This document shows positions 1 through 64,000 of a DNA stretch of 64,000 nucleotides, in pieces; within the stretch, counting starts at the first letter, position 1; the number at the start of each line of letters is the position of its first letter. The stretch covers positions 62,001 through 126,000 of the forward strand of contig PHCC01000003.1 in assembly GCA_002842215.1 (NCBI GenBank). Reading direction: 5' to 3'. A model generated the notes under the pieces. It saw only the letters and a list, made by a program, of their open reading frames with translations. It was not told where the DNA came from and made no database searches. The DNA comes from Betaproteobacteria bacterium HGW-Betaproteobacteria-9. GTDB taxonomy: Bacteria; Pseudomonadota; Gammaproteobacteria; Burkholderiales; Burkholderiaceae_C. The translations under genes were made by a program, and so were the position numbers.

Positions 1-650
1 TGGAGCGCGCCACCGGCCTGCCCGCACTGCGCCTGCGCATGCAGCGCGCCTACCGCATCGACCTCGGTTTTGATTTGCGCCACAGCACCGCGGTGCTGCC
101 CATGCGCGCGTTCAGTGGGGCACACGCCGAGCCCATTGCGTCGGCCGACCAGCCGCTGGCCGAGCGGGTGGAAGCGGGCCTGCCCATTACCGCGCGCCCT
201 TTCGACGCCTGGGCCGAAGCCAGCGGCCGTTCGGTGGTGGACGTGCTCTACACGCTGCAGCACTGGCTGGACGCCGGCACGCTCAAGCGCTTCGGCGTCG
301 TGGTGCGGCACCATGAGCTGGGCTTTTCGGCCAACGCCATGACCGTGTTCGACGTGCCCGATCACCTGGTGGACGCCTGTGGCGAAGCGCTGGCGCGCCA
401 GCCCGGCGTCACCCTGGCCTACCGGCGCGAGCGTGCGCCGCAGTGGCCCTACAACCTGTACTGCATGGTGCACGGCACCGACCGTGCGCTGGTGCAAGCG
501 GTCATCGACCGCGTGGTGCCCGCCGCGGGGTTGGCCGACCACCGGCGCGCCGTGCTGTTTTCCACCCGCCGTTTCAAGCAGACCGGCGCACACCGCTTTC
601 GCGCGCTGCCGCTGCCCGCACAGGAGGTGCAACATGCTGTCGCCGGATGA
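1..650 (+). CDS. nirDL: Siroheme decarboxylase NirDL, 5' truncated by window edge
   Basis: This is an AsnC/Lrp-like subunit of the siroheme decarboxylase that turns siroheme into didecarboxysiroheme on the way to heme d1, the cofactor of cytochrome cd1 nitrite reductase. The frame is open to the left edge (first full codon at base 3), and its first visible residues, ending in RAYRIDLGFDL, look like the end of a NirD-type domain. A complete NirL-type domain follows, with the family signature WPYNLYCMVHG near its middle. I therefore read it as a NirD-NirL fusion whose beginning lies outside the window. The ATG at 39 is internal and not the real start. The gene overlaps nirG by 17 bases, which suggests translational coupling in a nirDL-G-H-J-N operon. 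Confidence 0.85.
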   Translation, partial: ERATGLPALRLRMQRAYRIDLGFDLRHSTAVLPMRAFSGAHAEPIASADQPLAERVEAGLPITARPFDAWAEASGRSVVDVLYTLQHWLDAGTLKRFGVVVRHHELGFSANAMTVFDVPDHLVDACGEALARQPGVTLAYRRERAPQWPYNLYCMVHGTDRALVQAVIDRVVPAAGLADHRRAVLFSTRRFKQTGAHRFRALPLPAQEVQHAVAG

Positions 651-1134
651 CGCCCGGCTGGTCGGTTTCCTGCACGGTGGCTTCCCGCTGAGCGACCGAC
701 CGTTCGCCGACGTGGCGGCACAGCTCGGCTGCAGCGAAGACGCGGTGATTCAGCGCCTGCAGCGCCTGCTGTCGCAGGGCGATCTGACCCGCTTCGGCCC
801 GCTGTTCCAGATCGAACGCGCCGGAGGCCGCTTCGTTCTGGCCGCGATGGCCGTTCCCGAAGAGCGCTTTGATGCGGTGGCGGCCCAGCTTGATGCGATG
901 AACGAAGTGGCGCACAACTACCGCCGCGAATCGGCCCACCCAGGCCAGCCCGGCGCCACGCCGCTCAACATGTGGTTCGTGCTGGCGGTCGAAGCGGCCG
1001 AACAGATCGGGCCCGTGGTCGCCCGCATCGAAGCGAAGACCGGTCTGCCGGTGTACGCCTTCCCCAAAGAGCGCGAGTTCTTTGTGGAACTCAAACTGCC
1101 CTTGTTCGAGGGAGGCGCCCATGGCACTCGATGA
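634..1134 (+). CDS. nirG: Siroheme decarboxylase subunit NirG
   Basis: This 166-residue protein is one of the paralogous AsnC/Lrp-like subunits of the heme d1 pathway siroheme decarboxylase. It has an N-terminal winged-helix region (RPFADVAAQLGCSEDAVIQRL) and then the ligand-domain signature NYRRE...PLNMWFVLA, the form of the WPYN motif typical of NirG. I chose the ATG at 634 because a strong ribosome binding site (AGGAGG) sits just before it, inside the end of nirDL. Its own end overlaps the start of nirH by 14 bases. The assignment to NirG rather than NirD rests on motif and gene order. Confidence 0.85.
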   Translation: MLSPDDARLVGFLHGGFPLSDRPFADVAAQLGCSEDAVIQRLQRLLSQGDLTRFGPLFQIERAGGRFVLAAMAVPEERFDAVAAQLDAMNEVAHNYRRESAHPGQPGATPLNMWFVLAVEAAEQIGPVVARIEAKTGLPVYAFPKEREFFVELKLPLFEGGAHGTR

Positions 1135-1603
1135 ACTCGATCGCCGCCTGATCCGCGCCACGCAGTCCGGCCTGCCGCTCGTGCCGCGCCCCTTTGAGGC
1201 GATTGGCGCCACGCTCGGCGTCAGCGGCGAGCTGGTTCGCGAGCGCCTGCAGGCCATGCTCGACGCCGGCCTGATCCGCCGCATCGGCGCCGTGCCCAAC
1301 CACTACCGCCTGGGCTTCACCGCCAACGGCATGAGCGTGTGGGACGTGGCCGACGACGTGGTCGACCAGCTCGGCGAACGCATCGGCCTGCTGCCCGGCG
1401 TGAGTCACTGCTACCGCCGCCCAAGGCGTTTGCCGGTCTGGCCTTACAACCTGTTCGCCATGCTGCATGGCCGCTCGCGCGAAGAGGTGGAGCAGCAGGC
1501 CAGCGAGATCGCCGCGATGTTGGGCAACGCCTGCCGCGCACACGACATCCTCTATTCCACCGCCATCCTCAAGAAGACCGGATTGCGTCTCTCAGAAAGC
1601 TGA
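1121..1603 (+). CDS. nirH: Siroheme decarboxylase subunit NirH
   Basis: This 160-residue paralogue of the two preceding proteins supplies the other half of the siroheme decarboxylase. It has a helix-turn-helix N-terminus starting ALDELDRRLIRATQ and the signature WPYNLFAMLHG about two thirds along. The ATG at 1121 follows GGAGG and matches the usual family start; an upstream ATG at 1082 in the same frame would add a tail read from nirG sequence. It stops 5 bases before nirJ, so the four genes form one tightly packed transcription unit. Confidence 0.86.
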   Translation: MALDELDRRLIRATQSGLPLVPRPFEAIGATLGVSGELVRERLQAMLDAGLIRRIGAVPNHYRLGFTANGMSVWDVADDVVDQLGERIGLLPGVSHCYRRPRRLPVWPYNLFAMLHGRSREEVEQQASEIAAMLGNACRAHDILYSTAILKKTGLRLSES

Positions 1604-1608
1604 ACACC

Positions 1609-2976
1609 ATGTTTCGCATCAGCCAGTACCTGCGCGAAATCGCCGAAGCCGAACAGACCGGCCGGTACCCGATGCCCGCGCCGCGCGTGCGGCAGCAACC
1701 CGGAAGAGGCACATCCGACGCGAAAGGCAGCACGGCCCAGGGCGCCGCCGGGCTGGCTTTGCCAGACGGCCAGCGCCGCCCCCCTGGGGGGGTGACGACG
1801 CAATGCGTCGGCGCAGGGGGGGGTCAAGGCCCAGTCGTCATCTGGAACCTCATCAGACGTTGCAACCTGACTTGCAAACACTGCTACGCCCTCTCGGCCG
1901 ACCACGAGTACGCCGGCGAGCTGGACTGGAACGAGGTGAGCACCGTGATGGACGACCTCAAGGCTTTCCGCGTGCCGGTGCTCATCCTCTCCGGCGGCGA
2001 GCCGCTGATGCGGCCCGACATCTTCGACATCGCGGAACGCTCGCGCGCCATGGGCTTCTACACCGGTCTGTCCACCAACGGCACGCTGATCGACGCGCCC
2101 ATGGCCGACCGCATCGCAGCGACCGGCTTCAACTATGTGGGCATCAGCCTCGACGGCCTGCGCGCAACGCACGACAAGTTCCGCCGGCTCGACGGCGCCT
2201 TCGATCGCAGCCTCGCCGCCGTGCGCCTGCTGCGCGCGCGCGGCGTGAAGGTGGGGCTGCGCTACACCATGACCGCGCTCAACGCGCACGACTTCGCGCC
2301 ACTGCTGGACCTGATGCGCAGCGAGCAGGTGGACAAGTTCTATTTCTCGCACCTCAACTACGCCGGCCGCGGCAACATCCACCGCGGCCAGGACGCGCAG
2401 CACCTCGCCACGCGCGAGGCGCTGGACCTGCTCTTCGCCCGCGCCTGGGACGCGGCTTGCCGCGGCCTGGACGAGGAGTACGTGACCGGCAACAACGACG
2501 CCGATGGCCCTTACCTGCTGCAGTGGGTGCAGGCGCGTTTTCCGCGCTGGGTGGACGCACTGCGCGAGCGCCTGGTGGCCTGGGGCGGCAACAGCAGTGG
2601 TGTCAACGTGGCCAATATCGACAACCTCGGCCACGTGCACCCCGACACCATGTGGTGGCACCACACGATTGGCGACGTGCGCCAACGCCCGTTCTCTGAA
2701 ATCTGGAGCGACACCAGCGAGCCACTGATGGCGGGCCTGAAAGCGTTTCCGCGGCAGGTCGAAGGCCGCTGCGCCAGCTGCCAGCACTTCGCTATCTGCG
2801 GTGGCAACACCCGCACCCGCGCACAGCAACTCACCGGCAACCCCTGGGCCGAAGACCCGGGCTGCTACCTCACCGATCAAGAGATCGGCGCCGTGGCCGG
2901 CAGCGATGCGGACCGCCTCGCGCTCACGCCGTTCCGAAAAATTCACATCCTGCACCAGGAGGCCGACCATGCCTGA
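1609..2976 (+). CDS. nirJ: Radical SAM heme d1 biosynthesis protein NirJ with an in-frame repeat insertion
   Basis: NirJ is the radical SAM enzyme that replaces two propionate side chains of didecarboxysiroheme with oxo groups. The protein has 455 residues, longer than the roughly 390 usual in the family. It starts MFRISQYLREIAEAEQ; the radical SAM core begins with GPVVIWNLIRRC and the cluster motif CNLTCKHC, and the C-terminal part carries CASCQHFAIC...GC for a second iron-sulfur cluster. The extra length lies between about residues 33 and 78, where the DNA is a reverse-oriented copy of the dispersed GC-rich repeat seen in intergenic regions of this window. The frame stays open through it, and it falls in the linker between the N-terminal helix and the catalytic domain, so the enzyme may still be active. 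Confidence 0.88.
   Translation: MFRISQYLREIAEAEQTGRYPMPAPRVRQQPGRGTSDAKGSTAQGAAGLALPDGQRRPPGGVTTQCVGAGGGQGPVVIWNLIRRCNLTCKHCYALSADHEYAGELDWNEVSTVMDDLKAFRVPVLILSGGEPLMRPDIFDIAERSRAMGFYTGLSTNGTLIDAPMADRIAATGFNYVGISLDGLRATHDKFRRLDGAFDRSLAAVRLLRARGVKVGLRYTMTALNAHDFAPLLDLMRSEQVDKFYFSHLNYAGRGNIHRGQDAQHLATREALDLLFARAWDAACRGLDEEYVTGNNDADGPYLLQWVQARFPRWVDALRERLVAWGGNSSGVNVANIDNLGHVHPDTMWWHHTIGDVRQRPFSEIWSDTSEPLMAGLKAFPRQVEGRCASCQHFAICGGNTRTRAQQLTGNPWAEDPGCYLTDQEIGAVAGSDADRLALTPFRKIHILHQEADHA
1733..1833 (-). repeat. Dispersed GC-rich two-hairpin repeat, copy 1, inside nirJ
   Basis: Read on the minus strand this segment has the order of elements seen in the other copies: a C-run, a CGTC/GACG region, a CCCCCC-AGGGGGG hairpin, then CTGGC...GGCAAAGCC. 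It lies wholly within the nirJ coding sequence and is translated without a stop. It is the only copy found inside an internal part of a gene rather than at a gene junction. Confidence 0.75.
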
Positions 2977-4738
2977 AGTGAAGCACCCCCCGCGCCGCTT
3001 CGCGTCACCCCCCTCTCTCGCCTTTGGCGGGAGGGGGGCGGCACTGGCCGTCCGGCAAAGCCGGCCCGGCGGTGCCCCTGGGTTGCACCGTTTCATGCGT
3101 CTGGGTGGCGCTCCGGCGCCATGGAAAAGTGAAATCCAGAAGCGCTGGTTGCGCGAGGCCTTGGCCAACGTCGCCCGCGCCACGCTGGTGCTGGGCCTGT
3201 GCTGGATGGGCATGGACATGGCCAGCGCCCAGACCACCCCCAACGCCGCCGCGCTCTACGCCCAGCACTGCGCCGCCTGCCACGGCGAACAGCGCACCGG
3301 CGCCATGGGCCCGGCCCTGCTGCCCGAGAGCCTGGCCCGCCTGCGCCCGGCCGAGGCGCTGCAGGTCATCACCCAAGGTCGCGCCGCGACGCAGATGCCG
3401 GGCTTCGCCGAACAGCTCAGCGCCGCCGACATCGCCGCGCTGGCCGCGCACATTCGCACCCCGGTGTCGCCAGCACCTACCTGGACCGAGGCCGACATCC
3501 GCGCCTCGCGCACGTTCAACGCACCTCCAACCAATGAGCCGGCGAAGCCGCTGTGGTCCGCCGACCCCATGAACCTGTTTGTGGTGGTGGAGGGCGGCGA
3601 CCACCACATCAGCCTGCTCGACGGCGACCGGTTTGAGGTCATCACCCGCTTCCCCAGCCGCTTTGCGCTGCACGGCGGCCCCAAGTTCACGCCCGACGGC
3701 CGCTACGTCTTTTTCGGCTCGCGCGATGGCTGGATCACCAAGTACGACCTCTGGCGCCTGCGCGTGGTGGCCGAGGTGCGCGCCGGCCTGAACATGCGCA
3801 ACGTCGCGGTGAGTGGCGACGGCAAATGGGTCATGGCCGCCAACTACCTGCCGCACAGCGTCGCGCTGTTCGACGTCGACCTGAACCTGCAGAAAACCTA
3901 CGCCGCCGCCACGCTGGACGGCAAGGCCGCGTCGCGCGTCTCAGCCGTGTACGACGCCACGCCGCGCAACAGCTTCGTGGTCGCGCTCAAGGACATCCCC
4001 GAACTCTGGGAGATCTCCTACAACCCCAAGGCCGAGCCGATCTACGACGGCCTGGTGCACGATTACAAGATGGGCGAGGCGATCGCCAAACCCGGCTTCC
4101 TCGGCGTGCGCCGCACGCCGCTGGACGAACCGCTGGACGACTTTTTCTTCGACCAGAGCTACCGCCACGTGCTCGGCGCCACGCGACCGAAGACGGCCGA
4201 GGGCTCGGCCACCGCTCAAGTGGTGAACCTCGACGCGCGCCGAAAGATCGCCGACCTGCCCATCGCCGGCATGCCGCACCTGGGCTCGGGCATCACCTTT
4301 GCCTGGAACGGCAGCACGGTGCTGGCCTCGCCCAACCTGAAGGGCGGAGCGATTGACGTGATCGACATGAAGACCTGGAAGCCGGTCGCCACCATTCCGA
4401 CGCCCGGCCCCGGCTTCTTCATGCGCAGCCATGAAAATAGCCGCTTCGCCTGGACCGATTCGATGATGAGCCCGACCGCGAAGGACACCCTGACCCTCAT
4501 CGACAAGACCACGCTGCAGCCGGTGGCCACGGTGAAGGAACCCGGCAAGACCCTGGCCCATATCGAGTTCACCAAGGACGGCAAGTACGCGCTGGCCAGC
4601 GTGTGGGAAATGGACGGCGCGCTGATCGTCTACGACGCGGCCACCTTCAAGGAAATCAAGCGCCTGCCCATGAGCAAGCCGGTGGGCAAGTACAACGTAT
4701 GGAACAAGATCACGCGCTCGGAAGGCACGTCGCATTGA
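2969..4738 (+). CDS. nirN: Cytochrome cd1-like dihydro-heme d1 dehydrogenase NirN
   Basis: NirN is a periplasmic paralogue of cytochrome cd1 nitrite reductase that performs the last step of heme d1 maturation. A c-type heme motif CAACH follows a signal-like hydrophobic segment (LVLGLCWMGMDMASAQ), and the rest is a d1-type beta-propeller starting PMNLFVVVEGGDHH. At 589 residues it is longer than the ~500 typical of NirN. The ATG at 2969 has a good GGAGG site and overlaps the end of nirJ, but residues ~6-41 are encoded by a copy of the dispersed repeat. An ATG at 3095, after the repeat, is the alternative start. NirN versus NirS is decided by context and by placement after nirJ; a true nirS would not be expected here. 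Confidence 0.82.
   Translation: MPEVKHPPRRFASPPSLAFGGRGAALAVRQSRPGGAPGLHRFMRLGGAPAPWKSEIQKRWLREALANVARATLVLGLCWMGMDMASAQTTPNAAALYAQHCAACHGEQRTGAMGPALLPESLARLRPAEALQVITQGRAATQMPGFAEQLSAADIAALAAHIRTPVSPAPTWTEADIRASRTFNAPPTNEPAKPLWSADPMNLFVVVEGGDHHISLLDGDRFEVITRFPSRFALHGGPKFTPDGRYVFFGSRDGWITKYDLWRLRVVAEVRAGLNMRNVAVSGDGKWVMAANYLPHSVALFDVDLNLQKTYAAATLDGKAASRVSAVYDATPRNSFVVALKDIPELWEISYNPKAEPIYDGLVHDYKMGEAIAKPGFLGVRRTPLDEPLDDFFFDQSYRHVLGATRPKTAEGSATAQVVNLDARRKIADLPIAGMPHLGSGITFAWNGSTVLASPNLKGGAIDVIDMKTWKPVATIPTPGPGFFMRSHENSRFAWTDSMMSPTAKDTLTLIDKTTLQPVATVKEPGKTLAHIEFTKDGKYALASVWEMDGALIVYDAATFKEIKRLPMSKPVGKYNVWNKITRSEGTSH
2985..3084 (+). repeat. Dispersed GC-rich two-hairpin repeat, copy 2, at the start of nirN
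   Basis: The unit runs C6, GCGCCGC, CGTCACCCCC, a loop containing an extra TCTCGCC-TTTGGCGGGAGG hairpin, GGCGGCACTGG, then CCGGCAAAGCCGG and GCGGTGCCCCTGGG. It begins 16 bases after the nirN ATG and, if that start is used, codes for about 35 residues ahead of the signal peptide. Confidence 0.8.
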
Positions 4739-5505
4739 GCCCCCTGCGACGCTGCGCGTCTTCCCCCGGAGGGGGACGCAGCCTGTGGCCCGGCGAAGCC
4801 GGTTCCACGGCTGCCCTAGGCGGGGCACGCGCTTCGGAGGCGTGTCCGCTGACTGGGGCGGCTGCGCCATCCCTGGGGCGCGAGGAGGAGGCACGCGCTT
4901 CGGGAGCGTGTCCGCTGACGGGGTCGACTGCGCCATCCCTGAGCTTGGATGAACCCCGCTTGGCCGGCGACGGCATGGTCTGGCTGCTGGTGCTGGCCGA
5001 GCTGCTGGCCTTTGGCCTGCTGTTCGTCTCGTTCGCCATGGCGCGCTGGCGCGAGCCGGTGGTGTTCGCGCAGGGCCAGGCGGGGCTGGACCTGTCCACA
5101 GGGGCGCTCAACACGGTCTTGCTGGTGACGGCGAGCTGGGCCGCGGTGCGCGCCGTGGCCGCCTTCCAGCGCGACCACCGTGTGGCCGGTGCACGCTGGC
5201 TGCTGGTGGCGCTGGGCGGTGCGCTGGGGTTTCTGGTCGTCAAGGGCCACGAGTTCGCCGGCAAGCTGGGTGCCGGTTTCGACTGGGCCACGGACAGCTT
5301 CACCGTGCTGTACACCCTGCTGACCGGCTTTCATTTCCTGCACGTGGTGGTGGGCGCCGTGATCTTCGCGGTGCTGTGGTGGAACGCGCGCTCGGGTATG
5401 TACGGCCCGGACAACCACATGGCGCCGGCCTCGGGCGCCGTGTTCTGGCACATGGTGGATCTGCTGTGGATGGTGCTGTTTCCGCTGGTGTACGTGATCC
5501 GTTGA
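4735..5505 (+). CDS. norE: NorE-like cytochrome c oxidase subunit III family membrane protein
   Basis: The protein belongs to the heme-copper oxidase subunit III family and resembles NorE, which accompanies nitric oxide reductase or the nir cluster in denitrifiers. Hydrophobic segments begin at GDGMVWLLVLAELLAFGLLF; the last three carry the family features GHEF, GFHFLHVVVG and FWHMVDLLWMVLFPLVY. The start is uncertain. A TTG at 4735 overlaps the nirN stop (TTGA) and gives 256 residues, but the first ~70 residues then come from a dispersed repeat and a 66-bp tandem duplication. A TTG at 4945 or the ATG at 4975 would give a protein nearer the usual ~180-190 residues. The domain call is firm, the first codon is not. 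Confidence 0.75.
   Translation: MSPLRRCASSPGGGRSLWPGEAGSTAALGGARASEACPLTGAAAPSLGREEEARASGACPLTGSTAPSLSLDEPRLAGDGMVWLLVLAELLAFGLLFVSFAMARWREPVVFAQGQAGLDLSTGALNTVLLVTASWAAVRAVAAFQRDHRVAGARWLLVALGGALGFLVVKGHEFAGKLGAGFDWATDSFTVLYTLLTGFHFLHVVVGAVIFAVLWWNARSGMYGPDNHMAPASGAVFWHMVDLLWMVLFPLVYVIR
4739..4822 (+). repeat. Dispersed GC-rich two-hairpin repeat, copy 3, between nirN and norE-like gene
   Basis: The copy reads CCCCCTGCGACGCTGCGCGTC, then CCCCC-GGA-GGGGG, then GGCCCGGCGAAGCCGGTTCC and CGGCTGCCCTAGG. It directly follows the nirN stop codon and is open in the reading frame of the norE-like gene. Confidence 0.8.
4825..4945 (+). repeat. 66-bp imperfect tandem duplication upstream of or within norE
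   Basis: Two copies, starting at 4825 and 4891, share GCACGCGCTTCGG, CGTGTCCGCTGAC and CTGCGCCATCCCTG. The period of 66 bases equals 22 codons, so the norE frame remains open and encodes two related 22-residue units (ARASEACPLTG... and ARASGACPLTG...). It abuts dispersed repeat copy 3. Confidence 0.75.
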
Positions 5506-5516
5506 GGGTAACCAGG

Positions 5517-5792
5517 ATGAAACCCACCCGCGTCGACCTCATTGCCCTCGTGCTCGTGCTGGCCACCGGCCTGAGCTGGTGGCTGGGGGAGGGGGCCGCC
5601 CTGACGCAGGGCCATCTCGGGCAGGCCGCCACGCTGGCGGTGCTGGCACTGGCCGTGATCAAGGGCGCGCTGATCGCGCTCGACTACATGGAGCTGCGCC
5701 ACGCGCCCGCCCTGTGGCGGCGGGCGGTGCTGGGCTGGCTGGCTGTGGTGATCGCGCTGGTGCTGCTGGCCGGCCTGTTGCCGCGCCCCTGA
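5517..5792 (+). CDS. norF: NorF-like cytochrome c oxidase subunit IV family small membrane protein
   Basis: This 91-residue protein has three predicted membrane segments ([53 protein letters not shown]) and the short motif DYMELRHAP in the second loop, as in the prokaryotic subunit IV / NorF family. It follows the NorE-like gene after 11 bases with an AGG-containing ribosome site, so the two are cotranscribed. NorE and NorF are accessory to nitric oxide reduction in denitrifiers; the exact role is not settled. A terminal oxidase subunit IV is the alternative, but no oxidase genes are present here. Confidence 0.7.
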
Positions 5793-5829
5793 ACGGCAAG
5801 GTTCAGAGCCCGCCCCGTACACTCCCGCC

Positions 5830-6912
5830 ATGTTGATTTTGGGATTCGAATCGTCTTGCGACGAAACCGGCGTGGCCCTGGTGGACGCCAGCGGCAGCGC
5901 CGTGCCGCGGCTGCTTGGCCATGCGCTGCACAGCCAGATCGAGATGCACCAGGCCTACGGGGGCGTGGTGCCCGAGCTCGCGAGCCGCGACCACATCCGC
6001 CGTGTGCTGCCGCTCACCGACGCGGTGCTGGCGCAGGCCGGCCTGCCGCTGTCGGCCGTGGACGCCATCGCCTACACCCGCGGCCCGGGCCTGGCCGGTG
6101 CGCTGCTGGTCGGTTCCGGCGTGGCGTGTGCGATGGCCATGGCGCTGGGCAAGCCGGTGGTGCCGGTGCACCACCTCGAAGGGCACCTCCTGTCGCCGTT
6201 CCTGAGCGCCGACCCACCGGCGTTTCCGTTTGTGGCGCTGCTGGTGTCGGGTGGTCACACCCAGCTGATGCGGGTGGACGGCGTGGGCCGCTACGAGCTG
6301 CTGGGCGAAACGATTGACGACGCGGCCGGTGAAGCCTTCGACAAGTCCGCCAAGCTGCTCGGTCTGGGTTACCCCGGTGGCCCGGCGCTGGCGAAGCGGG
6401 CGGAGCAGGGCAGCGCCACCGCCTACAAGTTTCCGCGCCCGCTGTTGCACAGCGGCGACCTGGATTTTTCGTTTGCCGGTCTGAAGACGGCGGTGTTGAC
6501 CCAGGTGAAGCGGCTCGCGCACGCGCGGCCCGAAGGCCCGGCCACGCCGCAACTGGCCGAAGCGCTGGACGCGGCCCAGATCGCCGACGTGGCCGCCAGC
6601 GTGCAGGCGGCCATCGTCGAGGTGCTGGTGAAAAAGTCGCTCGCGGCCATCGAATCCACCGGGCTGAACCGCCTGGTGGTGGCCGGCGGGGTGGGTGCAA
6701 ACGCCTTGCTGCGTGAGCAGCTCAACGCCGCGTGCCAGAAGCGGCGTGTGCGCGTGCACTACCCCGAGCTGCACCTGTGCACCGACAACGGCGCCATGAT
6801 CGCGCTCGCCGCCGGCCTGCGTTTCCAGGCCGGGCTGCTGCCCGACGTGGCGGCTGCACCGGCCTACCACTTCGACGTGCGGCCGCGCTGGCCGCTGTCG
6901 GAGCTCGGCTGA
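5830..6912 (+). CDS. tsaD: tRNA N6-threonylcarbamoyladenosine transferase TsaD
   Basis: TsaD transfers the threonylcarbamoyl group to A37 of tRNAs that read ANN codons. The 360-residue protein has the family start [16 protein letters not shown], the metal-binding HxxxH in VHHLEGH, the ATP-fold motif SGGHTQLM and a C-terminal CTDNGAMIA. Length and motifs are those of a complete cytoplasmic enzyme. It is separated from the norF-like gene by 37 bases and probably has its own promoter. Confidence 0.95.
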
Positions 6913-7059
6913 ACACGCGTCCCGGAATCGGCCCCGGTTGAAATACCCGGGCGGGGTAATCTCTGTAATTATGAATTACATTAGCCAAACCTGTCCCCCA
7001 AGTGACACTTGGCGCCGAGCAGTCCCGCCGGCAGGTATTGAACAACGGAGACCTTTTCC
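6913..7059 (+). promoter_or_regulatory. Upstream region of the LivK-type gene with an AT-rich inverted repeat
   Basis: A TTGAAA at 6938 could be a -35 element. At 6965-6979 lies an inverted repeat GTAATT-ATG-AATTAC, unusually AT-rich for this DNA and placed about 80 bases before the start codon at 7060. It could be an operator or part of the -10 region. No regulator can be named. Confidence 0.35.
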
Positions 7060-8349
7060 ATGAAATTTTCCCTCTTGATGCGCCGCCGCGTGCTGGTCGC
7101 CGCGCTGATGGCTGCCACCTGTGCCACGACCGCGCTGGCCCAGAGCCCGGCGGCATCCGCAGCCGCCCCCATCCGCATTGGCATGATCGAGGGCCTGTCC
7201 GGCCCGTTCGCCAACACCGGCGAGGCGGTCTACCGCAATCTGGTCTGGGCCACCGAGCGCGTCAACGCCCGCGGCGGCGTGAAGCTGCCCGGCGGCAACC
7301 GTCCGCTGGCGATCGAACGCTTTGACAGCAAGGGCCAGACCGAAGAGGCGCTGTCGGCGTTGCGCTCGGCCATCGACCGCGACATCACCGTGGTGACCCA
7401 GGGCAACTCCTCGGCAGCGGCCTCGGGCCTGATCGACGCCATCAACAAGCACAACGAGCGCGAGCCGTCGCGCCAGGTGCTGTTCCTGAACTACTCGGCG
7501 GTGGACCCGGTGCTGACCAACGAAAAATGCAGCTACTGGCATTTCCGCTTCGACGCCCACGCCGACATGCGCATGACCGCGCTCATGAACGTGCTGCGCG
7601 AAGACAAGGACCTGAAGAACATCTACCTGATCGGGCAGGACTACAGCTTTGGCCAGTCGGTGCTGCGCGAAGCCCGTAGCCAGCTGGCCGCCAAGCGCCC
7701 GGACGTGAAGATCGTGGGCGACGAGCTGCACCCGATGGCGCGCGTGAAGGACTTTGCGCCCTACGCCGCCAAGATCAAGGCCAGCGGCGCACAGGCCGTG
7801 CTGACCGGCAACTGGGGCAACGACCTGACGCTGCTGGTCAAGGCCGCGCGCGAGGCTGGTTTCGAGGGCTCGTTCTACACCTTCTACGGCAACGCGCTGG
7901 GCGCGCCGGCCGCGATCGGCGACGCCGGCATCGGCAAGGTGGTGGCGGTGGCGGACTGGTTCCCCAACGTGCCGACCAAGGATTCCGAGGCGTTCTACCA
8001 GTCGTTCCGCCAGCGCTTCCCCAACCCGGCCGACGACTACGTGCACATGCGCATGCAGCTCATGGTCGAGTCGCTGGCGCAGGCCATCGAACGCGCCGGG
8101 TCGGTCAACGCGGCCGCCGTGGCGGCGCAATTGGAAAAGGTCGAAGTCAAGCTCGCCGGCCAGACCGCGCGCATGCGCGCCGCAGACCACCAGTTCCAGC
8201 AGCCGCTGGCCGTGGCCGTGATGGACCGCCAGGGGGCGCCGGGCGTGAAATTCGATGTGGAAGGTTCGGGCTACGGTTTCCGCGTCATCCGCCAGCTCAC
8301 GCCGCAGCAGGCCGAGCAGCCGCACAGCTGTAATATGGCCCGGCCCTGA
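7060..8349 (+). CDS. Branched-chain amino acid ABC transporter substrate-binding protein (LivK family)
   Basis: This 429-residue periplasmic solute-binding protein has a Sec signal peptide (RRRVLVAALMAATCATTALA, cleavage near AQS) and then the type I binding fold beginning IRIGMIEGLSGPFANTGEA. Later segments such as YLIGQDYSFGQSV and AVLTGNWGNDLTLLVKAA match LivK/receptor-family ANF domains. No permease or ATPase genes sit next to it, so it is an orphan binding protein whose ligand (amino acid, amide or aromatic acid) cannot be told from sequence alone. It lies 147 bases after tsaD. Confidence 0.85.
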   Translation: MKFSLLMRRRVLVAALMAATCATTALAQSPAASAAAPIRIGMIEGLSGPFANTGEAVYRNLVWATERVNARGGVKLPGGNRPLAIERFDSKGQTEEALSALRSAIDRDITVVTQGNSSAAASGLIDAINKHNEREPSRQVLFLNYSAVDPVLTNEKCSYWHFRFDAHADMRMTALMNVLREDKDLKNIYLIGQDYSFGQSVLREARSQLAAKRPDVKIVGDELHPMARVKDFAPYAAKIKASGAQAVLTGNWGNDLTLLVKAAREAGFEGSFYTFYGNALGAPAAIGDAGIGKVVAVADWFPNVPTKDSEAFYQSFRQRFPNPADDYVHMRMQLMVESLAQAIERAGSVNAAAVAAQLEKVEVKLAGQTARMRAADHQFQQPLAVAVMDRQGAPGVKFDVEGSGYGFRVIRQLTPQQAEQPHSCNMARP

Positions 8350-8375
8350 TCGAGGGCCGTCATTTGGGAGCTTTC

Positions 8376-9566
8376 ATGCGGGCAGTGGTGGAGAGTCTGG
8401 AAGAGTCGCGCATTCGCGAGGTGGCCAACGAAGGCCTGGGCCGCAGCGATGTGCTCAAGTTCTGGTTCGGCGAGAGCGACGAGGTCACGCCGGCCTTCAT
8501 CCGCGAGGCGGCGATCGCGTCGCTGCACGCGGGTGAAACCTTCTACGCCCACAACCTCGGTCTGACCGAGCTGCGCCAGGAAATCGCCGTCTACACCCAC
8601 GGCCTGCATCCCCAGCACCACACCGACCACTGGTTCGACCGCATCGCCGTCACCTCCGGTGGCGTCAACGGCCTGATGCTGGCGTCGCAGGCGCTGGTGG
8701 ACGCGGGGGACGAGGTGGTGGTGGTCACGCCGGCCTGGCCCAACCTGGTGGCGCAGCCGCAGATCATGGGCGCGAAGGTCAGGACCGTGCCGCTGCGGGT
8801 GGTTGACCAGGGGGACAACGCGGGTGCCTGGGCACTGGACATGGCGGCGCTGCTCGCCGCCATCACCCCGGCCACGCGCCTGCTGATCGTCAACGCGCCC
8901 AACAACCCCACCGGCTGGACGCTGAGCCGCGACGAGCAGGGCACCATCCTCGCACACTGCCGCCGCACCGGCACCTGGGTGCTGGCCGACGAGGTGTACG
9001 AGCGCCTGTATTTCGCGGGTGATACGGGAAATGGCGCGGCGCCGAGCTTTCTCGATGTGTCCGAACCCGAAGACCGGCTCATCGTCGCGCACAGTTTTTC
9101 CAAGAGCTTCCTCATGACCGGCTGGCGCCTGGGCTGGCTTGTGCTGCCCCAGTCGCTGATCCACGCCGTGGGCAAGTTGATCGAGTTCAACACCTCGTGC
9201 GCGCCGGTGTTCGTCCAGCGCGCCGCCGCGGTGGCGCTGCAGCGCGGCGCCGAAGTCACGCCCGCACTGGTGGCTCACCTGCAGACCTGCCGCGACACGC
9301 TGGTACCGCTGCTGAAAGCTGTGCCCGGCGTGACCCTGGCCGAACCCAAGGGCGGCATGTACGCCTTCTTCCATCTGGACGGGCACAACGACTGCCTGGA
9401 CACCGCCAAGCGCCTGGTGCGCGAAGCCGGCCTGGGTCTGGCGCCCGGCAGCGCCTTCGGTCCCGAGGCCGCTGGCTGGCTGCGCTGGTGTTTTGCCAGC
9501 CGCGACCCGCAGCGCCTGGCGCAGGGGGTTGAACGGTTGCGGCACTGGCTGGCTGGCCAAGGTTGA
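8376..9566 (+). CDS. PLP-dependent class I/II aminotransferase
   Basis: The 396-residue protein is a fold-type I aminotransferase. Seen are NAPNNPTGW (substrate carboxylate/PLP region), DEVYERLYF, the PLP-lysine motif HSFSKSFLMTGWRLGW and a C-terminal LRWCFAS containing the conserved arginine. I took the ATG at 8376 after GGGAGC; a TTG at 8364 is possible. The substrate is not evident; the closest families include aspartate/aromatic and methionine-type aminotransferases. It starts 26 bases after the binding-protein gene and may be cotranscribed with it. Confidence 0.85.
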   Translation: MRAVVESLEESRIREVANEGLGRSDVLKFWFGESDEVTPAFIREAAIASLHAGETFYAHNLGLTELRQEIAVYTHGLHPQHHTDHWFDRIAVTSGGVNGLMLASQALVDAGDEVVVVTPAWPNLVAQPQIMGAKVRTVPLRVVDQGDNAGAWALDMAALLAAITPATRLLIVNAPNNPTGWTLSRDEQGTILAHCRRTGTWVLADEVYERLYFAGDTGNGAAPSFLDVSEPEDRLIVAHSFSKSFLMTGWRLGWLVLPQSLIHAVGKLIEFNTSCAPVFVQRAAAVALQRGAEVTPALVAHLQTCRDTLVPLLKAVPGVTLAEPKGGMYAFFHLDGHNDCLDTAKRLVREAGLGLAPGSAFGPEAAGWLRWCFASRDPQRLAQGVERLRHWLAGQG

Positions 9567-9578
9567 TCTTGGCTGGGC

Positions 9579-9698
9579 TATAATTCTCGGTTGCCATCTT
9601 CTGGATGGTGATTCACGCCCGTTGCGGCGGTCGGCTCTGAACCCCGTTCAGAGGCCGGCAGGCTGCGGCGGGACGCATGTAACCCCTAGGAATCCGAC
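9579..9698 (+). promoter_or_regulatory. rpsO promoter -10 and structured leader
   Basis: A perfect TATAAT lies at 9579-9584; the matching -35 is weak. The leader holds a CCATC...GATGG hairpin and a strong CTCTGAAC-CCC-GTTCAGAG hairpin (9635-9653) before the start codon at 9699. S15 represses its own translation through leader structure in other bacteria, so such a role is plausible here. Confidence 0.6.
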
Positions 9699-9965
9699 AT
9701 GATCGAAAAATCCATCAAAGCCGCCGTTGTCGCCGACAACGCCCGCGCTGCCAACGACACCGGCAGTCCCGAAGTGCAGGTCGCCATCCTGACCGCCCGC
9801 ATCAACGAACTGACCCCCCACTTCAAGACCCACGCCAAGGACCACCACGGTCGCCGCGGTCTGCTGCGCATGGTGAGCCGCCGCCGCAAGCTGCTGGACT
9901 ACCTGAAGTCCAAAGACGCCGATCGCTACATCGCCTTGATCGCGAAACTGGGTCTGCGCAAATAA
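9699..9965 (+). CDS. rpsO: 30S ribosomal protein S15
   Basis: S15 binds the central domain of 16S rRNA and bridges to the 50S subunit. The 88-residue product has the full family length and motifs ([35 protein letters not shown] and the LLDYLK stretch). A terminator follows at once, and pnp lies downstream, which is the common rpsO-pnp arrangement. Confidence 0.97.
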
Positions 9966-9987
9966 TTTGGCCCACGCCATGACACGC

Positions 9988-10025
9988 AAAACGCCTGAGT
10001 TGGTTCGCTGGCTCGGGCGTTTTTT
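9988..10025 (+). terminator. Rho-independent terminator after rpsO
   Basis: The stem AAAACGCCTGAG pairs with CTCGGGCGTTTT (one G-U pair) around a 12-base loop and ends in a run of T. Some read-through into pnp is likely, as in other rpsO-pnp pairs. Confidence 0.85.
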
Positions 10026-10080
10026 GCTTGTCAGTTCCTGTTTTTGATTCCGGAGCAGCGACAACAGAGCGAAGCTGTGT

Positions 10081-10181
10081 CATTCCAAAGGTGTTGTGTG
10101 CCCAGTCGCACTCGGGCAGCCCCTCTGGAATGGCATCGTGTTCTGGGTTGTTCCTCCGGGTTTTGTGCAGATTGTCTGCAC
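10081..10181 (+). promoter_or_regulatory. pnp leader hairpins
   Basis: CATTCCA (10081-10087) pairs with TGGAATG (10126-10132) to close a long stem-loop, and a second perfect hairpin GTGCAGA-TTG-TCTGCAC spans 10165-10181. In enterobacteria a similar leader stem is cut by RNase III and mediates autoregulation by PNPase; the same role here is inference from position and shape. Confidence 0.5.
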
Positions 10182-10225
10182 GCCCTGCCACCCCTTGATT
10201 CGCGGGTGGTCCATAGGAGAGAACC

Positions 10226-12364
10226 ATGAGCATGTTCAACAAAGTCACAAAGACCTTCCAGTGGGGCCCGCACACGGTCACCATGGAAACCGGTGAAATC
10301 GCCCGCCAGGCCACCGGCGCCGTGCTGGTCAACATTGACGACACCGTGGTGCTCGCCACCGTGGTCGCCAAGACCGAAGCCAAGGCCGGTCAGGACTTCT
10401 TCCCCCTGACGGTGGACTACACCGAAAAATCGTACGCCGCCGGCAAGATCCCCGGTAGCTTCTTCAAGCGCGAAGGCCGCCCCAGCGAACTGGAAACCCT
10501 GACCTGTCGCCTGATCGACCGCCCGATCCGTCCGCTGTTCCCTGAAGGCTTCTACAACGAAGTCCAGGTGATCGTGCACGTGGTGAGTCTGAACCCCGAA
10601 GTGCAGGCCGACATCGCGGCCATGATCGCCACCTCGGCCGCCCTGTCGGTCAGCGGCATCCCGTTCAACGGCCCCATCGGCGCTGCGCGCGTGGGCTATG
10701 TGAACGGCCAGTACGTGCTCAATCCGGGTCAGACCCAGCTCAAGGACAGCCAGCTCGACCTCGTGGTCGCCGGCACCCAGGCTGCCGTGCTGATGGTGGA
10801 ATCCGAAGCCCAGCAATTGAGCGAAGAAGTCATGCTCGGCGCCGTGGTGTTCGGTCACGAGCAGGGCAACATCGCCATCGCTGCGATCAACGAACTGGTG
10901 CGCGACGCCGGTAAGCCGGCCTGGGACTGGCAGCCGCCGGCCAAGGACGAGGCCCTGATCGCCAAGATCGACGGCCTGGCCAAAGCCAAGCTCGAATCCG
11001 CTTACCAGATCCGCAACAAGCAGGCGCGCACCCAGGCTTGCCGCAGCGCCTACGCCGACGTGATGTCGGCCCTGAAAGAAGAGGGCGTGGCTTTCGACAG
11101 CGTGGCGATTGAAGCCCTGCTGTTCGAGATCGAAGCCAAGATCGTTCGTGGCCAGATCCTGGCCGGCGAGCCCCGCATCGACGGTCGCGACACCCGCACC
11201 GTGCGCGCCATCGAAATCCGCAACAGTGTGCTGCCCCGCACCCACGGTTCGTCGCTGTTCACGCGCGGTGAAACCCAGGCGCTGGTGGTGGCCACGCTCG
11301 GTACCGACCGCGATGCCCAGCGCATCGATGCGCTGGCTGGTGAGTATGAAGACCGCTTCATGCTGCACTACAACATGCCTCCCTTTGCCACCGGCGAAGC
11401 CGGCCGTTTTGGTAGCCCCAAGCGCCGAGAAATCGGCCACGGCCGCCTGGCCAAGCGCGCGCTGATCGCCGCGCTGCCGAGCAAGGAAGACTTCCCCTAC
11501 ACCATGCGCCTGGTTTCGGAAATTACCGAGTCCAATGGTTCCTCGTCAATGGCTTCGGTCTGCGGCGGCTGCCTGGCGCTGATGGACGCTGGCGTGCCCA
11601 TGAAGGCGCACGTGGCCGGCATCGCCATGGGCCTGATCAAGGACGGCAACCGTTTCGCCGTGCTGACCGACATCCTGGGTGACGAAGACCACCTGGGCGA
11701 CATGGACTTCAAGGTGGCCGGTACCACCAACGGCATCTCCGCGCTGCAGATGGACATCAAGATCCAGGGCATCACCAAGGAAATCATGCAGGTCGCACTG
11801 GCCCAGGCCAAAGAAGCCCGCATGCACATTCTGGGCAAGATGCAGGAAGCCATGGGCGAAGCCAAGACCGAAGTGAGCAACTTCGCGCCCAAGCTGTTCA
11901 CGATGAAGATCAACCCCGAGAAGATCCGTGACGTGATCGGCAAGGGCGGCGCCGTGATCCGAGCGCTGACCGAAGAGACCGGCACCCAGATCAACATCGA
12001 CGAAGACGGCACCATCACCATCGCTTCGACCGACAGCGCCAAGGCCGACGAAGCCAAGCGCCGCATCGAGCAGATCACGGCCGAAGTCGAAATCGGCAAG
12101 GTCTACGAAGGCCCGGTCACCAAGATCCTGGACTTCGGCGCCCTGATCAACCTGCTGCCCGGCAAGGACGGTCTGCTGCACATCAGCCAGATCGCCCACG
12201 AGCGCGTCGAGCGCGTGACCGACTACCTGACCGAAGGCCAGATCGTCAAGGTCAAGGTGCTGGAGACCGACGAAAAGGGTCGCGTCAAGCTGTCCATGAA
12301 GGCGCTGATCGACCGCAACGCTGCGCCTGCCGAGCAAGCTCAGCAGCAGCAACAGCAACAATAA
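10226..12364 (+). CDS. pnp: Polyribonucleotide nucleotidyltransferase (PNPase)
   Basis: PNPase degrades RNA 3' to 5' by phosphorolysis and is part of the degradosome. The 712-residue protein has two RNase PH domains (first starting near [16 protein letters not shown]; second with [18 protein letters not shown]), a KH domain ([20 protein letters not shown]) and a C-terminal S1 domain ([20 protein letters not shown]). It ends in a short glutamine run ([11 protein letters not shown]) coded mainly by CAG/CAA. The start ATG at 10226 follows AGGAGAGAACC. Confidence 0.97.
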
Positions 12365-12381
12365 GCGAAGGGGTCCGAGCC

Positions 12382-13371
12382 ATGCAGGCGGTTGAGATCA
12401 GCGCTTTTGGCGCACCCGAGGTTCTGCGTCTGGCCCAGCGTCCGATGCCGGCCGCGGGTGCGGGCGAGGTGTTGATCCGCGTGCGTGCTTCGGGCGTGAA
12501 CCGGCCCGACGTGTTGCAACGCAGCGGTGCCTACCCGCCGCCGCCCGGCGCTTCCGACCTGCCCGGCCTGGAAGTGGCGGGCGTGATCGAGTCGGGTGAT
12601 GCCGATGCGATGGCCGCAGCCGGCCTCGTGGTTGGCGACAGGGTGTGTGCACTGGTCGCTGGCGGCGGTTACGCCGAATACTGTGTAGCGCCCGTCGGTC
12701 AGTGCCTGCCGGTCCCGGCGGGTTTTGACGACGTTCAGGCGGCTTCGCTGCCCGAGACCTTCTTCACGGTGTGGAGCAATGTGTTTGACCGGGCGCGTTT
12801 GCAGCCGGGCGAAACCCTGTTGATCCAGGGCGGCACGAGTGGCATTGGGGTGACCGCGATCCAGCTGGCGAAAGCCCTGGGTGCGCGTGTGATCGCCACG
12901 GCCGGCAGCGACGAGAAGTGCGCCGCCTGCCTGGCGCTCGGTGCCGACCATGCCATCAACTACAAGACGCAAGACTTTTCGGCCGTGGCGCGCGAGCTCA
13001 CGGACGGGAAGGGTGCTGACGTGATTCTGGACATGGTCGCTGGCAGCTACGTGGCGCGCGAGGTCGAGTGCCTGGCCGAAGACGGCCGGCTGGTGATCAT
13101 CGCGGTGCAGGGTGGTGTCAAGGCCGAGTTCAATGCCGGTCTGGTGTTGCGTCGCCGCCTGGTCATCACCGGTTCCACGCTGCGCCCGCGCCCGGTGGCT
13201 TTCAAGGCGGCGATTGCCGCCTCGCTGCGTGAAAAGGTGTGGCCGTTGCTGGAGCAAGGTCGGGTCAAGCCCGTCATCCACAGCGTGTTTGAGGCCTCGA
13301 ACGCTGCGCAAGCGCATGTCTTGATGGAAACCAATCAGCACATCGGAAAAATAGTCCTCACCTGGGCTTGA
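12382..13371 (+). CDS. NAD(P)H quinone oxidoreductase, zinc-independent MDR family
   Basis: This 329-residue medium-chain dehydrogenase/reductase resembles the PIG3/QOR group, which reduces quinones with NADPH. Features are [15 protein letters not shown], the nucleotide-binding motif [20 protein letters not shown] and the absence of the zinc-ligand cysteines of alcohol dehydrogenases. It follows pnp after 17 bases and is followed closely by tpiA, an order often seen in related genomes. Confidence 0.88.
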
Positions 13372-13388
13372 GTCCCATGGAGACCAAG

Positions 13389-14135
13389 ATGAAAAAACTG
13401 ATCGCAGGCAACTGGAAAATGAACGGCTCGCTGGCCGCCAACGAAGCGCTGGTTAAGGCCATGTTCGACGGCCTGCATGGCGCTGAACCCGCGGCGGACA
13501 TGGCGCTGTGCGCGCCCGCCCCGTATCTGGCTCAATTGCAGTCACTTTTGCAGGGCGGTCCCATTGCCTGGGGTGCGCAGGACGTGTCGGCGCACGAGCA
13601 GGGCGCCTACACCGGCGAAGTGAGCGTGGCCATGCTGAAAGAATTCGGTTGCCGCTATGCCATCGTCGGCCATTCAGAGCGCCGCCAGTACCACGGTGAG
13701 ACGGACGAGGTGGTTGCGGCCAAGGCGCAGCGCGCATTGGCCGCCGGCGTCACCCCCATCGTGTGCGTCGGTGAAACCCTGGCGCAACGCGAGGCCGGTG
13801 AGACCGAAGCCGTGGTCAAGCGCCAGCTCGCTGCGGCGATTCACACGGTGGGGCACTGCATCACTGAGATCGTTGTCGCTTACGAACCCGTCTGGGCCAT
13901 TGGCACCGGCAAGACCGCAACGCCCGAGATGGCGCAAGCGGTGCACGCTGTGCTGCGGGCCCAGCTTGCAGCGGCTACCACCCACCCCAAGCGGGTGCAC
14001 ATCCTCTACGGCGGCAGCATGAACGCGGCCAACGCCGCCAGTCTGCTGGCGCAACCCGACATCGACGGCGGCCTGATTGGCGGTGCATCGCTCAAGGCGG
14101 CCGACTTCCTTCAAATCGTGGCATCGGCTCGCTGA
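13389..14135 (+). CDS. tpiA: Triosephosphate isomerase
   Basis: The enzyme interconverts dihydroxyacetone phosphate and glyceraldehyde 3-phosphate. All catalytic elements are visible: lysine in GNWKMN, histidine in VGHSERR, glutamate in [11 protein letters not shown] and the phosphate loop YGGSMN. The ATG at 13389 gives 248 residues, the usual length, and has GGAG eight bases upstream. An ATG at 13377 would add four residues. The preceding quinone oxidoreductase gene ends 17 bases upstream. Confidence 0.96.
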
Positions 14136-14171
14136 GCGTCGCCCACGATCCTTTCCCTTTCGGAGAAAAAC

Positions 14172-14564
14172 ATGAACGTTTTGTTGACCATTCTTCAGGC
14201 TGTGCAGATCCTGGCTGCCATCGGCATGATCGGCCTGATCCTGATGCAGCACGGCAAGGGCGCCGATGCGGGTGCTGCCTTCGGCGGTGGTGCTGGCTCG
14301 GCCAGTCTGTTTGGTGCGTCGGGTGGTGCGAACTTCCTGTCGCGCACAACGGCTGTTCTGGCCGGGGTGTTCCTGGTCTGCACGCTTGGCTTGGCGTATT
14401 TCGGCAACCTGCGCACCGCGGCACCTTCGGGCAGTGTGCTCGAGAGCGCCGTTCCCACGCAGCAGCCCGCTGCACAGCAGATTCCTGCAGGCACCGAAGC
14501 GCCCGCAGCGGCTGCGCCCGCTGTTGTCCCGGCGACGGGTGCTGCACAGATCCCTGGAAAATAA
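14172..14564 (+). CDS. secG: Preprotein translocase subunit SecG
   Basis: SecG is the small inner-membrane subunit of the SecYEG channel. The 130-residue product has two membrane helices (ILAAIGMIGLILMQ and TTAVLAGVFLVCTLGLAYF) around the conserved loop GKGADAGAAFGGGAGS...LFGASGGANFLSR. The C-terminal tail is rich in alanine, proline and glutamine, common in betaproteobacterial SecG. It follows tpiA after 36 bases with a GGAG ribosome site. Confidence 0.94.
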   Translation: MNVLLTILQAVQILAAIGMIGLILMQHGKGADAGAAFGGGAGSASLFGASGGANFLSRTTAVLAGVFLVCTLGLAYFGNLRTAAPSGSVLESAVPTQQPAAQQIPAGTEAPAAAAPAVVPATGAAQIPGK

Positions 14565-14659
14565 CCGGGGGGAGTACAACAGGCCGGGAAGCCGCACCGC
14601 GCCTGTGTTTTTGCGCTGCAGCAATCCAACCCTTTCCTTTTGAAAATCCGATACACCCT

Positions 14660-14689
14660 CTGAAAAACAGGTGGGTTTCAGGGTAAACT
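14660..14689 (+). promoter_or_regulatory. Probable promoter of tRNA-Leu / nuo transcription unit
   Basis: CTGAAA (14660-14665) and TAAACT (14684-14689) with an 18-base spacer form a fair sigma-70 type promoter about 55 bases before the tRNA. A hairpin GGCTCAC...GTGAGCC at 14707-14730 lies between. Because only 49 bases separate the tRNA from nuoA and no other promoter is evident there, nuo may be transcribed from here through the tRNA. Confidence 0.45.
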
Positions 14690-14746
14690 CTATGGGTTGT
14701 CAGCAAGGCTCACACGGTCCCTCGTGAGCCAGACAATGCAGACCCA

Positions 14747-14831
14747 GCCGACGTGGTGAAATTGGTAGACACGCTATCTTGAGGGGGTAGTGGCGAAAGC
14801 TGTGCGAGTTCGAGTCTCGCCGTCGGCACCA
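14747..14831 (+). tRNA. tRNA-Leu (anticodon GAG)
   Basis: The acceptor arms GCCGACG and CGTCGGC pair perfectly, the D-loop contains TTGGTAGAC, the anticodon loop is TTGAGGG in a CTATC/GGTAG stem, and a long variable arm precedes the T-arm loop TTCGAGT. The CCA end is encoded. The class II shape and anticodon GAG identify leucine. Confidence 0.96.
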
Positions 14832-14880
14832 ATCTTTGGACAACATGGCCCGTGAGCCATGTCAGCGGAACTTACCCAAG

Positions 14881-15240
14881 ATGAGTCTCGAACAATACCT
14901 TCCCGTGCTCTTGTTCATTTTGGTGGGTATTGCCGTCGGGATCATCCCGCAGGTTCTGGGCTACATCCTCGGCCCCAACCGTCCAGACGCAGAGAAAAAT
15001 TCGCCTTACGAATGCGGCTTCGAAGCATTCGAAGATGCCCGCATGAAGTTCGATGTGCGCTACTACCTGGTGGCCATCCTCTTCATTTTGTTTGATCTCG
15101 AAATCGCGTTCCTCATTCCCTGGGCTGTGGCCCTCACCGACATTGGCTCCACGGGGTTCTGGGTAGGCGTCATCTTCCTGGTGGACCTGCTCGTGGGCTT
15201 TGTCTACGCGTGGAAAAAAGGCGCGCTGGACTGGGAATGA
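14881..15240 (+). CDS. nuoA: NADH-quinone oxidoreductase subunit A
   Basis: NuoA is a three-helix membrane subunit at the junction of the complex I arms. The 119-residue product carries the conserved ND3-type loop [12 protein letters not shown] and [18 protein letters not shown]. The ATG at 14881 gives the family start [11 protein letters not shown]; a further ATG at 14836 in the same frame lies just after the tRNA and would add 15 residues without homology. A small hairpin ACATGGC...GCCATGT lies upstream at 14843-14862. Confidence 0.95.
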
Positions 15241-15289
15241 CACACACCATTCGCACCACAGACAAGTCACCGACGCACCGGAGCGCAAG

Positions 15290-15769
15290 ATGATCGAAGG
15301 CGTTTTCAAAGAAGGCTTCATGACCACGAGCTACGACTCTGTGGTGAACTGGGCCAAGACGGGATCGCTATGGCCCATGACCTTTGGTCTGGCTTGTTGT
15401 GCCGTTGAAATGATGCATGCAGCCACTGCGCGCTACGACCTGGGTCGTTTCGGCGCCGAGGTGTTTCGTGCCAGTCCGCGCCAGTCCGATCTGATGATCG
15501 TGGCCGGCACGCTCTGCAACAAGATGGCGCCTGCACTGCGCAAGGTCTACGATCAGATGGCCGAGCCGCGTTGGGTGCTGTCCATGGGTTCCTGTGCCAA
15601 TGGCGGCGGTTATTACCACTACAGCTATTCGGTGGTGCGTGGTTGTGATCGCATCGTGCCGGTCGATGTGTACGTGCCCGGCTGCCCGCCAACTGCCGAG
15701 GCCTTGCTGTACGGGATCATCCAGCTGCAGCAGAAGATCCGTCGCACCAACACCATTGCGCGCGCCTGA
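15290..15769 (+). CDS. nuoB: NADH-quinone oxidoreductase subunit B
   Basis: NuoB holds iron-sulfur cluster N2, which hands electrons to quinone. The 159-residue protein shows the paired cysteines in [13 protein letters not shown] and the further ligands in [12 protein letters not shown] and [15 protein letters not shown]. The start at 15290 gives the typical [16 protein letters not shown]; earlier in-frame codons overlap the end of nuoA and are unlikely. Confidence 0.96.
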
Positions 15770-15810
15770 GCGCCGCATCGGCCCCCAGGCTTCTGTCAGA
15801 AAGACGGTCC

Positions 15811-16431
15811 ATGAGCGAAACCGCCACCCTTTACGCCTCCAATCCCGACGCGCTGAAAAACACCCTTGCTGCATTGCTGGGTGAGCGCGTGATATCCCTT
15901 GATGTCGAGCGTGAAGAGCTCACTCTGGTGGTGGCTGCGCCCGACTATCTTGCGGTGATGCAGACCTTACGTGACGCGCCCGAAGCGCGGTTTGAGCAAA
16001 TGATTGATCTGTGTGGCATGGACTACCAGACCTACGGCGACGGTCGTTGGGAAGGTCCGCGTTTTGCTGCGGTGGTGCACCTGCTGTCGGTCAGCCTGAA
16101 CCAGCGGTTGCGGGTGCGGGTGTTCTGCCCGGAAGACGACTTCCCGGTCATCGACTCCGTGAGTGCACTCTGGGCATCGGCCAACTGGTACGAACGCGAG
16201 GCGTTTGACCTCTACGGCATCGTGTTCGAAGGTCACAACGACCTGCGCCGCATCCTGACCGACTATGGTTTCATCGGGCACCCGTTTCGCAAGGACTTCC
16301 CGCTCTCGGGTCACGTGGAGATGCGTTATGACGCCGAACGCGCGCGGGTGGTCTACGAGCCGGTGACGATCGAGCCGCGTGAAGTCACACCACGCGTGAT
16401 TCGCGAAGACAACTACGGAGGCCTGCACTGA
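15811..16431 (+). CDS. nuoC: NADH-quinone oxidoreductase subunit C
   Basis: This is the 30-kDa-type hydrophilic subunit of the connecting arm. The 206-residue protein has the family signature [18 protein letters not shown] followed by [20 protein letters not shown]. It is separate from NuoD, unlike the fused NuoCD of enterobacteria. Only one base lies between its stop and the nuoD start. Confidence 0.96.
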
Positions 16432-16432
16432 A

Positions 16433-17686
16433 ATGGCCGAAATCAAGAACTACACCCTGAACCTCGGGCCGCAGCACCCGGCTGCACACGGCGTGTTGCG
16501 CCTCGTGCTGGAGCTCGACGGCGAAGTCGTGCAGCGCGCCGACCCGCACATCGGCCTGTTGCACCGTGCCACTGAAAAGCTGGCCGAGCACAAGACCTTC
16601 ATCCAGTCGCTCCCCTACATGGACCGGCTGGACTACGTGTCGATGATGTGCAACGAGCACGCCTACTGCCTGGCCATCGAGAAATTGCTGGGCATCGAGG
16701 TGCCGATCCGCGCGCAGTACATCCGCGTGATGTTCAGCGAAATCACCCGCCTGCTCAACCACCTGATGTGGCTCGGCTCGCACGGCAACGATTGCGGCAG
16801 CTCGACCATCCTGATCTACGCGTTTCGCGAGCGCGAAGACCTGTTCGACATGTACGAAGCGGTTTCGGGTGCGCGCATGCACGCGGCTTACTTCCGTCCG
16901 GGTGGTGTCTACCGCGACCTGCCGGACACCATGCCGCAGTACCGGCACAGCAAGATCCGCAACGCCAAGGCGATGGCCGAGCTCAACACGAACCGCCAGG
17001 GTTCCTTGCTCGACTTCATCGACGACTTCACCCAGCGTTTCCCGACCTACCTGGCCGAATACCACACGCTGCTGACCGACAACCGCATCTGGAAACAGCG
17101 CACGGTCGGCATCGGTGTGGTCACGCCAGAGCGTGCGCTCAACCTCGGCATGACCGGCCCCATGTTGCGCGGCTCTGGCATCGCCTGGGACCTGCGCAAA
17201 AAGCAGCCGTACGACGTGTACGACCGCATGGACTTCGACATTCCGGTCGGAAAGACCGGTGACACCTACGACCGCTACCTCGTCCGCATGGAAGAGATGA
17301 GGCAGTCCAACCGCATCATCAAGCAGTGCGTGGACTGGCTGCGCGTCAATCCCGGCCCGGTCATCACCGACAACCACAAGGTGGCGCCGCCTTCACGCGA
17401 AGCGATGAAGTCGAGCATGGAAGAGCTGATCCACCACTTCAAGCTCTTCACCGAAGGCTTCCACGTGCCTGAAGGCGAGGCCTATGCAGCGGTCGAACAT
17501 CCCAAAGGTGAGTTCGGTATCTATCTTGTGAGCGACGGCGCCAACAAGCCCTATCGTCTGAAAATCCGCGCCCCCGGCTTCGCCCACCTGTCCACTCTGG
17601 ACGAAATGGCGAGTGGCCACATGCTGGCCGACGCCGTCGCCATCATCGGCACCATGGACATCGTTTTTGGAGAGATTGACCGATGA
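16433..17686 (+). CDS. nuoD: NADH-quinone oxidoreductase subunit D
   Basis: NuoD is the 49-kDa-type subunit lining the quinone-binding cavity. The 417-residue product starts with the expected [20 protein letters not shown] and contains [29 protein letters not shown] and the C-terminal GEIDR. The last four bases overlap the start of nuoE (ATGA). Confidence 0.97.
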
Positions 17687-18219
17687 TCTCTGAGCACAAA
17701 ACCCCCGGCGGCGCCGTTCAGGCGATGATGCTGTCCGAAGCCACGCTGGCGCGTTTCGCCCGCGAAGTGGCAAAGTTCCCGCCCGAGCAGGCGCAGTCGG
17801 CCGTGATGGCCTGTCTGTCCATCGTGCAGCAAGAGCAGGGTTATGTCGCCCTCGAAGCCGAAAAGGCGATTGCCGACTACCTCGGCATGCCGGTCATGGC
17901 CGTGCACGAGGTCACGACTTTCTACAACATGTACAACCAGCAGCCGGTGGGCAAGTTCAAGCTCAACGTCTGCACCAACCTGCCGTGCCTGTTGCGCGAC
18001 GGCGGCAAGGCGCTGGCGCATCTGGAGCACAAGCTCGGCGTGCAGATGGGTGGAACGACGGCTGATGGTCTCTTCACCCTGCAACAGAGCGAGTGTCTGG
18101 GCGCGTGTGCCGATTCACCGGTGATGCTGGTCAATGACCGCCACATGTGCAGCTTCATGAGCAACGAGAAGCTCGATCAGCTGATCGACGGCCTGAAGGC
18201 CGCAGAGGGTAAAGCATGA
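17683..18219 (+). CDS. nuoE: NADH-quinone oxidoreductase subunit E
   Basis: NuoE is the 24-kDa-type subunit with a [2Fe-2S] cluster in the NADH-oxidising module. The 178-residue protein has the four ligands in CTNLPC (C-x4-C) and CLGAC (C-x3-C), and the thioredoxin-like fold region [15 protein letters not shown]. It is coupled by four-base overlaps to nuoD before it and nuoF after it. Confidence 0.96.
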
Positions 18220-19577
18220 ACGCAGAACAGGTGATTTCCCAGTTCAGCGCTACCGGCGTGCAGACCTGCTTCCATGGTCGTCACATCGAACCGCAGATCT
18301 ACAAGGACCTGAACGGCAGCAACTGGTCGCTCAAGGACTACGAAGCGCGTGGTGGCTACCAGGCCCTGCGCAAGATCCTGGGTCAGGATGGTTCGGCACC
18401 GAATCCCGAGACCGGCGTGGCCGGCATGACGCAGGACCAGGTGATCGCTACCGTCAAAGAGTCCGCGCTGCGCGGGCGTGGCGGCGCGGGCTTCCCGAGC
18501 GGCCTGAAGTGGAGCTTCATGCCACGCCAGTTCCCGGGCCAGAAGTACCTGGTGTGCAACTCGGACGAAGGGGAGCCGGGCACCTGCAAGGACCGCGACA
18601 TCCTGATGTTCAATCCGCACATCGTCATCGAAGGCATGGCGATCGCGGCGTATGCCATGGGCATCAATGTCGGCTACAACTACATCCACGGCGAGATCTT
18701 CGAGGTCTACGAACGCTTCGAAGCTGCGCTGGAAGAAGCGCGTGCCGCGGGGTACCTCGGCAACGGCATCATGGGCCGCAACTTCAGCTTCCAGCTGCAC
18801 GCTTTCCACGGCTTCGGCGCCTATATCTGCGGTGAAGAAACCGCGCTGCTCGAATCGCTGGAAGGCAAAAAGGGCCAGCCGCGTTTCAAGCCGCCGTTCC
18901 CGGCCAGCTTCGGCCTGTATGGCAAGCCAACCACGATCAACAACACCGAAACCTTCGCGGCGGTGCCCTGGATCATCCGCAACGGTGGTTCGGCCTACCT
19001 CGAATGCGGTAAGCCCAACAACGGCGGCACCAAGATCTTCTCGGTCAGTGGCGACGTCAACCTGCCAGGCAATTACGAAGTGCCGATGGGCACGCCGTTC
19101 GCCAAACTGTTGGAACTCGCCGGCGGTGTGCGCACTGGCCGTCAGCTCAAAGCCGTGATCCCTGGTGGATCGTCTTCGCCCGTGTTGCCCGCGTCCATCA
19201 TCATGGACTGCACCATGGACTACGACTCGATCGCCAAGGCCGGCTCGATGCTGGGTTCGGGTGCCGTGATCGTGATGGACGATTCGCGCTGCATGGTGGA
19301 TTCGCTCAAGCGGCTGTCGTACTTCTACATGCACGAGTCCTGCGGGCAGTGCACGCCCTGTCGCGAAGGCACGGGCTGGCTCTGGCGTCTGGTGGACAAG
19401 ATTCAGCGCGGCGAAGCCAAGGCTTCCGACATGGCGCTGCTGGACAACGTGGCTGAAAACATCATGGGCCGCACCATTTGCGCCCTGGGCGATGCGGCGG
19501 CGATGCCGGTGCGCGCCATGCTCAAGCATTTCCGGCCCGAGTTCGCGGCCATGATCAAGGCCGACGCCACCGCCTGA
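18216..19577 (+). CDS. nuoF: NADH-quinone oxidoreductase subunit F (NADH-binding)
   Basis: NuoF binds NADH and FMN and carries the first [4Fe-4S] cluster. The 453-residue product shows the flavin loop [16 protein letters not shown], the segment [16 protein letters not shown] and the cluster motif [12 protein letters not shown] with a distant cysteine in GRTICALGD. Start overlaps the nuoE stop. Confidence 0.97.
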
Positions 19578-19593
19578 AACGAGACGAGAAACT

Positions 19594-21729
19594 ATGGTTG
19601 AAATCGAACTCGACGGCCAGAAGGTCGAAGTACCACCGGGCAGCATGATCATGCATGCGGCCGAAAAGGCGGGCACCTACATCCCCCATTTCTGCTATCA
19701 CAAGAAGCTGTCCATTGCGGCGAGTTGCCGCATGTGCCTGGTGGAAGTGGAAAAGGCCCCCAAGCCCATGCCCGCCTGCGCCACGCCGGTGACCATGGGC
19801 ATGATCGTTCGCACCAAGAGCGACAAGGCGATCAAGGCCCAGCAGTCGGTGATGGAGTTCCTGCTCATCAACCACCCGCTGGACTGCCCGATCTGCGACC
19901 AGGGTGGGGAATGCCAGTTGCAGGATCTGGCCGTGGGCTACGGCGGCGGTGCCTCGCGCTACGAAGAAGAGAAGCGCGTGGTGTTCCACAAGGACGTCGG
20001 TCCGCTGATTTCCATGGAGGAAATGAGCCGTTGCATCCACTGCACCCGCTGCGTGCGCTTTGGTCAGGAAGTGGCCGGCGTGATGGAGCTGGGCATGTCG
20101 CACCGCGGTGAACACGCCGAGATCGAAACCTTTGTCGGGCAGTCGGTGGATTCCGAGCTGTCGGGCAACATGATCGACATCTGCCCGGTCGGCGCGCTCA
20201 CGAGCAAGCCGTTCCGTTACAGCGCGCGCACCTGGGAACTCTCGCGTCGCAAGAGCGTGAGCCCGCACGATTCGACCGGTGCCAACCTGATCGTTCAGGT
20301 GAAGAACCACAAGGTCATGCGCGTCGTGCCGCTGGAAAACGATGCCGTCAACGAGTGCTGGATTGCCGACCGCGACCGCTTCAGCTACGAAGCCGTCAAC
20401 AGCGCAGACCGCCTCACCGCGCCCATGCTCAAGCAGGGCGGCGAGTGGAAAACGGTCGACTGGCAGACCGCGCTGGAATACGTGGCCAATGGCCTGAAGC
20501 AGGTCAAGGCGGACCACGGCGCTGGCGCCATCGGTGTGCTGGCCAGTCCGCACAGCACGGTGGAGGAGCTGGCCCTGGCCGGTGCTTTGGTGCGCGGCCT
20601 GGGCAGCGAGAACATCGACAGCCGGTTGCGCCAGGCGGACTTCGGCAACACCGCCGCCGCCGGGTCGGCTCGCTGGCTGGGCATGCCCATTGCAGCGCTG
20701 TCCTCGCTCCAGCGCGTACTGGTGGTCGGGTCCCGCCTGCGCAAAGACCATCCGCTGTTCGCGCAGCGCATTCGCCAGGCCGTCCGCAAAGGGGCTCAGG
20801 TGAACGTGATCAACGACCGGGTGCAAGACTGGGCAATGCCGATCGCGAACGCCGTGACCGTTGACAGCAACCAGTGGGTGACGGCCCTCGCCGGAATCGC
20901 CGCGGCCGTGGCCGCAGAGACCGGTGTGCAGACACCCATCGCGGGTGAAATCAACGACACGACCCGTGCCGTGGCCCGGTCCTTGTTGGGTGGTGAACAG
21001 AAAGCCATCCTGCTAGGCAACGCTGCGGCCCACCACGACAAGGCGTCCAGCCTGCTGTCTCTGGCCAACTGGATCGCCCAGCAAACCGGCGCTTCGGTTG
21101 GCTACCTCACCGAGGCCGCGAACACCGTGGGCGCCCAACTGGTGCGCGCGGTGCCAGGGCAGGGCGGCTTGAACGCCGACCAGATGCTGGGTGGCGGGCT
21201 CAAGGCAGCGCTGCTGCTGAACAATGAACCCGCCTTTGACAGTGCCGCGGGCAGCCAGGGTCTGGCAAACGCCGGCATGGTGGTCACACTCAGCCCGTTC
21301 AAGGCCAACATGGACATCAGCGATGTGCTGCTGCCCATCGCCCCGTTCACCGAAACCTCAGGCTCCTTCGTCAACGCCGAGGGCCGACTGCAGAGTTTCC
21401 ACGCTGTGGTGCGTCCGCTGGGTGACACGCGCCCGGCCTGGAAAGTGTTGCGCGTGCTGGGCAACCTGCTGGGCCTGTCGGGTTTCGACGCCGATTCTTC
21501 GCAAGCGGTGCTGGCCTCGGTGCTGCCCGGTGTGGCTTCTGGTGAGGTGGTGGCGGCTTCCCGTCTGTCGAACGCCGACGCGGGTGTTGGCCCGGCCGCT
21601 GCCGACCTGGGGCCTGTCCGGTCCCAGCCCTGCGTGGCTTCCATCTACCAACTGGATTCGCTGGTGCGGCGCGCCAGCTCGCTGCAGCTCACGGCCGATG
21701 CCCGTGCAGCAGAAGGAGCACACGCATGA
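19594..21729 (+). CDS. nuoG: NADH-quinone oxidoreductase subunit G
   Basis: NuoG is the large 75-kDa-type subunit. The 711-residue protein begins with a [2Fe-2S] ferredoxin domain ([20 protein letters not shown] and CATPV), then [18 protein letters not shown] and [14 protein letters not shown]...DICPVGAL for the further clusters, and a long molybdopterin-oxidoreductase-like domain without cofactor function. Its C-terminal ~150 residues are alanine-rich and less conserved. The stop overlaps the start of nuoH. Confidence 0.96.
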
Positions 21730-22808
21730 TCGACGCGATGTACAACGGTGGCCTGGGCCTGATCGGGGCTCCCTGGTGGACCACGGCCGCTTGGCCGGTG
21801 ATCTGGGGTATGGTCAAGATTGTCGCCGTGCTGGCGCCCCTGATGGGCGCGGTGGCCTACCTCACGCTTTGGGAGCGCAAGCTGCTGGGCTTCATGCAGG
21901 TGCGCCTGGGGCCGAACCGTGTGGGTCCGTTTGGCCTGCTGCAGCCCATTGCCGATGCTATCAAGCTGCTGACCAAAGAAATCATCAGCCCCAGCGCCGC
22001 GGCGCCGGGTCTGTTCCGCCTGGGCCCCATCATGGCCATCATGCCGGCCCTGGCCGCGTGGGTGGTCGTTCCTTTCGGCCCTGAGGCCGTGATCGCCAAC
22101 GTGAACGCGGGCCTGCTGGTGATCCTGGCGATCACCTCGATCGAGGTCTATGGCGTGATCATCGCGGGCTGGGCCTCCAACTCGAAGTACGCCTTCCTGG
22201 GTGCGCTGCGTGCCTCGGCCCAGATGGTGAGCTACGAGATCGCCATCGGATTCTGTTTCCTGGTGGTCGTCATGACCGCTGGCAGCCTGCACCTGGGTGA
22301 AATCGTGGCTTCGCAGGCGCGTGGCATGGGCGCGGACATGGGTCTGAGCTTCCTGTCCTGGAACTGGTTGCCGCTGTTCCCCATCTTCATGGTCTACCTC
22401 ATCTCCGGTGTGGCCGAGACCAACCGCCATCCGTTTGACGTGGTGGAAGGTGAGGCCGAGATCGTGGCCGGTCACATGGTCGAGTATTCGGGCATGGGCT
22501 TCGCGATCTTCTTCCTGGCTGAATACGCCAGCATGTGGCTGGTGTCCATCCTGGCGGTCCTGATGTTCCTGGGCGGCTGGTTGCCACCCATCGACAGCGC
22601 GCTCTTCAACTGGATTCCTGGCTGGATCTGGCTCGGCATCAAGACCTTTGTCGTGGTGTCCATGTTCATCTGGATTCGCGCCACCTTCCCGCGCTTCCGC
22701 TACGACCAGATCATGCGTCTGGGCTGGAAGATTTTCATTCCTGTGACCTTGGTCTGGCTGCTGCTCGTCGGCGGTCTGATGCAGACCTCGTGGAACATCT
22801 GGAAATAA
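21726..22808 (+). CDS. nuoH: NADH-quinone oxidoreductase subunit H
   Basis: NuoH is the membrane subunit next to the quinone chamber. The 360-residue protein has about eight membrane helices and the hallmark loops [21 protein letters not shown] and [17 protein letters not shown]. It begins with an ATGA overlap with nuoG and ends 15 bases before nuoI. Confidence 0.96.
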
Positions 22809-22823
22809 GCAGGGCGAACGACC

Positions 22824-23360
22824 ATGTCCACCACCGTATCCGCATCCGCATCGCCTTCGGTCGTCGCGCCGTTTTCCATCGGCGATTTTTTCAAGAGCTT
22901 CCTGCTGGTCGAGCTGGTCAAAGGACTGGCACTGACCGGTCGTTACGCCTTCCGCCGCAAGGTGACGGTGCAGTTCCCGGAAGAGAAGACGCCGTTGTCT
23001 CCGCGTTTCCGCGGTTTGCACGCCCAACGCCGGTATGAAAACGGTGAAGAGCGCTGCATTGCCTGCAAGCTGTGCGAGGCCGTGTGCCCAGCCCTCGCCA
23101 TCACCATCGAAGCCGGTGAGCGCGCATCCGACGGCACACGCCGCACCACCCGCTACGACATTGACCTGACCAAATGCATCTTCTGCGGCTTCTGTGAAGA
23201 GGCCTGCCCGGTGGACGCCATTGTCGAAACCCACATCCTCGAATACCACGGCGAGAAGCGCGGCGACCTCTACTTCACCAAAGACATGCTGCTGGCGGTG
23301 GGTGACCGCTACGAACCCGAGATCGCCGCGGCCAAGGCGGCCGACGCGAAGTACCGCTGA
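22824..23360 (+). CDS. nuoI: NADH-quinone oxidoreductase subunit I
   Basis: NuoI carries the two [4Fe-4S] clusters N6a and N6b. Both ferredoxin motifs are clear: [13 protein letters not shown] and [13 protein letters not shown]. The protein is 178 residues, about 15 longer than many homologues because of a serine-rich N-terminus ([17 protein letters not shown]). A later start is conceivable, but none with a better ribosome site is visible. Confidence 0.95.
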
Positions 23361-23381
23361 AGCTGGCGAAAGACAAGAACC

Positions 23382-24020
23382 ATGGATTACCAGACCGGCT
23401 TTTTTTACCTGTTCGCGGCGGTGCTGCTGTTCGCCGCCTACCGCGTGGTGACCGCGCACAACCCCGTGCACGCGGTGTTGTACCTGATGCTGTCCTTCTC
23501 CCAGGCGGCAGCCCTGTGGCTGTTGCTCAAGGCGGAGTTCCTGGGCCTGACCTTGGTGCTGGTGTACCTGGGCGCGGTGATGGTGCTGTTCCTGTTCGTG
23601 GTGATGATGCTCGATATCAAGCTCGACGATGACCGTTGGAGCTTCTGGCAGAACTTCCCGCTGGCTGCGGCACTGGGCGCCCTGGTGGCGGTCGAGATCA
23701 TTGCGGTGTTGTGGGTCGGTTTCCCGACGGTCACGGGGGAGGGCATCGCTGCCGTTCCGGCCAACTACTCAAACACCAAAGACCTGGGCAAGCTGCTGTA
23801 CACCGAGTACCTGTACCCCATCGAAGTGGCTGCCGTGATCCTGCTGGTGGCCATGTTCGCCGCGATCGCACTCACGCTGCGCCAGCGCAAGGACAGCAAA
23901 GCCATCGATCCGGGCCTGCAGGTCAAGGTGCGCGCCAGCGACCGCCTGGTTGTGTTGCCCATGACCGCCACACAGAAGGCCGCTCCGGTGGCATTGAGCA
24001 ACGAGGAGGGCCAGGCATGA
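23382..24020 (+). CDS. nuoJ: NADH-quinone oxidoreductase subunit J
   Basis: This ND6-type subunit has 212 residues and five membrane helices, including the characteristic [20 protein letters not shown] with the pi-bulge glycine region. A basic C-terminal tail ([21 protein letters not shown]) faces the cytoplasm. Its last four bases overlap the start of nuoK. Confidence 0.95.
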
Positions 24021-24325
24021 GCCTCACACTGGGACATTTCCTATCCGTGGGGGCGATCCTGTTTGCCCTGTCGGTCATCGGCATCTTCCTCAACCGCAAG
24101 AACCTGATCGTGCTGCTGATGGCCATCGAGCTCATGCTGCTGGCGGTCAACATGAACTTTGTGGCGTTCTCCCATTTCCTGGGTGACATGCATGGGCAGG
24201 TGTTCGTGTTCTTCATCCTGACGGTGGCGGCGGCCGAATCGGCCATCGGTCTGGCCATTCTGGTGTTGCTGTTCCGGGCCAAGTCGTCCATCGGCGTCGA
24301 AGAACTCAACACCCTCAAGGGGTGA
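24017..24325 (+). CDS. nuoK: NADH-quinone oxidoreductase subunit K
   Basis: NuoK is the three-helix ND4L-type subunit of the proton path. The 102-residue product contains the two conserved membrane glutamates in [14 protein letters not shown] and [11 protein letters not shown]. The ATG at 24017 overlaps nuoJ; longer readings of this frame run back through nuoJ and are not genuine. Confidence 0.95.
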
Positions 24326-24350
24326 AGACAGGGAAAGAACAGGCACAAAA

Positions 24351-26396
24351 ATGAGCACCACCCTTTCTGCAAGCACACTTCTGGCGGTTCCGCTGGCGCC
24401 CCTGGTGGGCGCGGCGCTGGCCGGCATCCTGGGCACCACTTTTGGCGGCAACGTCATCGGCCGCCGCACCTCGCACACACTGACCATCCTGGGCGTGCTG
24501 ATCGCCTTCATCCTTTCGGCCATGACGCTCAAAAGCGTGGCCGTGGACGGCGCGAGATTCAATGAAACCATCTACGAATGGATGGTGATCGGCGGCATGA
24601 AGATGGAAATCGGCTTCATGGTCGATGGCCTGACCGCCATGATGATGTGCGTGGTCACCTTCGTCTCTCTGATGGTGCACATCTACACCATCGGCTACAT
24701 GGAAGAAGACGCTGGCTACAACCGCTTTTTCGCCTACATCTCGCTCTTCACCTTCTCCATGCTCATGCTGGTGATGAGCAACAACCTGCTGCAGCTGTTC
24801 TTCGGCTGGGAAGCGGTGGGCCTGGTGTCCTACCTGCTGATCGGGTTCTGGTTCAACAAGCCGACGGCCATCTTCGCCAACATGAAGGCCTTCCTGGTCA
24901 ACCGCGTGGGCGACTTCGGCTTCATCCTGGGCATCGGTCTGATCGTGGCCTACACCGGCACGCTGAACTACACCGAGGTGTTCGCCAAGGCGCCCGAGCT
25001 CGGCACGCTGGGCTTTCCCGGCACCGACTGGCTGCTGATCACCGTGATCTGCATCTGCCTGTTCATCGGCGCCATGGGCAAGTCGGCCCAGTTCCCGCTG
25101 CACGTCTGGCTGCCCGACTCCATGGAAGGCCCGACCCCGATTTCCGCGCTGATCCACGCCGCCACCATGGTGACGGCCGGCATCTTCATGGTCGCACGCA
25201 TGTCGCCGCTGTTCGAGCTGTCCGACACGGCGCTCAACTTCATCATGGTGATCGGCGCCATCACCGCCCTGTTCATGGGCTTCCTGGGCATCATCCAGAA
25301 CGACATCAAGCGCGTGGTCGCCTATTCCACGCTTTCGCAGCTGGGCTACATGACCGTGGCGCTCGGTGCTTCGGCCTACAGCGTGGCGGTGTTCCACCTG
25401 ATGACGCACGCCTTCTTCAAGGCGCTGCTGTTCCTCGCGGCTGGCTCGGTGATCATCGGCATGCACCACAACCAGGACATCCGCTGGATGGGCGGCGTGC
25501 GCAAGTACATGCCCATCACCTGGATCACCTCGCTGCTGGGCACGCTGGCCCTGATCGGCACACCGCTGTTTGCCGGCTTCTACTCGAAGGACAGCATCAT
25601 CGAGGCGGTGCATTTCAGCAACCTGCCGGCTTCGGGTTTCGCCTATTTCGCGGTGCTGGCTGGCGTCTTTGTCACGGCGTTCTATTCGTTCCGGCTCTAC
25701 TTCCTGGTGTTCCACGGCAAGGAGCGTTACGACCAGAACCCGGATGCCCACCACGATGACCACCATGCGGACGCCCATGGTCATCACGATGACCATGGTC
25801 ACCACGACGCACACAAGCCACACGAAACCCCCTGGGTGGTGACCGTGCCGCTGTTGCTGCTGGCAATCCCGTCGGTGGTGATCGGCTTCATGACGATCCA
25901 GCCGATGCTGTTCGGCGAGTTCCTCAAGGACGCGATCCACATCAACCTCGAACTGCACCCGGCGATGGAGAAGTTCGCTGAGGAGTTCCACGGCCCGCTG
26001 GCCATGGCGCTGCACGCCTTCTCGACCGCGCCGTTCTACCTGGCACTCGGTGGCGCTGTGACGGCTTGGTACATGTACATGGTCAATCCGGCGGTGCCGG
26101 CCGCCATTGGACGCACGTTCAAGCCGATCGTCTCTCTTCTGGAAAACAAGTACTACATGGACTGGTTCAACGAAAACGTGCTCGCCCGGGGCGCGCGCAT
26201 GTTGGGCACCGGACTTTGGAAGGGTGGCGATCAGGGCGTGATCGAAACTGGCGTGGTCAACGCCAGCTGGAAGCTGGTCGGTGGCGTGTCTGCCGTGGTG
26301 CGTCGCATGCAGACCGGTTACCTGTACCACTATGCGCTGATGATGATCGTGGGCATCCTGCTGTTCATGACGTACTTCGTCTGGCTCGCGAAATAA
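24351..26396 (+). CDS. nuoL: NADH-quinone oxidoreductase subunit L
   Basis: NuoL is the distal antiporter-like subunit with the long lateral helix. The 681-residue protein has the expected core (NLLQLFFGWEAVGLVSYLL, KSAQFPLHVWLPDSMEGPTP, HAATMVTAGIFM). Between helices at about residues 463-487 it carries a strikingly histidine- and aspartate-rich loop (HHDDHHADAHGHHDDHGHHD), which could bind metal. This type of loop is known from NuoL of some other proteobacteria. Frame and length are intact. Confidence 0.96.
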   Translation: MSTTLSASTLLAVPLAPLVGAALAGILGTTFGGNVIGRRTSHTLTILGVLIAFILSAMTLKSVAVDGARFNETIYEWMVIGGMKMEIGFMVDGLTAMMMCVVTFVSLMVHIYTIGYMEEDAGYNRFFAYISLFTFSMLMLVMSNNLLQLFFGWEAVGLVSYLLIGFWFNKPTAIFANMKAFLVNRVGDFGFILGIGLIVAYTGTLNYTEVFAKAPELGTLGFPGTDWLLITVICICLFIGAMGKSAQFPLHVWLPDSMEGPTPISALIHAATMVTAGIFMVARMSPLFELSDTALNFIMVIGAITALFMGFLGIIQNDIKRVVAYSTLSQLGYMTVALGASAYSVAVFHLMTHAFFKALLFLAAGSVIIGMHHNQDIRWMGGVRKYMPITWITSLLGTLALIGTPLFAGFYSKDSIIEAVHFSNLPASGFAYFAVLAGVFVTAFYSFRLYFLVFHGKERYDQNPDAHHDDHHADAHGHHDDHGHHDAHKPHETPWVVTVPLLLLAIPSVVIGFMTIQPMLFGEFLKDAIHINLELHPAMEKFAEEFHGPLAMALHAFSTAPFYLALGGAVTAWYMYMVNPAVPAAIGRTFKPIVSLLENKYYMDWFNENVLARGARMLGTGLWKGGDQGVIETGVVNASWKLVGGVSAVVRRMQTGYLYHYALMMIVGILLFMTYFVWLAK

Positions 26397-26409
26397 GAGG
26401 AAGAACAAG

Positions 26410-27885
26410 ATGGGTTTGCTGAGCCTTGCGATCTGGACGCCGATTCTTTTTGGCGTCGTGCTGTTGGCCTTGGGCCGGGACGAACACGCGAACGCCGTGC
26501 GCTGGATGGCCCTGGTTGGTGCGCTGGTGTCACTGGCCGTGACCGTGCCTCTGTACACCGGGTTTGAACTCGGAACGGCTGCGATGCAGTTCGTGGAACA
26601 AGGTGTCTGGATCGAACGATTCAACGTCAACTACCACCTCGGTGTGGACGGCATCTCGCTCTGGCTGGTGTTGCTGACCGCCTTCATCACCGTCGTGGTG
26701 GTGATTGCCAGCTGGGAGTCGATCACCAGCCGTGTCAACCAGTACATGGGCGCTTTCCTGATCCTCTCGGGTCTGATGATTGGCGTTTTTGCCGCGCTGG
26801 ACGCGATGCTGTTCTACGTCTTCTTCGAAGCCACACTGATCCCGATGTACCTGATCATCGGTATCTGGGGCGGTCCGAACAAGATCTACGCCGCGTTCAA
26901 GTTCTTCCTCTACACGCTGCTGGGTTCGCTGCTCATGCTGGTGGCCCTGATCTACTTGTACACCCAGTCGGGTGGCAGTTTCGATCTGGCCACCTGGCAC
27001 AAGCTGCCGCTCGGCGGCACGGCGCAGACGCTGCTGTTCTTCGCCTTCTTCGCCGCCTTTGCGGTGAAGGTGCCGATGTGGCCGGTGCACACCTGGTTGC
27101 CCGACGTGCACGTGGAGGCGCCCACTGGTGGCTCGGCCGTGCTGGCCGCCATCATGCTGAAACTGGGTGCCTACGGCTTCCTGCGCTTCTCGCTGCCGAT
27201 CCTGCCCGATGCTTCGCACGAATGGGCCTGGCTCATGATCGTGCTGTCCCTGGTGGCTGTGGTCTACGTGGGGCTGGTGGCCATGGTCCAGCAGGACATG
27301 AAGAAGCTGGTGGCCTACTCGTCGGTGGCCCACATGGGCTTCGTCACCCTCGGCTTCTTCCTCTTCAGCGACATGGGTGTGGCCGGTGGCATCGTGCAGA
27401 TGATCGCCCACGGTTTTGTTTCGGCCGCCATGTTCCTGTCCATCGGCGTGCTCTACGACCGCGTGCACTCGCGTGAGATTTCCGCGTACGGTGGTGTGGT
27501 CAACACCATGCCCAATTTCGCCGCGTTCGCGCTGCTGTTCACCATGGCCAATTGCGGCCTCCCGGGAACCGCGGGTTTTGTGGGTGAGTGGATGGTGATC
27601 CTGGCCGCCGTCAAGGCCAACTTCTGGATCGGCGCTGCTGCCGCCACCGCCCTGATCTTCGGTGCTGCCTATTCGCTGTGGATGTTCAAGCGCGTCTACC
27701 TGGGCGCGCCCGGCAACCACCACGTCAAGGCGCTGACCGACATTGGTTCCCGTGAGTTCCTCGTCATGGCCGTGCTCGGCATCGCCGTGCTCTACATGGG
27801 CGTGCACCCCAAGCCATTCACCGACGTGATGGACGCCTCGGTAGCTGAGTTGCTGCGCCACGTGGCCATCTCCAAGCTGAACTGA
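26410..27885 (+). CDS. nuoM: NADH-quinone oxidoreductase subunit M
   Basis: NuoM is an ND4-type antiporter-like proton-pumping subunit. The 491-residue protein shows the transmembrane glutamate region FYVFFEATLIPMYLIIGIWG, the lysine region KVPMWPVHTWLPDVHVEAPT and SSVAHMGFVTLG. It follows nuoL after 13 bases with GAGGAAG as ribosome site. Confidence 0.96.
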   Translation: MGLLSLAIWTPILFGVVLLALGRDEHANAVRWMALVGALVSLAVTVPLYTGFELGTAAMQFVEQGVWIERFNVNYHLGVDGISLWLVLLTAFITVVVVIASWESITSRVNQYMGAFLILSGLMIGVFAALDAMLFYVFFEATLIPMYLIIGIWGGPNKIYAAFKFFLYTLLGSLLMLVALIYLYTQSGGSFDLATWHKLPLGGTAQTLLFFAFFAAFAVKVPMWPVHTWLPDVHVEAPTGGSAVLAAIMLKLGAYGFLRFSLPILPDASHEWAWLMIVLSLVAVVYVGLVAMVQQDMKKLVAYSSVAHMGFVTLGFFLFSDMGVAGGIVQMIAHGFVSAAMFLSIGVLYDRVHSREISAYGGVVNTMPNFAAFALLFTMANCGLPGTAGFVGEWMVILAAVKANFWIGAAAATALIFGAAYSLWMFKRVYLGAPGNHHVKALTDIGSREFLVMAVLGIAVLYMGVHPKPFTDVMDASVAELLRHVAISKLN

Positions 27886-27919
27886 CCTCTGCCGCCCCTA
27901 CAACAATGCGAGTCTTCTC

Positions 27920-29419
27920 ATGAATGAGCCAATCAGCTGGGTGGTGGCCTACCCGGAAATCTTTCTGCTAGTCATGTCCGCCGTGATCTCGCTGGTGGAC
28001 GTGGGTGTCAAGTCGCGCTTGCGCGATACCACCTATGTGCTCTCGCTGTTGACCCTCGCAGTGGTCGCCTACCTGCTGGGCGCGAGTGCGGCCAGCGGCG
28101 AAACACTGCGGAGTTTCAACAACATGGTGGTGAGCGACCCGATGGGGCAATGGCTCAAGTGCTTTGCGGCACTGGCCATGTTCGCCACGCTGGTCTATGG
28201 CCGCCGCTACGCTGGCGACCGCGACATGCTGGCCCGCGGCGGAGAAATGTTCTCCCTGGCGCTCTACGCACTGCTCGGCATGTTCGTCATGATCTCGGGG
28301 CACAACTTCCTGGTCATCTACCTGGGCCTGGAACTGCTCACACTCTCCAGCTACGCGCTGGTGGCCTTGCGCCGGGACGACCCGCGGGCCATCGAAGCCG
28401 CCATGAAGTACTTCGTGCTTGGTGCGCTGGCCAGCGGTTTCCTGCTCTACGGCATGTCCATGGTCTATGGTGCAACCGGTTCGCTCGACCTGGCCGAAGT
28501 GCTCAAGGCCATCGCCGGTGGAGAAGCTACGCTCAAGGGTTCGGCCCAGGTGCTGGTGCTCGGTCTGGTGTTCGTGGTGGCGGGTCTGGCGTTCAAGCTG
28601 GGCGTCGTGCCCTTCCACATGTGGGTGCCCGACGTGTACCACGGTGCGCCGACGGCCATCACGCTGATGATCGGTGGCGCGCCCAAGCTGGCGGCGTTTG
28701 CCATCGTGATCCGCCTGCTGGTCGAGGGTCTGCTGCCGCTGGCGGTGGATTGGCAACAGATGCTGGCCGTGTTGTCGGTGGTCTCGCTGCTGGTGGGCAA
28801 CCTGGCCGCGATCGCGCAGAGCAACCTCAAGCGCATGCTCGCGTTTTCCACCATCTCGCAGATGGGCTTCATGCTGCTGGGCCTGCTCGCGGGTGTGGTG
28901 GCGGGTGACAGCGGCAACATGGCCAACGCCTACAGCTCGTCCATGTTCTACGTCATCACCTACGTGCTGACCACGCTGGGCACCTTCGGCGTCATCCTGC
29001 TGCTCTCGCGCAGCGGTTTCGAATCGGAAAACATCAGCGACCTGGCCGGTCTGAACCAGCGCAGCCCGCTGTACGCCGGCGTCATGGCGGTGTGCATGTT
29101 TTCGCTGGCCGGCGTGCCGCCCCTGGTGGGCTTCTACGCCAAGCTCTCGGTGCTGCAGGCCTTGCTGGCCTCGTCCCATCCGCTCTACATCGGCTTGGCC
29201 GTGTTTGCGGTGATGATGTCGCTGGTGGGTGCCTTCTACTACCTGCGCCTGGTCAAGGTGATGTACTTCGATGCACCCACGCAGACCGCTGATATCGTGG
29301 CCGGGGCGGACGCCCGTTCGGTGCTCTCGCTCAACGGTGCGCTGGTGTTGGTGCTGGGCATCGTGCCCGGTGGCCTCATGACTTTGTGTGCCCAGGCCAT
29401 CGCCGCCTTGCTGGCCTGA
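27920..29419 (+). CDS. nuoN: NADH-quinone oxidoreductase subunit N
   Basis: NuoN is the ND2-type antiporter-like subunit next to NuoK. The 499-residue product includes YLGLELLTLSSYALVALRRD, KLGVVPFHMWVPDVYHGAPT and STISQMGFMLLGLLAG. It is the last structural gene of complex I; all 14 subunits are present in standard order with no inserted gene. Confidence 0.96.
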   Translation: MNEPISWVVAYPEIFLLVMSAVISLVDVGVKSRLRDTTYVLSLLTLAVVAYLLGASAASGETLRSFNNMVVSDPMGQWLKCFAALAMFATLVYGRRYAGDRDMLARGGEMFSLALYALLGMFVMISGHNFLVIYLGLELLTLSSYALVALRRDDPRAIEAAMKYFVLGALASGFLLYGMSMVYGATGSLDLAEVLKAIAGGEATLKGSAQVLVLGLVFVVAGLAFKLGVVPFHMWVPDVYHGAPTAITLMIGGAPKLAAFAIVIRLLVEGLLPLAVDWQQMLAVLSVVSLLVGNLAAIAQSNLKRMLAFSTISQMGFMLLGLLAGVVAGDSGNMANAYSSSMFYVITYVLTTLGTFGVILLLSRSGFESENISDLAGLNQRSPLYAGVMAVCMFSLAGVPPLVGFYAKLSVLQALLASSHPLYIGLAVFAVMMSLVGAFYYLRLVKVMYFDAPTQTADIVAGADARSVLSLNGALVLVLGIVPGGLMTLCAQAIAALLA

Positions 29420-29482
29420 AATCCTGATGCCGGGTTCCGGTTCGTTGAACCGGTCGGTCCTCATCGGGTCTTACTGCTCCAT

Positions 29483-29785
29483 ATGACCCATTCAATGTCT
29501 GTCTGGCTGGTTTTGCTGGCCGCCCTCGTGGGGGCCAACCTGCCGTTTCTCAACGACCGCTGGTTCGCAGTGATTCCTCGCAAACTGCCCAAGACCCTGG
29601 GGATGCGCGTGGCTGAACTGGCGGTGTGCTACCTGCTGGTCGGGGCGCTGGGACTGGCGCTGGAACAGTCCGCTGGTCAGATCTACCCGCAGGGTTGGGA
29701 GTTCTACGCCACCACCGCGGCGCTGTTCCTGACTTTGGCCTTTCCAGGCTTTGTGTACCGCTACCTGTACCACCGTCGAGGCTGA
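29483..29785 (+). CDS. DUF2818 family membrane protein, nuo-linked
   Basis: The 100-residue protein has three hydrophobic segments ([53 protein letters not shown]) and the motif [11 protein letters not shown] near the N-terminus. I recognise it as the DUF2818 family, which commonly follows nuoN in betaproteobacteria. The position suggests an accessory or assembly role for complex I, but its function is unknown. Confidence 0.85.
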
Positions 29786-29796
29786 CCGTTCCCATC

Positions 29797-30408
29797 ATGC
29801 CGGCTCAGATGCCCACCGCGGATGTCCATTTGCGCGAGACGCCGGTCTCACGCACTGAGTTGCTCAAAGGTCATTTTCTGCACGTGGTGCGCGACACCGT
29901 GCGCCTGCCTTCCGGCCATGAAGCCACGCGGGAGTACGTCTTGCACCCCGGTGCCGTCATGGTCATTGGCTTGCTGGACGATGGCCAGGTGGTGCTGGAG
30001 CGCCAGTTCCGCCACCCGATGCGGGCCGTGGTGATCGAGTTCCCGGCGGGCAAGCTCGATGAGGGTGAGAACAGCCTGGCTTGCGCACAGCGCGAGTTGC
30101 GCGAAGAAACGGGCTACATCGCCCAGGAGTGGGCTTTTGCCGGCCGGCTGGCGCCCACCATCGCCTATTCGGACGAGATCATCGACATCTGGTTTGCTCG
30201 CGGGCTCACCCTGGGCGAGCGCCATCTGGACGAAGGCGAGTTCCTGGATGTGTTCACCGCCACACCCGCCGAGCTGCAGGCCTGGTGCCGCAGTGGCGAG
30301 GTGTTCGACTGCAAGACCCTGGTTGGCCAGCTCTGGTTGCAGAACGTCCTGCGCGGTGAATGGGCGCTCGACTGGTCGGGCCACATGCCCGCAGCCATTC
30401 CCAGATAA
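29797..30408 (+). CDS. Nudix hydrolase, ADP-ribose pyrophosphatase type
   Basis: This 203-residue cytoplasmic enzyme probably hydrolyses ADP-ribose or a related nucleoside diphosphate derivative. The complete Nudix box G-x5-E-x7-REL-x-EE-x-G is present in [20 protein letters not shown], and the preceding [13 protein letters not shown] matches the NudF/ADPR group. The ATG at 29797 lies 11 bases after the DUF2818 stop; a second ATG at 29809 would remove four residues. Confidence 0.88.
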
Positions 30409-30416
30409 TCGATGGC

Positions 30417-30887
30417 ATGAAGGTCCTCAACCTGCAATGCGCCCACCAGCACGAATTTGAAGGCTGGTTCGGTTCCGAAGACGACTTCACCAGCCAGCTC
30501 GCGCGTGGTCTGGTGAGCTGCCCGTTGTGTGGCGATACACAGATCCAGAAAATGCTGTCGGCGCCGCGGCTGAACCTGCGGGCCGGCCGCGAAGACAATA
30601 CCAAGGCCTTGCCCGTTGAGCCCGGTCAGGGTGTTGAACTGGGTCACACAGCGCCCGGTTCGGAGCTGCAGGCCCAGCTGCTGAAGGCCATGCGCCAGTT
30701 GCTGGTGAACTCGGAAGACGTGGGTGAGCGCTTTGCGGACCAGGCGCGCGCCATGCACCACGGCGAGATGGACCAGCGCAACATCCGCGGCCGCACCAGC
30801 CCCGAAGTGGCGCTGGAGCTGATCGAAGAGGGCATCGAGGTGATGCCGCTGCCTTCTCTGCCGGCGCTCAAGGAAACCCTGCAGTAG
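30417..30887 (+). CDS. DUF1178 family protein
   Basis: The 156-residue protein starts MKVLNLQCAHQHEFEGWFGS and has a CxxC pair (CPLCG) around residue 40, both typical of DUF1178. The first cysteine (LQC) may join these in a zinc site. The C-terminal half is helical and charged, with RTSPEVALELIEEGIEVMPLP at the end. Function is unknown. It follows the Nudix gene after 8 bases; the pair is often found downstream of nuo. Confidence 0.85.
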   Translation: MKVLNLQCAHQHEFEGWFGSEDDFTSQLARGLVSCPLCGDTQIQKMLSAPRLNLRAGREDNTKALPVEPGQGVELGHTAPGSELQAQLLKAMRQLLVNSEDVGERFADQARAMHHGEMDQRNIRGRTSPEVALELIEEGIEVMPLPSLPALKETLQ

Positions 30888-30892
30888 TTGGC

Positions 30893-30973
30893 TCCCCCTG
30901 CGCCGCCTGCAGCGTCACCCCCCAGGGGGCGGCACTGGCGGCCCGGCAAAGCCGGTTCCGCGGTGCCCTTGGA
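30893..30973 (+). repeat. Dispersed GC-rich two-hairpin repeat, copy 4
   Basis: This is a clean copy: CCCCCTGCGCCGCCTGCAGCG, CACCCCCC-AGGGGGCGG, then CTGGCGGCCCGGCAAAGCCG, GTTCCGCGGTGCCCTTGG. It lies in the gap between the DUF1178 gene and convergent gdhA, facing copy 5. Confidence 0.85.
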
Positions 30974-31023
30974 CTAACTTCCCCTCTATTCGCTAGCCAT
31001 CTCTCCGGAGCGCGGGCCTCAAT

Positions 31024-31104
31024 CCCAGGATGCGGTGGAGCCGGCTCTGCCGGGCCACTCGCATCGCCCCCTTTGAGGGGGTGACGCCGAAGGCGGCGCG
31101 GGGG
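31024..31104 (-). repeat. Dispersed GC-rich two-hairpin repeat, copy 5
   Basis: Read on the minus strand: CCCCCGCGCCGCCTTCGGCG, TCACCCCC-TCAAA-GGGGGCGA, TGCGAGTGGCCCGGCAGAGCC, GGCTCC, then GCATCCTGGG. Copies 4 and 5 are in opposite orientation between two convergent genes and could act together as a bidirectional terminator-like structure. Confidence 0.8.
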
Positions 31105-31107
31105 TGA

Positions 31108-32436
31108 TTACGGATACAGTCCGCGCAGGTCGCGTGCGTGCAGGATGCGCTTGCAGGCCACGATGAAGGTGGCGGTGCGCAGGCTGACCTTGTTCTCTTC
31201 GGCCACATGCCACACGGCGGCGAACGCGCCCTTCATGATCTTCACCAGGCGCTCGTTGATCTCGTCTTCGCTCCAGAAGAAGCTGGAGAAGTCCTGCACC
31301 CATTCGAAGTAGCTCACGGTCACGCCGCCGGCGTTGGCGATCACGTCGGGCAGCACCAGGATACCCCGGTCGTGCAGGATGTCGTCGGCCTGCGGCGTGG
31401 TCGGGCCGTTGGCGCCTTCAATCACCATCTTCGCCTGGATGCGGCCGGCGTTGGCTTCGGTGATCTGCTGCTCCAGCGCGGCCGGAATCAGGATGTCACA
31501 AGGCACATCCCAGAAGGCGTCGTTGGCGATCACCTCGGCCTGCGGGAAGCCCGCCACGGATCCCACGCGCGACACGTGCGCCAGCAAGGACGGCACGTCC
31601 AGGCCCGCTTCGCGGTAGATCGTGCCGCCGTGGTCCTGCACCGCCACCACCTTGGCGCCGGCTTCGGCAAACAGCTTGCCGGCCACCCCGCCCACGTTGC
31701 CGAAGCCCTGCACGGCCACGCGCGCCTTGCTGATGTCCATGCCCGTGTGTTTGGCGGCTTCTACGCCGACTGTGAACACGCCGCGGCCAGTGGCTTCGCG
31801 GCGACCGAGCGAGCCACCCAGGTCCACCGGCTTGCCGGTGACCACGCCGGTGGCGGTGGAGCCTTCGTTCATGGAGTACGTGTCCATCATCCAGGCCATG
31901 ACCTGTTCGTTGGTGTTCACGTCGGGCGCGGGGATGTCCTTGCTCGGGCCGATGATGATGCCGATCTCGCTGGTGTAGCGGCGCGTGATGCGCTCCAGTT
32001 CACCGATCGACAGCTGGCGCGGATCGACGCGGATACCCCCCTTGGCGCCACCGTAGGGCACGTTGACCGCCGCGTTCTTGATCGACATCCAGGCCGACAG
32101 CGCCATCACTTCGGACAGCGTCACGTTCTGGTGGAAACGCACGCCGCCCTTGCCCGGGCCGCGCGAGGTGTTGTGCTGCACGCGGTAGCCCTCGAAGTGC
32201 GCAATCGAGCCGTCGTCCAGGTGGATCGGCACGTCCACGATCAGCGTGCGCTTGGGGCGCTTGAGGGTGTCTACCCAGCGGGCCAGGTTGCCCAGGTAGG
32301 GCGCCACGCGGTCCACCTGCTGCAGGTAGATGCCCCAGGGGCCGAGGTTGTTGGGGTCGAGGTACGAGGGAAGGGCGCTGGTGAAGGCGGCCGGGCTGTT
32401 GGCCGCGGCGCCGGCGGGGTGCGGTGCTTGTGACAT
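31108..32436 (-). CDS. gdhA: Glu/Leu/Phe/Val dehydrogenase, glutamate dehydrogenase type
   Basis: The 442-residue enzyme catalyses the NAD(P)-linked interconversion of glutamate and 2-oxoglutarate plus ammonia. Seen are the lysine motifs [10 protein letters not shown] and [12 protein letters not shown], the catalytic region [20 protein letters not shown] and the nucleotide-binding fold [15 protein letters not shown] took the ATG at 32436, which has GGAG upstream; the frame extends further 5' without homology. NAD specificity is likely from the class but not proven. Confidence 0.92.
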
Positions 32437-32581
32437 GGTGCGTTGTCTCCTGGGGGAATGGGCTGGCCCGGAACGTTGGGTCAACGGGTGCGACTGTACG
32501 GAGCACTGTTGCGGCTGTCCAAGGCTGTGTTGCCATGTCTTTATGCGATTAATGCATAACCATGCAGGCGGGCCCATGCGC

Positions 32582-33559
32582 TCAATCGGCTGCCGTGCCC
32601 CAGACCTGGCGTGCCACGCGCGCCATGTTGTCGCCCAGGACGCCGTTCACTTCCTGCGGACCCATGCCTGTCGCCCGCAGTGCGTCGGGCAGGGTTTGCC
32701 AGCTCTCGATGGGCGCGTAGCGCATCTGGCTGATGCCTTGGCCGTAACCCGCATGTGCGGGCCACCAGAAGCCCGGATCGAAAGCCCCGGGCGGATCGTC
32801 GTTCAGCCCGGCTTGGGAAAAACCGATGTCCAGGCCCAGGCCCACGTGCTGCGCGCCGACCAGATCGGCCACGTAAGCCACGTGGCGTGCCAGGTCGCTC
32901 GCCTGGGGTGCTTCGCTGCCCAGAAACTTCGACACACCGGAGATGCAGACCACGCCGCCGGTGGCCGCGCAGGCGCGGATCTGTTCGTCGGTGATGTTGC
33001 GGCCGTGTTCGGCCAGCGCCAGCGGGTTGGCGTGGCTGAACACCACCGGGTGGCGCGAGTGGGCCATGATGTCCAAGGTGGTGCGCCGTTCGGTGTGGGC
33101 GCAGTCCATGAGCACGCCCGCACCGTTCACGGCCTGCACCATGCGGCGCCCGAGCGCGGTCAGCCCGTGGGGCTCGTCGTGGCAGCCGCCGGCCACGCTG
33201 TTGTTGCGGTTGTAGGCGAAGTGGATCTGCCGCACACCGAGGTCGCGGTACAGCGCCACCATCTCGGGGCGCTCCAGCAGGGGCAGGGCGCCCTCCAGGT
33301 CAAAACCCACCGCGAGTTTTCCCGTGTTGCGTGCGTGTTCGATGTCGGCCACAGTGCACGGGATCAGATAGCGCGCGGGTTCGGCCCGCAGACGTGCACG
33401 GAAAGCGGCGAGCACCGGCAGGATCTGACTCAGCGGGTTCATGTCCATGCCCACGTTGATGCAGACGTGGTGCACGCCCGCGGCGCGGTAGCGCTCCAGG
33501 GGTTCAAAGCTGGCATCGGGGTGCAGGGGCAGGCAGGTGTGGGCTTCCCAGCGGATCAT
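32582..33559 (-). CDS. Peptidase M19 (membrane dipeptidase) family protein lacking the first metal motif
   Basis: This 325-residue protein belongs to the renal dipeptidase fold. The bridging glutamate is seen in [10 protein letters not shown] and two later histidine ligands in [10 protein letters not shown] and VVFSHANP, followed by [19 protein letters not shown] as in the family. The N-terminal HxD pair that binds the first zinc is not present: the protein begins [20 protein letters not shown]. It may be a non-peptidase member with one metal or another activity. The ATG at 33559 was chosen over a start 13 codons upstream because the core begins here. Confidence 0.78.
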
Positions 33560-33665
33560 GGGTTTCCTTCTTTGGGTGGGTTGGTGGTGCGACGGCATTG
33601 ATTTTGCGAGGGTTCACGGGTCACAAGTGGAGCCTTCGCGTTTTGAACGGGTGGCACCACCGCAA

Positions 33666-33697
33666 GTGACAGCACCGTGACGTTTTGTGTCGATAAT
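33666..33697 (+). promoter_or_regulatory. Candidate dppA promoter
   Basis: GATAAT at 33692-33697 is one base from the -10 consensus, and GTGACA at 33666-33671 is one base from the -35 consensus, but the spacing of 20 is long. The start codon follows 60 bases downstream. The call is tentative. Confidence 0.3.
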
Positions 33698-33756
33698 GAA
33701 TTTTTCCTTAACAAGGGGGCGCATACCGCTGTCCCCGCAACAACGAAGGATGACCG

Positions 33757-35349
33757 ATGTTTGAACTGAAGAAACTGACCCTGGCTTTGGGCCTGTCTGC
33801 GGTGGCCATGGCCTCACAGGCTGCCGGCACGCTGATTTACTGTTCCGAAGGCAGCCCGGAGGGCTTTGATACCGCGCAATACACAGGCGGCAACACCTTC
33901 GACGCCGCCGGTCACGCCATGTTCAACCGCCTGACGCAGTTCAAGAAGGGCGGCACCGATGTCGAGCCCAGCCTGGCCCAGTCCTGGACCATTTCCGATG
34001 ACGGCCTGACCTATACCTTCAAGCTGCGCAAGGGTGTCAAGTTCCACACCACCGACTATTTCAAGCCGGGCCGTGACATGACCGCCGACGACGTGATCTT
34101 CACCATCGAGCGCATGGTCAACAAGGACCATCCGTTCAACAAGGCGTATCCGGCCCAGTTCCCCTACGCCTCCGACGTGGGCCTGGAGAGCAACACCGAG
34201 TCGGTGACCAAGACCGACGACCTGACGGTGGTGATCAAGCTCAAGAAGCCCGACCCCGATCTGCTGGTCAAGATCGCCATGCCGTTTGCCTCGATCCTGT
34301 CGAAGGAATACACCGACAAACTGGTGGCCGAAGGCAAGGCCAGCATGCTCAACCAGCAGCCCATCGGTACCGGCCCCTTCGCGTTGCGCCGCTACGAGAA
34401 GGACGCGCAGATCCGCTACGTCAAGCACAAGGACTACTGGAACGCCAAGGACGTGCTGGTGGACAACCTGATCTTCGCCATCACCACCGACGCCTCGGTG
34501 CGCTTCCAGAAGCTCAAGGCCGGTGAGTGCCACATCATGTCCTACCCGAAACCGCAGGACATCGCCGCCATGAAGGCCGACCCCAAGCTGAAGATGGACA
34601 CGGCACCGGGCTTCAACATCGGCTACCTGAGCTACAACACCGAAAAGGCGCCGCTGAACAAGGTGGAAGTGCGCCAGGCGCTGGACATGGCGATCAACCG
34701 CAAGGCCATCATCGATGCGGTGTACCAGGGGCAGGGTCAGGAGGCATCCAATCCGTTCCCGGCCTCGCTGTGGTCCTACAACGCCAAGCTGAAGAACGCC
34801 GCCTTCAACCCCGAAAAGGCCAAAGAGCTGCTGAAGAAAGCCGGTGTGGCCGAGGGCACCGAAATCACTCTGTGGGCCATGCCGGTGCAGCGCCCCTACA
34901 ACCCCAACGCCAAGCTGATGGCCGAGATGATCCAGGCCGACTGGGCCAAGGTGGGCATCAAAGCCAAGATCACGCAGTACGAGTGGGGCGAGTACCTCAA
35001 GCGCCTGAAGCAGGGCGAGCACGACACCGGCCTGATCGGCTGGACCGGCGACTACGCCAGCCCCGACAACTTCCTGGGTGTGCTGCTCACCTGCGAGGCC
35101 ATCGGTGGTTCCAACTACGCGCGTTACTGCAGCAAGGAGTTCGACGGCTACGTGCTCAAGGCGCGCAACAGCGTGAACCAGAAAGAGCGCACCGAGCTGT
35201 ACATGAAGGCCCAGGAGGTGTTCAAGAAGGACATGCCGTGGTCCACCATCGCGCACTCCACGGTGAACCAGCCCATGCGCAAAGAGCTCAACGGCTTCAA
35301 GATCAGCCCGTTTGGCGACTACAACTTCGAGGGTGTCAGTGTGAAGTGA
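33757..35349 (+). CDS. dppA: Peptide ABC transporter substrate-binding protein, DppA type
   Basis: This periplasmic binding protein delivers dipeptides (or heme or 5-aminolevulinate in some species) to the DppBCDF importer. The 530 residues include a Sec signal peptide (LTLALGLSAVAMASQA, cleavage near AAG), then LIYCSEGSPEGFDTAQYTGG, typical of DppA, and family segments QSWTISDDGLTYTFKLRKGV and GYLSYNTEKAPL. It heads the operon; a hairpin after it probably lowers expression of the permease genes relative to this binding protein. Confidence 0.92.
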   Translation: MFELKKLTLALGLSAVAMASQAAGTLIYCSEGSPEGFDTAQYTGGNTFDAAGHAMFNRLTQFKKGGTDVEPSLAQSWTISDDGLTYTFKLRKGVKFHTTDYFKPGRDMTADDVIFTIERMVNKDHPFNKAYPAQFPYASDVGLESNTESVTKTDDLTVVIKLKKPDPDLLVKIAMPFASILSKEYTDKLVAEGKASMLNQQPIGTGPFALRRYEKDAQIRYVKHKDYWNAKDVLVDNLIFAITTDASVRFQKLKAGECHIMSYPKPQDIAAMKADPKLKMDTAPGFNIGYLSYNTEKAPLNKVEVRQALDMAINRKAIIDAVYQGQGQEASNPFPASLWSYNAKLKNAAFNPEKAKELLKKAGVAEGTEITLWAMPVQRPYNPNAKLMAEMIQADWAKVGIKAKITQYEWGEYLKRLKQGEHDTGLIGWTGDYASPDNFLGVLLTCEAIGGSNYARYCSKEFDGYVLKARNSVNQKERTELYMKAQEVFKKDMPWSTIAHSTVNQPMRKELNGFKISPFGDYNFEGVSVK

Positions 35350-35350
35350 T

Positions 35351-35431
35351 CCCCCCCGCGCCCCCTGCGGCGTCACCCCCCGGGGGGGGCAACGCGAGCG
35401 GCCCGGCGGAGCCGGTTCCGCCGCGTTCTGG
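35351..35431 (+). repeat. Dispersed GC-rich two-hairpin repeat, copy 6, between dppA and dppB
   Basis: Reads CCCCCCCGCGCCCCCTGCGG, CGTCACCCCCC-GGGGGGG, GCAACGCGAGCGGCCCGGCG, GAGCCGGTTCC, GCCGCGTTCTGGG. Immediately downstream a further hairpin GCGAGCGG...CCGCTCGC spans 35484-35514, which looks like a partial second unit. Confidence 0.8.
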
Positions 35432-35548
35432 GCCTTCTCCGGCAGCAGGCTCACTGCGTGTAGCCTGCTGCGCCCGGGGCAATGCGAGCGGTTTGGCGAT
35501 GTCGGGCCGCTCGCGTTCTTGGGTCGGCCTCTCCGGTTAATTTGCGGG

Positions 35549-35577
35549 CGTCAATCTTTTGACGTCTGCTCTTTTTT
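35549..35577 (+). terminator. Terminator-like hairpin between dppA and dppB
   Basis: CGTCAA-TCTT-TTGACG is followed, seven bases later, by a run of T (CTTTTTT). The stem is short, so it is more likely an attenuator or mRNA 3' end stabiliser that separates abundant dppA message from dppBCDF than a full stop. Confidence 0.5.
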
Positions 35578-35610
35578 ACGCATTCTGAAAACAACAAGGG
35601 GTGCTCCCTC

Positions 35611-36639
35611 ATGCTGAGATACCTCATCAAGAAGTTGCTGGTGCTGATCCCCACGATCCTGGGGGTCACGCTGTTGACGTTTTCCCTGATCCGTCTGATC
35701 CCCGGCGACCCGGTCGAAGTGATGGTGGGCGAGCGCACGCTCGACCCGGAGCTGCACGCCGCTGCGCTCAAACGCCTCGGTCTGGACCAGCCGCTGTACG
35801 TGCAGTACGGTCGCTATCTCGGGCAACTGGTGCAGGGCGACCTGGGGCAGTCGCTCAAGACGCAGTCCCCCGTGTGGAGCGAATTCAAGGCCCTGTTTCC
35901 GGCCACGCTGGAGCTGGCGCTGTGCGCGCTGCTGCTGGCCCTGGTGCTGGGCCTGATCGCAGGGGTGCTCGCCGCCGTCAAAAGGGGCAGCTGGCTGGAC
36001 CACACCGTGATGACGGCCGCGCTCACCGGGTATTCCATGCCGATTTTCTGGTGGGGCCTGTTGCTGATCCTGATCTTCTCGGTGGGGCTGGGCTGGACGC
36101 CGGTGTCCGGCCGGCTCGACCTGATGTTCGACGTGCCGCCGCAGACCGGTTTCATGCTGATCGACGCCTGGCTGGCCGAGCGTGCCGATCCCGAGCTGAA
36201 CAATGGCGCGCTGTGGGACGCGGTGCGCCACCTGATCCTGCCGGCCATCGTGCTCGGCACGATTCCGCTGGCGGTGATCGCGCGCATGACGCGCTCCAGC
36301 ATGCTCGAAGTGCTGCGCGAAGACTATGTGCGCACAGCGCGCGCCAAGGGCCTGTCGCCCCTGCGCGTGATCTTCGTGCACACGCTGCGCAACGCGCTCA
36401 TTCCGGTGCTCACCGTGGTGGGGTTGCAGGTGGGCACGCTGATGGGCGGCGCCGTGCTGACCGAAACCATCTTTTCCTGGCCGGGCATCGGCAAGTGGCT
36501 GATCGACGCCATCGGCCGGCGCGATTACCCGGTGGTGCAGAACGGCATCCTGCTCGTGGCCACGCTCGTTGTCGTCACCAACTTCATCGTGGACCTGCTC
36601 TACGGTGTGGCCAATCCTCGCATCCGGGTGCAAGGATGA
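35611..36639 (+). CDS. dppB: Dipeptide ABC transporter permease DppB
   Basis: This inner-membrane permease subunit has 342 residues with about six helices. It starts MLRYLIKKLLVLIPTILGVTLL, the signature start of DppB/OppB, and carries the cytoplasmic coupling loop EDYVRTARAKGLSPLRVI. The GGTGCTCCCTC before the ATG is a weak ribosome site. Its stop lies just ahead of a repeat copy and 118 bases before dppC. Confidence 0.94.
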   Translation: MLRYLIKKLLVLIPTILGVTLLTFSLIRLIPGDPVEVMVGERTLDPELHAAALKRLGLDQPLYVQYGRYLGQLVQGDLGQSLKTQSPVWSEFKALFPATLELALCALLLALVLGLIAGVLAAVKRGSWLDHTVMTAALTGYSMPIFWWGLLLILIFSVGLGWTPVSGRLDLMFDVPPQTGFMLIDAWLAERADPELNNGALWDAVRHLILPAIVLGTIPLAVIARMTRSSMLEVLREDYVRTARAKGLSPLRVIFVHTLRNALIPVLTVVGLQVGTLMGGAVLTETIFSWPGIGKWLIDAIGRRDYPVVQNGILLVATLVVVTNFIVDLLYGVANPRIRVQG

Positions 36640-36715
36640 GCCCCCACGCTCCACCGCTGCGCGGGTCGCTGCCCCCCGAGGGGGCTGATCCGGCTTGGGG
36701 CGGCCCGGCGCCGGA
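36640..36715 (+). repeat. Divergent dispersed repeat, copy 7, between dppB and dppC
   Basis: The unit has CCCCC-ACGC, CCGCTGCGCGG, TCGCTGCCCCCC-GAGGGGGC and GGGGCGGCCCGGCGCC, so the first hairpin is kept and the second is altered. A short echo of its start (CACCGCTGCGCGGAGG) lies at 36735-36750 and supplies the ribosome binding site of dppC. Confidence 0.65.
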
Positions 36716-36757
36716 TCGCTTCAGCCTCACACTTCACCGCTGCGCGGAGGTCTTTGA

Positions 36758-37615
36758 ATGAACTTGTCTGAATTCTGGCGAGCCTTCTCGCAAAACAAAG
36801 GCGCCGTGGCCGGCCTGGTGTTCATGACCATCGTGGGCCTGCTGGCGATCTTTGCGCCCTGGGTCGCGCCGCACGACCCGATCGAACAATACCGCGAGCA
36901 TTTCCTGCAAGGCCCGGTCTGGGCCGGTGGCACCAGCCAGTTCCTGCTGGGGACCGACGAGCTCGGTCGCGACCTGCTCTCGCGCCTGATCCACGGCGCC
37001 CGGCTGTCCTTGCTGGTGGGCCTGGTGTCGGTGGTGCTGGCGCTGATCCCGGGCGTGATCCTGGGACTGGTGGCCGCGTTCGCCGGCAAGTGGGTCGACG
37101 CCGCGATCATGCGCGCCATGGACATCGTGATGGCGTTGCCTTCTCTGCTGATGGCGGTGGCCATCATGGCCATCCTGGGCCCGGGCCTGCTCAACGCCAT
37201 GATCGCCATCGCGCTGGTGTCGCTGCCGGCCTACGTGCGGCTGGTGCGGGCCTCGGCCATCGGCGAGCTGCAGCGCGACTACGTGACCGCCGCGCGCCTG
37301 TCGGGCGCGCGCACGCTGCGGCTCATGTTCGTGACCGTGCTGCCCAACTGCACGGCACCGCTGATCGTTCACGCCACCATGAGCTTTTCCGCGGCCATCC
37401 TGGAGATCGCGGCGCTGGGCTTCCTGGGGTTGGGCGTGCAGCCGCCGCTGCCCGAGTGGGGCACCATGCTCGCCTCGGCGCGCGACTACATCGAGCGCGC
37501 CTGGTGGGTGGTGACGCTGCCGGGCCTGACCATCCTGTGGTCGGTGCTCGCGATCAACCTGGTGGGTGACGGGCTGCGCGATGCGCTCGACCCGAAGCTG
37601 AAATCAGCATCATGA
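36758..37615 (+). CDS. dppC: Dipeptide ABC transporter permease DppC
   Basis: The second permease subunit has 285 residues and six predicted helices. It contains the DppC-type N-terminal segment FAPWVAPHDPIEQYREHFL, the periplasmic motif LLGTDELGRDLLSRLIHGAR and the coupling loop QRDYVTAARLSGARTLRLMF. GGAGG lies eight bases before the ATG, derived from repeat-like sequence. Confidence 0.94.
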   Translation: MNLSEFWRAFSQNKGAVAGLVFMTIVGLLAIFAPWVAPHDPIEQYREHFLQGPVWAGGTSQFLLGTDELGRDLLSRLIHGARLSLLVGLVSVVLALIPGVILGLVAAFAGKWVDAAIMRAMDIVMALPSLLMAVAIMAILGPGLLNAMIAIALVSLPAYVRLVRASAIGELQRDYVTAARLSGARTLRLMFVTVLPNCTAPLIVHATMSFSAAILEIAALGFLGLGVQPPLPEWGTMLASARDYIERAWWVVTLPGLTILWSVLAINLVGDGLRDALDPKLKSAS

Positions 37616-37617
37616 AA

Positions 37618-37700
37618 CACCCCCGCCGCGCTTCGCGCGACCCCCTCAAGGGGGCGATGCGATGCGGCCCGGCAAAGCCGGTTCCGCCGCATCCTGGGCT
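37618..37700 (+). repeat. Dispersed GC-rich two-hairpin repeat, copy 8, between dppC and dppD
   Basis: Reads CACCCCCGCCGCGCTTCGCG, CGACCCCC-TCAA-GGGGGCGA, TGCGATGCGGCCCGGCAAAG, CCGGTTCCGCCGCATCCTGG. With copies 6 and 7 it places one unit at three of the four junctions of this operon. Confidence 0.85.
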
Positions 37701-37796
37701 GGGTGACTTCGCTCCGGAGACATTGCACGCCGCTGCGTTCTTGGCTCAGACATCTCGCGCCGGTGACGGTGCGGTGCAATTCTTGAGAGATTTGGC

Positions 37797-38771
37797 ATGA
37801 GTCTTCTTGACATTCAAAACCTGCGCGTCGAATTCGGCGCCAAGGGCCGCGCCTTTCGCGCGGTGGACGGGCTGGACCTGCAGTTGGACCAGGGCCAGGT
37901 ACTGGGCATCGTGGGCGAATCGGGTTCGGGCAAGTCGGTCGCGATGATGGCCGTCATGGGCCTGCTGGCCGGGCAGGGCCACGTCGGCGCTGATCGCCTG
38001 CGGTTCGACGGGCACGACCTGCAGACCATTTCAGACCGCCAGCGCCGCAAGATCCTGGGCAAGGACATGGCCATGATCTTCCAGGACCCCATGACCTCGC
38101 TCAACCCGAGCTTCACCGTGGGCTTCCAGATCGAAGAGGTGCTGCGCGAACACATGGGCTTGCGCGGCGCGGCTGCCAGGGCGCGCGCCATCGAGCTGCT
38201 GCAGATGGTGGAAATCCCCGGGGCCGCGCACCGGCTGGAGAGCTACCCGCACCAGTTTTCCGGCGGCATGGCGCAGCGCGTGATGATCGCGATGGCGATC
38301 GCCTGCAACCCCAAGCTGCTGATCGCCGACGAGCCCACCACCGCGCTGGACGTGACCATCCAGGCCCAGATCATGGAGTTGCTGGTGCAGCTGCAGCGCG
38401 CGCACAACATGGCCCTGATCCTCATCACGCACGATCTGGCCGTGGTGGCCGAGGTGGCGCAACGCGTCGCGGTCATGTACGCAGGCCAGGAGGTGGAACA
38501 AGGCGCCGTGGACCGCCTGTTCAGCGCACCGGCACACCCCTACACCCACGCATTGCTCAGCAGCGTGCCCGAGCACAGCCGTGGCGCGCGCCGCCTGCAC
38601 ACCTTGCCCGGCATCGTGCCCGGCCAGTTCGACCGGCCCACCGGTTGCCTGCTCTCGCCGCGTTGCCCCAAGGCCCAGGAACGTTGTCACATCGAACGCC
38701 CCGAACTGCTGACGCAGGGCGGCGGCCTGGTGCGCTGTTTCTACCCCATGACGGCGCAGGAGACGCTATGA
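37797..38771 (+). CDS. dppD: Dipeptide ABC transporter ATP-binding protein DppD
   Basis: This cytoplasmic ATPase subunit of 324 residues has Walker A GESGSGKS, the signature [16 protein letters not shown], Walker [13 protein letters not shown] and the H-loop [10 protein letters not shown]. The C-terminal oligopeptide-transporter motif with clustered cysteines ([14 protein letters not shown]) may bind an iron-sulfur cluster, as known for the family. Its stop overlaps the start of dppF (ATGA). Confidence 0.94.
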
Positions 38772-39751
38772 CCGCCACCCCGATGATCGCGCCCACGGCC
38801 CCGGTGATGCAGGCCGAATCGCTGACGCGCCATTACGGCGTGTCGCAGGGCTTCATGAAACCGAAGGTCACGGTCAAGGCCCTGGTCGATGTATCGTTCA
38901 CGCTCACCGCCGGCCAGACCCTGGCCGTGGTGGGCGAATCCGGCTGCGGCAAGAGCACGCTGGCGCGCCAGCTCACCCTGATCGAGCCGCCCACCGGTGG
39001 GCGCCTGCAGGTGGGCGACGAATGGGTGACGCCGGGCGACCGCGCGCAATACAAGCGCCTGCGCAGCCAGGTGCAGATGGTGTTCCAGAACCCCTACGCC
39101 TCGCTCAACCCGCGCCAGAAGATCGGCCACCAGATCGGTGAACCCCTGCTGCTCAACACGCCGCTGAGCGCCGCCGAACGCAAGGACAAGGTGCTGGAGA
39201 GTCTGAAGCGCGTGGGCCTGCGCCCCGAGCACTACGACCGCTATGCCCACATGTTTTCCGGCGGTCAGCGCCAGCGCATCGCGATTGCGCGCGCCATGGT
39301 GCTGCAGCCGAAGATCCTGGTGGCCGACGAGCCGACTTCCGCGCTCGACGTGTCGATCCAGGCCCAGGTGCTCAACCTGTTCATGGACCTGCAGGAGCAG
39401 CTGCAGACCGCCTATGTGTTCGTCTCGCACAACCTCGCGGTGGTGGAGCACATCGCCAACGATGTGATGGTGATGTACCTGGGCCGCGTGGTCGAAGCGG
39501 GGCCGAAGGCCACGATCTTCGCCAATCCGCTGCACCCCTACACGCTGGCCCTGCTGTCTGCCACGCCGTCCATCGACCCGGCGCAGCGCCAGAAGAAGAT
39601 CAAGATCCACGGCGAGCTGCCCAGCCCGCTGAACCCGCCCACGGGCTGCGCGTTTCACAAACGCTGTCCGAAGGCCGATGCGCGCTGCGAGAGTGAGCTG
39701 CCTTTGTTGCGGCCTCTGGAAGGGCGGCAGGTGGCTTGCCACCACGTTTGA
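38768..39751 (+). CDS. dppF: Dipeptide ABC transporter ATP-binding protein DppF
   Basis: The second ATPase subunit has 327 residues with Walker A GESGCGKS, signature [16 protein letters not shown], Walker [12 protein letters not shown] and the C-terminal motif [14 protein letters not shown]. The start at 38768 overlaps dppD; an in-frame codon further upstream lies within dppD and is not used. Substrates of the complete A-B-C-D-F system are probably di- or tripeptides. Confidence 0.94.
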
Positions 39752-39880
39752 GTCTTCTGGGGTTGAGTGGGACGTTGCCTTGCCTTCGGCGCTCATGTCG
39801 GGCGGGCAGGGGCAGGTGGTCCGGGTGCTCGTTCTCCGTCCCACCTCGCGGGGGTCTGCCCGGGCGGGCATCTACCCCCT

Positions 39881-40083
39881 CATCAACACCTTGGTGGCGC
39901 GTTCGCTCTGTGGCAACCGCGAATGGGGACTGCGCCCGCTCACCCAAACCACCTCCCCTCGAAGTGATGATCGTGCGAACCAGCAGGCACGCCCACCTGT
40001 CTTTGAGGACGATGGTGGCTCCCCCGGGCGCAGGCCCCATTCGCCGTTGCCTGAGAGCTTGCACACTGCGACGGTGTTGACGC
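39881..40083. repeat. ~200-bp imperfect palindrome in a 449-base gene-free gap
   Basis: The gap between dppF and the convergent exporter gene (39752-40200) holds no credible gene. Its main feature is a long palindrome. A 26-base arm at 39912-39937 matches the complement of 40026-40051 at 24 positions; outside it, TCAACACC (39883) pairs with GGTGTTGA (40073), and inside it CGTGC...GCACG closes the tip near 39972-39991. The whole could fold as one long hairpin on either strand. It is unrelated to the eight-copy dispersed repeat. I see no transposase or flanking target duplication. Confidence 0.7.
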
Positions 40084-40200
40084 GATAGCGGCTGCAATCA
40101 GGTGCGCTCGACGGCGAACGTGGGCCGGAGAACGGGGGGTGACGCCATCGGCCTGCGCTAGGTGCAGGCACACAAAGTCTCCAACCCCCCCTCGCAAGAC

Positions 40201-41988
40201 TCAGGCGTTGAACTGCAAAGCCGCCAGCCCCGCATACACGCCGCCCTGCGCCACCAGCTGCGCGTGTGTGCCTTGTTCCACCAGCCGCCCATGGTCCAGC
40301 ACCACGATGTGGTCGGCTTGCTGCACGGTGGCCAGGCGGTGGGCGATCACCAGCGTGGTGCGGTCTTTCATGGCCGATTCCAGCGCGGCCTGCACCATGC
40401 GTTCACTTTGTGCATCGAGTGCACTGGTGGCTTCGTCCAGCAACAGCAGTGGCGGGTTCTTCAACATGGCGCGCGCGATGGCGATGCGCTGGCGCTGCCC
40501 GCCCGAGAGGCGCACGCCGCGCTCGCCCAGAAAGGTGTGATAGCCCTCGGGCAGCTTCGAGATGAACTCGTCCGCAAAAGCCGCGTGGGCCGCGGCGCGC
40601 ACCTCATCGTCGGATGCACCGGGCTTGCCGTAGCGGATGTTCTCCAGCGCGCTGCTGGAGAAGATCACCGGGTCTTGCGGCACGATGCCGATGCGCGAGC
40701 GCAGATCGTGCAGATTCAGCTGGTGGATGGGCAAGCCATCCAGTGCGATCACACCCGAGGCCGGGTCGTAGTAGCGAAGCAGCAGACCGAAGACTGTGCT
40801 TTTGCCGGCGCCGCTGGGGCCCACCAGTGCCACGGTCTGGCCGGGCTTCACGTCGAGCGAAAAACCGGCGAGCGCCGCCTGTGCCGGGCGCGACGGGTAG
40901 TGGAACGTGATGTCATCAAACCGCAGCGCGCTGCCGCCCTGTGGTGCGACCGCGGGCACCGGCAACGCTGGCGATTGCACTGGAGACTCCAGGCTCAGCA
41001 GCTCCATCAGGCGCTCGCTCGCGCCCGCGGCGCGCAGCAGGTCGCCGTACACCTCGCCCAGCACGGCCACCGCACCGGCCAGGATGATGATGTAGACGAC
41101 GGTCTGCCCCAGGTGGCCGGCGGTGATCTCGCCGGCGATCACGGCCTGCGTGCCCTGATACAGACCCCACAGCAGCAGGGCCGCGGTGCTGATGATGATG
41201 AAGGCCACCAGCCCGGCGCGCGCCCGGCTGCGTTTGACGGCGGTGCCGAAGGCCTGCTCGGTCGAGTCGGCAAAACGCTGCGCCTCGCGGTCTTCGGCGG
41301 TGTAGCTCTGCACGATGGGGATCGCGTTCAGCACCTCGGCAGCGATGGCGCTGGAGTCGGCCACGCGGTCCTGGCTGGCGCGCGAGAGTTTGCGCACGCG
41401 CCGACCGAACCACATGCTCGGCAGCACCACCAGCAGGATGATCAGCGACACCTGCAGCATCACATAGGGGTTGGTCCAGACCAGCATCACCACCGCGCCC
41501 ACGCCCATGAAGGCGTTGCGCAGGCCCATGGAGAGTGAGGAGCCGACGACCGTTTGCACCAGTGTCGTGTCGGTCGTCAGGCGGCTCAGCACCTCGCCGG
41601 TTTGTGTGGTCTCAAAGAATTGCGGGCTCTGGCGCAGCACGTGGCTGTAGACCGCGTTGCGCAGGTTCGCCGTGATGCGCTCGCCCAGCCAGCTCACCAG
41701 GTAGAAACGCGCGGCCGAGAACAGGCCCAGCGCGACCGCCACACCGAACAGCTGCAAAAAATGCCCACGCAGCGCCACCGCCTGCGCGCCACGGTCTCCC
41801 GACACCAGGCCACCATCGATCAGGTGGCGCAGCGCCACCGGAAACAGCAGAGTGGCCGCCGCGGCGCCGACCAGGAACAGCACCGCCAGCCCGATCTGCA
41901 GCCGGTACGGCCGCATGAATGGCCGCAGGCCACCGAGCGCGGTGGGGGTGGTGGATTTGGGGCGTTCGGTGGGGGCGGCAGCGGTCAT
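40201..41988 (-). CDS. MsbA-like ABC exporter, fused permease and ATPase
   Basis: This 595-residue half-transporter has six membrane helices (first near LQIGLAVLFLVGAAAATLLF) and a C-terminal ATPase with Walker A GPSGAGKS, signature [16 protein letters not shown], Walker B LLLLDEATSALD and H-loop AHRLATV. It belongs to the lipid A / multidrug exporter group and should act as a homodimer in the inner membrane. I prefer the ATG at 41988; a GTG at 42021 would add 11 residues. The substrate is not evident. Confidence 0.88.
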   Translation of the reverse strand: MTAAAPTERPKSTTPTALGGLRPFMRPYRLQIGLAVLFLVGAAAATLLFPVALRHLIDGGLVSGDRGAQAVALRGHFLQLFGVAVALGLFSAARFYLVSWLGERITANLRNAVYSHVLRQSPQFFETTQTGEVLSRLTTDTTLVQTVVGSSLSMGLRNAFMGVGAVVMLVWTNPYVMLQVSLIILLVVLPSMWFGRRVRKLSRASQDRVADSSAIAAEVLNAIPIVQSYTAEDREAQRFADSTEQAFGTAVKRSRARAGLVAFIIISTAALLLWGLYQGTQAVIAGEITAGHLGQTVVYIIILAGAVAVLGEVYGDLLRAAGASERLMELLSLESPVQSPALPVPAVAPQGGSALRFDDITFHYPSRPAQAALAGFSLDVKPGQTVALVGPSGAGKSTVFGLLLRYYDPASGVIALDGLPIHQLNLHDLRSRIGIVPQDPVIFSSSALENIRYGKPGASDDEVRAAAHAAFADEFISKLPEGYHTFLGERGVRLSGGQRQRIAIARAMLKNPPLLLLDEATSALDAQSERMVQAALESAMKDRTTLVIAHRLATVQQADHIVVLDHGRLVEQGTHAQLVAQGGVYAGLAALQFNA

Positions 41989-42063
41989 GGAAGGAGTGTG
42001 CCGGGTTTTGTCTTGCTTCACCCGGGATCACCCTGGGCGCGGGGCGGCGGCAGGTCTGCCGCG

Positions 42064-43086
42064 CTACAGCACCACCGCGCTGACGATCAGGAAGTAGGTC
42101 AGCAGGCTCAGCAGGTCCTGCACGATGGTGGCCAGCGGGCCGCTGCCATAGGCCGGATCGCTGCCCAGCCGGCCCAGCAGCCAGGGCAGCGCCAGCCCGA
42201 TGGTGGTGGCGATGCCGCCCGCCGCCACCAGCGCACCCGACACCGCGAAGGCCAGCGACCAGTCGCCAAAGGCCAGCCACACCGCGGGCAGCGTCAAACC
42301 ACCCAGCACCAGCCCGATCAGCACGCCGGTGCGCAGTTCGCCGCCGATCAGCGTGGACAGGCGGGCGTGGCTCAGCGAGAGCCCGCGCACCGCCACCGCT
42401 TCGGTCTGCGTGCCGATGGCATCGGCCAGGTACACCAGCCCGGGCACGAAGAAGGCGATCGCCGGATTCACCGACAGCGCGCGCTCGAACCGGACCACGA
42501 TGAAGGTCGCCAGCACGCTACCCACCAGCCCCAGCAGCAGCCAGGGCAGTCGGTGCCGCAGGCGGCGCATGGGCGGCTCTTCGATCGCCTCCCGCGCATG
42601 CAGGGTTTCGCGCGTGATGCCGGCGAAGCGGTGGATGTCTTCCACGTGTTCGCGCCGCAGGATGTGCAGCAGCGCGGGCGCCGGCACCACACCCACCAGG
42701 CGCCCCTGGGCGTCGGTCACCGGGATCGCACTGAGTTCGTGGTGCAGCGCCAGCGAGGCCACGCGTTCCTGGTCCGTTTCGGCGTGCACCTTGGGAAAAT
42801 GGAGGTTGGCGACCTGGCCCACCCGGGCATCCCGGGGCATTGCGAGCAGGGCCGCCAGCGGCACGACGCCCACCAGGTGGTCACCGGCATCGAGCACGCA
42901 CACCAGGTCGATGCATTCGCTGGGCTGCGCTAGCAGCGCGTCCAGCACCTCGGCCACCGTCTGGTCTGGCCTGGCCCGGGGCACATCGACCACCGCATGG
43001 CGTGCCGCGGTTTCGTTATGGCGCGGCGCGCGCGGGTCCTGTGCGGTGCGGGGGCTGGTCGCGGCGGAGGCGCTGGGGTTCGACAT
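42064..43086 (-). CDS. mgtE: MgtE-family magnesium transporter with CBS pair, short form
   Basis: The 340-residue protein has two CBS motifs in its first half (VLDAGDHLVGVVPLAALL and VTDAQGRLVGVVPAPALL) and then the five-helix MgtE channel domain, with PAIAFFVPGLVYLADAIGTQTEAV and LRTGVLIGLVLGGLTLP. The N-terminal superhelical domain of canonical MgtE (~450 residues) is absent. MgtE channels admit Mg2+ and are gated by Mg2+ binding to the cytoplasmic part, so gating here would rest on the CBS pair alone. Start chosen at 43086. Confidence 0.85.
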   Translation of the reverse strand: MSNPSASAATSPRTAQDPRAPRHNETAARHAVVDVPRARPDQTVAEVLDALLAQPSECIDLVCVLDAGDHLVGVVPLAALLAMPRDARVGQVANLHFPKVHAETDQERVASLALHHELSAIPVTDAQGRLVGVVPAPALLHILRREHVEDIHRFAGITRETLHAREAIEEPPMRRLRHRLPWLLLGLVGSVLATFIVVRFERALSVNPAIAFFVPGLVYLADAIGTQTEAVAVRGLSLSHARLSTLIGGELRTGVLIGLVLGGLTLPAVWLAFGDWSLAFAVSGALVAAGGIATTIGLALPWLLGRLGSDPAYGSGPLATIVQDLLSLLTYFLIVSAVVL

Positions 43087-43180
43087 GGGGTTCTTTTCCG
43101 TGGTCGAGCGTGTGATCGCTCGCTGTGCGGAGTCTAGGCGCCCGGGGCGTAATTCGCTGGCGGGTCCCAGCACGAACGGG

Positions 43181-43474
43181 TCAGGCGTGGGCGTGCGCCA
43201 ACGGACCCGATATGCGGGCGTGGACCTGTTCCAGATCGGCGATGAGCGCGTCCACCTGTGCCATGAAATCGTTGCGGCTGGCGAGCGGGCTTTGGGTGAT
43301 GAGCGCAGTGGAGCGTTCGGCCAGCGCCTGTTCGCCCGCCTGACGGGCCCAGCGTCGCACTTCGCAGTAGGTCAACAAAGCCAGGCGACTGATGTCGCCG
43401 CTGCGGCGAGCGTGTTGCAGGTCGCCGAGAAGATCTTCGAGACTGAGCTGGATGGGCGCGGTGGAAGCGGTCAT
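43181..43474 (-). CDS. Small hypothetical protein
   Basis: I do not recognise this 97-residue protein. It is largely helical and charged, starting MTASTAPIQLSLEDLLGDLQ and containing RRSGDISRLALLTYCEVRRW and an alanine-rich middle. It has no signal peptide or membrane segment. The ATG at 43474 or one five codons earlier could serve as start; an AGGGAT lies upstream. It is 94 bases upstream of mgtE in the same direction. Being soluble and helical, it could be a small regulator, but this is a guess. Confidence 0.55.
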   Translation of the reverse strand: MTASTAPIQLSLEDLLGDLQHARRSGDISRLALLTYCEVRRWARQAGEQALAERSTALITQSPLASRNDFMAQVDALIADLEQVHARISGPLAHAHA

Positions 43475-43622
43475 GTTGCAGTGCAGCATATCCCTGTTTC
43501 CGAAAGCTTGCTGATCCATTCGTCGGCTGGTGGGGATTCAGCGCCCACAGCCTGGCCTGTGAGGCCGTTTGCAGCGGGATGCTCCGGTGTGCCCGGGTCA
43601 GGGTTGACACGCTGGCGGGCAT

Positions 43623-44072
43623 TCAGAATGTTGGCCGCGAAATTCCCTGAATCCGCGTTTCGATCTCACCCACGTCGAGTGCAGTGAAGTCGATGTCCTG
43701 AGCCAACTCGACCCGTTGGTCCACGTTGCGGCTGGGCGCTGCCTTCAGTTCGCCCAGCAGCGGACTGGAGACGTACAGCCACAGCTTGTCGAACTGGTTC
43801 GTCGACAGGCTTTAGTCGAGCCGGGCGGCGATCTCGCGAGCGAACTGGTGCTGGGATTTGCGCTTCGGATCGGTGTGCGGCTCGAAGCGGGCGGCTGCCG
43901 TGCTGGTGTCGCTGCGCTCATGGCCCGGCCGATCACGCGCCAGTTCGCTTCGCGGGAGCCGACCTTCCGGGTGGTGGATGGTTTCCACCACCTGCAGCGG
44001 TTCGCTGTGCGAGTTTCTGACAAAGATGCGGGCGATAGAACTGTTGGCAACCAGAGTCCATTGTTTCGTCAT
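43623..44072 (-). pseudogene. Host-attachment family protein, interrupted by an in-frame TAA
   Basis: Residues 1-86 (MTKQWTLVANSSIARIFVRN...HHPEGRLPRSELARDRPGH...DPKRKSQHQFAREIAARLD) match the N-terminal half of the host-attachment protein family. A TAA at 43812-43814 stops translation, yet the same frame continues at once with SLSTNQFDKLWLYVSSPLLG and RNVDQRVELAQDIDF, which fit the second half, to a TGA at 43623. Read through, it would be 148 residues plus the stop, the normal family length. A single base change accounts for the break. The start has GGAG upstream and faces the Fnr-type site at 44159. Confidence 0.75.
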
Positions 44073-44158
44073 GACGGCTCCAAGGCGTGGGTCGGGTCCG
44101 GCGGCTTGACAGGGCCAGGCCCCAAAGGCACCACTCTAGGCGGCTTGTCGCCCTCGCG

Positions 44159-44172
44159 TTGAGCAGGCTCAA
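44159..44172. promoter_or_regulatory. Fnr-type site TTGAG-N4-CTCAA upstream of usp
   Basis: TTGAGCAGGCTCAA is a perfect palindrome of the TTGA-N6-TCAA type. Its centre is 29.5 bases ahead of a hexamer AGAATG at 44195, which fits a -41.5 activator position and a -10 box for the usp gene at 44265. The diverging host-attachment gene could use it as well. Confidence 0.65.
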
Positions 44173-44264
44173 TCTCAGCGCCGACGGGATGCCCAGAATG
44201 CAGGTGTGCTCGTCCCCCTGCCGTGGCGGTGGATTTTTCGAGCGGCATTCAACAAGGGCTCGTC

Positions 44265-44693
44265 ATGCTGAAATTTCTGATCGCCGTGGATGGTTCTGTG
44301 CACGCGAAGAACGCTATCGAGGCCGTTGCAGCTTTGGCGCGTGCTTCAGCACAGCTGGAGGTGATCCTCGTGAACGTGAGGAACGACCCGATCTATTACG
44401 CTGAACTGCCACCCGATGCGCTGCAGGAACTGGAAGCCGCGGTGCTCACCCAGCAGGCCAGGGTGCTTCAGGAAGCCGCTGCACTGGCCCGTGCCAGTGG
44501 CCTGACCGTCAGCGCCACGCGGGACCCCAGCGGGACGGAAGCAACCGAGATCGTGCGGGTGGCCGAAGAATTCGGTGTGGACCAGATCGTGATGGGTACC
44601 CGCGGCATGGGCGCCATCGGAGGCCTGTTCATGGGTTCGGTGGCCCAGCGGGTGGTCCATCTCGCCAAGACGCCGGTCCTGCTGGTGAAGTAG
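44265..44693 (+). CDS. Universal stress protein, UspA family
   Basis: The 142-residue protein is a single-domain Usp. The ATP-binding motif G-x2-G-x9-G-S is present in GTRGMGAIGGLFMGSVAQ, and it begins MLKFLIAVDGSVHAKNAIEA. Such proteins help survival under hypoxia, starvation or other stress. I chose the ATG at 44265, with AAGGG upstream; 14 further codons in frame lack homology. Confidence 0.92.
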   Translation: MLKFLIAVDGSVHAKNAIEAVAALARASAQLEVILVNVRNDPIYYAELPPDALQELEAAVLTQQARVLQEAAALARASGLTVSATRDPSGTEATEIVRVAEEFGVDQIVMGTRGMGAIGGLFMGSVAQRVVHLAKTPVLLVK

Positions 44694-44734
44694 GGCCGGC
44701 GTGAAGCCGCTGCCAGGACCGGCACCTGGTGTGA

Positions 44735-45265
44735 TCACACCACCACGCGGGTCCAGCGCCCTTGGCTGGTTTCCGGTGCGCGCGGCAGACTGGGCGCATT
44801 GCCCGGCTTGGCCGTCGGCGAGTGCTTCGCAAGTTCCCGGTCCATGCCGTTGCGGATGATCGTTGCCAGTCCACCGACCTGCTCCGCACAGGCTTCGATC
44901 ACATCGTCCAGTGAAATGATGCCACTCAGGTGATGCTCACCATCGGTCACCAGAAGGCGGCGCACGCCGTTGTCCTGCATGGCGGCAACCGCCTGGTCCA
45001 GGCTGGCATTTTCGGCAATCAACGTGAGGTCCACGTGAGCCAGATCGCCCACTTCCATATCCAGCTCCAGCGGCATGCGGGCCAGTGCGTCAACGACCAG
45101 ATCGCGGTCGGTCACGATGCCGCACACCTGTTCACCCCTGGCATCGCCGGAGGTAACGACCAGCGTTCCCACATGGTGGTCGCGCATCATGCGCGCAGCC
45201 TCCATGAGCGAACGCTGCGCGTCGATGGTGACAATATCCCGGTTACAGATGGCGCTGACTTGCAT
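44735..45265 (-). CDS. CBS-domain pair protein
   Basis: The 176-residue protein is two CBS motifs and a short basic tail. The first spans MQVSAICNRDIVTIDAQRSL to GIVTDRDLVVDALA, the second AENASLDQAVAAMQDNGVRR to GIISLDDVIEA. Stand-alone CBS pairs sense adenine nucleotides; the mycobacterial hypoxic response protein 1 is of the same build. A near-perfect ribosome site (AAGGAGG) precedes the ATG at 45265. Confidence 0.9.
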   Translation of the reverse strand: MQVSAICNRDIVTIDAQRSLMEAARMMRDHHVGTLVVTSGDARGEQVCGIVTDRDLVVDALARMPLELDMEVGDLAHVDLTLIAENASLDQAVAAMQDNGVRRLLVTDGEHHLSGIISLDDVIEACAEQVGGLATIIRNGMDRELAKHSPTAKPGNAPSLPRAPETSQGRWTRVVV

Positions 45266-45339
45266 GGTGCCCTCCTTGGTGAGCCGTCTTGAGCGGAGTG
45301 ATCGAACGCTTGATCGTGCTCCTTTCGGCGGTTGTGCAA

Positions 45340-45353
45340 TTGCGTTCAATCAA
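45340..45353. promoter_or_regulatory. Candidate Fnr-type site upstream of the CBS gene
   Basis: On the minus strand this reads TTGAT-TGAA-CGCAA: one perfect Fnr half-site and one matching only CAA. Placed at -41.5 it predicts a transcript start near 45305, about 40 bases before the CBS start codon. No clear -10 is seen, so this site is weaker than the others. Confidence 0.4.
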
Positions 45354-45447
45354 TTGATGGCGCTGGCAGCGTCGACTGTCTGCGGCGTTCAGTGGTTCAC
45401 GCATGGCGTTCTTCGGGTTGACTTCGGTACGCGGGCGGTACAGGGGG

Positions 45448-46053
45448 TCATTGAAGGGCCGGCAGGCCCACGCTTTGCGCCAGCGTGATTCGTTGCGTGG
45501 GTTTCAGGCCCAGTCGGGTCGCCAGCAGCTGGCGGTCCACCAGGCCGCGGACCACCGTCGCCAGACCCACGCTGGTGCAGTAGAGGTAGACGTTCTGGGC
45601 AATGCACCCCGCGTCCGCACCCACCAGGAAATGGCGCTCTTCTGGCGAGGCCGGCGTCGCCTTCGCGAAGTCGGCCACATAGACCAGGGACAGGGGCGCG
45701 CTGCCCACGAAGTCTTGCGTGCCGGTGATCGCTCGCAGGTCTTCGGCCTTCACCAGATTCAGGCGATGGCAAAGCGCGTCGTAGCGGAAGCTGCCCTGCG
45801 CCAGAACCACGTAGATATCCATCTCCTGCCAGTTGTGTGCCGATGGCGCGGTGCGGCCGTGGCTGGAAGGCCGGTTGATGCCGAAGGCGGCCCAGAGCAG
45901 GGCCGAAATCTGCTCGGCCGACAACGGGTTTCTGGAAAAACTGCGGCTGCTCGTTCGCTGACGCAGCGCATCGACCAGCGTGGCCTGTACCGGCAGCACC
46001 GGGGGCGGGAGCGGGAAAGTGTCGGTTTCGAAATCGATGGCAATGTCGGTCAT
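45448..46053 (-). CDS. SagB-type nitroreductase-like oxidoreductase
   Basis: The 201-residue protein belongs to the FMN-dependent nitroreductase superfamily, SagB/ThcOx branch. FMN-binding elements are RQRTSSRSFSRNPLSAEQIS near the N-terminus, SAHNWQEMDIYVVL in the middle and VGADAGCIAQNVYLYCTSVG towards the end. Its role may be redox detoxification; mycobacterial Acg (Rv2032) is a comparable dormancy-linked relative. The ATG at 46053 has AGGGG upstream and follows a long structured leader. Confidence 0.85.
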   Translation of the reverse strand: MTDIAIDFETDTFPLPPPVLPVQATLVDALRQRTSSRSFSRNPLSAEQISALLWAAFGINRPSSHGRTAPSAHNWQEMDIYVVLAQGSFRYDALCHRLNLVKAEDLRAITGTQDFVGSAPLSLVYVADFAKATPASPEERHFLVGADAGCIAQNVYLYCTSVGLATVVRGLVDRQLLATRLGLKPTQRITLAQSVGLPALQ

Positions 46054-46099
46054 TTCGAGCCCCTGTCCATGCTTGGGTTGGCGACCCAACACCAAAATA

Positions 46100-46310
46100 G
46101 AGAAGGCCCGCCAACCCTGACGGGTGGCGGGCCTTGTGAAGGTCCCCGGCATCGCGTGTGACCGTCCTACCGGTCTGAGGGTGCCTTCACCCCTCGTGGT
46201 GTCGGAGACACCACAACCTTTCCCTCGGAAGGGAAACCTCACCTGACCGCTCGTCAACGGACTTGCATCACATTCCCCGATCAGCCGTTGCAGTGTGCAG
46301 CGACCGGGGA
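46100..46310 (-). promoter_or_regulatory. Highly structured leader of the nitroreductase gene
   Basis: The 305-base gap 46054-46358 contains a run of compact hairpins, given in plus coordinates: 46275-46308 (CCCCG...CGGGG), 46219-46236 (TTTCCC-TCGGAA-GGGAAA), 46196-46214 (GTGGTGTC-GGA-GACACCAC), 46179-46192 (GGGTG-CCTT-CACCC), 46160-46175 (GACCG-TCCTAC-CGGTC), and a terminator-like stem 46103-46135 (AAGGCCCGCCA with TGGCGGGCCTT). On the minus strand the last stem is followed by TCTCTATTTT. The layout, several hairpins, then a terminator, then the gene, is that of a riboswitch or attenuator. I cannot match it to a known class. Confidence 0.6.
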
Positions 46311-46319
46311 TGTGAGTCA

Positions 46320-46333
46320 TTGAGCAGGCTCAA
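46320..46333. promoter_or_regulatory. Fnr-type site TTGAG-N4-CTCAA upstream of the nitroreductase leader
   Basis: The same palindrome TTGAGCAGGCTCAA as at 44159. At the standard -41.5 position it would start a minus-strand transcript near 46285, just ahead of the main hairpins of the leader. The corresponding -10, CACACT, is poor, as is usual for activator-dependent promoters. Confidence 0.6.
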
Positions 46334-46358
46334 TCCAGGCGCTGGTTTTCCGCGCCGT

Positions 46359-47629
46359 TCAGTGCGCCTGCCTTTGCAGGGAGGGAGATGCGCAGGGGTC
46401 ATACATGTGGTCACGGCGGAACGGGTACGCCGACTGCACACCGCGCATGGAACCACTGGCGGGGTTGCCATTGGGCCGAGAGGCCAGCAGCTGGTAGAGC
46501 GTCAGCCAGCCGCGTTCGAAGCTCATCGCGCAGCCCGCCAGGTAGAGCCTGTAGGCTCGCACCGAGGCTTCGCTGGTGAGTGCGCGCGCCTGCGCGTAGT
46601 TTTTCTCAAGTGCATCCGAGCAGTCCCACAAAGTCCGGGCGTAGTGGGGGCGCAGGTCCTCGGCATCCAGCAGCCCCAGGCCAGCGGCGCCAAGGTGCCT
46701 TACAACCCGGGACACATGGACCAGTTCGCCGTCGGGAAGGATGTGCCGCTCGATGAAATCGCCCATGCCGGCACCCAATTGGTGGTTGTCAACGTCACCC
46801 GCGGTGATGCCGTGGTTGAGAACGAGACCGCCGGGTTGGAGCAACTGCCTCAGATGGGCGAAGTAGCGACCCAGTTGGGCCATGCCCACGTGCTCGAACA
46901 TGCCGATGGACACGATACGATCAAAAGGCCCAACGTCCGTGAGGTCCCGGTAGTCCATCAGGTGCACGCCGACTTGACGTTGAAGCCCCTTCTGGTGGAT
47001 CAAGCGCTGCAGATGGGCGTGCTGGTTGCGTGAGAAGGTGATGCCGGTCGCCCGCACGCCGTGGTGTTCGGCAGCCCACAGCAGCAGGCCGCCCCACCCG
47101 GTGCCCACATCAAGCAGCCGTTGCCCTGGTTGCAGTTGCAGCTTGCGGCAGACATGCTCCAGTTTGGCCTGTTGCGCCTGGGCGAGCGTCATGGCACCGT
47201 TGGCATAGTAGGCGCAGGAATACACGCGCAGCGGATCCAGCCACAGTGCAAAGAAATCGTCACACAGATCGTAGTGGCTTTGCACTTGCCGGGCGTCGCA
47301 CTGTCGTTGGTGCAACCAGGCTGAGCGCGCTCGACGGATGAGTCTGGTCCAGATCGAAGGGTGGCCCTATTGGACAGGATCCCCAGCCAGTTCGGCGGCA
47401 ATGGTCATCACGTCACCCAGGCGGCCCTCGATGTCCAGATCTCCGCGCACGTAGGCATCCCCAGGTTGCCGATCCGCCCAAGGGCCAGCCAATTCAGAAG
47501 GCTCGGTTTGTGCAGTTTGAGGCGCACCTGCGCCCCCGCCTTTTCCGCCCGTCCTCCAGGCCATTCCAGCGCCAGAGGAAGCGAGAGGCGCTCCATGCGC
47601 GACTCGATCCGGTTTGCAAGCGCGGTCAT
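46359..47629 (-). pseudogene. cfa: Cyclopropane-fatty-acyl-phospholipid synthase, frameshift plus nonsense codon
   Basis: The enzyme adds a methylene bridge to membrane lipid double bonds using SAM. Three pieces together make one full gene of ~420 codons. Piece 1 (47629 to ~47465) reads MTALANRIESRMERLSLPLA up to GRIGNLG. After a run of four C on the plus strand (47459-47462) homology moves to another frame, DAYVRGDLDIEGRLGDVM, as if one base were lost. That frame meets TAG at 47367-47369 and then continues to the catalytic part, with HYDLCDDFFALWLDP, the SAM motif LLDVGTGWGG and MFEHVG. The part from 47315 to 46359 could still be translated as 318 residues from a TTG. It follows the Fnr-family gene by 18 bases. 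Confidence 0.75.
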
Positions 47630-47647
47630 GGCCGGGTGCGGGTGGCA

Positions 47648-48496
47648 TCAAGCCGCGAGACTGAGCGAGTGCGCGTGCCTGCCCTGCGCGGGCAGGCGGT
47701 GAACCGGTGTTCGAGCGCGCGCGGGCACGGGTGCGTCCAGTTGCCGCCGCGTGCTGCGAGCGAAGGTGCCGAGACCGTCCATGTCCAGGATCTCGACCTC
47801 ACGAGCGCACACATGGACCAGACCCAGTGTAGAGAGGGTGGTGAAGCTGCGACTGACAGTTTCGTGCGCCACACCCAGCAGGCTGGATATCTCGCGTCGA
47901 CCCATCCGCAGGAGAAAGCGGCGCGGCGACTGACCGCAGTCCTCCATGCGCCGGGAATGCTGGATCAGGAACCGTGCGAGCCGCACCTCGGACGCGACCG
48001 CCGCCATGATGTCCACGAGTTCGCGGCTGCGCGCCAGGGTGAGGCTTCCGGCGTGCTGCAACATCAGGCCAAAGGCCGGAAGCGCCTCACACAGGCGCGG
48101 TATGTCGCACTTCGGGACCACATAGACGGCAGACTCCTCCAGGGCGGAAATGGCCACCGGGTACGTTGCCATGCAAAGCGCGTCAAATCCCAGCACCTCG
48201 CTCCGGATGGCAAAGGCCAGCACCTGTTCGTAGCCGTCCTTGTCAGTTCGGAAAACCTTGAAAGTGCCTGCGCAAACGAAGAAGATGGCATCGGCAGGTG
48301 CGCCCTCGTGCGCCAGGCTCTCGCCGGCATGCACCTTGCGAAAGCTCACAGGCACGCGCGCAGCGATATCCGAAGAGCCGACGGGAACGCCGGACATCTG
48401 CAACAAATCGGCGATGGTGCTCCCAACAGACTTCTTGGGTGTGGGGCCTCGCGGAGTTCGCTGGTCGGTGATCTGGATCGGGTCCGGGCAGTTCAT
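47648..48496 (-). CDS. Crp/Fnr-family transcriptional regulator without the Fnr iron-sulfur cysteines
   Basis: The 282-residue protein has a cyclic-nucleotide-type beta barrel (VHAGESLAHEGAPADAIFFV, EVLGFDALCMATYPVAISAL) and a C-terminal winged helix (MGRREISSLLGVAHETVSRS). The recognition helix carries E-x2-S-R, the same contacts by which Fnr reads TTGA half-sites, which fits the TTGAG sites found around it. The N-terminal cluster of three cysteines in Fnr is absent; C3 and a few scattered cysteines remain. It may respond to another signal, as Dnr (NO) or redox-type members do. A tail of ~50 residues after the helix-turn-helix is arginine/alanine-rich. Start at 48496 has GGAG. Confidence 0.88.
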   Translation of the reverse strand: MNCPDPIQITDQRTPRGPTPKKSVGSTIADLLQMSGVPVGSSDIAARVPVSFRKVHAGESLAHEGAPADAIFFVCAGTFKVFRTDKDGYEQVLAFAIRSEVLGFDALCMATYPVAISALEESAVYVVPKCDIPRLCEALPAFGLMLQHAGSLTLARSRELVDIMAAVASEVRLARFLIQHSRRMEDCGQSPRRFLLRMGRREISSLLGVAHETVSRSFTTLSTLGLVHVCAREVEILDMDGLGTFARSTRRQLDAPVPARARTPVHRLPAQGRHAHSLSLAA

Positions 48497-48830
48497 CGGG
48501 TGGCTCCTGGAGGGGACTTCTTGACGTTGTCTGAAGTTCTTAGCATGTGACAAACCGCGCCATCCTGCTATCAGACTGGACATTCAGATGAGCTCGGAAA
48601 CAGAGCTATTGGTCAGGGAAATTTACCTATACAGGGTAGGAGTATTCCGAAAGACAGCCTTCGAATTCAACGACGATCTCGTCATTGCCGACCTTTTGTA
48701 TCCGGAAGTCACGAGAATCGGGCTCAAGACTGCGGGTTTCGCAGGCACCCGGCGGCGTTGTCTTGACCAGGGCTGCCACTGCAACACACCCATGACCCCC
48801 TCCCGCACATTGAGACGAAAGGGTCGCGAG
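48497..48830 (+). promoter_or_regulatory. 334-base intergenic region with duplicated element, copy A (48542-48660)
   Basis: This gap separates the divergent Fnr-family and alcohol dehydrogenase genes. Bases 48542-48660 resemble 51154-51272: shared blocks include AGCATG, GACAAA, CATTCAGATGA, CGGAAAC and TAGGAGTATTC in the same order. AGGAGTA is a NarL-type heptamer (TACTCCT on the other strand), preceded by TACAGGG at one base spacing. Open reading in the plus frame continues back through this region, but it has no coding character. Confidence 0.6.
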
Positions 48831-49859
48831 ATGAGCCACACGATGCGCGCCATGGTGCTGGATCGGCCCGGTACCCGCCTGCGCCTGGTGCACCGCGCGG
48901 TGCCCGCGCCCGGCGCCGGGCAGATCCTGATCGCGGTGGAAGCCTGCGGTGTGTGCCGCACCGACCTGCATCTGGTGGACGGTGAGCTACCCGACCCGGT
49001 GCTGCCCATGATTCCCGGCCACGAGATCGTCGGCCGGGTGGTCGCGCTCGGGGCCGGTGTGCCGGGCTGGCAGGCCAGCCAGCGTGTGGGTGTGCCCTGG
49101 CTGGGCTGGACCTGCGGTCACTGCCGTTTCTGCCGCGCTGGGCGGGAAAACCTGTGCGAGCAAGCGCGCTTCACCGGCTACCAGATCCCTGGTGGCTACG
49201 CGCAATACACCGTGGCCGATGCGCGCTACTGCTTCGCGCTGCCCGAAGAACCCGCGCCCGAGCACCTGGCGCCGCTGCTGTGCGCGGGGCTGATTGGCTA
49301 CCGCGCGCTGCGCATGGCCGGCGACGCGCAGCGGCTCGGGGTGTACGGCTTTGGCGCGGCGGCGCACCTGATCACCCAGGTGGCGCGGCGCCAGGGCCGC
49401 GAGGTGTTCGCGCTCACGCGCCCGGGCGATGCCGAGAGCCAGGCGTTTGCGCGCCGCCTGGGTGCGGCCTGGGCCGGTGGTTCGGATGAAACGCCACCCG
49501 AAACGCTGGACGCAGCCCTGATCTTTGCTCCGGCGGGCGCGCTGGTGCCCGCCGCGCTGCGGCATCTGGACCGGGGCGGCTGTGTGGTGTGCGCGGGCAT
49601 CCACATGAGCGACATTCCTTCGTTTCCCTACGCCTGGCTCTGGGGCGAGCGCTCGCTGCGCTCGGTGGCCAACCTGACGCGCCGCGATGGCGACGAATTC
49701 TTTGAACTGGTGCGGCAGGCGCCGCTGCAGACCGAGGTGCATGTGTTTGCCCTGGAGCAGGCCAACGAGGCGCTGGACCAGTTGCGCTGCGGCGCTTTCC
49801 AGGGCGCGGCGGTGCTGCGCATGGACGCACCGGTTGGACGGGGGCGAGTCAGTCCCTGA
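48831..49859 (+). CDS. Zinc-dependent alcohol dehydrogenase
   Basis: The 342-residue enzyme is a medium-chain alcohol dehydrogenase. Catalytic zinc ligands are in ACGVCRTDLH and GHEIVG, the four structural zinc cysteines in CGHCRFCRAGRENLC, and the coenzyme-binding fold in GVYGFGAAAHLITQVA. It resembles the zinc ADHs of fermentative metabolism. I took ATG 48831 after AAGGG; ATG 48843 and ATG 48792 are alternatives. It could reoxidise NADH when oxygen is short. Confidence 0.88.
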   Translation: MSHTMRAMVLDRPGTRLRLVHRAVPAPGAGQILIAVEACGVCRTDLHLVDGELPDPVLPMIPGHEIVGRVVALGAGVPGWQASQRVGVPWLGWTCGHCRFCRAGRENLCEQARFTGYQIPGGYAQYTVADARYCFALPEEPAPEHLAPLLCAGLIGYRALRMAGDAQRLGVYGFGAAAHLITQVARRQGREVFALTRPGDAESQAFARRLGAAWAGGSDETPPETLDAALIFAPAGALVPAALRHLDRGGCVVCAGIHMSDIPSFPYAWLWGERSLRSVANLTRRDGDEFFELVRQAPLQTEVHVFALEQANEALDQLRCGAFQGAAVLRMDAPVGRGRVSP

Positions 49860-50469
49860 GCTGCGCGATCACCTCGTCGTCCTCCACCTGGGGAAAGTCG
49901 CGGTAGAACTGGCCGACGGCCTGGAAGTCTTCGGGGGCGTGCAGGCAGACCACCTCGTCGGCCAGGGGCTGGACCAGCGCCAGCGCTTCGGGCGACGACA
50001 CGGGCACGGCGCAGACCAGTCGGGCCGGATGGTGTTGGCGCACGCTGTGCAGCGCGGCGATCATGGTCGCGCCGGTGGCCAGGCCGTCGTCCACCACGAT
50101 CACCACGCGACCGGCCGGGTCGATGGGGGTGCGCAGCGGCGAGTACATCGCGCGGCGCGCATTGAGCGCCCCGAGCTGCTGGCGCTTTTCCTCGGCGATG
50201 TAGTGTGGGTCGGCGCCGACCTCGGCCGCATAGGGCGCGAGGGTGCTCCAGCCGCTCTCGTCGATGGCGCCGATGGCCAGCTCTGGCTGGTAAGGCGCAT
50301 GCAGCTTGCGCACCAGCACCACGTCGAAGTCGCCCTTGAGCAGACCGGCCAGGGTCTTGCCCATGGGCACCGCGCCACGGGGAATGGCGAGCACCAGCGG
50401 TTTCTGGCCCCGGTAGGCGCCCAGGCGGGGCGCCAGCTGGCGGGCGGCGTCTTCGCGGTCCTGGAACAT
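49849..50469 (-). CDS. Phosphoribosyltransferase family protein (first of a pair)
   Basis: The 206-residue protein has the type I PRPP-binding motif VVIVVDDGLATGAT and the N-terminal segment LVLAIPRGAVPMG. It resembles the phosphoribosyltransferase-like proteins of hypoxia and dormancy regulons, such as mycobacterial Rv0571c, whose substrate is unclear. AAGGAG precedes the ATG at 50469. Its 3' end overlaps the 3' end of the convergent alcohol dehydrogenase gene by 11 bases. Confidence 0.85.
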   Translation of the reverse strand: MFQDREDAARQLAPRLGAYRGQKPLVLAIPRGAVPMGKTLAGLLKGDFDVVLVRKLHAPYQPELAIGAIDESGWSTLAPYAAEVGADPHYIAEEKRQQLGALNARRAMYSPLRTPIDPAGRVVIVVDDGLATGATMIAALHSVRQHHPARLVCAVPVSSPEALALVQPLADEVVCLHAPEDFQAVGQFYRDFPQVEDDEVIAQLRD

Positions 50470-50480
50470 GGCGGCTCCTT

Positions 50481-51056
50481 TCAAACGGCCCGCCCTGCGG
50501 GCGCCGGCTGCAGCAACTGGATGCTGAAGTCCGGCTCGTAGGGCGGCACATGGCATTCGACGATGTCGGTGGGCGCGACCTCCAGCCGCAGGCCCACCAC
50601 GTCGGCCCGCAGCGGCAAGGTGGTCACGCAGCGGTCGGCCAGAACCACGAGGCGCACGGCCGCGGGCCGTTTGCGGGTCAGCCAGTCCACCACCTTCAGC
50701 GCGGAGTGACCGGTGTACAGCACATCGTCCACCACGAGCAGGGTGTGGTCGCGCAGGTCCAGCGCGGCGTGGTGCGGCGCTTCGGCGAACTGCGTGTCGG
50801 GGAACAGCAGCGTGAGGTCGTCGGCGTAACGCTTGACCGACAGGTCCAGCCGCAGTGGTGGGGCCAGGCCATGGCGTTGCACCATGCGCTGGGTCAGGCG
50901 GTCGGCCAGCGGCGCGCCCCGGCGCAGAACGCCCACCACCGCCACCGGGCCGCGGCCGTGCAGCAGCCCAGCCGCCTGCTGTGCCATGCGGTCCAGGACC
51001 TTGTCGAGGCTGGCGCTGTCGTAGAGACAAGTTCGGGTACCTTGGGGTGCGTTCAT
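50481..51056 (-). CDS. PyrR-like phosphoribosyltransferase (second of a pair)
   Basis: The 191-residue protein has the PRPP loop LLVVDDVLYTGHS and an upstream VGVLRRGAPLADRL, as in PyrR and uracil or hypoxanthine phosphoribosyltransferases. PyrR proteins both bind pyr RNA and act as weak uracil phosphoribosyltransferases; a pyr operon is not nearby, so the role is uncertain. It lies 11 bases upstream of the other phosphoribosyltransferase gene, so the two are cotranscribed. Start at 51056. Confidence 0.82.
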   Translation of the reverse strand: MNAPQGTRTCLYDSASLDKVLDRMAQQAAGLLHGRGPVAVVGVLRRGAPLADRLTQRMVQRHGLAPPLRLDLSVKRYADDLTLLFPDTQFAEAPHHAALDLRDHTLLVVDDVLYTGHSALKVVDWLTRKRPAAVRLVVLADRCVTTLPLRADVVGLRLEVAPTDIVECHVPPYEPDFSIQLLQPAPAGRAV

Positions 51057-51385
51057 GGGTGTGTCCGCGGCACTGCCTTGGCGGCCATCGTTGTATCTCC
51101 GCAATTCATCAGGATTCCCTCAGGTGTCTGGCTGGCAGGGACAGTCAACCCTCAGCATGAGACAAAACGCCCATCCCGGCTATCGGACTCGGCATTCAGA
51201 TGAACCCGGAAACGGTGGCATGGGTCGGGAGTTTTTTCCGATACCGATTAGGAGTATTCTGGAATGCAGACCTTGGGACTTCCCTGGTCATTTGTCTGCA
51301 ATGACTTTGATCAATCTACCCGCAGATCAGCACTCCAAAAAAAAGGCGGGGTCCCACTATGATGAAAATCTGAAGGAGATCAGGC
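51057..51385 (+). promoter_or_regulatory. 329-base intergenic region with duplicated element, copy B (51154-51272)
   Basis: This gap lies between the divergent phosphoribosyltransferase and kinase genes. Bases 51154-51272 are the second copy of the element at 48542. Here the heptamer pair is TACCGAT-T-AGGAGTA within ATACCGATTAGGAGTAT, a near-palindrome with AGTAT/ATACY ends, fitting a NarL/FixJ-type regulator. The copies are about 80% alike by eye in their first 60 bases. A long A-run (51337-51344) follows further downstream. Confidence 0.6.
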
Positions 51386-53563
51386 ATGCACAACTCCCGT
51401 CTTTCCGAGGACCCCCTGGAGCTGGATTCTGTGATCCAGTCCGGTGCGATCCATGCGGCACTGGAAGGCATCGTCACCATCGACGAGGCGATGCACATCG
51501 TGATGATCAACCCGGCCGCGCAGCGCATGTTTGGCCGGTCGGCCGCGCAGGTGTTGGGCCAGGACCTGTCGGTCCTGATTCCGGGTGCCTTGCGCGAACT
51601 GCACACGGCGCATGTGCAGACGTTCATGGCCTCTGGCGTGGTCGAACGCCCGATGCGCGCGCTGGGAGCGCTGGCGGGTTTGCGCGCGGACGGCTCGGAG
51701 TTCCCGCTGGAGGCCGCGATCTGCCAGGTGGATACCTCCATCAAGCTGGGTGGCCATCGCTACTTCACAGCGATGCTGCGCGACCTCAGCAACGAGCAGA
51801 AGCTCGCGGCCCAGATCGACCAGCTCAACCGCCGGATGCGCACGCTGTTTGACTTGCTGCCCGTGGCGATCTGGATCACGGAAGGTGAGTCGGTGGTCTA
51901 TGCCAACAGCGCCTGTGCCCGGCTGTTTGGCGTGGCGGACCGCGAAAGCCTGACCGGGCAGTCGATCTATGCGCTGCTGCACCCAGAAACCCACGAGCAG
52001 GTGCGCGAAAAGGTGGCCCACGCGCTGACCTCAGAGGAAGAGGTGCTCCCTATGCACGGGAAGATCGCCCGCCGTGACGGCTTGTCCCGCGATGTCGAGA
52101 TGGTGGTCGCGGCGCTGCCGGACCACTCGCGCACCCTGGTGCAGATGGTGCTCTCCGACATCACGAAGCAGTCGCAGGAACGACGGGCGCTGCTGGAGTC
52201 GAAGCGCACTCTGCGGAACCTAGCGGCGAGCCTGGTGGACACGCGGGAAGAGGAACGGCGGCGCATTGCCCGCGAGCTGCACGATGAGTTGGGCCAGCGG
52301 CTCACGGCCCTGAAGCTGGAGTTGTCGGCGCTGGAGAGGATCGGAACGCCTGGCATCCTTTCGACGCGCACGCAATCCATGATCGAGATGGTGGACGACA
52401 CGGTGGCCGCCATGCGGCGGATTGCCCTGGATCTGCGCCCGTTGATGCTGGATGACCTGGGCCTGAGTGCCGCCATCGAGTGGCTGGCCCAGGAAACCGA
52501 GCGACGGTCAGGGTTGCAGGTGGCGCTGCGCTGCGACCCGCTGCCAGACCTGATACCGCAGAAGGTCCTGACGGCGCTTTACCGCATCGTGCAGGAGGCC
52601 CTGACCAACATCGTGCGCCACGCACGCGCCACCCGCGTGGTGATTGCCATGGCCCACACGGGGTCGTTCATTGAGTTGCATGTCGAAGACAACGGCGACG
52701 GGTTTCCCGAGCAGCCGCTGCAGGCGTCGGGAAAATCGTTTGGCCTGATCGGCATCCGCGAGCGCGTGCTCATGCTCGGCGGGGAACTGAACTTGGGCAA
52801 CCTGCCGGGGGGGCGGCGCGAGCATGGTCGTGACACTGCCGCTGTCCGGTGCCGACGATGCACACGGAGATTTCCAATGAAAGAGACCTCGATGAATATT
52901 TTGCTCAACCTCCTGCTGGTTGACGACCACACCGTGGTGCGCGAAGGACTCAAGCGGCTGATCGACCCGCAGGCCAACCAGTGGAGCATCACCGAGGCAG
53001 GCACCGGCTTTCATGCGCTCGAATGCCTGCGCCGCCAACCCTTCGACCTCGCCATCGTCGACTTGTCCATGCCGGGCATGAGCGGGCTGGAACTGACGCG
53101 CCGCATCAAGAGCGAGTTTCCGTCGGTGGCGGTGCTGGTGCTCACGATGCACAGCGAGGAGCAGTACGCCATCCGTGCGCTGCAGGCCGGCGCCAATGGT
53201 TTTGTGACCAAAGACAGTGCAGCCACCGAACTGGTGGCCGCCGTGCGCAAGGTCGCTTCTGGCGGTGTGTTCCTCTCTGCCCAGCTGGCCGAACGGGTGG
53301 TGCAGCAACTCAACGGCCATACCCCGGTGCCCGACCTCCAGGCACTGACCAACCGGGAGCTCGACATCCTGCAGCGCATCGTGAACGGTCAGCGACCGGT
53401 GGACATCGCGGATGCGCTGCACCTGTCTATCAAGACCGTGAGCACGCACAAGAAGCGGATCCAGGAAAAACTCAAGCTCGACAGCACGGCCGCGCTGGTC
53501 CGTTTCGGTTTGGAGCATCAACTGGGCAGCGATGTCATCGGGTCCCCGATCAGCGACCCTTGA
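51386..53563 (+). CDS. PAS sensor histidine kinase fused in frame to NarL-type response regulator by a G7 tract
   Basis: As sequenced this is one 725-residue frame. It contains two PAS domains (about residues 20-130 and 150-260), a HisKA_3 dimerisation helix with the phosphorylated histidine at residue 299 (ARELHDELGQRLTALKLEL), an ATPase domain (EALTNIVRHA, VEDNGDGFPE, GLIGIRERVLMLGGELNLG), then a receiver and LuxR helix-turn-helix. At 52807-52813 a run of seven G joins the parts. With six G the kinase would end in the normal way, GGGASMVVTLPLSGADD..., at a TGA (52878-52880) overlapping the regulator's ATG. So the fusion may be a real hybrid, a slippage-prone switch or an assembly error. AAGGAGATCAGGC precedes the ATG. 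Confidence 0.8.
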   Translation: MHNSRLSEDPLELDSVIQSGAIHAALEGIVTIDEAMHIVMINPAAQRMFGRSAAQVLGQDLSVLIPGALRELHTAHVQTFMASGVVERPMRALGALAGLRADGSEFPLEAAICQVDTSIKLGGHRYFTAMLRDLSNEQKLAAQIDQLNRRMRTLFDLLPVAIWITEGESVVYANSACARLFGVADRESLTGQSIYALLHPETHEQVREKVAHALTSEEEVLPMHGKIARRDGLSRDVEMVVAALPDHSRTLVQMVLSDITKQSQERRALLESKRTLRNLAASLVDTREEERRRIARELHDELGQRLTALKLELSALERIGTPGILSTRTQSMIEMVDDTVAAMRRIALDLRPLMLDDLGLSAAIEWLAQETERRSGLQVALRCDPLPDLIPQKVLTALYRIVQEALTNIVRHARATRVVIAMAHTGSFIELHVEDNGDGFPEQPLQASGKSFGLIGIRERVLMLGGELNLGNLPGGRREHGRDTAAVRCRRCTRRFPMKETSMNILLNLLLVDDHTVVREGLKRLIDPQANQWSITEAGTGFHALECLRRQPFDLAIVDLSMPGMSGLELTRRIKSEFPSVAVLVLTMHSEEQYAIRALQAGANGFVTKDSAATELVAAVRKVASGGVFLSAQLAERVVQQLNGHTPVPDLQALTNRELDILQRIVNGQRPVDIADALHLSIKTVSTHKKRIQEKLKLDSTAALVRFGLEHQLGSDVIGSPISDP
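52877..53563 (+). CDS. NarL/FixJ-family response regulator (separate reading of the fused 3' part)
   Basis: Read by itself this is a 228-residue response regulator. The receiver has LLVDDHTVVREGL, the phospho-acceptor aspartate in AIVDLSMPGMSG and the lysine in FVTKD; the output domain is LTNRELDILQRIVNGQRPVD and IKTVSTHKKRIQEKL. The ATG at 52877 overlaps the kinase TGA that would appear with one G fewer upstream; an ATG at 52892 is also possible. The natural target would be the NarL-like heptamers upstream of the kinase and the alcohol dehydrogenase. Confidence 0.75.
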   Translation: MKETSMNILLNLLLVDDHTVVREGLKRLIDPQANQWSITEAGTGFHALECLRRQPFDLAIVDLSMPGMSGLELTRRIKSEFPSVAVLVLTMHSEEQYAIRALQAGANGFVTKDSAATELVAAVRKVASGGVFLSAQLAERVVQQLNGHTPVPDLQALTNRELDILQRIVNGQRPVDIADALHLSIKTVSTHKKRIQEKLKLDSTAALVRFGLEHQLGSDVIGSPISDP

Positions 53564-53708
53564 ACGCGCGATCGGGTCAACGGGTTCCCCGGTTCGGGCG
53601 CAGCGCTTGCGGATTTCGTTGGGGCGCGTGTTCGAAGGGGGCGACAATGTCTACCCCGTGTGGTCTATTCAGCCACCAAGGCGCGTCACCTCCAGTACGG
53701 CGTCAGCC

Positions 53709-54356
53709 TCAAGCGCCGGTCGGCGCGGGCAGGTGTCGCAGGAACCACTCGGCCGCGAGCGCGGCCACACTCTCCAGCGCGCCAGGCTCTTCGAACAGGT
53801 GGGTAGCGCCAGGCACCACTTCCAGCCGCTTGGCGCAGCGCAGCTGGCGCAGCGCCCAGTGGTTGAGCGCCAGCACGTCCACGTCGTCGCCGCCCACGAT
53901 CAATAGCGTTGGCGCCTGCACCAGAGGCAGATGGTCCTGGGCAAGATCGGGACGCCCGCCGCGGGAGACCACCGCGGCGATGTCCTGGGGCCGATCCGCC
54001 GCGGCCACCAGCGCGGCTGCCGCACCTGTGCTGGCGCCGAAAAGGCACACCGGCAAACCCGAGATGTCCGCGCGTTGCCTGGCCCACCGCAAGGCCTCCA
54101 GCACACGCTGGCCCAGCAGCGCGATGTTGAACACCTTGCGCGGGTCCTGCGCTTCGTCCGGTGTCAGCAGGTCGAACAGCAGGGTGGCCAGGCCTTGCTG
54201 TTGCAGTGCGCGGGCCACCCAGCGGTTGCGCCCGCTCAGGCGGCTGCTGCCGCTGCCGTGCGCGAACAGCACCAGGCCCCGAGCCTGCGCCGGCACCGAA
54301 AGATCGCCCTGCAGCGCGGACTCCCGCAACAACACGGGCTCGGTGTCGATGGCCAC
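53709..54356 (-). CDS. Dienelactone hydrolase-like alpha/beta hydrolase
   Basis: The 215-residue protein is a small alpha/beta hydrolase. The nucleophile serine lies in FGASTGAAAA, the acid in VGGDDVDV and the histidine in GATHLFEEPG, so the triad is complete; the oxyanion region is FAHGSGSSRLSGRN. The substrate is unknown. It starts one base after the stop of groEL and is surely cotranscribed with it. Similar hydrolases accompany phosphoribosyltransferases in stress islands. Confidence 0.85.
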   Translation of the reverse strand: MAIDTEPVLLRESALQGDLSVPAQARGLVLFAHGSGSSRLSGRNRWVARALQQQGLATLLFDLLTPDEAQDPRKVFNIALLGQRVLEALRWARQRADISGLPVCLFGASTGAAAALVAAADRPQDIAAVVSRGGRPDLAQDHLPLVQAPTLLIVGGDDVDVLALNHWALRQLRCAKRLEVVPGATHLFEEPGALESVAALAAEWFLRHLPAPTGA

Positions 54357-54357
54357 A

Positions 54358-55986
54358 TCAGAGCTCCGGCATGCCGGCCCCGGGCATGCCCATGTCCTGT
54401 TGGACCCTGGGTGCCAGCGCGTTGGCGATCATGCAGTCCGTGGTCAGCACCAGGCTGGCGATGGAGCCTGCGTTTTGCAGGGCCAGACGGGTGACCTTGG
54501 CCGGGTCGATCACGCCCATCTGCAGCAGGTCACCATAGACGCGCGTGGCCGCGTTGTAGCCGTAGGCGGGCTCGCTCGAATCGTCAATACGCTGCAGCAC
54601 CACCGAGGGTTCGTCGCCCGTGTTGCGGGTGATGCAGCGCAGCGGTTCCTGCAGCGCCTGCGCAATGAGGCGGATGCCCGAGTCTTGGTCCAGTGAGGTG
54701 CCGTGCAGCTGCGCCAGCACGCGCCGTGCACGCAACAACGCCACACCGCCGCCGGACACAATGCCCTCTTCGATGGCCGCGCGCGTGGCGTGCAGCGCAT
54801 CCTCGACGCGGATCTTGCGTTCCTTCAGCTCGGTCTCGGTGGCCGCACCCACCTTGATCAGGGCCACGCCACCCGAGAGCTTGGCTATGCGCTCTTCCAG
54901 CTTTTCCTTGTCGTAGTCGCTGGTGGCCAACTCGCGCTCCTTGCGGATGCTGGCCACGCGCTCCTGGATCGCTTGCGTGGTGCCGGCGCCCCCGCTCACC
55001 GTGGTGTCGTCCTTGCACACCTCCACCCGCTTTGCGCGCCCCAGATCGGCGAGCTTGGCTTTCGCCAGCGTAAGGCCGAGTTCGTCGCTGATCACGGTGC
55101 CGCCGGTGAGCACGGCGATGTCCTGCAGCATGGCCTTGCGCCGGTCGCCAAAGCCGGGGGCCTTCACCGCGCAGGCCTTGAGGGTGCCACGCACGGTGTT
55201 GATCACCAGTGTGGTCAGCGCTTCGCTGTCGATGTCTTCGGCCACCACCAGCAGGGGCTGGCCGCTCTTGACCACCTCTTCCAGCAAGGGCAGCAGGTCT
55301 TTCAGCGAAGACAGGCGCTTGTCGTACAGCAGGATGGCGGCGTTTTCCAGCGTGGCGCTCTGTCGCTCGGCATTGTTGATGAAGTAGGGCGAGAGAAAAC
55401 CGCGATCGAACTGCAGGCCTTCCACCAGCTCGCTGCTCAGGCCGGAACCGTCTTCAATGGAAATGGCGCCCTCGCGGCCCACGCTGTCGATCGCGCGCGC
55501 CAGCAACTCGCCGATGGAGCGGTCGTTGTTGGCCGAGATGGAAGCCACGTGCGCGATCTCCTGCGAGCTGGCGCAAGGCCGCGCCATGCGACGCAACTCG
55601 GCGACCACCGCTTCGATGGCCTGCTCCATGCCGCGCTTGAGGTCCATCGGGTTCATGCAACCGGCCAGGTAGCGCAGACCCTGCGGGATCATGGCGTGCG
55701 CGAGCACGGTGGCGGTGGTGGTGCCGTCCCCCGCCATCTCGCTGGTGCGTGATGCCACCTCCCGCAGCAACTGCGCGCCCATGTTCTCAAACCGGTTCTC
55801 CAGCTCCACCGACTTGGCCACCAGCACGCCGGAGTTGACGATCTGTGGCGGGCCATGGTCGCGGTCCAGGATCACGGTGCGCCGGCGCGGGCCGATCGTC
55901 ACCTTCACGGCCTCGGCCAGGGCGTCCACGCCATGCCGAATTTTGTCGCGGGCTTCTTCGCGAAAGAGCAATTGTCCGGTGCTCAT
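54358..55986 (-). CDS. groEL: Divergent, solitary GroEL-type chaperonin
   Basis: This 542-residue paralogue of the 60-kDa chaperonin keeps the ATPase core ([34 protein letters not shown]). It differs from housekeeping GroEL in the N-terminal ATP loop ([20 protein letters not shown] in place of the usual GPKGRNVVLD) and in its C-terminus, which ends [11 protein letters not shown] rather than in GGM repeats. No groES is adjacent. It would have to work with a GroES encoded elsewhere, or alone. An Fnr-type site lies upstream. Confidence 0.92.
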
Positions 55987-56064
55987 GCGGAAATCCTTCG
56001 ACCCCGTTGGCGAGATGGGTGTGACAGCACTCGGGCCATTCTTTCACCGGAGCTTTGTCCAGAA

Positions 56065-56078
56065 TTGAGCATGCGCAA
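56065..56078. promoter_or_regulatory. Fnr-type site TTGAG-N4-CGCAA upstream of groEL
   Basis: TTGAGCATGCGCAA lies so that, on the minus strand, the hexamer AGAATG begins 29.5 bases from its centre (56042-56037). This is the same hexamer at the same distance as in front of usp. The predicted transcript start near 56030 leaves a 44-base leader before groEL. Confidence 0.6.
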
Positions 56079-56128
56079 CGGACGTGCAGTTGGTTCCTCC
56101 CTCGGTGCGTGGCCCGTGCATCCGTCGC

Positions 56129-56410
56129 TCAGTGCCTGACCTGCTCGACGCTACTGCCGGAAGCCGGATCGCCGTTCTCCTGCAGTACCTGTGCCTCGGC
56201 CGTCAGCCAGTCGTCGAGTTCGTACCCTGGCTCTCCACCGCGGGCTTCGTAGCAGGCGTAGGCGGCTTCGCGTATGGCCTGCTCGCGATCAAACGGCGCA
56301 GCAGGCACCCCGGTTTCCTGGGCGCTTTCGTCGGAATCCGGTGCGGTCGTCGCTTGCATGACCTTTGTTGCGCGGGCCGGGGTCTTGGGGCTTGCATGTT
56401 GCCTTGCCAT
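56129..56410 (-). CDS. DUF2934 family protein
   Basis: The 93-residue protein has a basic N-terminus (ARQHASPKTPARATKV) and a DUF2934 domain (FDREQAIREAAYACYEARGG and YELDDWLTAEAQVL). The domain is a short helical module of unknown function often found near stress genes. AGGAG precedes the ATG at 56410. The Fnr-type site at 56507 with TATGTT at the right spacing probably drives it. Confidence 0.8.
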   Translation of the reverse strand: MARQHASPKTPARATKVMQATTAPDSDESAQETGVPAAPFDREQAIREAAYACYEARGGEPGYELDDWLTAEAQVLQENGDPASGSSVEQVRH

Positions 56411-56744
56411 TTTGAGTCTCCTGAGAAAAAAGGTGGTTGGACGTGCAGGGCGTCGCGGTGCCATGCCTGCACCGGTTGAACATAGGTCGCTGATTCCGCC
56501 CGTTTGTTGCGTCGGCTCAATGAGTTGGCATCTGCAAGGCACTCAGCCGATGCACGGTAGTGCTTCGCCACCCAAAGACGGACTGCCAGAGGCCAAGGCC
56601 ACTTTCACGGATGGAGGTGGGTTGGTGTCGGTGTTTTTGTTGAGCACACGCAATGCCCCGGAGCTTCCACGCATCCAACATTTCTCGCCTGAAGTGGTTC
56701 CCTGAACGCGTTTCAGCTTTCGCAACCTTTTGAAGGAGATTTAT
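56411..56744. promoter_or_regulatory. 334-base divergent region between DUF2934 and hsp20 with Fnr-type site at 56507
   Basis: TTGCG-TCGG-CTCAA at 56507-56520 reads TTGAG-CCGA-CGCAA on the minus strand, the same form as the groEL site. A minus-strand TATGTT (56484-56479) begins 29.5 bases from its centre and predicts a 62-base leader for the DUF2934 gene. For hsp20 no matching -10 is seen at the equivalent distance; that gene may have its own promoter in the rest of this gap. Confidence 0.5.
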
Positions 56745-57170
56745 ATGAACGAACTCAAGGTCCGCGACCTCTTTGCTGCCGATCCCTTTGAAGATGCCTT
56801 CCGCAATTTCCTGCGTCCCTGGGTCTCCCGAGGCGCCGGGTCGGCACCCGATATCAAGGTCGAACTGGTTGAAAGCAACGGCGACTACAAGCTCAAGGCG
56901 GAGATTCCGGGTGTTCGCAAGGAAGACATCCAGATCGACATCGACGACAACAAGGTCAGCATCTCGGCCGAGGTGAAGAAAGAAAGCGAAGAGAAGAAGG
57001 ACGACCGTGTCATCCGCTCGGAGCGGCAATACGGCTATGCCAGTCGCAGCCTCTGGCTGGACAAACCGGTGGACCAGTCGAAGTCCGTTGCCAAGTACGA
57101 AAACGGTGTGCTGGAGCTGACGCTGCCCAAGAAGGCCACGTCCACCGGCAAGCGACTCACGATTTCCTGA
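56745..57170 (+). CDS. Hsp20 family small heat shock protein
   Basis: The 141-residue chaperone holds the alpha-crystallin domain: DIKVELVESNGDYKLKAEIP, GVRKEDIQIDIDDNKVSISA and the C-terminal GVLELTLPKK. It prevents aggregation of unfolding proteins without ATP. A model ribosome site (GAAGGAG) lies 8 bases before the ATG at 56745; an in-frame ATG five codons upstream overlaps that site and is not used. Confidence 0.95.
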   Translation: MNELKVRDLFAADPFEDAFRNFLRPWVSRGAGSAPDIKVELVESNGDYKLKAEIPGVRKEDIQIDIDDNKVSISAEVKKESEEKKDDRVIRSERQYGYASRSLWLDKPVDQSKSVAKYENGVLELTLPKKATSTGKRLTIS

Positions 57171-57221
57171 GCACCCAAGACGGCGGGGGGCTCGGACCTC
57201 GGGCTGGCTGCTGACCTGCGC

Positions 57222-59072
57222 TCAGGCCGGGTGCGTTGCGCCGACAGGCGCCTCGGCACCGGGCACGCCGGTCAAGGTGCGCAGAGCGTCTGCATCCAGC
57301 GTTTCACGTGTCAGCAGCGCGCGTGCACAGCGCTCCAGCAACTCACGCCGGTCCTGCAAGAGGTGGGTGGCCTGTTCGAAGGCCTGCATCACGGTGCTGC
57401 GCACCGCTTCATCGATGCGTTGGCGGGTCTCGGGCCCTGGCTGCCAGCCGTTCTGCACCAGGCCGGGCACGTCCAGAAAGGCTTGGCGCTGGGGCTCGTG
57501 GGCGACGTGGCCCAGTGACTCGACCATGCCGTAGCGCGTGGCCATGTCGTGCGCGATGTTGGTCGCCTTGACCAGATCGTCGGCGGCGCCGGTGGACAAC
57601 TGGCCAAACACCAGCATCTCGGCAGCCCGGCCGCCGAGCAACACGGTGATCTTGTGCTCCAGTTCTGCTTTGGACATGAGGAAACGGTCTTCGGTGGGGC
57701 GCTGGATGGTGTAGCCGAGTGCGCCGATACCACGCGGGATGATGGACACCTTGTGCACGGTGTCGGTGCCCGGCAGCGCCATGGCGACCAGCGCATGGCC
57801 CATCTCATGGAACGCCACCACCTCGCGTTCGCGCGGGTTGAGCACGCGGTTCTTTTTCTCCAGCCCGGCCACGATGCGTTCGACGGCCGTGGTGAAGTCT
57901 TCCAGCGCGATGTCGGGCGCGCCGCGCCGCGTGGCGGCGAGCGCCGCTTCGTTGCACAGGTTCGCCAGGTCGGCCCCCGAGAAACCGGTGGTGAGCTGCG
58001 CCACCTGCTCCATGTCCACCTGGGGCGACAGGCGGATTTTTCGGGTGTGCACTTTCAGGATTTGAACCCGGCCAGCCTTGTCGGGCCGGTCCACCAGCAC
58101 CTGGCGGTCAAAGCGGCCAGCGCGCAGCAGGGCCGGGTCCAGCACCTCGGGCCGGTTGGTGGCGGCCAGCAGCACCAGGCCTGAAGAGCTGTCGAAGCCG
58201 TCCAGTTCGGCCAGCAACTGGTTCAGCGTCTGCTCGCGTTCGTCGTGGCCGCCGATGGGCGAAACCGCGCCGCGCGCGCGGCCCAGCGCATCGAGTTCGT
58301 CGATGAAGATGATGGCGGGCGCCCGGGTGCGCGCCTGCTCGAACAGATCGCGCACGCGGGCTGCGCCCACGCCCACGAACATCTCCACGAATTCGCTACC
58401 CGAGATGCTGAAAAACGGCACGCCCGCCTCGCCGGCCACGGCCTTGGCCAGCAGGGTCTTGCCGGTGCCCGGTGGCCCCACCAGCAACACACCCCGAGGC
58501 AGCCGCGCACCCAGCCGGCCGCTGCCCTGCGGGTCTTTCAGGAATGTCACGATCTCCTGCAGCTCGGCCTTGGCTTCGTCCACACCGGCCACGTCGGCAA
58601 ACGTGACGCCGGTGTCCTTCTCGACATAGACCTTGGCGTGGCTCTTGCCAATGCTCATGAAACCACCCGCACCCTGCCGGTCCAGCACGCGACGGATCAG
58701 GAAGAACCACACCCCGACAAACACCAGGCCGGGCACGATCCACGACAGCAGGTCCCGCAATAGGGTGCTTTCCACCACGCGTCGGTAGGGCACACCGTGC
58801 CGGGAAAGTCGTTCGGCCAGGTCGCCCTCGACGCGGTTGGCGACGATGGTCGTCTTGCCGTCGGGTTCACTCGTTTTCAGCGTGCCGGTGAGCGTGGTTT
58901 CGCCGACGATCACCTCGGCCACGCGGCCGTCGGCCAGCGCCTGTTCGAACGCGCTGTAGGGCACCGCCTCCACCGTGCGCGCGGTTTGCCACGCGGACTG
59001 AACCCACGTCAGGGCCAGCAACGCCAGCAACCAATAGCCAAAATTCCATTGAATCTTCTGATGGGGTTGCAT
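57222..59072 (-). CDS. ftsH: FtsH-type membrane ATP-dependent zinc metalloprotease (paralogue)
   Basis: The 616-residue protein has an N-terminal membrane helix ([16 protein letters not shown]), a periplasmic segment, a second helix ([19 protein letters not shown]), an AAA module with [19 protein letters not shown] and the second region of homology, and the zinc motif HEMGH (HEAGH in most FtsH). It is probably a second FtsH beside the housekeeping one, which I would expect elsewhere with rrmJ/folP. Its company with Hsp20 and GroEL suggests protein quality control under stress. Confidence 0.9.
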
Positions 59073-59191
59073 CCGATCGCCTTTTCGCCTGTTGTCCAGA
59101 TGATGCGCTGCCCGGCAACATGCGATGCCAGCTGTCAGCTATTTCATCGTAGCCAGAGCGCCGCCGGTGCGGGCGATTATTGGTGTCTGCA

Positions 59192-59205
59192 TTGAGCGGA
59201 CTCAA
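59192..59205. promoter_or_regulatory. Fnr-type site TTGAG-N4-CTCAA upstream of the E1 alpha gene
   Basis: TTGAGCGGACTCAA lies in the 235-base gap between divergent ftsH and the E1 alpha gene. In the plus direction CAATAAG follows near the expected -10 position; in the ftsH direction no -10 fits. So it most likely serves the dehydrogenase cluster. Confidence 0.55.
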
Positions 59206-59307
59206 TGCACCGACCCGATTCGTCAATAAGCTGTTTCAAGGCGTTGCCGGGTGCCCGGTCCCGCAGCCAGTGGACCATCGGTTGGTTTTTTCGAACAGGA
59301 GATAGCC

Positions 59308-60315
59308 ATGCAAGCAGGCAAAGAGGCAGAGCTGTGGATGTACGAAAAAATGCTGGAGATCCGGCACTTCGAGGAGACCATGGCCACGGTGTACCTGGAG
59401 GGCAAGCTGCCGCCGCATATCCAGAAAGGGCTGGCGTTTGACATTGGTGCAGGCCCGGTGCCGGGCGAGATGCACCTCGCCGCGGGGCAGGAGCCGGTGG
59501 CGGTGGGGGTGTGCGCGCACCTGAAGCAGACCGACACGGTGGTGGGCACACACCGGCCGCACCATTTTGCGATCGCCAAGGGTGTGCCGCTGGGTCGCAT
59601 GGCGGCCGAGATGTTCGGCAAGGCCACCGGTCTGGGCAAGGGCAAGGGTGGTCACATGCACCTGTTCGATCCTGTCAACCGCTTCAGTTGCAGCGGCATC
59701 ATCGGTGCCAGTCTGCCGCCGGCCTGCGGTGCCGCGCTGGCGGCGAAGAAGCTGGGCAAGGACTGGGTGGCGGTGGCTTTCTTCGGCGAGGGCGCTGCCA
59801 ACCAGGGCGCGGTGCACGAGTCGCTCAACCTCGCGGCCTTGTGGAAGTTGCCGGTCATTTTTGTCTGTGAGGACAACAAGTGGGCGATCTCGGTGCCCAA
59901 GTCCAGTGCCACGTCGATCGAATGGGTGGCCGACCGTGCCGCGGGCTACGGCATGCCGGGCATCAAGGTCGCGACCAACGACGCCATGGCGGTGTACGCG
60001 GCGGCCGGGCCGGCGATTGCGCGCGCGCGCCGGGGAGAAGGCCCCAGCCTTATCGAGGTCAAGACCGATCGGTACCTTGGCCACTTTCAGGGCGACCCCG
60101 AGGTCTACCGCCCGAAAGACGAGGTGGCGAATCTGCGCCAGAACGATCCGATTCCGCGAATGGCCAGCCATCTGAAGCTGCAGGGCTACATGAACGACGC
60201 CGACGAGGCCAACCTGGTTGCGCTGGCCAGGCGGCGCGTGGCCGAAGCGTTCGAGTTCGCGCGCAACAGCCCCGACCCCGAGCCGCAGGATGCTTTGCAG
60301 GACGTCTTCGTCTGA
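59308..60315 (+). CDS. Thiamine-dependent dehydrogenase E1 component, alpha subunit
   Basis: The 335-residue protein is the alpha subunit of a 2-oxo acid or acetoin dehydrogenase E1. The thiamine diphosphate motif is GEGAANQGAVHESLNLAALW ending in the ED-NKW pair, and GIIGASLPPACGAALAAKKL precedes it. It resembles AcoA and PdhA. The ATG at 59308 follows AGGAGATAGCC. The neighbouring genes encode E1 beta and a lipoyl carrier, but no E2 or E3, so the substrate (pyruvate, acetoin or another oxo acid) is open. Confidence 0.9.
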   Translation: MQAGKEAELWMYEKMLEIRHFEETMATVYLEGKLPPHIQKGLAFDIGAGPVPGEMHLAAGQEPVAVGVCAHLKQTDTVVGTHRPHHFAIAKGVPLGRMAAEMFGKATGLGKGKGGHMHLFDPVNRFSCSGIIGASLPPACGAALAAKKLGKDWVAVAFFGEGAANQGAVHESLNLAALWKLPVIFVCEDNKWAISVPKSSATSIEWVADRAAGYGMPGIKVATNDAMAVYAAAGPAIARARRGEGPSLIEVKTDRYLGHFQGDPEVYRPKDEVANLRQNDPIPRMASHLKLQGYMNDADEANLVALARRRVAEAFEFARNSPDPEPQDALQDVFV

Positions 60316-60350
60316 GCCGGTCCGCCACCGAAACCCACCAGGAGCACGAC

Positions 60351-61391
60351 ATGAGCAACACCCGAAAGCTCACCATGGCGCAGGCCATTGCGGAGGGCAT
60401 TGGCCAGGAAATGCAAAGCGACGACACGGTTTTCGTGATGGGCGAGGACATCGGCAAGTACGGCGGCATCTTCGGTGCCACCGGTGGCCTGCTGGACCGG
60501 TTCGGTCCGGATCGCATCATGGACACCCCGATCTCCGAGACCGCCTTCATCGGCACCGCCACCGGCGCTGCCGCGGCGGGCCTGCGGCCGATCGCCGAAC
60601 TGATGTTCGTGGACTTCTTCGGTGTCTGCATGGACCAGATCTACAACCACCTGGCCAAGAACACCTACATGGCCGGCGGGCATATCAAGCTGCCGGTCGT
60701 GCTGACCACGGCCATCGGTGGCGGCTACAACGACGCGGCGCAGCACTCGCAATGCCTGTACGCCACCTTCGCCCACATGCCGGGCCTGAAGGTGGTGGTG
60801 CCGTCCAACGCCTACGACGCCAAGGGCCTGATGATCCAGGCGATCCGGGACGACAACCCGGTGCTTTTCATGTACCACAAGGGCATCATGGGCCTGCCCT
60901 GGATGGCGTACTTCGAGGGCAGCAGCAACGAGGTGCCCGAGGCGGCGTACACCATTCCGTTTGGCCAGGCGCGCGTGGCACGCGAGGGCAGCGACGTCAC
61001 CATCGTCACGCTCAGCCAGATGGTGCAGAAGGCGCTGCTGGCGGCAGAAGAACTGGCGGCCGAGCGCATCAGCGTGGAGGTGATCGACCTGCGCACGCTG
61101 GTGCCGCTGGACCGCGAGGCGGTGCTGCGTTCGGTGCGCAAGACCGGGCGTCTGCTGGTGGCGGACGAGGATTACCTGGGCTTTGGCCTGACCGGCGAGA
61201 TCGCCGCCATCGTGGCGGAAAACCTCGATACCGTGCACCTGAAGGCGCCGGTGAAGCGGGTGGCCGTGCCGAATGTGCCGATTCCCTACAGCCGACCGCT
61301 GGAGCAGTTCGTGATACCGCAGGTTGACGGCCTGGTGGCGGCGGTGCGCGGGCTGATGAGTTCCACGATCCGACAGCTGGCAGTCGCATGA
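60351..61391 (+). CDS. Thiamine-dependent dehydrogenase E1 component, beta subunit
   Basis: The 346-residue beta subunit contains the family motifs VMGEDIGKYGGIFGATGGL, DTPISETAFIGTATGAAAAG and the C-terminal transketolase domain (EVIDLRTLVPLDREAVLRSV). It pairs with the alpha subunit 35 bases upstream. GGAG lies before the ATG at 60351; a longer frame back into the alpha gene is not real. The stop overlaps the start of the lipoyl-domain gene. Confidence 0.92.
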   Translation: MSNTRKLTMAQAIAEGIGQEMQSDDTVFVMGEDIGKYGGIFGATGGLLDRFGPDRIMDTPISETAFIGTATGAAAAGLRPIAELMFVDFFGVCMDQIYNHLAKNTYMAGGHIKLPVVLTTAIGGGYNDAAQHSQCLYATFAHMPGLKVVVPSNAYDAKGLMIQAIRDDNPVLFMYHKGIMGLPWMAYFEGSSNEVPEAAYTIPFGQARVAREGSDVTIVTLSQMVQKALLAAEELAAERISVEVIDLRTLVPLDREAVLRSVRKTGRLLVADEDYLGFGLTGEIAAIVAENLDTVHLKAPVKRVAVPNVPIPYSRPLEQFVIPQVDGLVAAVRGLMSSTIRQLAVA

Positions 61392-61639
61392 TGAACATCA
61401 CCTTGCCGGACGCTGCATGGGAGGGGGTTGAGCCATCGGTCGAGGCCCTGGTGGACCGCTGGCTGGTGCAGGAGGGAGAAATCGTGAGTCAATGCCAACC
61501 GCTGGCCACCGTGGTGCTGGTGAAGGCCAGTCAGGACATTGAAGCACCCGTGAACGGCCGCGTGACCCACATCCTGGTGACCGCGGGTCACACCTTCCAC
61601 CGGGGCCAGCCCATTGCAACGCTGGAGCGCCTGCCATAG
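61388..61639 (+). CDS. Free-standing lipoyl-domain carrier protein
   Basis: The 83-residue protein is a single biotinyl/lipoyl domain. The modifiable lysine is K46 in VVLVKASQDIEAPVNGRV, at the hairpin turn where E2 proteins have DKA; the second half GRVTHILVTAGHTFHRGQPI is typical. A complete E2 would have peripheral-binding and acyltransferase domains, which are missing. It starts with an ATGA overlap with E1 beta and probably carries the acyl or reducing equivalents as a stand-alone lipoyl protein. Confidence 0.88.
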   Translation: MMNITLPDAAWEGVEPSVEALVDRWLVQEGEIVSQCQPLATVVLVKASQDIEAPVNGRVTHILVTAGHTFHRGQPIATLERLP

Positions 61640-61650
61640 ACACCACTGGT

Positions 61651-62346
61651 CTGGAGCATGACTGGAACCGAAGGCGGCTGGAGCGGCCGGTTTCCGTCGC
61701 GGACTTCCGTGTCTGGAACCACCGCCGGCCTGCCGTTGTGCTGGGCTGTTCGCAACGTGCCCTGCGGGACGGCATTGCAGCGCGCCTGCAGCCCCGGGGC
61801 GTGGGTCTGGTGGAGCGCTCATCGGGCGGCGGTGCCGTGTTGAGCGGACCGTGGATGGTCAGCGTTTCCGTGGCCTTGCCGCTGGACCACGTCTGGGCGA
61901 CCAACGTGTTGGAGGGGTACCGGCAACTGGGGCGCGTGCATGCGGCTGTGTTGAGCGGGCTGGGCGTGGCCACGCTGCCGGTACCGCCCGAGGGCGTTGG
62001 CCGCGCAAATCAGCGCTGGGGCGGTGGTGTGCGCTGGGCGTGTTTCGGCAGCCTGGCGCCCTGGGAGCTCACCGACGGTGAGGGCCGCAAGGTGGTGGGG
62101 CTGGCCCAGCGGCGGCAGGGCCATGGCGTGCTGCTGGTGGCAGGTACCTTGTGCCACGCGCCCGATTGGCCGCTGTTGTGCGATGTCATGGGCTCTCCTG
62201 GCGATGCGTCGTGGCTGCAGCGGGTGACTGTGGCGTGCGATGCGCTGGCCGATCGGGCGTTTTCCGCGGCCACACTGGCCGAACAACTGCGGCGCGCCCT
62301 GGCCAGCGAACTGGGGCCACCAGAGCGTTCGCCGTTGGCGATCTGA
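61651..62346 (+). CDS. Lipoate-protein ligase family protein with non-standard start
   Basis: This LplA/LipB-fold protein presumably attaches lipoate to the carrier encoded just upstream. Family features are WNHRRPAVVLGCSQR, the lipoate-binding RSSGGGAVLSGP, and the LAQRRQGHGVLLVAGTL segment. Homologous residues begin well before the first standard start (GTG 61738): DWNRRRLERPVSVADFRVWN is encoded from 61660 on. No ATG, GTG or TTG is in frame there. A CTG at 61651 or an ATA at 61636, overlapping the previous stop (ATAG), must serve, or a base is wrong. The coordinates use the CTG (231 residues). Confidence 0.7.
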   Translation: MEHDWNRRRLERPVSVADFRVWNHRRPAVVLGCSQRALRDGIAARLQPRGVGLVERSSGGGAVLSGPWMVSVSVALPLDHVWATNVLEGYRQLGRVHAAVLSGLGVATLPVPPEGVGRANQRWGGGVRWACFGSLAPWELTDGEGRKVVGLAQRRQGHGVLLVAGTLCHAPDWPLLCDVMGSPGDASWLQRVTVACDALADRAFSAATLAEQLRRALASELGPPERSPLAI

Positions 62347-62403
62347 ACCGGCTCTTCGCTGCGCTACGACGGACCTTCGTCACTTCCACGGCTGTCAGGG
62401 TCT

Positions 62404-62429
62404 CCGCGGCGCCGCCGCGGCATTCTTTT
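62404..62429 (+). terminator. Terminator after the lipoate ligase gene
   Basis: CCGCGGC-GCC-GCCGCGG is a very stable hairpin, followed by CATTCTTTT. It closes the E1/lipoyl operon before msrB. Confidence 0.7.
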
Positions 62430-62493
62430 GAGCCTTCCTGTAAGGTTCTGCTGGTCTCCCCGACTCATCCCTACCCAACCCGAGGAAACCGTG

Positions 62494-63003
62494 ATGAAGA
62501 AGGAACGCAGAACCCTGTTGAAGCAGCTGAGCGCCGTATTGGCCGGTCTCGGCCTGCCGGCCGCGGCACCGCTGGCCGCCGAGCCACCGTTTCCGCTGAA
62601 AAAGACCGCCGCCGAATGGAAGAAGATCGTGTCGCCCGCGGCCTACGACGTGCTGTTCGAACACGGCACCGAACGCGCGGGCAGCAGCCCGCTGGACGCC
62701 GAAAAGCGCCCGGGCACCTTCGTCTGCACCGCGTGCAACCTGCCGCTGTTCGACGCGGCCCACAAATACGACAGCGGCACCGGCTGGCCGAGCTTCTGGC
62801 AACCGCTGCCCGGCGCAATCGGCACGTCCACCGACTTCAAGCTCATCTACCCGCGCACCGAGTACCACTGCAGCCGCTGCGGCGGACACCAGGGCCACGT
62901 GTTCAACGACGGCCCCAAGCCCACCGGCAAACGCTATTGCAACAACGGTGTGGCGCTGGCCTTTGTGCCCCAGGGCGCTGCCCTGCCGGCGCTGCGCACC
63001 TGA
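62494..63003 (+). CDS. msrB: Peptide-methionine (R)-S-oxide reductase, exported
   Basis: MsrB repairs the R form of methionine sulfoxide. The 169-residue protein starts with a twin-arginine-type signal (KKERRTLLKQLSAVLAGLGL, cleavage near LAA), so it should act in the periplasm. Zinc cysteines are in CTACN and CSRCGG, the substrate motif is GTGWPSFWQPL, and the catalytic cysteine is in RYCNNG. The ATG at 62494 follows GAGGAAACC; msrA lies 23 bases downstream. Confidence 0.94.
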   Translation: MKKERRTLLKQLSAVLAGLGLPAAAPLAAEPPFPLKKTAAEWKKIVSPAAYDVLFEHGTERAGSSPLDAEKRPGTFVCTACNLPLFDAAHKYDSGTGWPSFWQPLPGAIGTSTDFKLIYPRTEYHCSRCGGHQGHVFNDGPKPTGKRYCNNGVALAFVPQGAALPALRT

Positions 63004-63026
63004 AAACACCGCACCCCCATACGATC

Positions 63027-63611
63027 ATGAAAACCACGCTCAAAACCCTGGCCCTCTCGGCTTGCCTGAGCGCTTTGGCCGCGACGGCCCAGGCGGCCAC
63101 CGCCACGGCGGTCTTTGCCGGTGGCTGCTTCTGGTGCATCGAGGCGGACTTCGAGAAGCTCGCTGGCGTGACGGAAGTGGAGTCGGGTTACACCGCGGGC
63201 AAGACCGCCAACCCGACCTACGAGCAGGTGAGCAACGGTCACACGGGCCACACCGAGGCGGTGCGCGTCATCTACGACCCGGCCAAGGTGAGCTACGCCC
63301 AGCTGGTCGACTATTTCTGGCGCCACATCGACCCGACCGTGAAAGACCGCCAGTTCTGCGACATCGGGAGCCAGTACCGCAGCGGCATCTACTGGGGCAA
63401 TGCGGTCGAGCGCCAGGTGGTGGAGGCCAGCCGTGACGCGCTGCTCAAGAGCGGCCGGTTCAAGGCCATCCACACCGAGATCGCGCCCACCAGCACCTTC
63501 TACCTGGCCGAGGATTACCACCAGGACTATTACAAGAAGAACTCGGTGCGCTACAACTACTACCGCTACAGCTGCGGTCGCGATGCGCGCGTGAAATCGC
63601 TCTGGCAGTAG
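63027..63611 (+). CDS. msrA: Peptide-methionine (S)-S-oxide reductase, exported
   Basis: MsrA repairs the S form of methionine sulfoxide. The 194-residue protein has a Sec signal peptide (LKTLALSACLSALAATAQA) and then the active-site motif AGGCFWCIEADFEKLAGV. The conserved YAGG... region appears as ESGYTAGKTANPTYEQVSNG, followed by GHTEAVRV and IGSQYRSGIY. With msrB it forms a periplasmic methionine sulfoxide repair pair independent of the MsrPQ system. Confidence 0.95.
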   Translation: MKTTLKTLALSACLSALAATAQAATATAVFAGGCFWCIEADFEKLAGVTEVESGYTAGKTANPTYEQVSNGHTGHTEAVRVIYDPAKVSYAQLVDYFWRHIDPTVKDRQFCDIGSQYRSGIYWGNAVERQVVEASRDALLKSGRFKAIHTEIAPTSTFYLAEDYHQDYYKKNSVRYNYYRYSCGRDARVKSLWQ

Positions 63612-63697
63612 CCCCGTTTGGGGGCCTCCTGAGCGCCCGGAGTGGCCCGGACCCGGTGGTAGCATTCCTGTTACTTTTCACTACAAGGGGCCGGGGA

Positions 63698-64000
63698 ATG
63701 AGGGAGTCAGAAGATTTCGCCGAAACGGTGATGATGGGCGCGTTGCCGCCAGCGGCGCCACACCGGCCGCAAACGCTGGACATCCGCTTCACCGGATCGG
63801 GCAGCGAGTATTTCCGGATCTGGATCGTCAACCTGCTGCTGACCCTCGTCACGCTCACGCTCTACCTGCCTTTCGCCCGCGCGCGGCGCATGGCCTACTT
63901 CCAGAACAACACGCTCGTCGGCGGTGACCCACTGGGGTTTCACGCCGACCCCTGGAAGATGTTCCGCGGCTACCTGCTCGTGCTCGTGCTCGGTCTGGGT
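63698..64000 (+). CDS. DUF898 (YjgN-like) membrane protein, truncated by window end
   Basis: The visible 101 residues show FTGSGSEYFRIWIVNLLLTL, TLTLYLPFARARRMAYFQNN and PLGFHADPWKMFRGYLLVLV, the recognisable start of the DUF898/YjgN family of multi-helix membrane proteins. Function is unknown. CTACAAGGGG before the ATG at 63698 offers a ribosome site. The gene continues beyond the window. Confidence 0.82.
   Translation, partial: MRESEDFAETVMMGALPPAAPHRPQTLDIRFTGSGSEYFRIWIVNLLLTLVTLTLYLPFARARRMAYFQNNTLVGGDPLGFHADPWKMFRGYLLVLVLGLG

Follow-up and report, generated by a model that had tools for sequence, protein, structure and literature searches.

The window analysed here is a stretch of 64,000 nucleotides (G000:C55:62001-126000) from a 5.26-Mb draft assembly of 57 contigs, and the genome groups with Hydrogenophaga. 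On the plus strand, a single open reading frame (ORF) at 51386-53563 encodes 725 amino acids and carries a histidine kinase in frame with a response regulator. Domains scoring above the Pfam cut-offs in this ORF are PAS (two stretches), HisKA_3, HATPase_c, Response_reg and GerE, which makes the first part a kinase of the PAS/HisKA_3/HATPase type and the adjoining part a NarL-type regulator. The kinase part with its two PAS stretches spans 51386-52806, with HisKA_3 at 52253-52441 and HATPase_c at 52571-52813 (Pfam positions converted to window coordinates), and the 228-aa regulator, a receiver followed by a LuxR-type helix-turn-helix, occupies 52877-53563. The pair lies in a stress-type cluster (46359-59072), where the neighbours include an Fnr/Crp-type regulator, a zinc alcohol dehydrogenase, two phosphoribosyltransferase-domain proteins, a hydrolase, GroEL, Hsp20, FtsH and a cyclopropane synthase-like protein. 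As a lead only, this cluster may resemble the low-oxygen-activated locus of Burkholderia cenocepacia (PMC6127331).

Between the two parts lies a tract of seven G (52807-52813, plus strand) in the context CCTGCC-GGGGGGG-CGGCGC. The preliminary description had claimed that the kinase frame enters the regulator through this tract, and the sequence, the 725-aa ORF and the Pfam domains bear this out. Beyond the tract, the fused frame encodes a linker, RREHGRDTAAVRCRRCTRRFP (52814-52876), which is unlike all of the kinase endings at the junctions of the relatives examined. Separate translation of 52815-52880 in the other frame gives GASMVVTLPLSGADDAHGDFQ followed by a stop; this is the usual end for kinases of this sort, the relatives end alike, and its frame differs from that of the kinase upstream. 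The TGA of this ending (52878-52880) overlaps the regulator ATG (52877-52879) as ATGA, so that the typical kinase C-terminus and the overlap that had been described are indeed present. The regulator keeps its own ATG (52877), and a GGAG at 52866-52869, read by eye 7 bases 5′ of the ATG, is a probable ribosome-binding site; judging from these sequence elements, translation of the regulator from this start probably persists.

Following the proposal to count the G residues in related strains, relatives were compared, and the tract of the nearest one is shorter by a single G, with kinase and regulator in separate genes. This relative, G015, which like G035 and G100 belongs to the same genus as the window genome, aligns with 92% DNA identity over 2,155 columns in which the sole gap is the extra G. 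Its tract is G6, its 496-aa kinase ends with a stop that overlaps the regulator ATG as TGATG, and its regulator is about 91% identical to that of the window. The named related loci were L031 (a Hydrogenophaga MAG), L032 (H. aromaticivorans), L033 (H. taeniospiralis) and L034 (Simplicispira hankyongi). The run is interrupted as GGGTGG in H. aromaticivorans and as GGAGGG in H. taeniospiralis, and the junction stretch of Simplicispira is without any run of five G. Junctions were picked by a protein motif and identical copies were dropped, giving 19 in total and 18 other than that of the window; three of the 18 (L021, L028 and L029) look paralogous, and the motif missed L034, which was read separately, and L037, the junction of which was left out of the count. 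A recognisable kinase ending was found in all 18, and the G run is six in G015 only and five or fewer in the rest. Compared with the close relatives examined, this genome alone has its kinase ending out of frame, and the domains, gene order and short overlap of the pair are those of the relatives. Since the relatives keep two genes, the fused frame has the look of an accident of recent date, or of an error in the sequence, and not of a built-in switch. A conserved slippage signal was rejected because relatives do not preserve an uninterrupted run of G at this place.

Two other features of the related loci were observed. In 5 of the 10 related loci examined, a second PAS-HisKA_3 protein lies between the kinase and the regulator (L032:5555-6727, L035:5486-6658 and L010:178-1479, with ORFs in L005 and L006 too). 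HATPase_c was not found in any of the three interposed proteins scanned (Pfam, E up to 0.001), and the N and G1 boxes are absent by eye from the L032 copy; from sequence, this protein, which is absent from the window, is possibly a conserved pseudokinase. In addition, the regulator at L035:6789-7474 and the kinase at L037:3376-4864, both from MAGs, are each split over two frames, which shows that draft MAGs elsewhere can likewise have this operon broken in frame.

A wider search covered 399 genomes of the family, an even sample of the larger group, with E up to 1e-60, and matched 55 of them. There were 24 matches spanning both kinase and regulator, and 22 of these contain one or more stops; among the 22, the gene structure was inspected for G167 alone and consists of two genes. 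The two stop-free matches are the window itself and a distant paralogue in G163, a 330-contig draft, with 36% identity and a 726-aa ORF (L171:758-2938, on G163:C126). The kinase ending of this paralogue, GGGTRVVLVVPLHG, lies in a frame other than that of the 726-aa ORF, at the same glycine loop and without a long G run, and G163 therefore also looks frame-broken. A single chain that joins a complete kinase core to a receiver and is conserved among relatives was not found: the kinase end is replaced in the window, and the relatives have separate genes. In a plasmid search, the matches in 32 records were partial and distant, and none had one place covering 80% of the query. A 19-base pattern around the tract also matched one viral contig, which shows no kinase homology.

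We also asked how readily such an ORF would be open. The regulator frame is -1 relative to the kinase, and thus a base added near the kinase end leads into the regulator unless a stop intervenes. In 22-codon windows taken from long ORFs in a portion of this genome, the corresponding frame had no stop in 6,459 of 10,030 (64%). In G015 and H. taeniospiralis, too, the fused frame is free of stops, whereas that of Simplicispira contains one. Given the gene overlap and the proportion of comparable stretches that are stop-free, the open fused frame needs no special cause. As for the tract, GGGGGGG has 8 matches (6 tracts) in the window compared to a shuffle mean of 19.05, and at least 8 matches were seen in 97 of 100 shuffles, so that G7 is below chance in the window. 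A change in tract length does alter the reading frame of the gene, as at phase-variable loci, and what is notable about the G7 is this effect on the frame rather than its length.

The fused frame substitutes the end of the ATPase domain. In alignments to VraS (4gt8), the G015 kinase aligns to residue 232 of 238 with the final strand included; the window kinase aligns to residue 217, which is the tract. The AlphaFold2 model of the G015 control has a final hairpin (strands 209-214 and 220-227) with block pLDDT values of 83-87 at residues 201-230, compared to 31-40 at residues 211-240 of the window form, and the mean pLDDT values for the two models are 74.8 and 60.5. The alignments behind the models are shallow, with 5 and 10 rows, and in that of the window the tails of the relatives are scattered, which by itself lowers confidence there. 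The domain thus lacks its last strand in both the VraS alignment and the model, and these suggest that the kinase is probably damaged, being inactive or weak.

Upstream of the tract, the kinase codons remain constrained. The dN/dS was 0.36 between the window and G015 and 0.24-0.30 in pairs among four relatives. With H. aromaticivorans as the outgroup, 30 changes on the window branch are nonsynonymous and 18 synonymous, compared to 23 and 26 on the G015 branch (Fisher p 0.15 for the contrast); a further 9 are unassigned. This slight, non-significant nonsynonymous excess suggests that the gene has not long been free of selection, and an old pseudogene was rejected on the constraint and the branch counts.

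As a control for the assembly, alignments to relatives covered 295,342 bases of the same genome (C55, which holds the window, C21 and a small part of C20). G/C tracts of at least 6 differed in length from at least one relative in 10 of 59 cases and A/T tracts of at least 6 in 10 of 68, which indicates that a length change or error at such G/C runs is not unique. Among the ten G/C tracts of exactly 7, the one at 52807-52813 is the only one that differs, and hence such runs are not a general source of error in the assembly. Comparing the ORFs of relatives with this genome gave 16 broken-frame lines at 14 junctions, which is near background since the reverse comparison gave 19. A homopolymer of at least 6 was present at only one of the 14 junctions, the kinase-regulator site itself. 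Two others have G5 runs: C55:52623 lies, by eye, barely beyond the border of a gene, and at C55:95715 this genome and H. taeniospiralis read alike. Twelve chosen sites were aligned; two had no single alignment across, and most of the other 10 adjoin starts or stops by eye. Two reference-free codon-usage scans at homopolymers were dropped, the first as too strict and the second because it mis-scored the site itself, having returned many frame changes, presumably many of them at gene borders. Mismatch-phase scans, which gave 0.53 at the site and 0.53 for G015 and thus no clear classification of the site, were replaced by the ORF comparison. Another of the 14 junctions, at C55:157204 outside the window, is a 29-base deletion; it breaks an ORF whose counterparts in G015 and H. 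taeniospiralis are intact (~94% protein identity). In this aligned sample, homopolymers do not generally break reading frames of the assembly; this favours a real mutation somewhat, although a single error may be present.

Taken together, these results are best explained by an operon in which the kinase and regulator genes overlap by a few bases and in which a glycine-codon run would have expanded by one base, from G6 to G7, as a private and recent event, most likely through slippage. The 725-aa ORF would be a by-product of the -1 frame of the regulator; the kinase would have lost the last strand of its ATP-binding domain and probably its activity in whole or in part, and the regulator would probably still be translated from its own ATG. 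We hold this account with slightly better than even confidence. It is supported by the two genes and the missing G in G015, by the kinase endings and shorter G runs of the 18 other junctions, by the stops in 22 of the 24 spanning matches, by the constraint on the upstream codons, by the expected openness of the fused frame and by the constant length of the other nine G/C tracts of 7; against it, the nonsynonymous excess on the window branch also fits a somewhat older loss, the base may be an error, and 10 of the 59 G/C tracts differ in length from a relative. That the strain truly has G6 and two separate genes, the extra base having arisen in sequencing or assembly, is quite possible, and to this we give appreciable weight, though short of even. 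The G6 of the nearest relative, the persisting constraint on the kinase codons, the break of the G163 draft paralogue in the same glycine loop and the split genes of L035 and L037 all fit such an error, and the single homopolymer among the 14 frame junctions in about 295 kb argues against it. Mutation or error, the difference is very probably a private one-base change and not a switch: the locus is a case of an ordinary frameshift, or of an error, within a known kind of two-component gene pair.

Reversible phase variation, in which G6/G7 slippage turns the kinase on and off within a population, has a precedent in bvgS of Bordetella pertussis, where C6 gives full-length BvgS, C7 gives a truncated, non-functional product, and both occur mixed within a culture (PMC1891110). 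A G6 run does exist in the sister species G015; however, other bases interrupt it in H. aromaticivorans and H. taeniospiralis, and among the 18 other junctions only one reaches six. G7 is also less frequent in the window than expected by chance, and Bordetella G/C runs exceed chance only above 8 (PMC1891110); we consider such switching improbable. About as improbable, or a shade more so, is a G6/G7 toggle in free-living Hydrogenophaga by which a stress-linked system alternates between separate proteins and a form in which the regulator hangs on an inactive kinase. The preliminary description had proposed that the tract could switch between two separate proteins and one hybrid. Its observation of a kinase ending in the other frame holds, and the nearest relative has G6 and two genes, but a switch to a functional hybrid finds no support, as the run is not kept in relatives, the ATPase end is lost and the open frame is to be expected. 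The sequence error that it gave as the simple alternative keeps the appreciable weight stated above. A functional hybrid kinase, made directly or via slippage, would agree with an ORF that is open throughout with its domains present, and with the open fused frames of G015 and H. taeniospiralis. The replaced end of the ATPase domain, the VraS alignment that stops at the tract, the low pLDDT of the substituted block (from shallow alignments with scattered tails) and the stop in the Simplicispira frame make it very improbable indeed.

If the mutation is real, it would add to the sensor kinases disrupted by a single base in a homopolymer, and it would warn that indels of this sort can mimic a fusion protein where two genes overlap. 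Were it reversible, bvgS-type switching would extend to an environmental genus, and the toggle, if true, would be a bvgS-like switch that fuses the partners as well; no paper combining Hydrogenophaga with phase variation was found in the literature search. Hybrid histidine kinases, like the 725-aa ORF, combine a kinase with a receiver in a single chain. In true hybrids the ATPase domain ahead of the receiver is complete, whereas here an unrelated linker takes the place of its end. The closest likeness in domains, order and short overlap is the pair of a HisKA_3 kinase (NarX/DesK/VraS type) and a NarL/LuxR-type regulator, which in relatives is encoded by two adjacent genes, and from which the window differs in that the kinase ending is out of frame. 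As in bvgS, a G/C run in a sensor-kinase gene expands from 6 to 7, with a shift of the frame and loss of the C-terminal part. The bvgS product, however, is truncated and its alleles were shown to be mixed in cultures (PMC1891110), whereas here the frame continues into the regulator and one genome represents the species.
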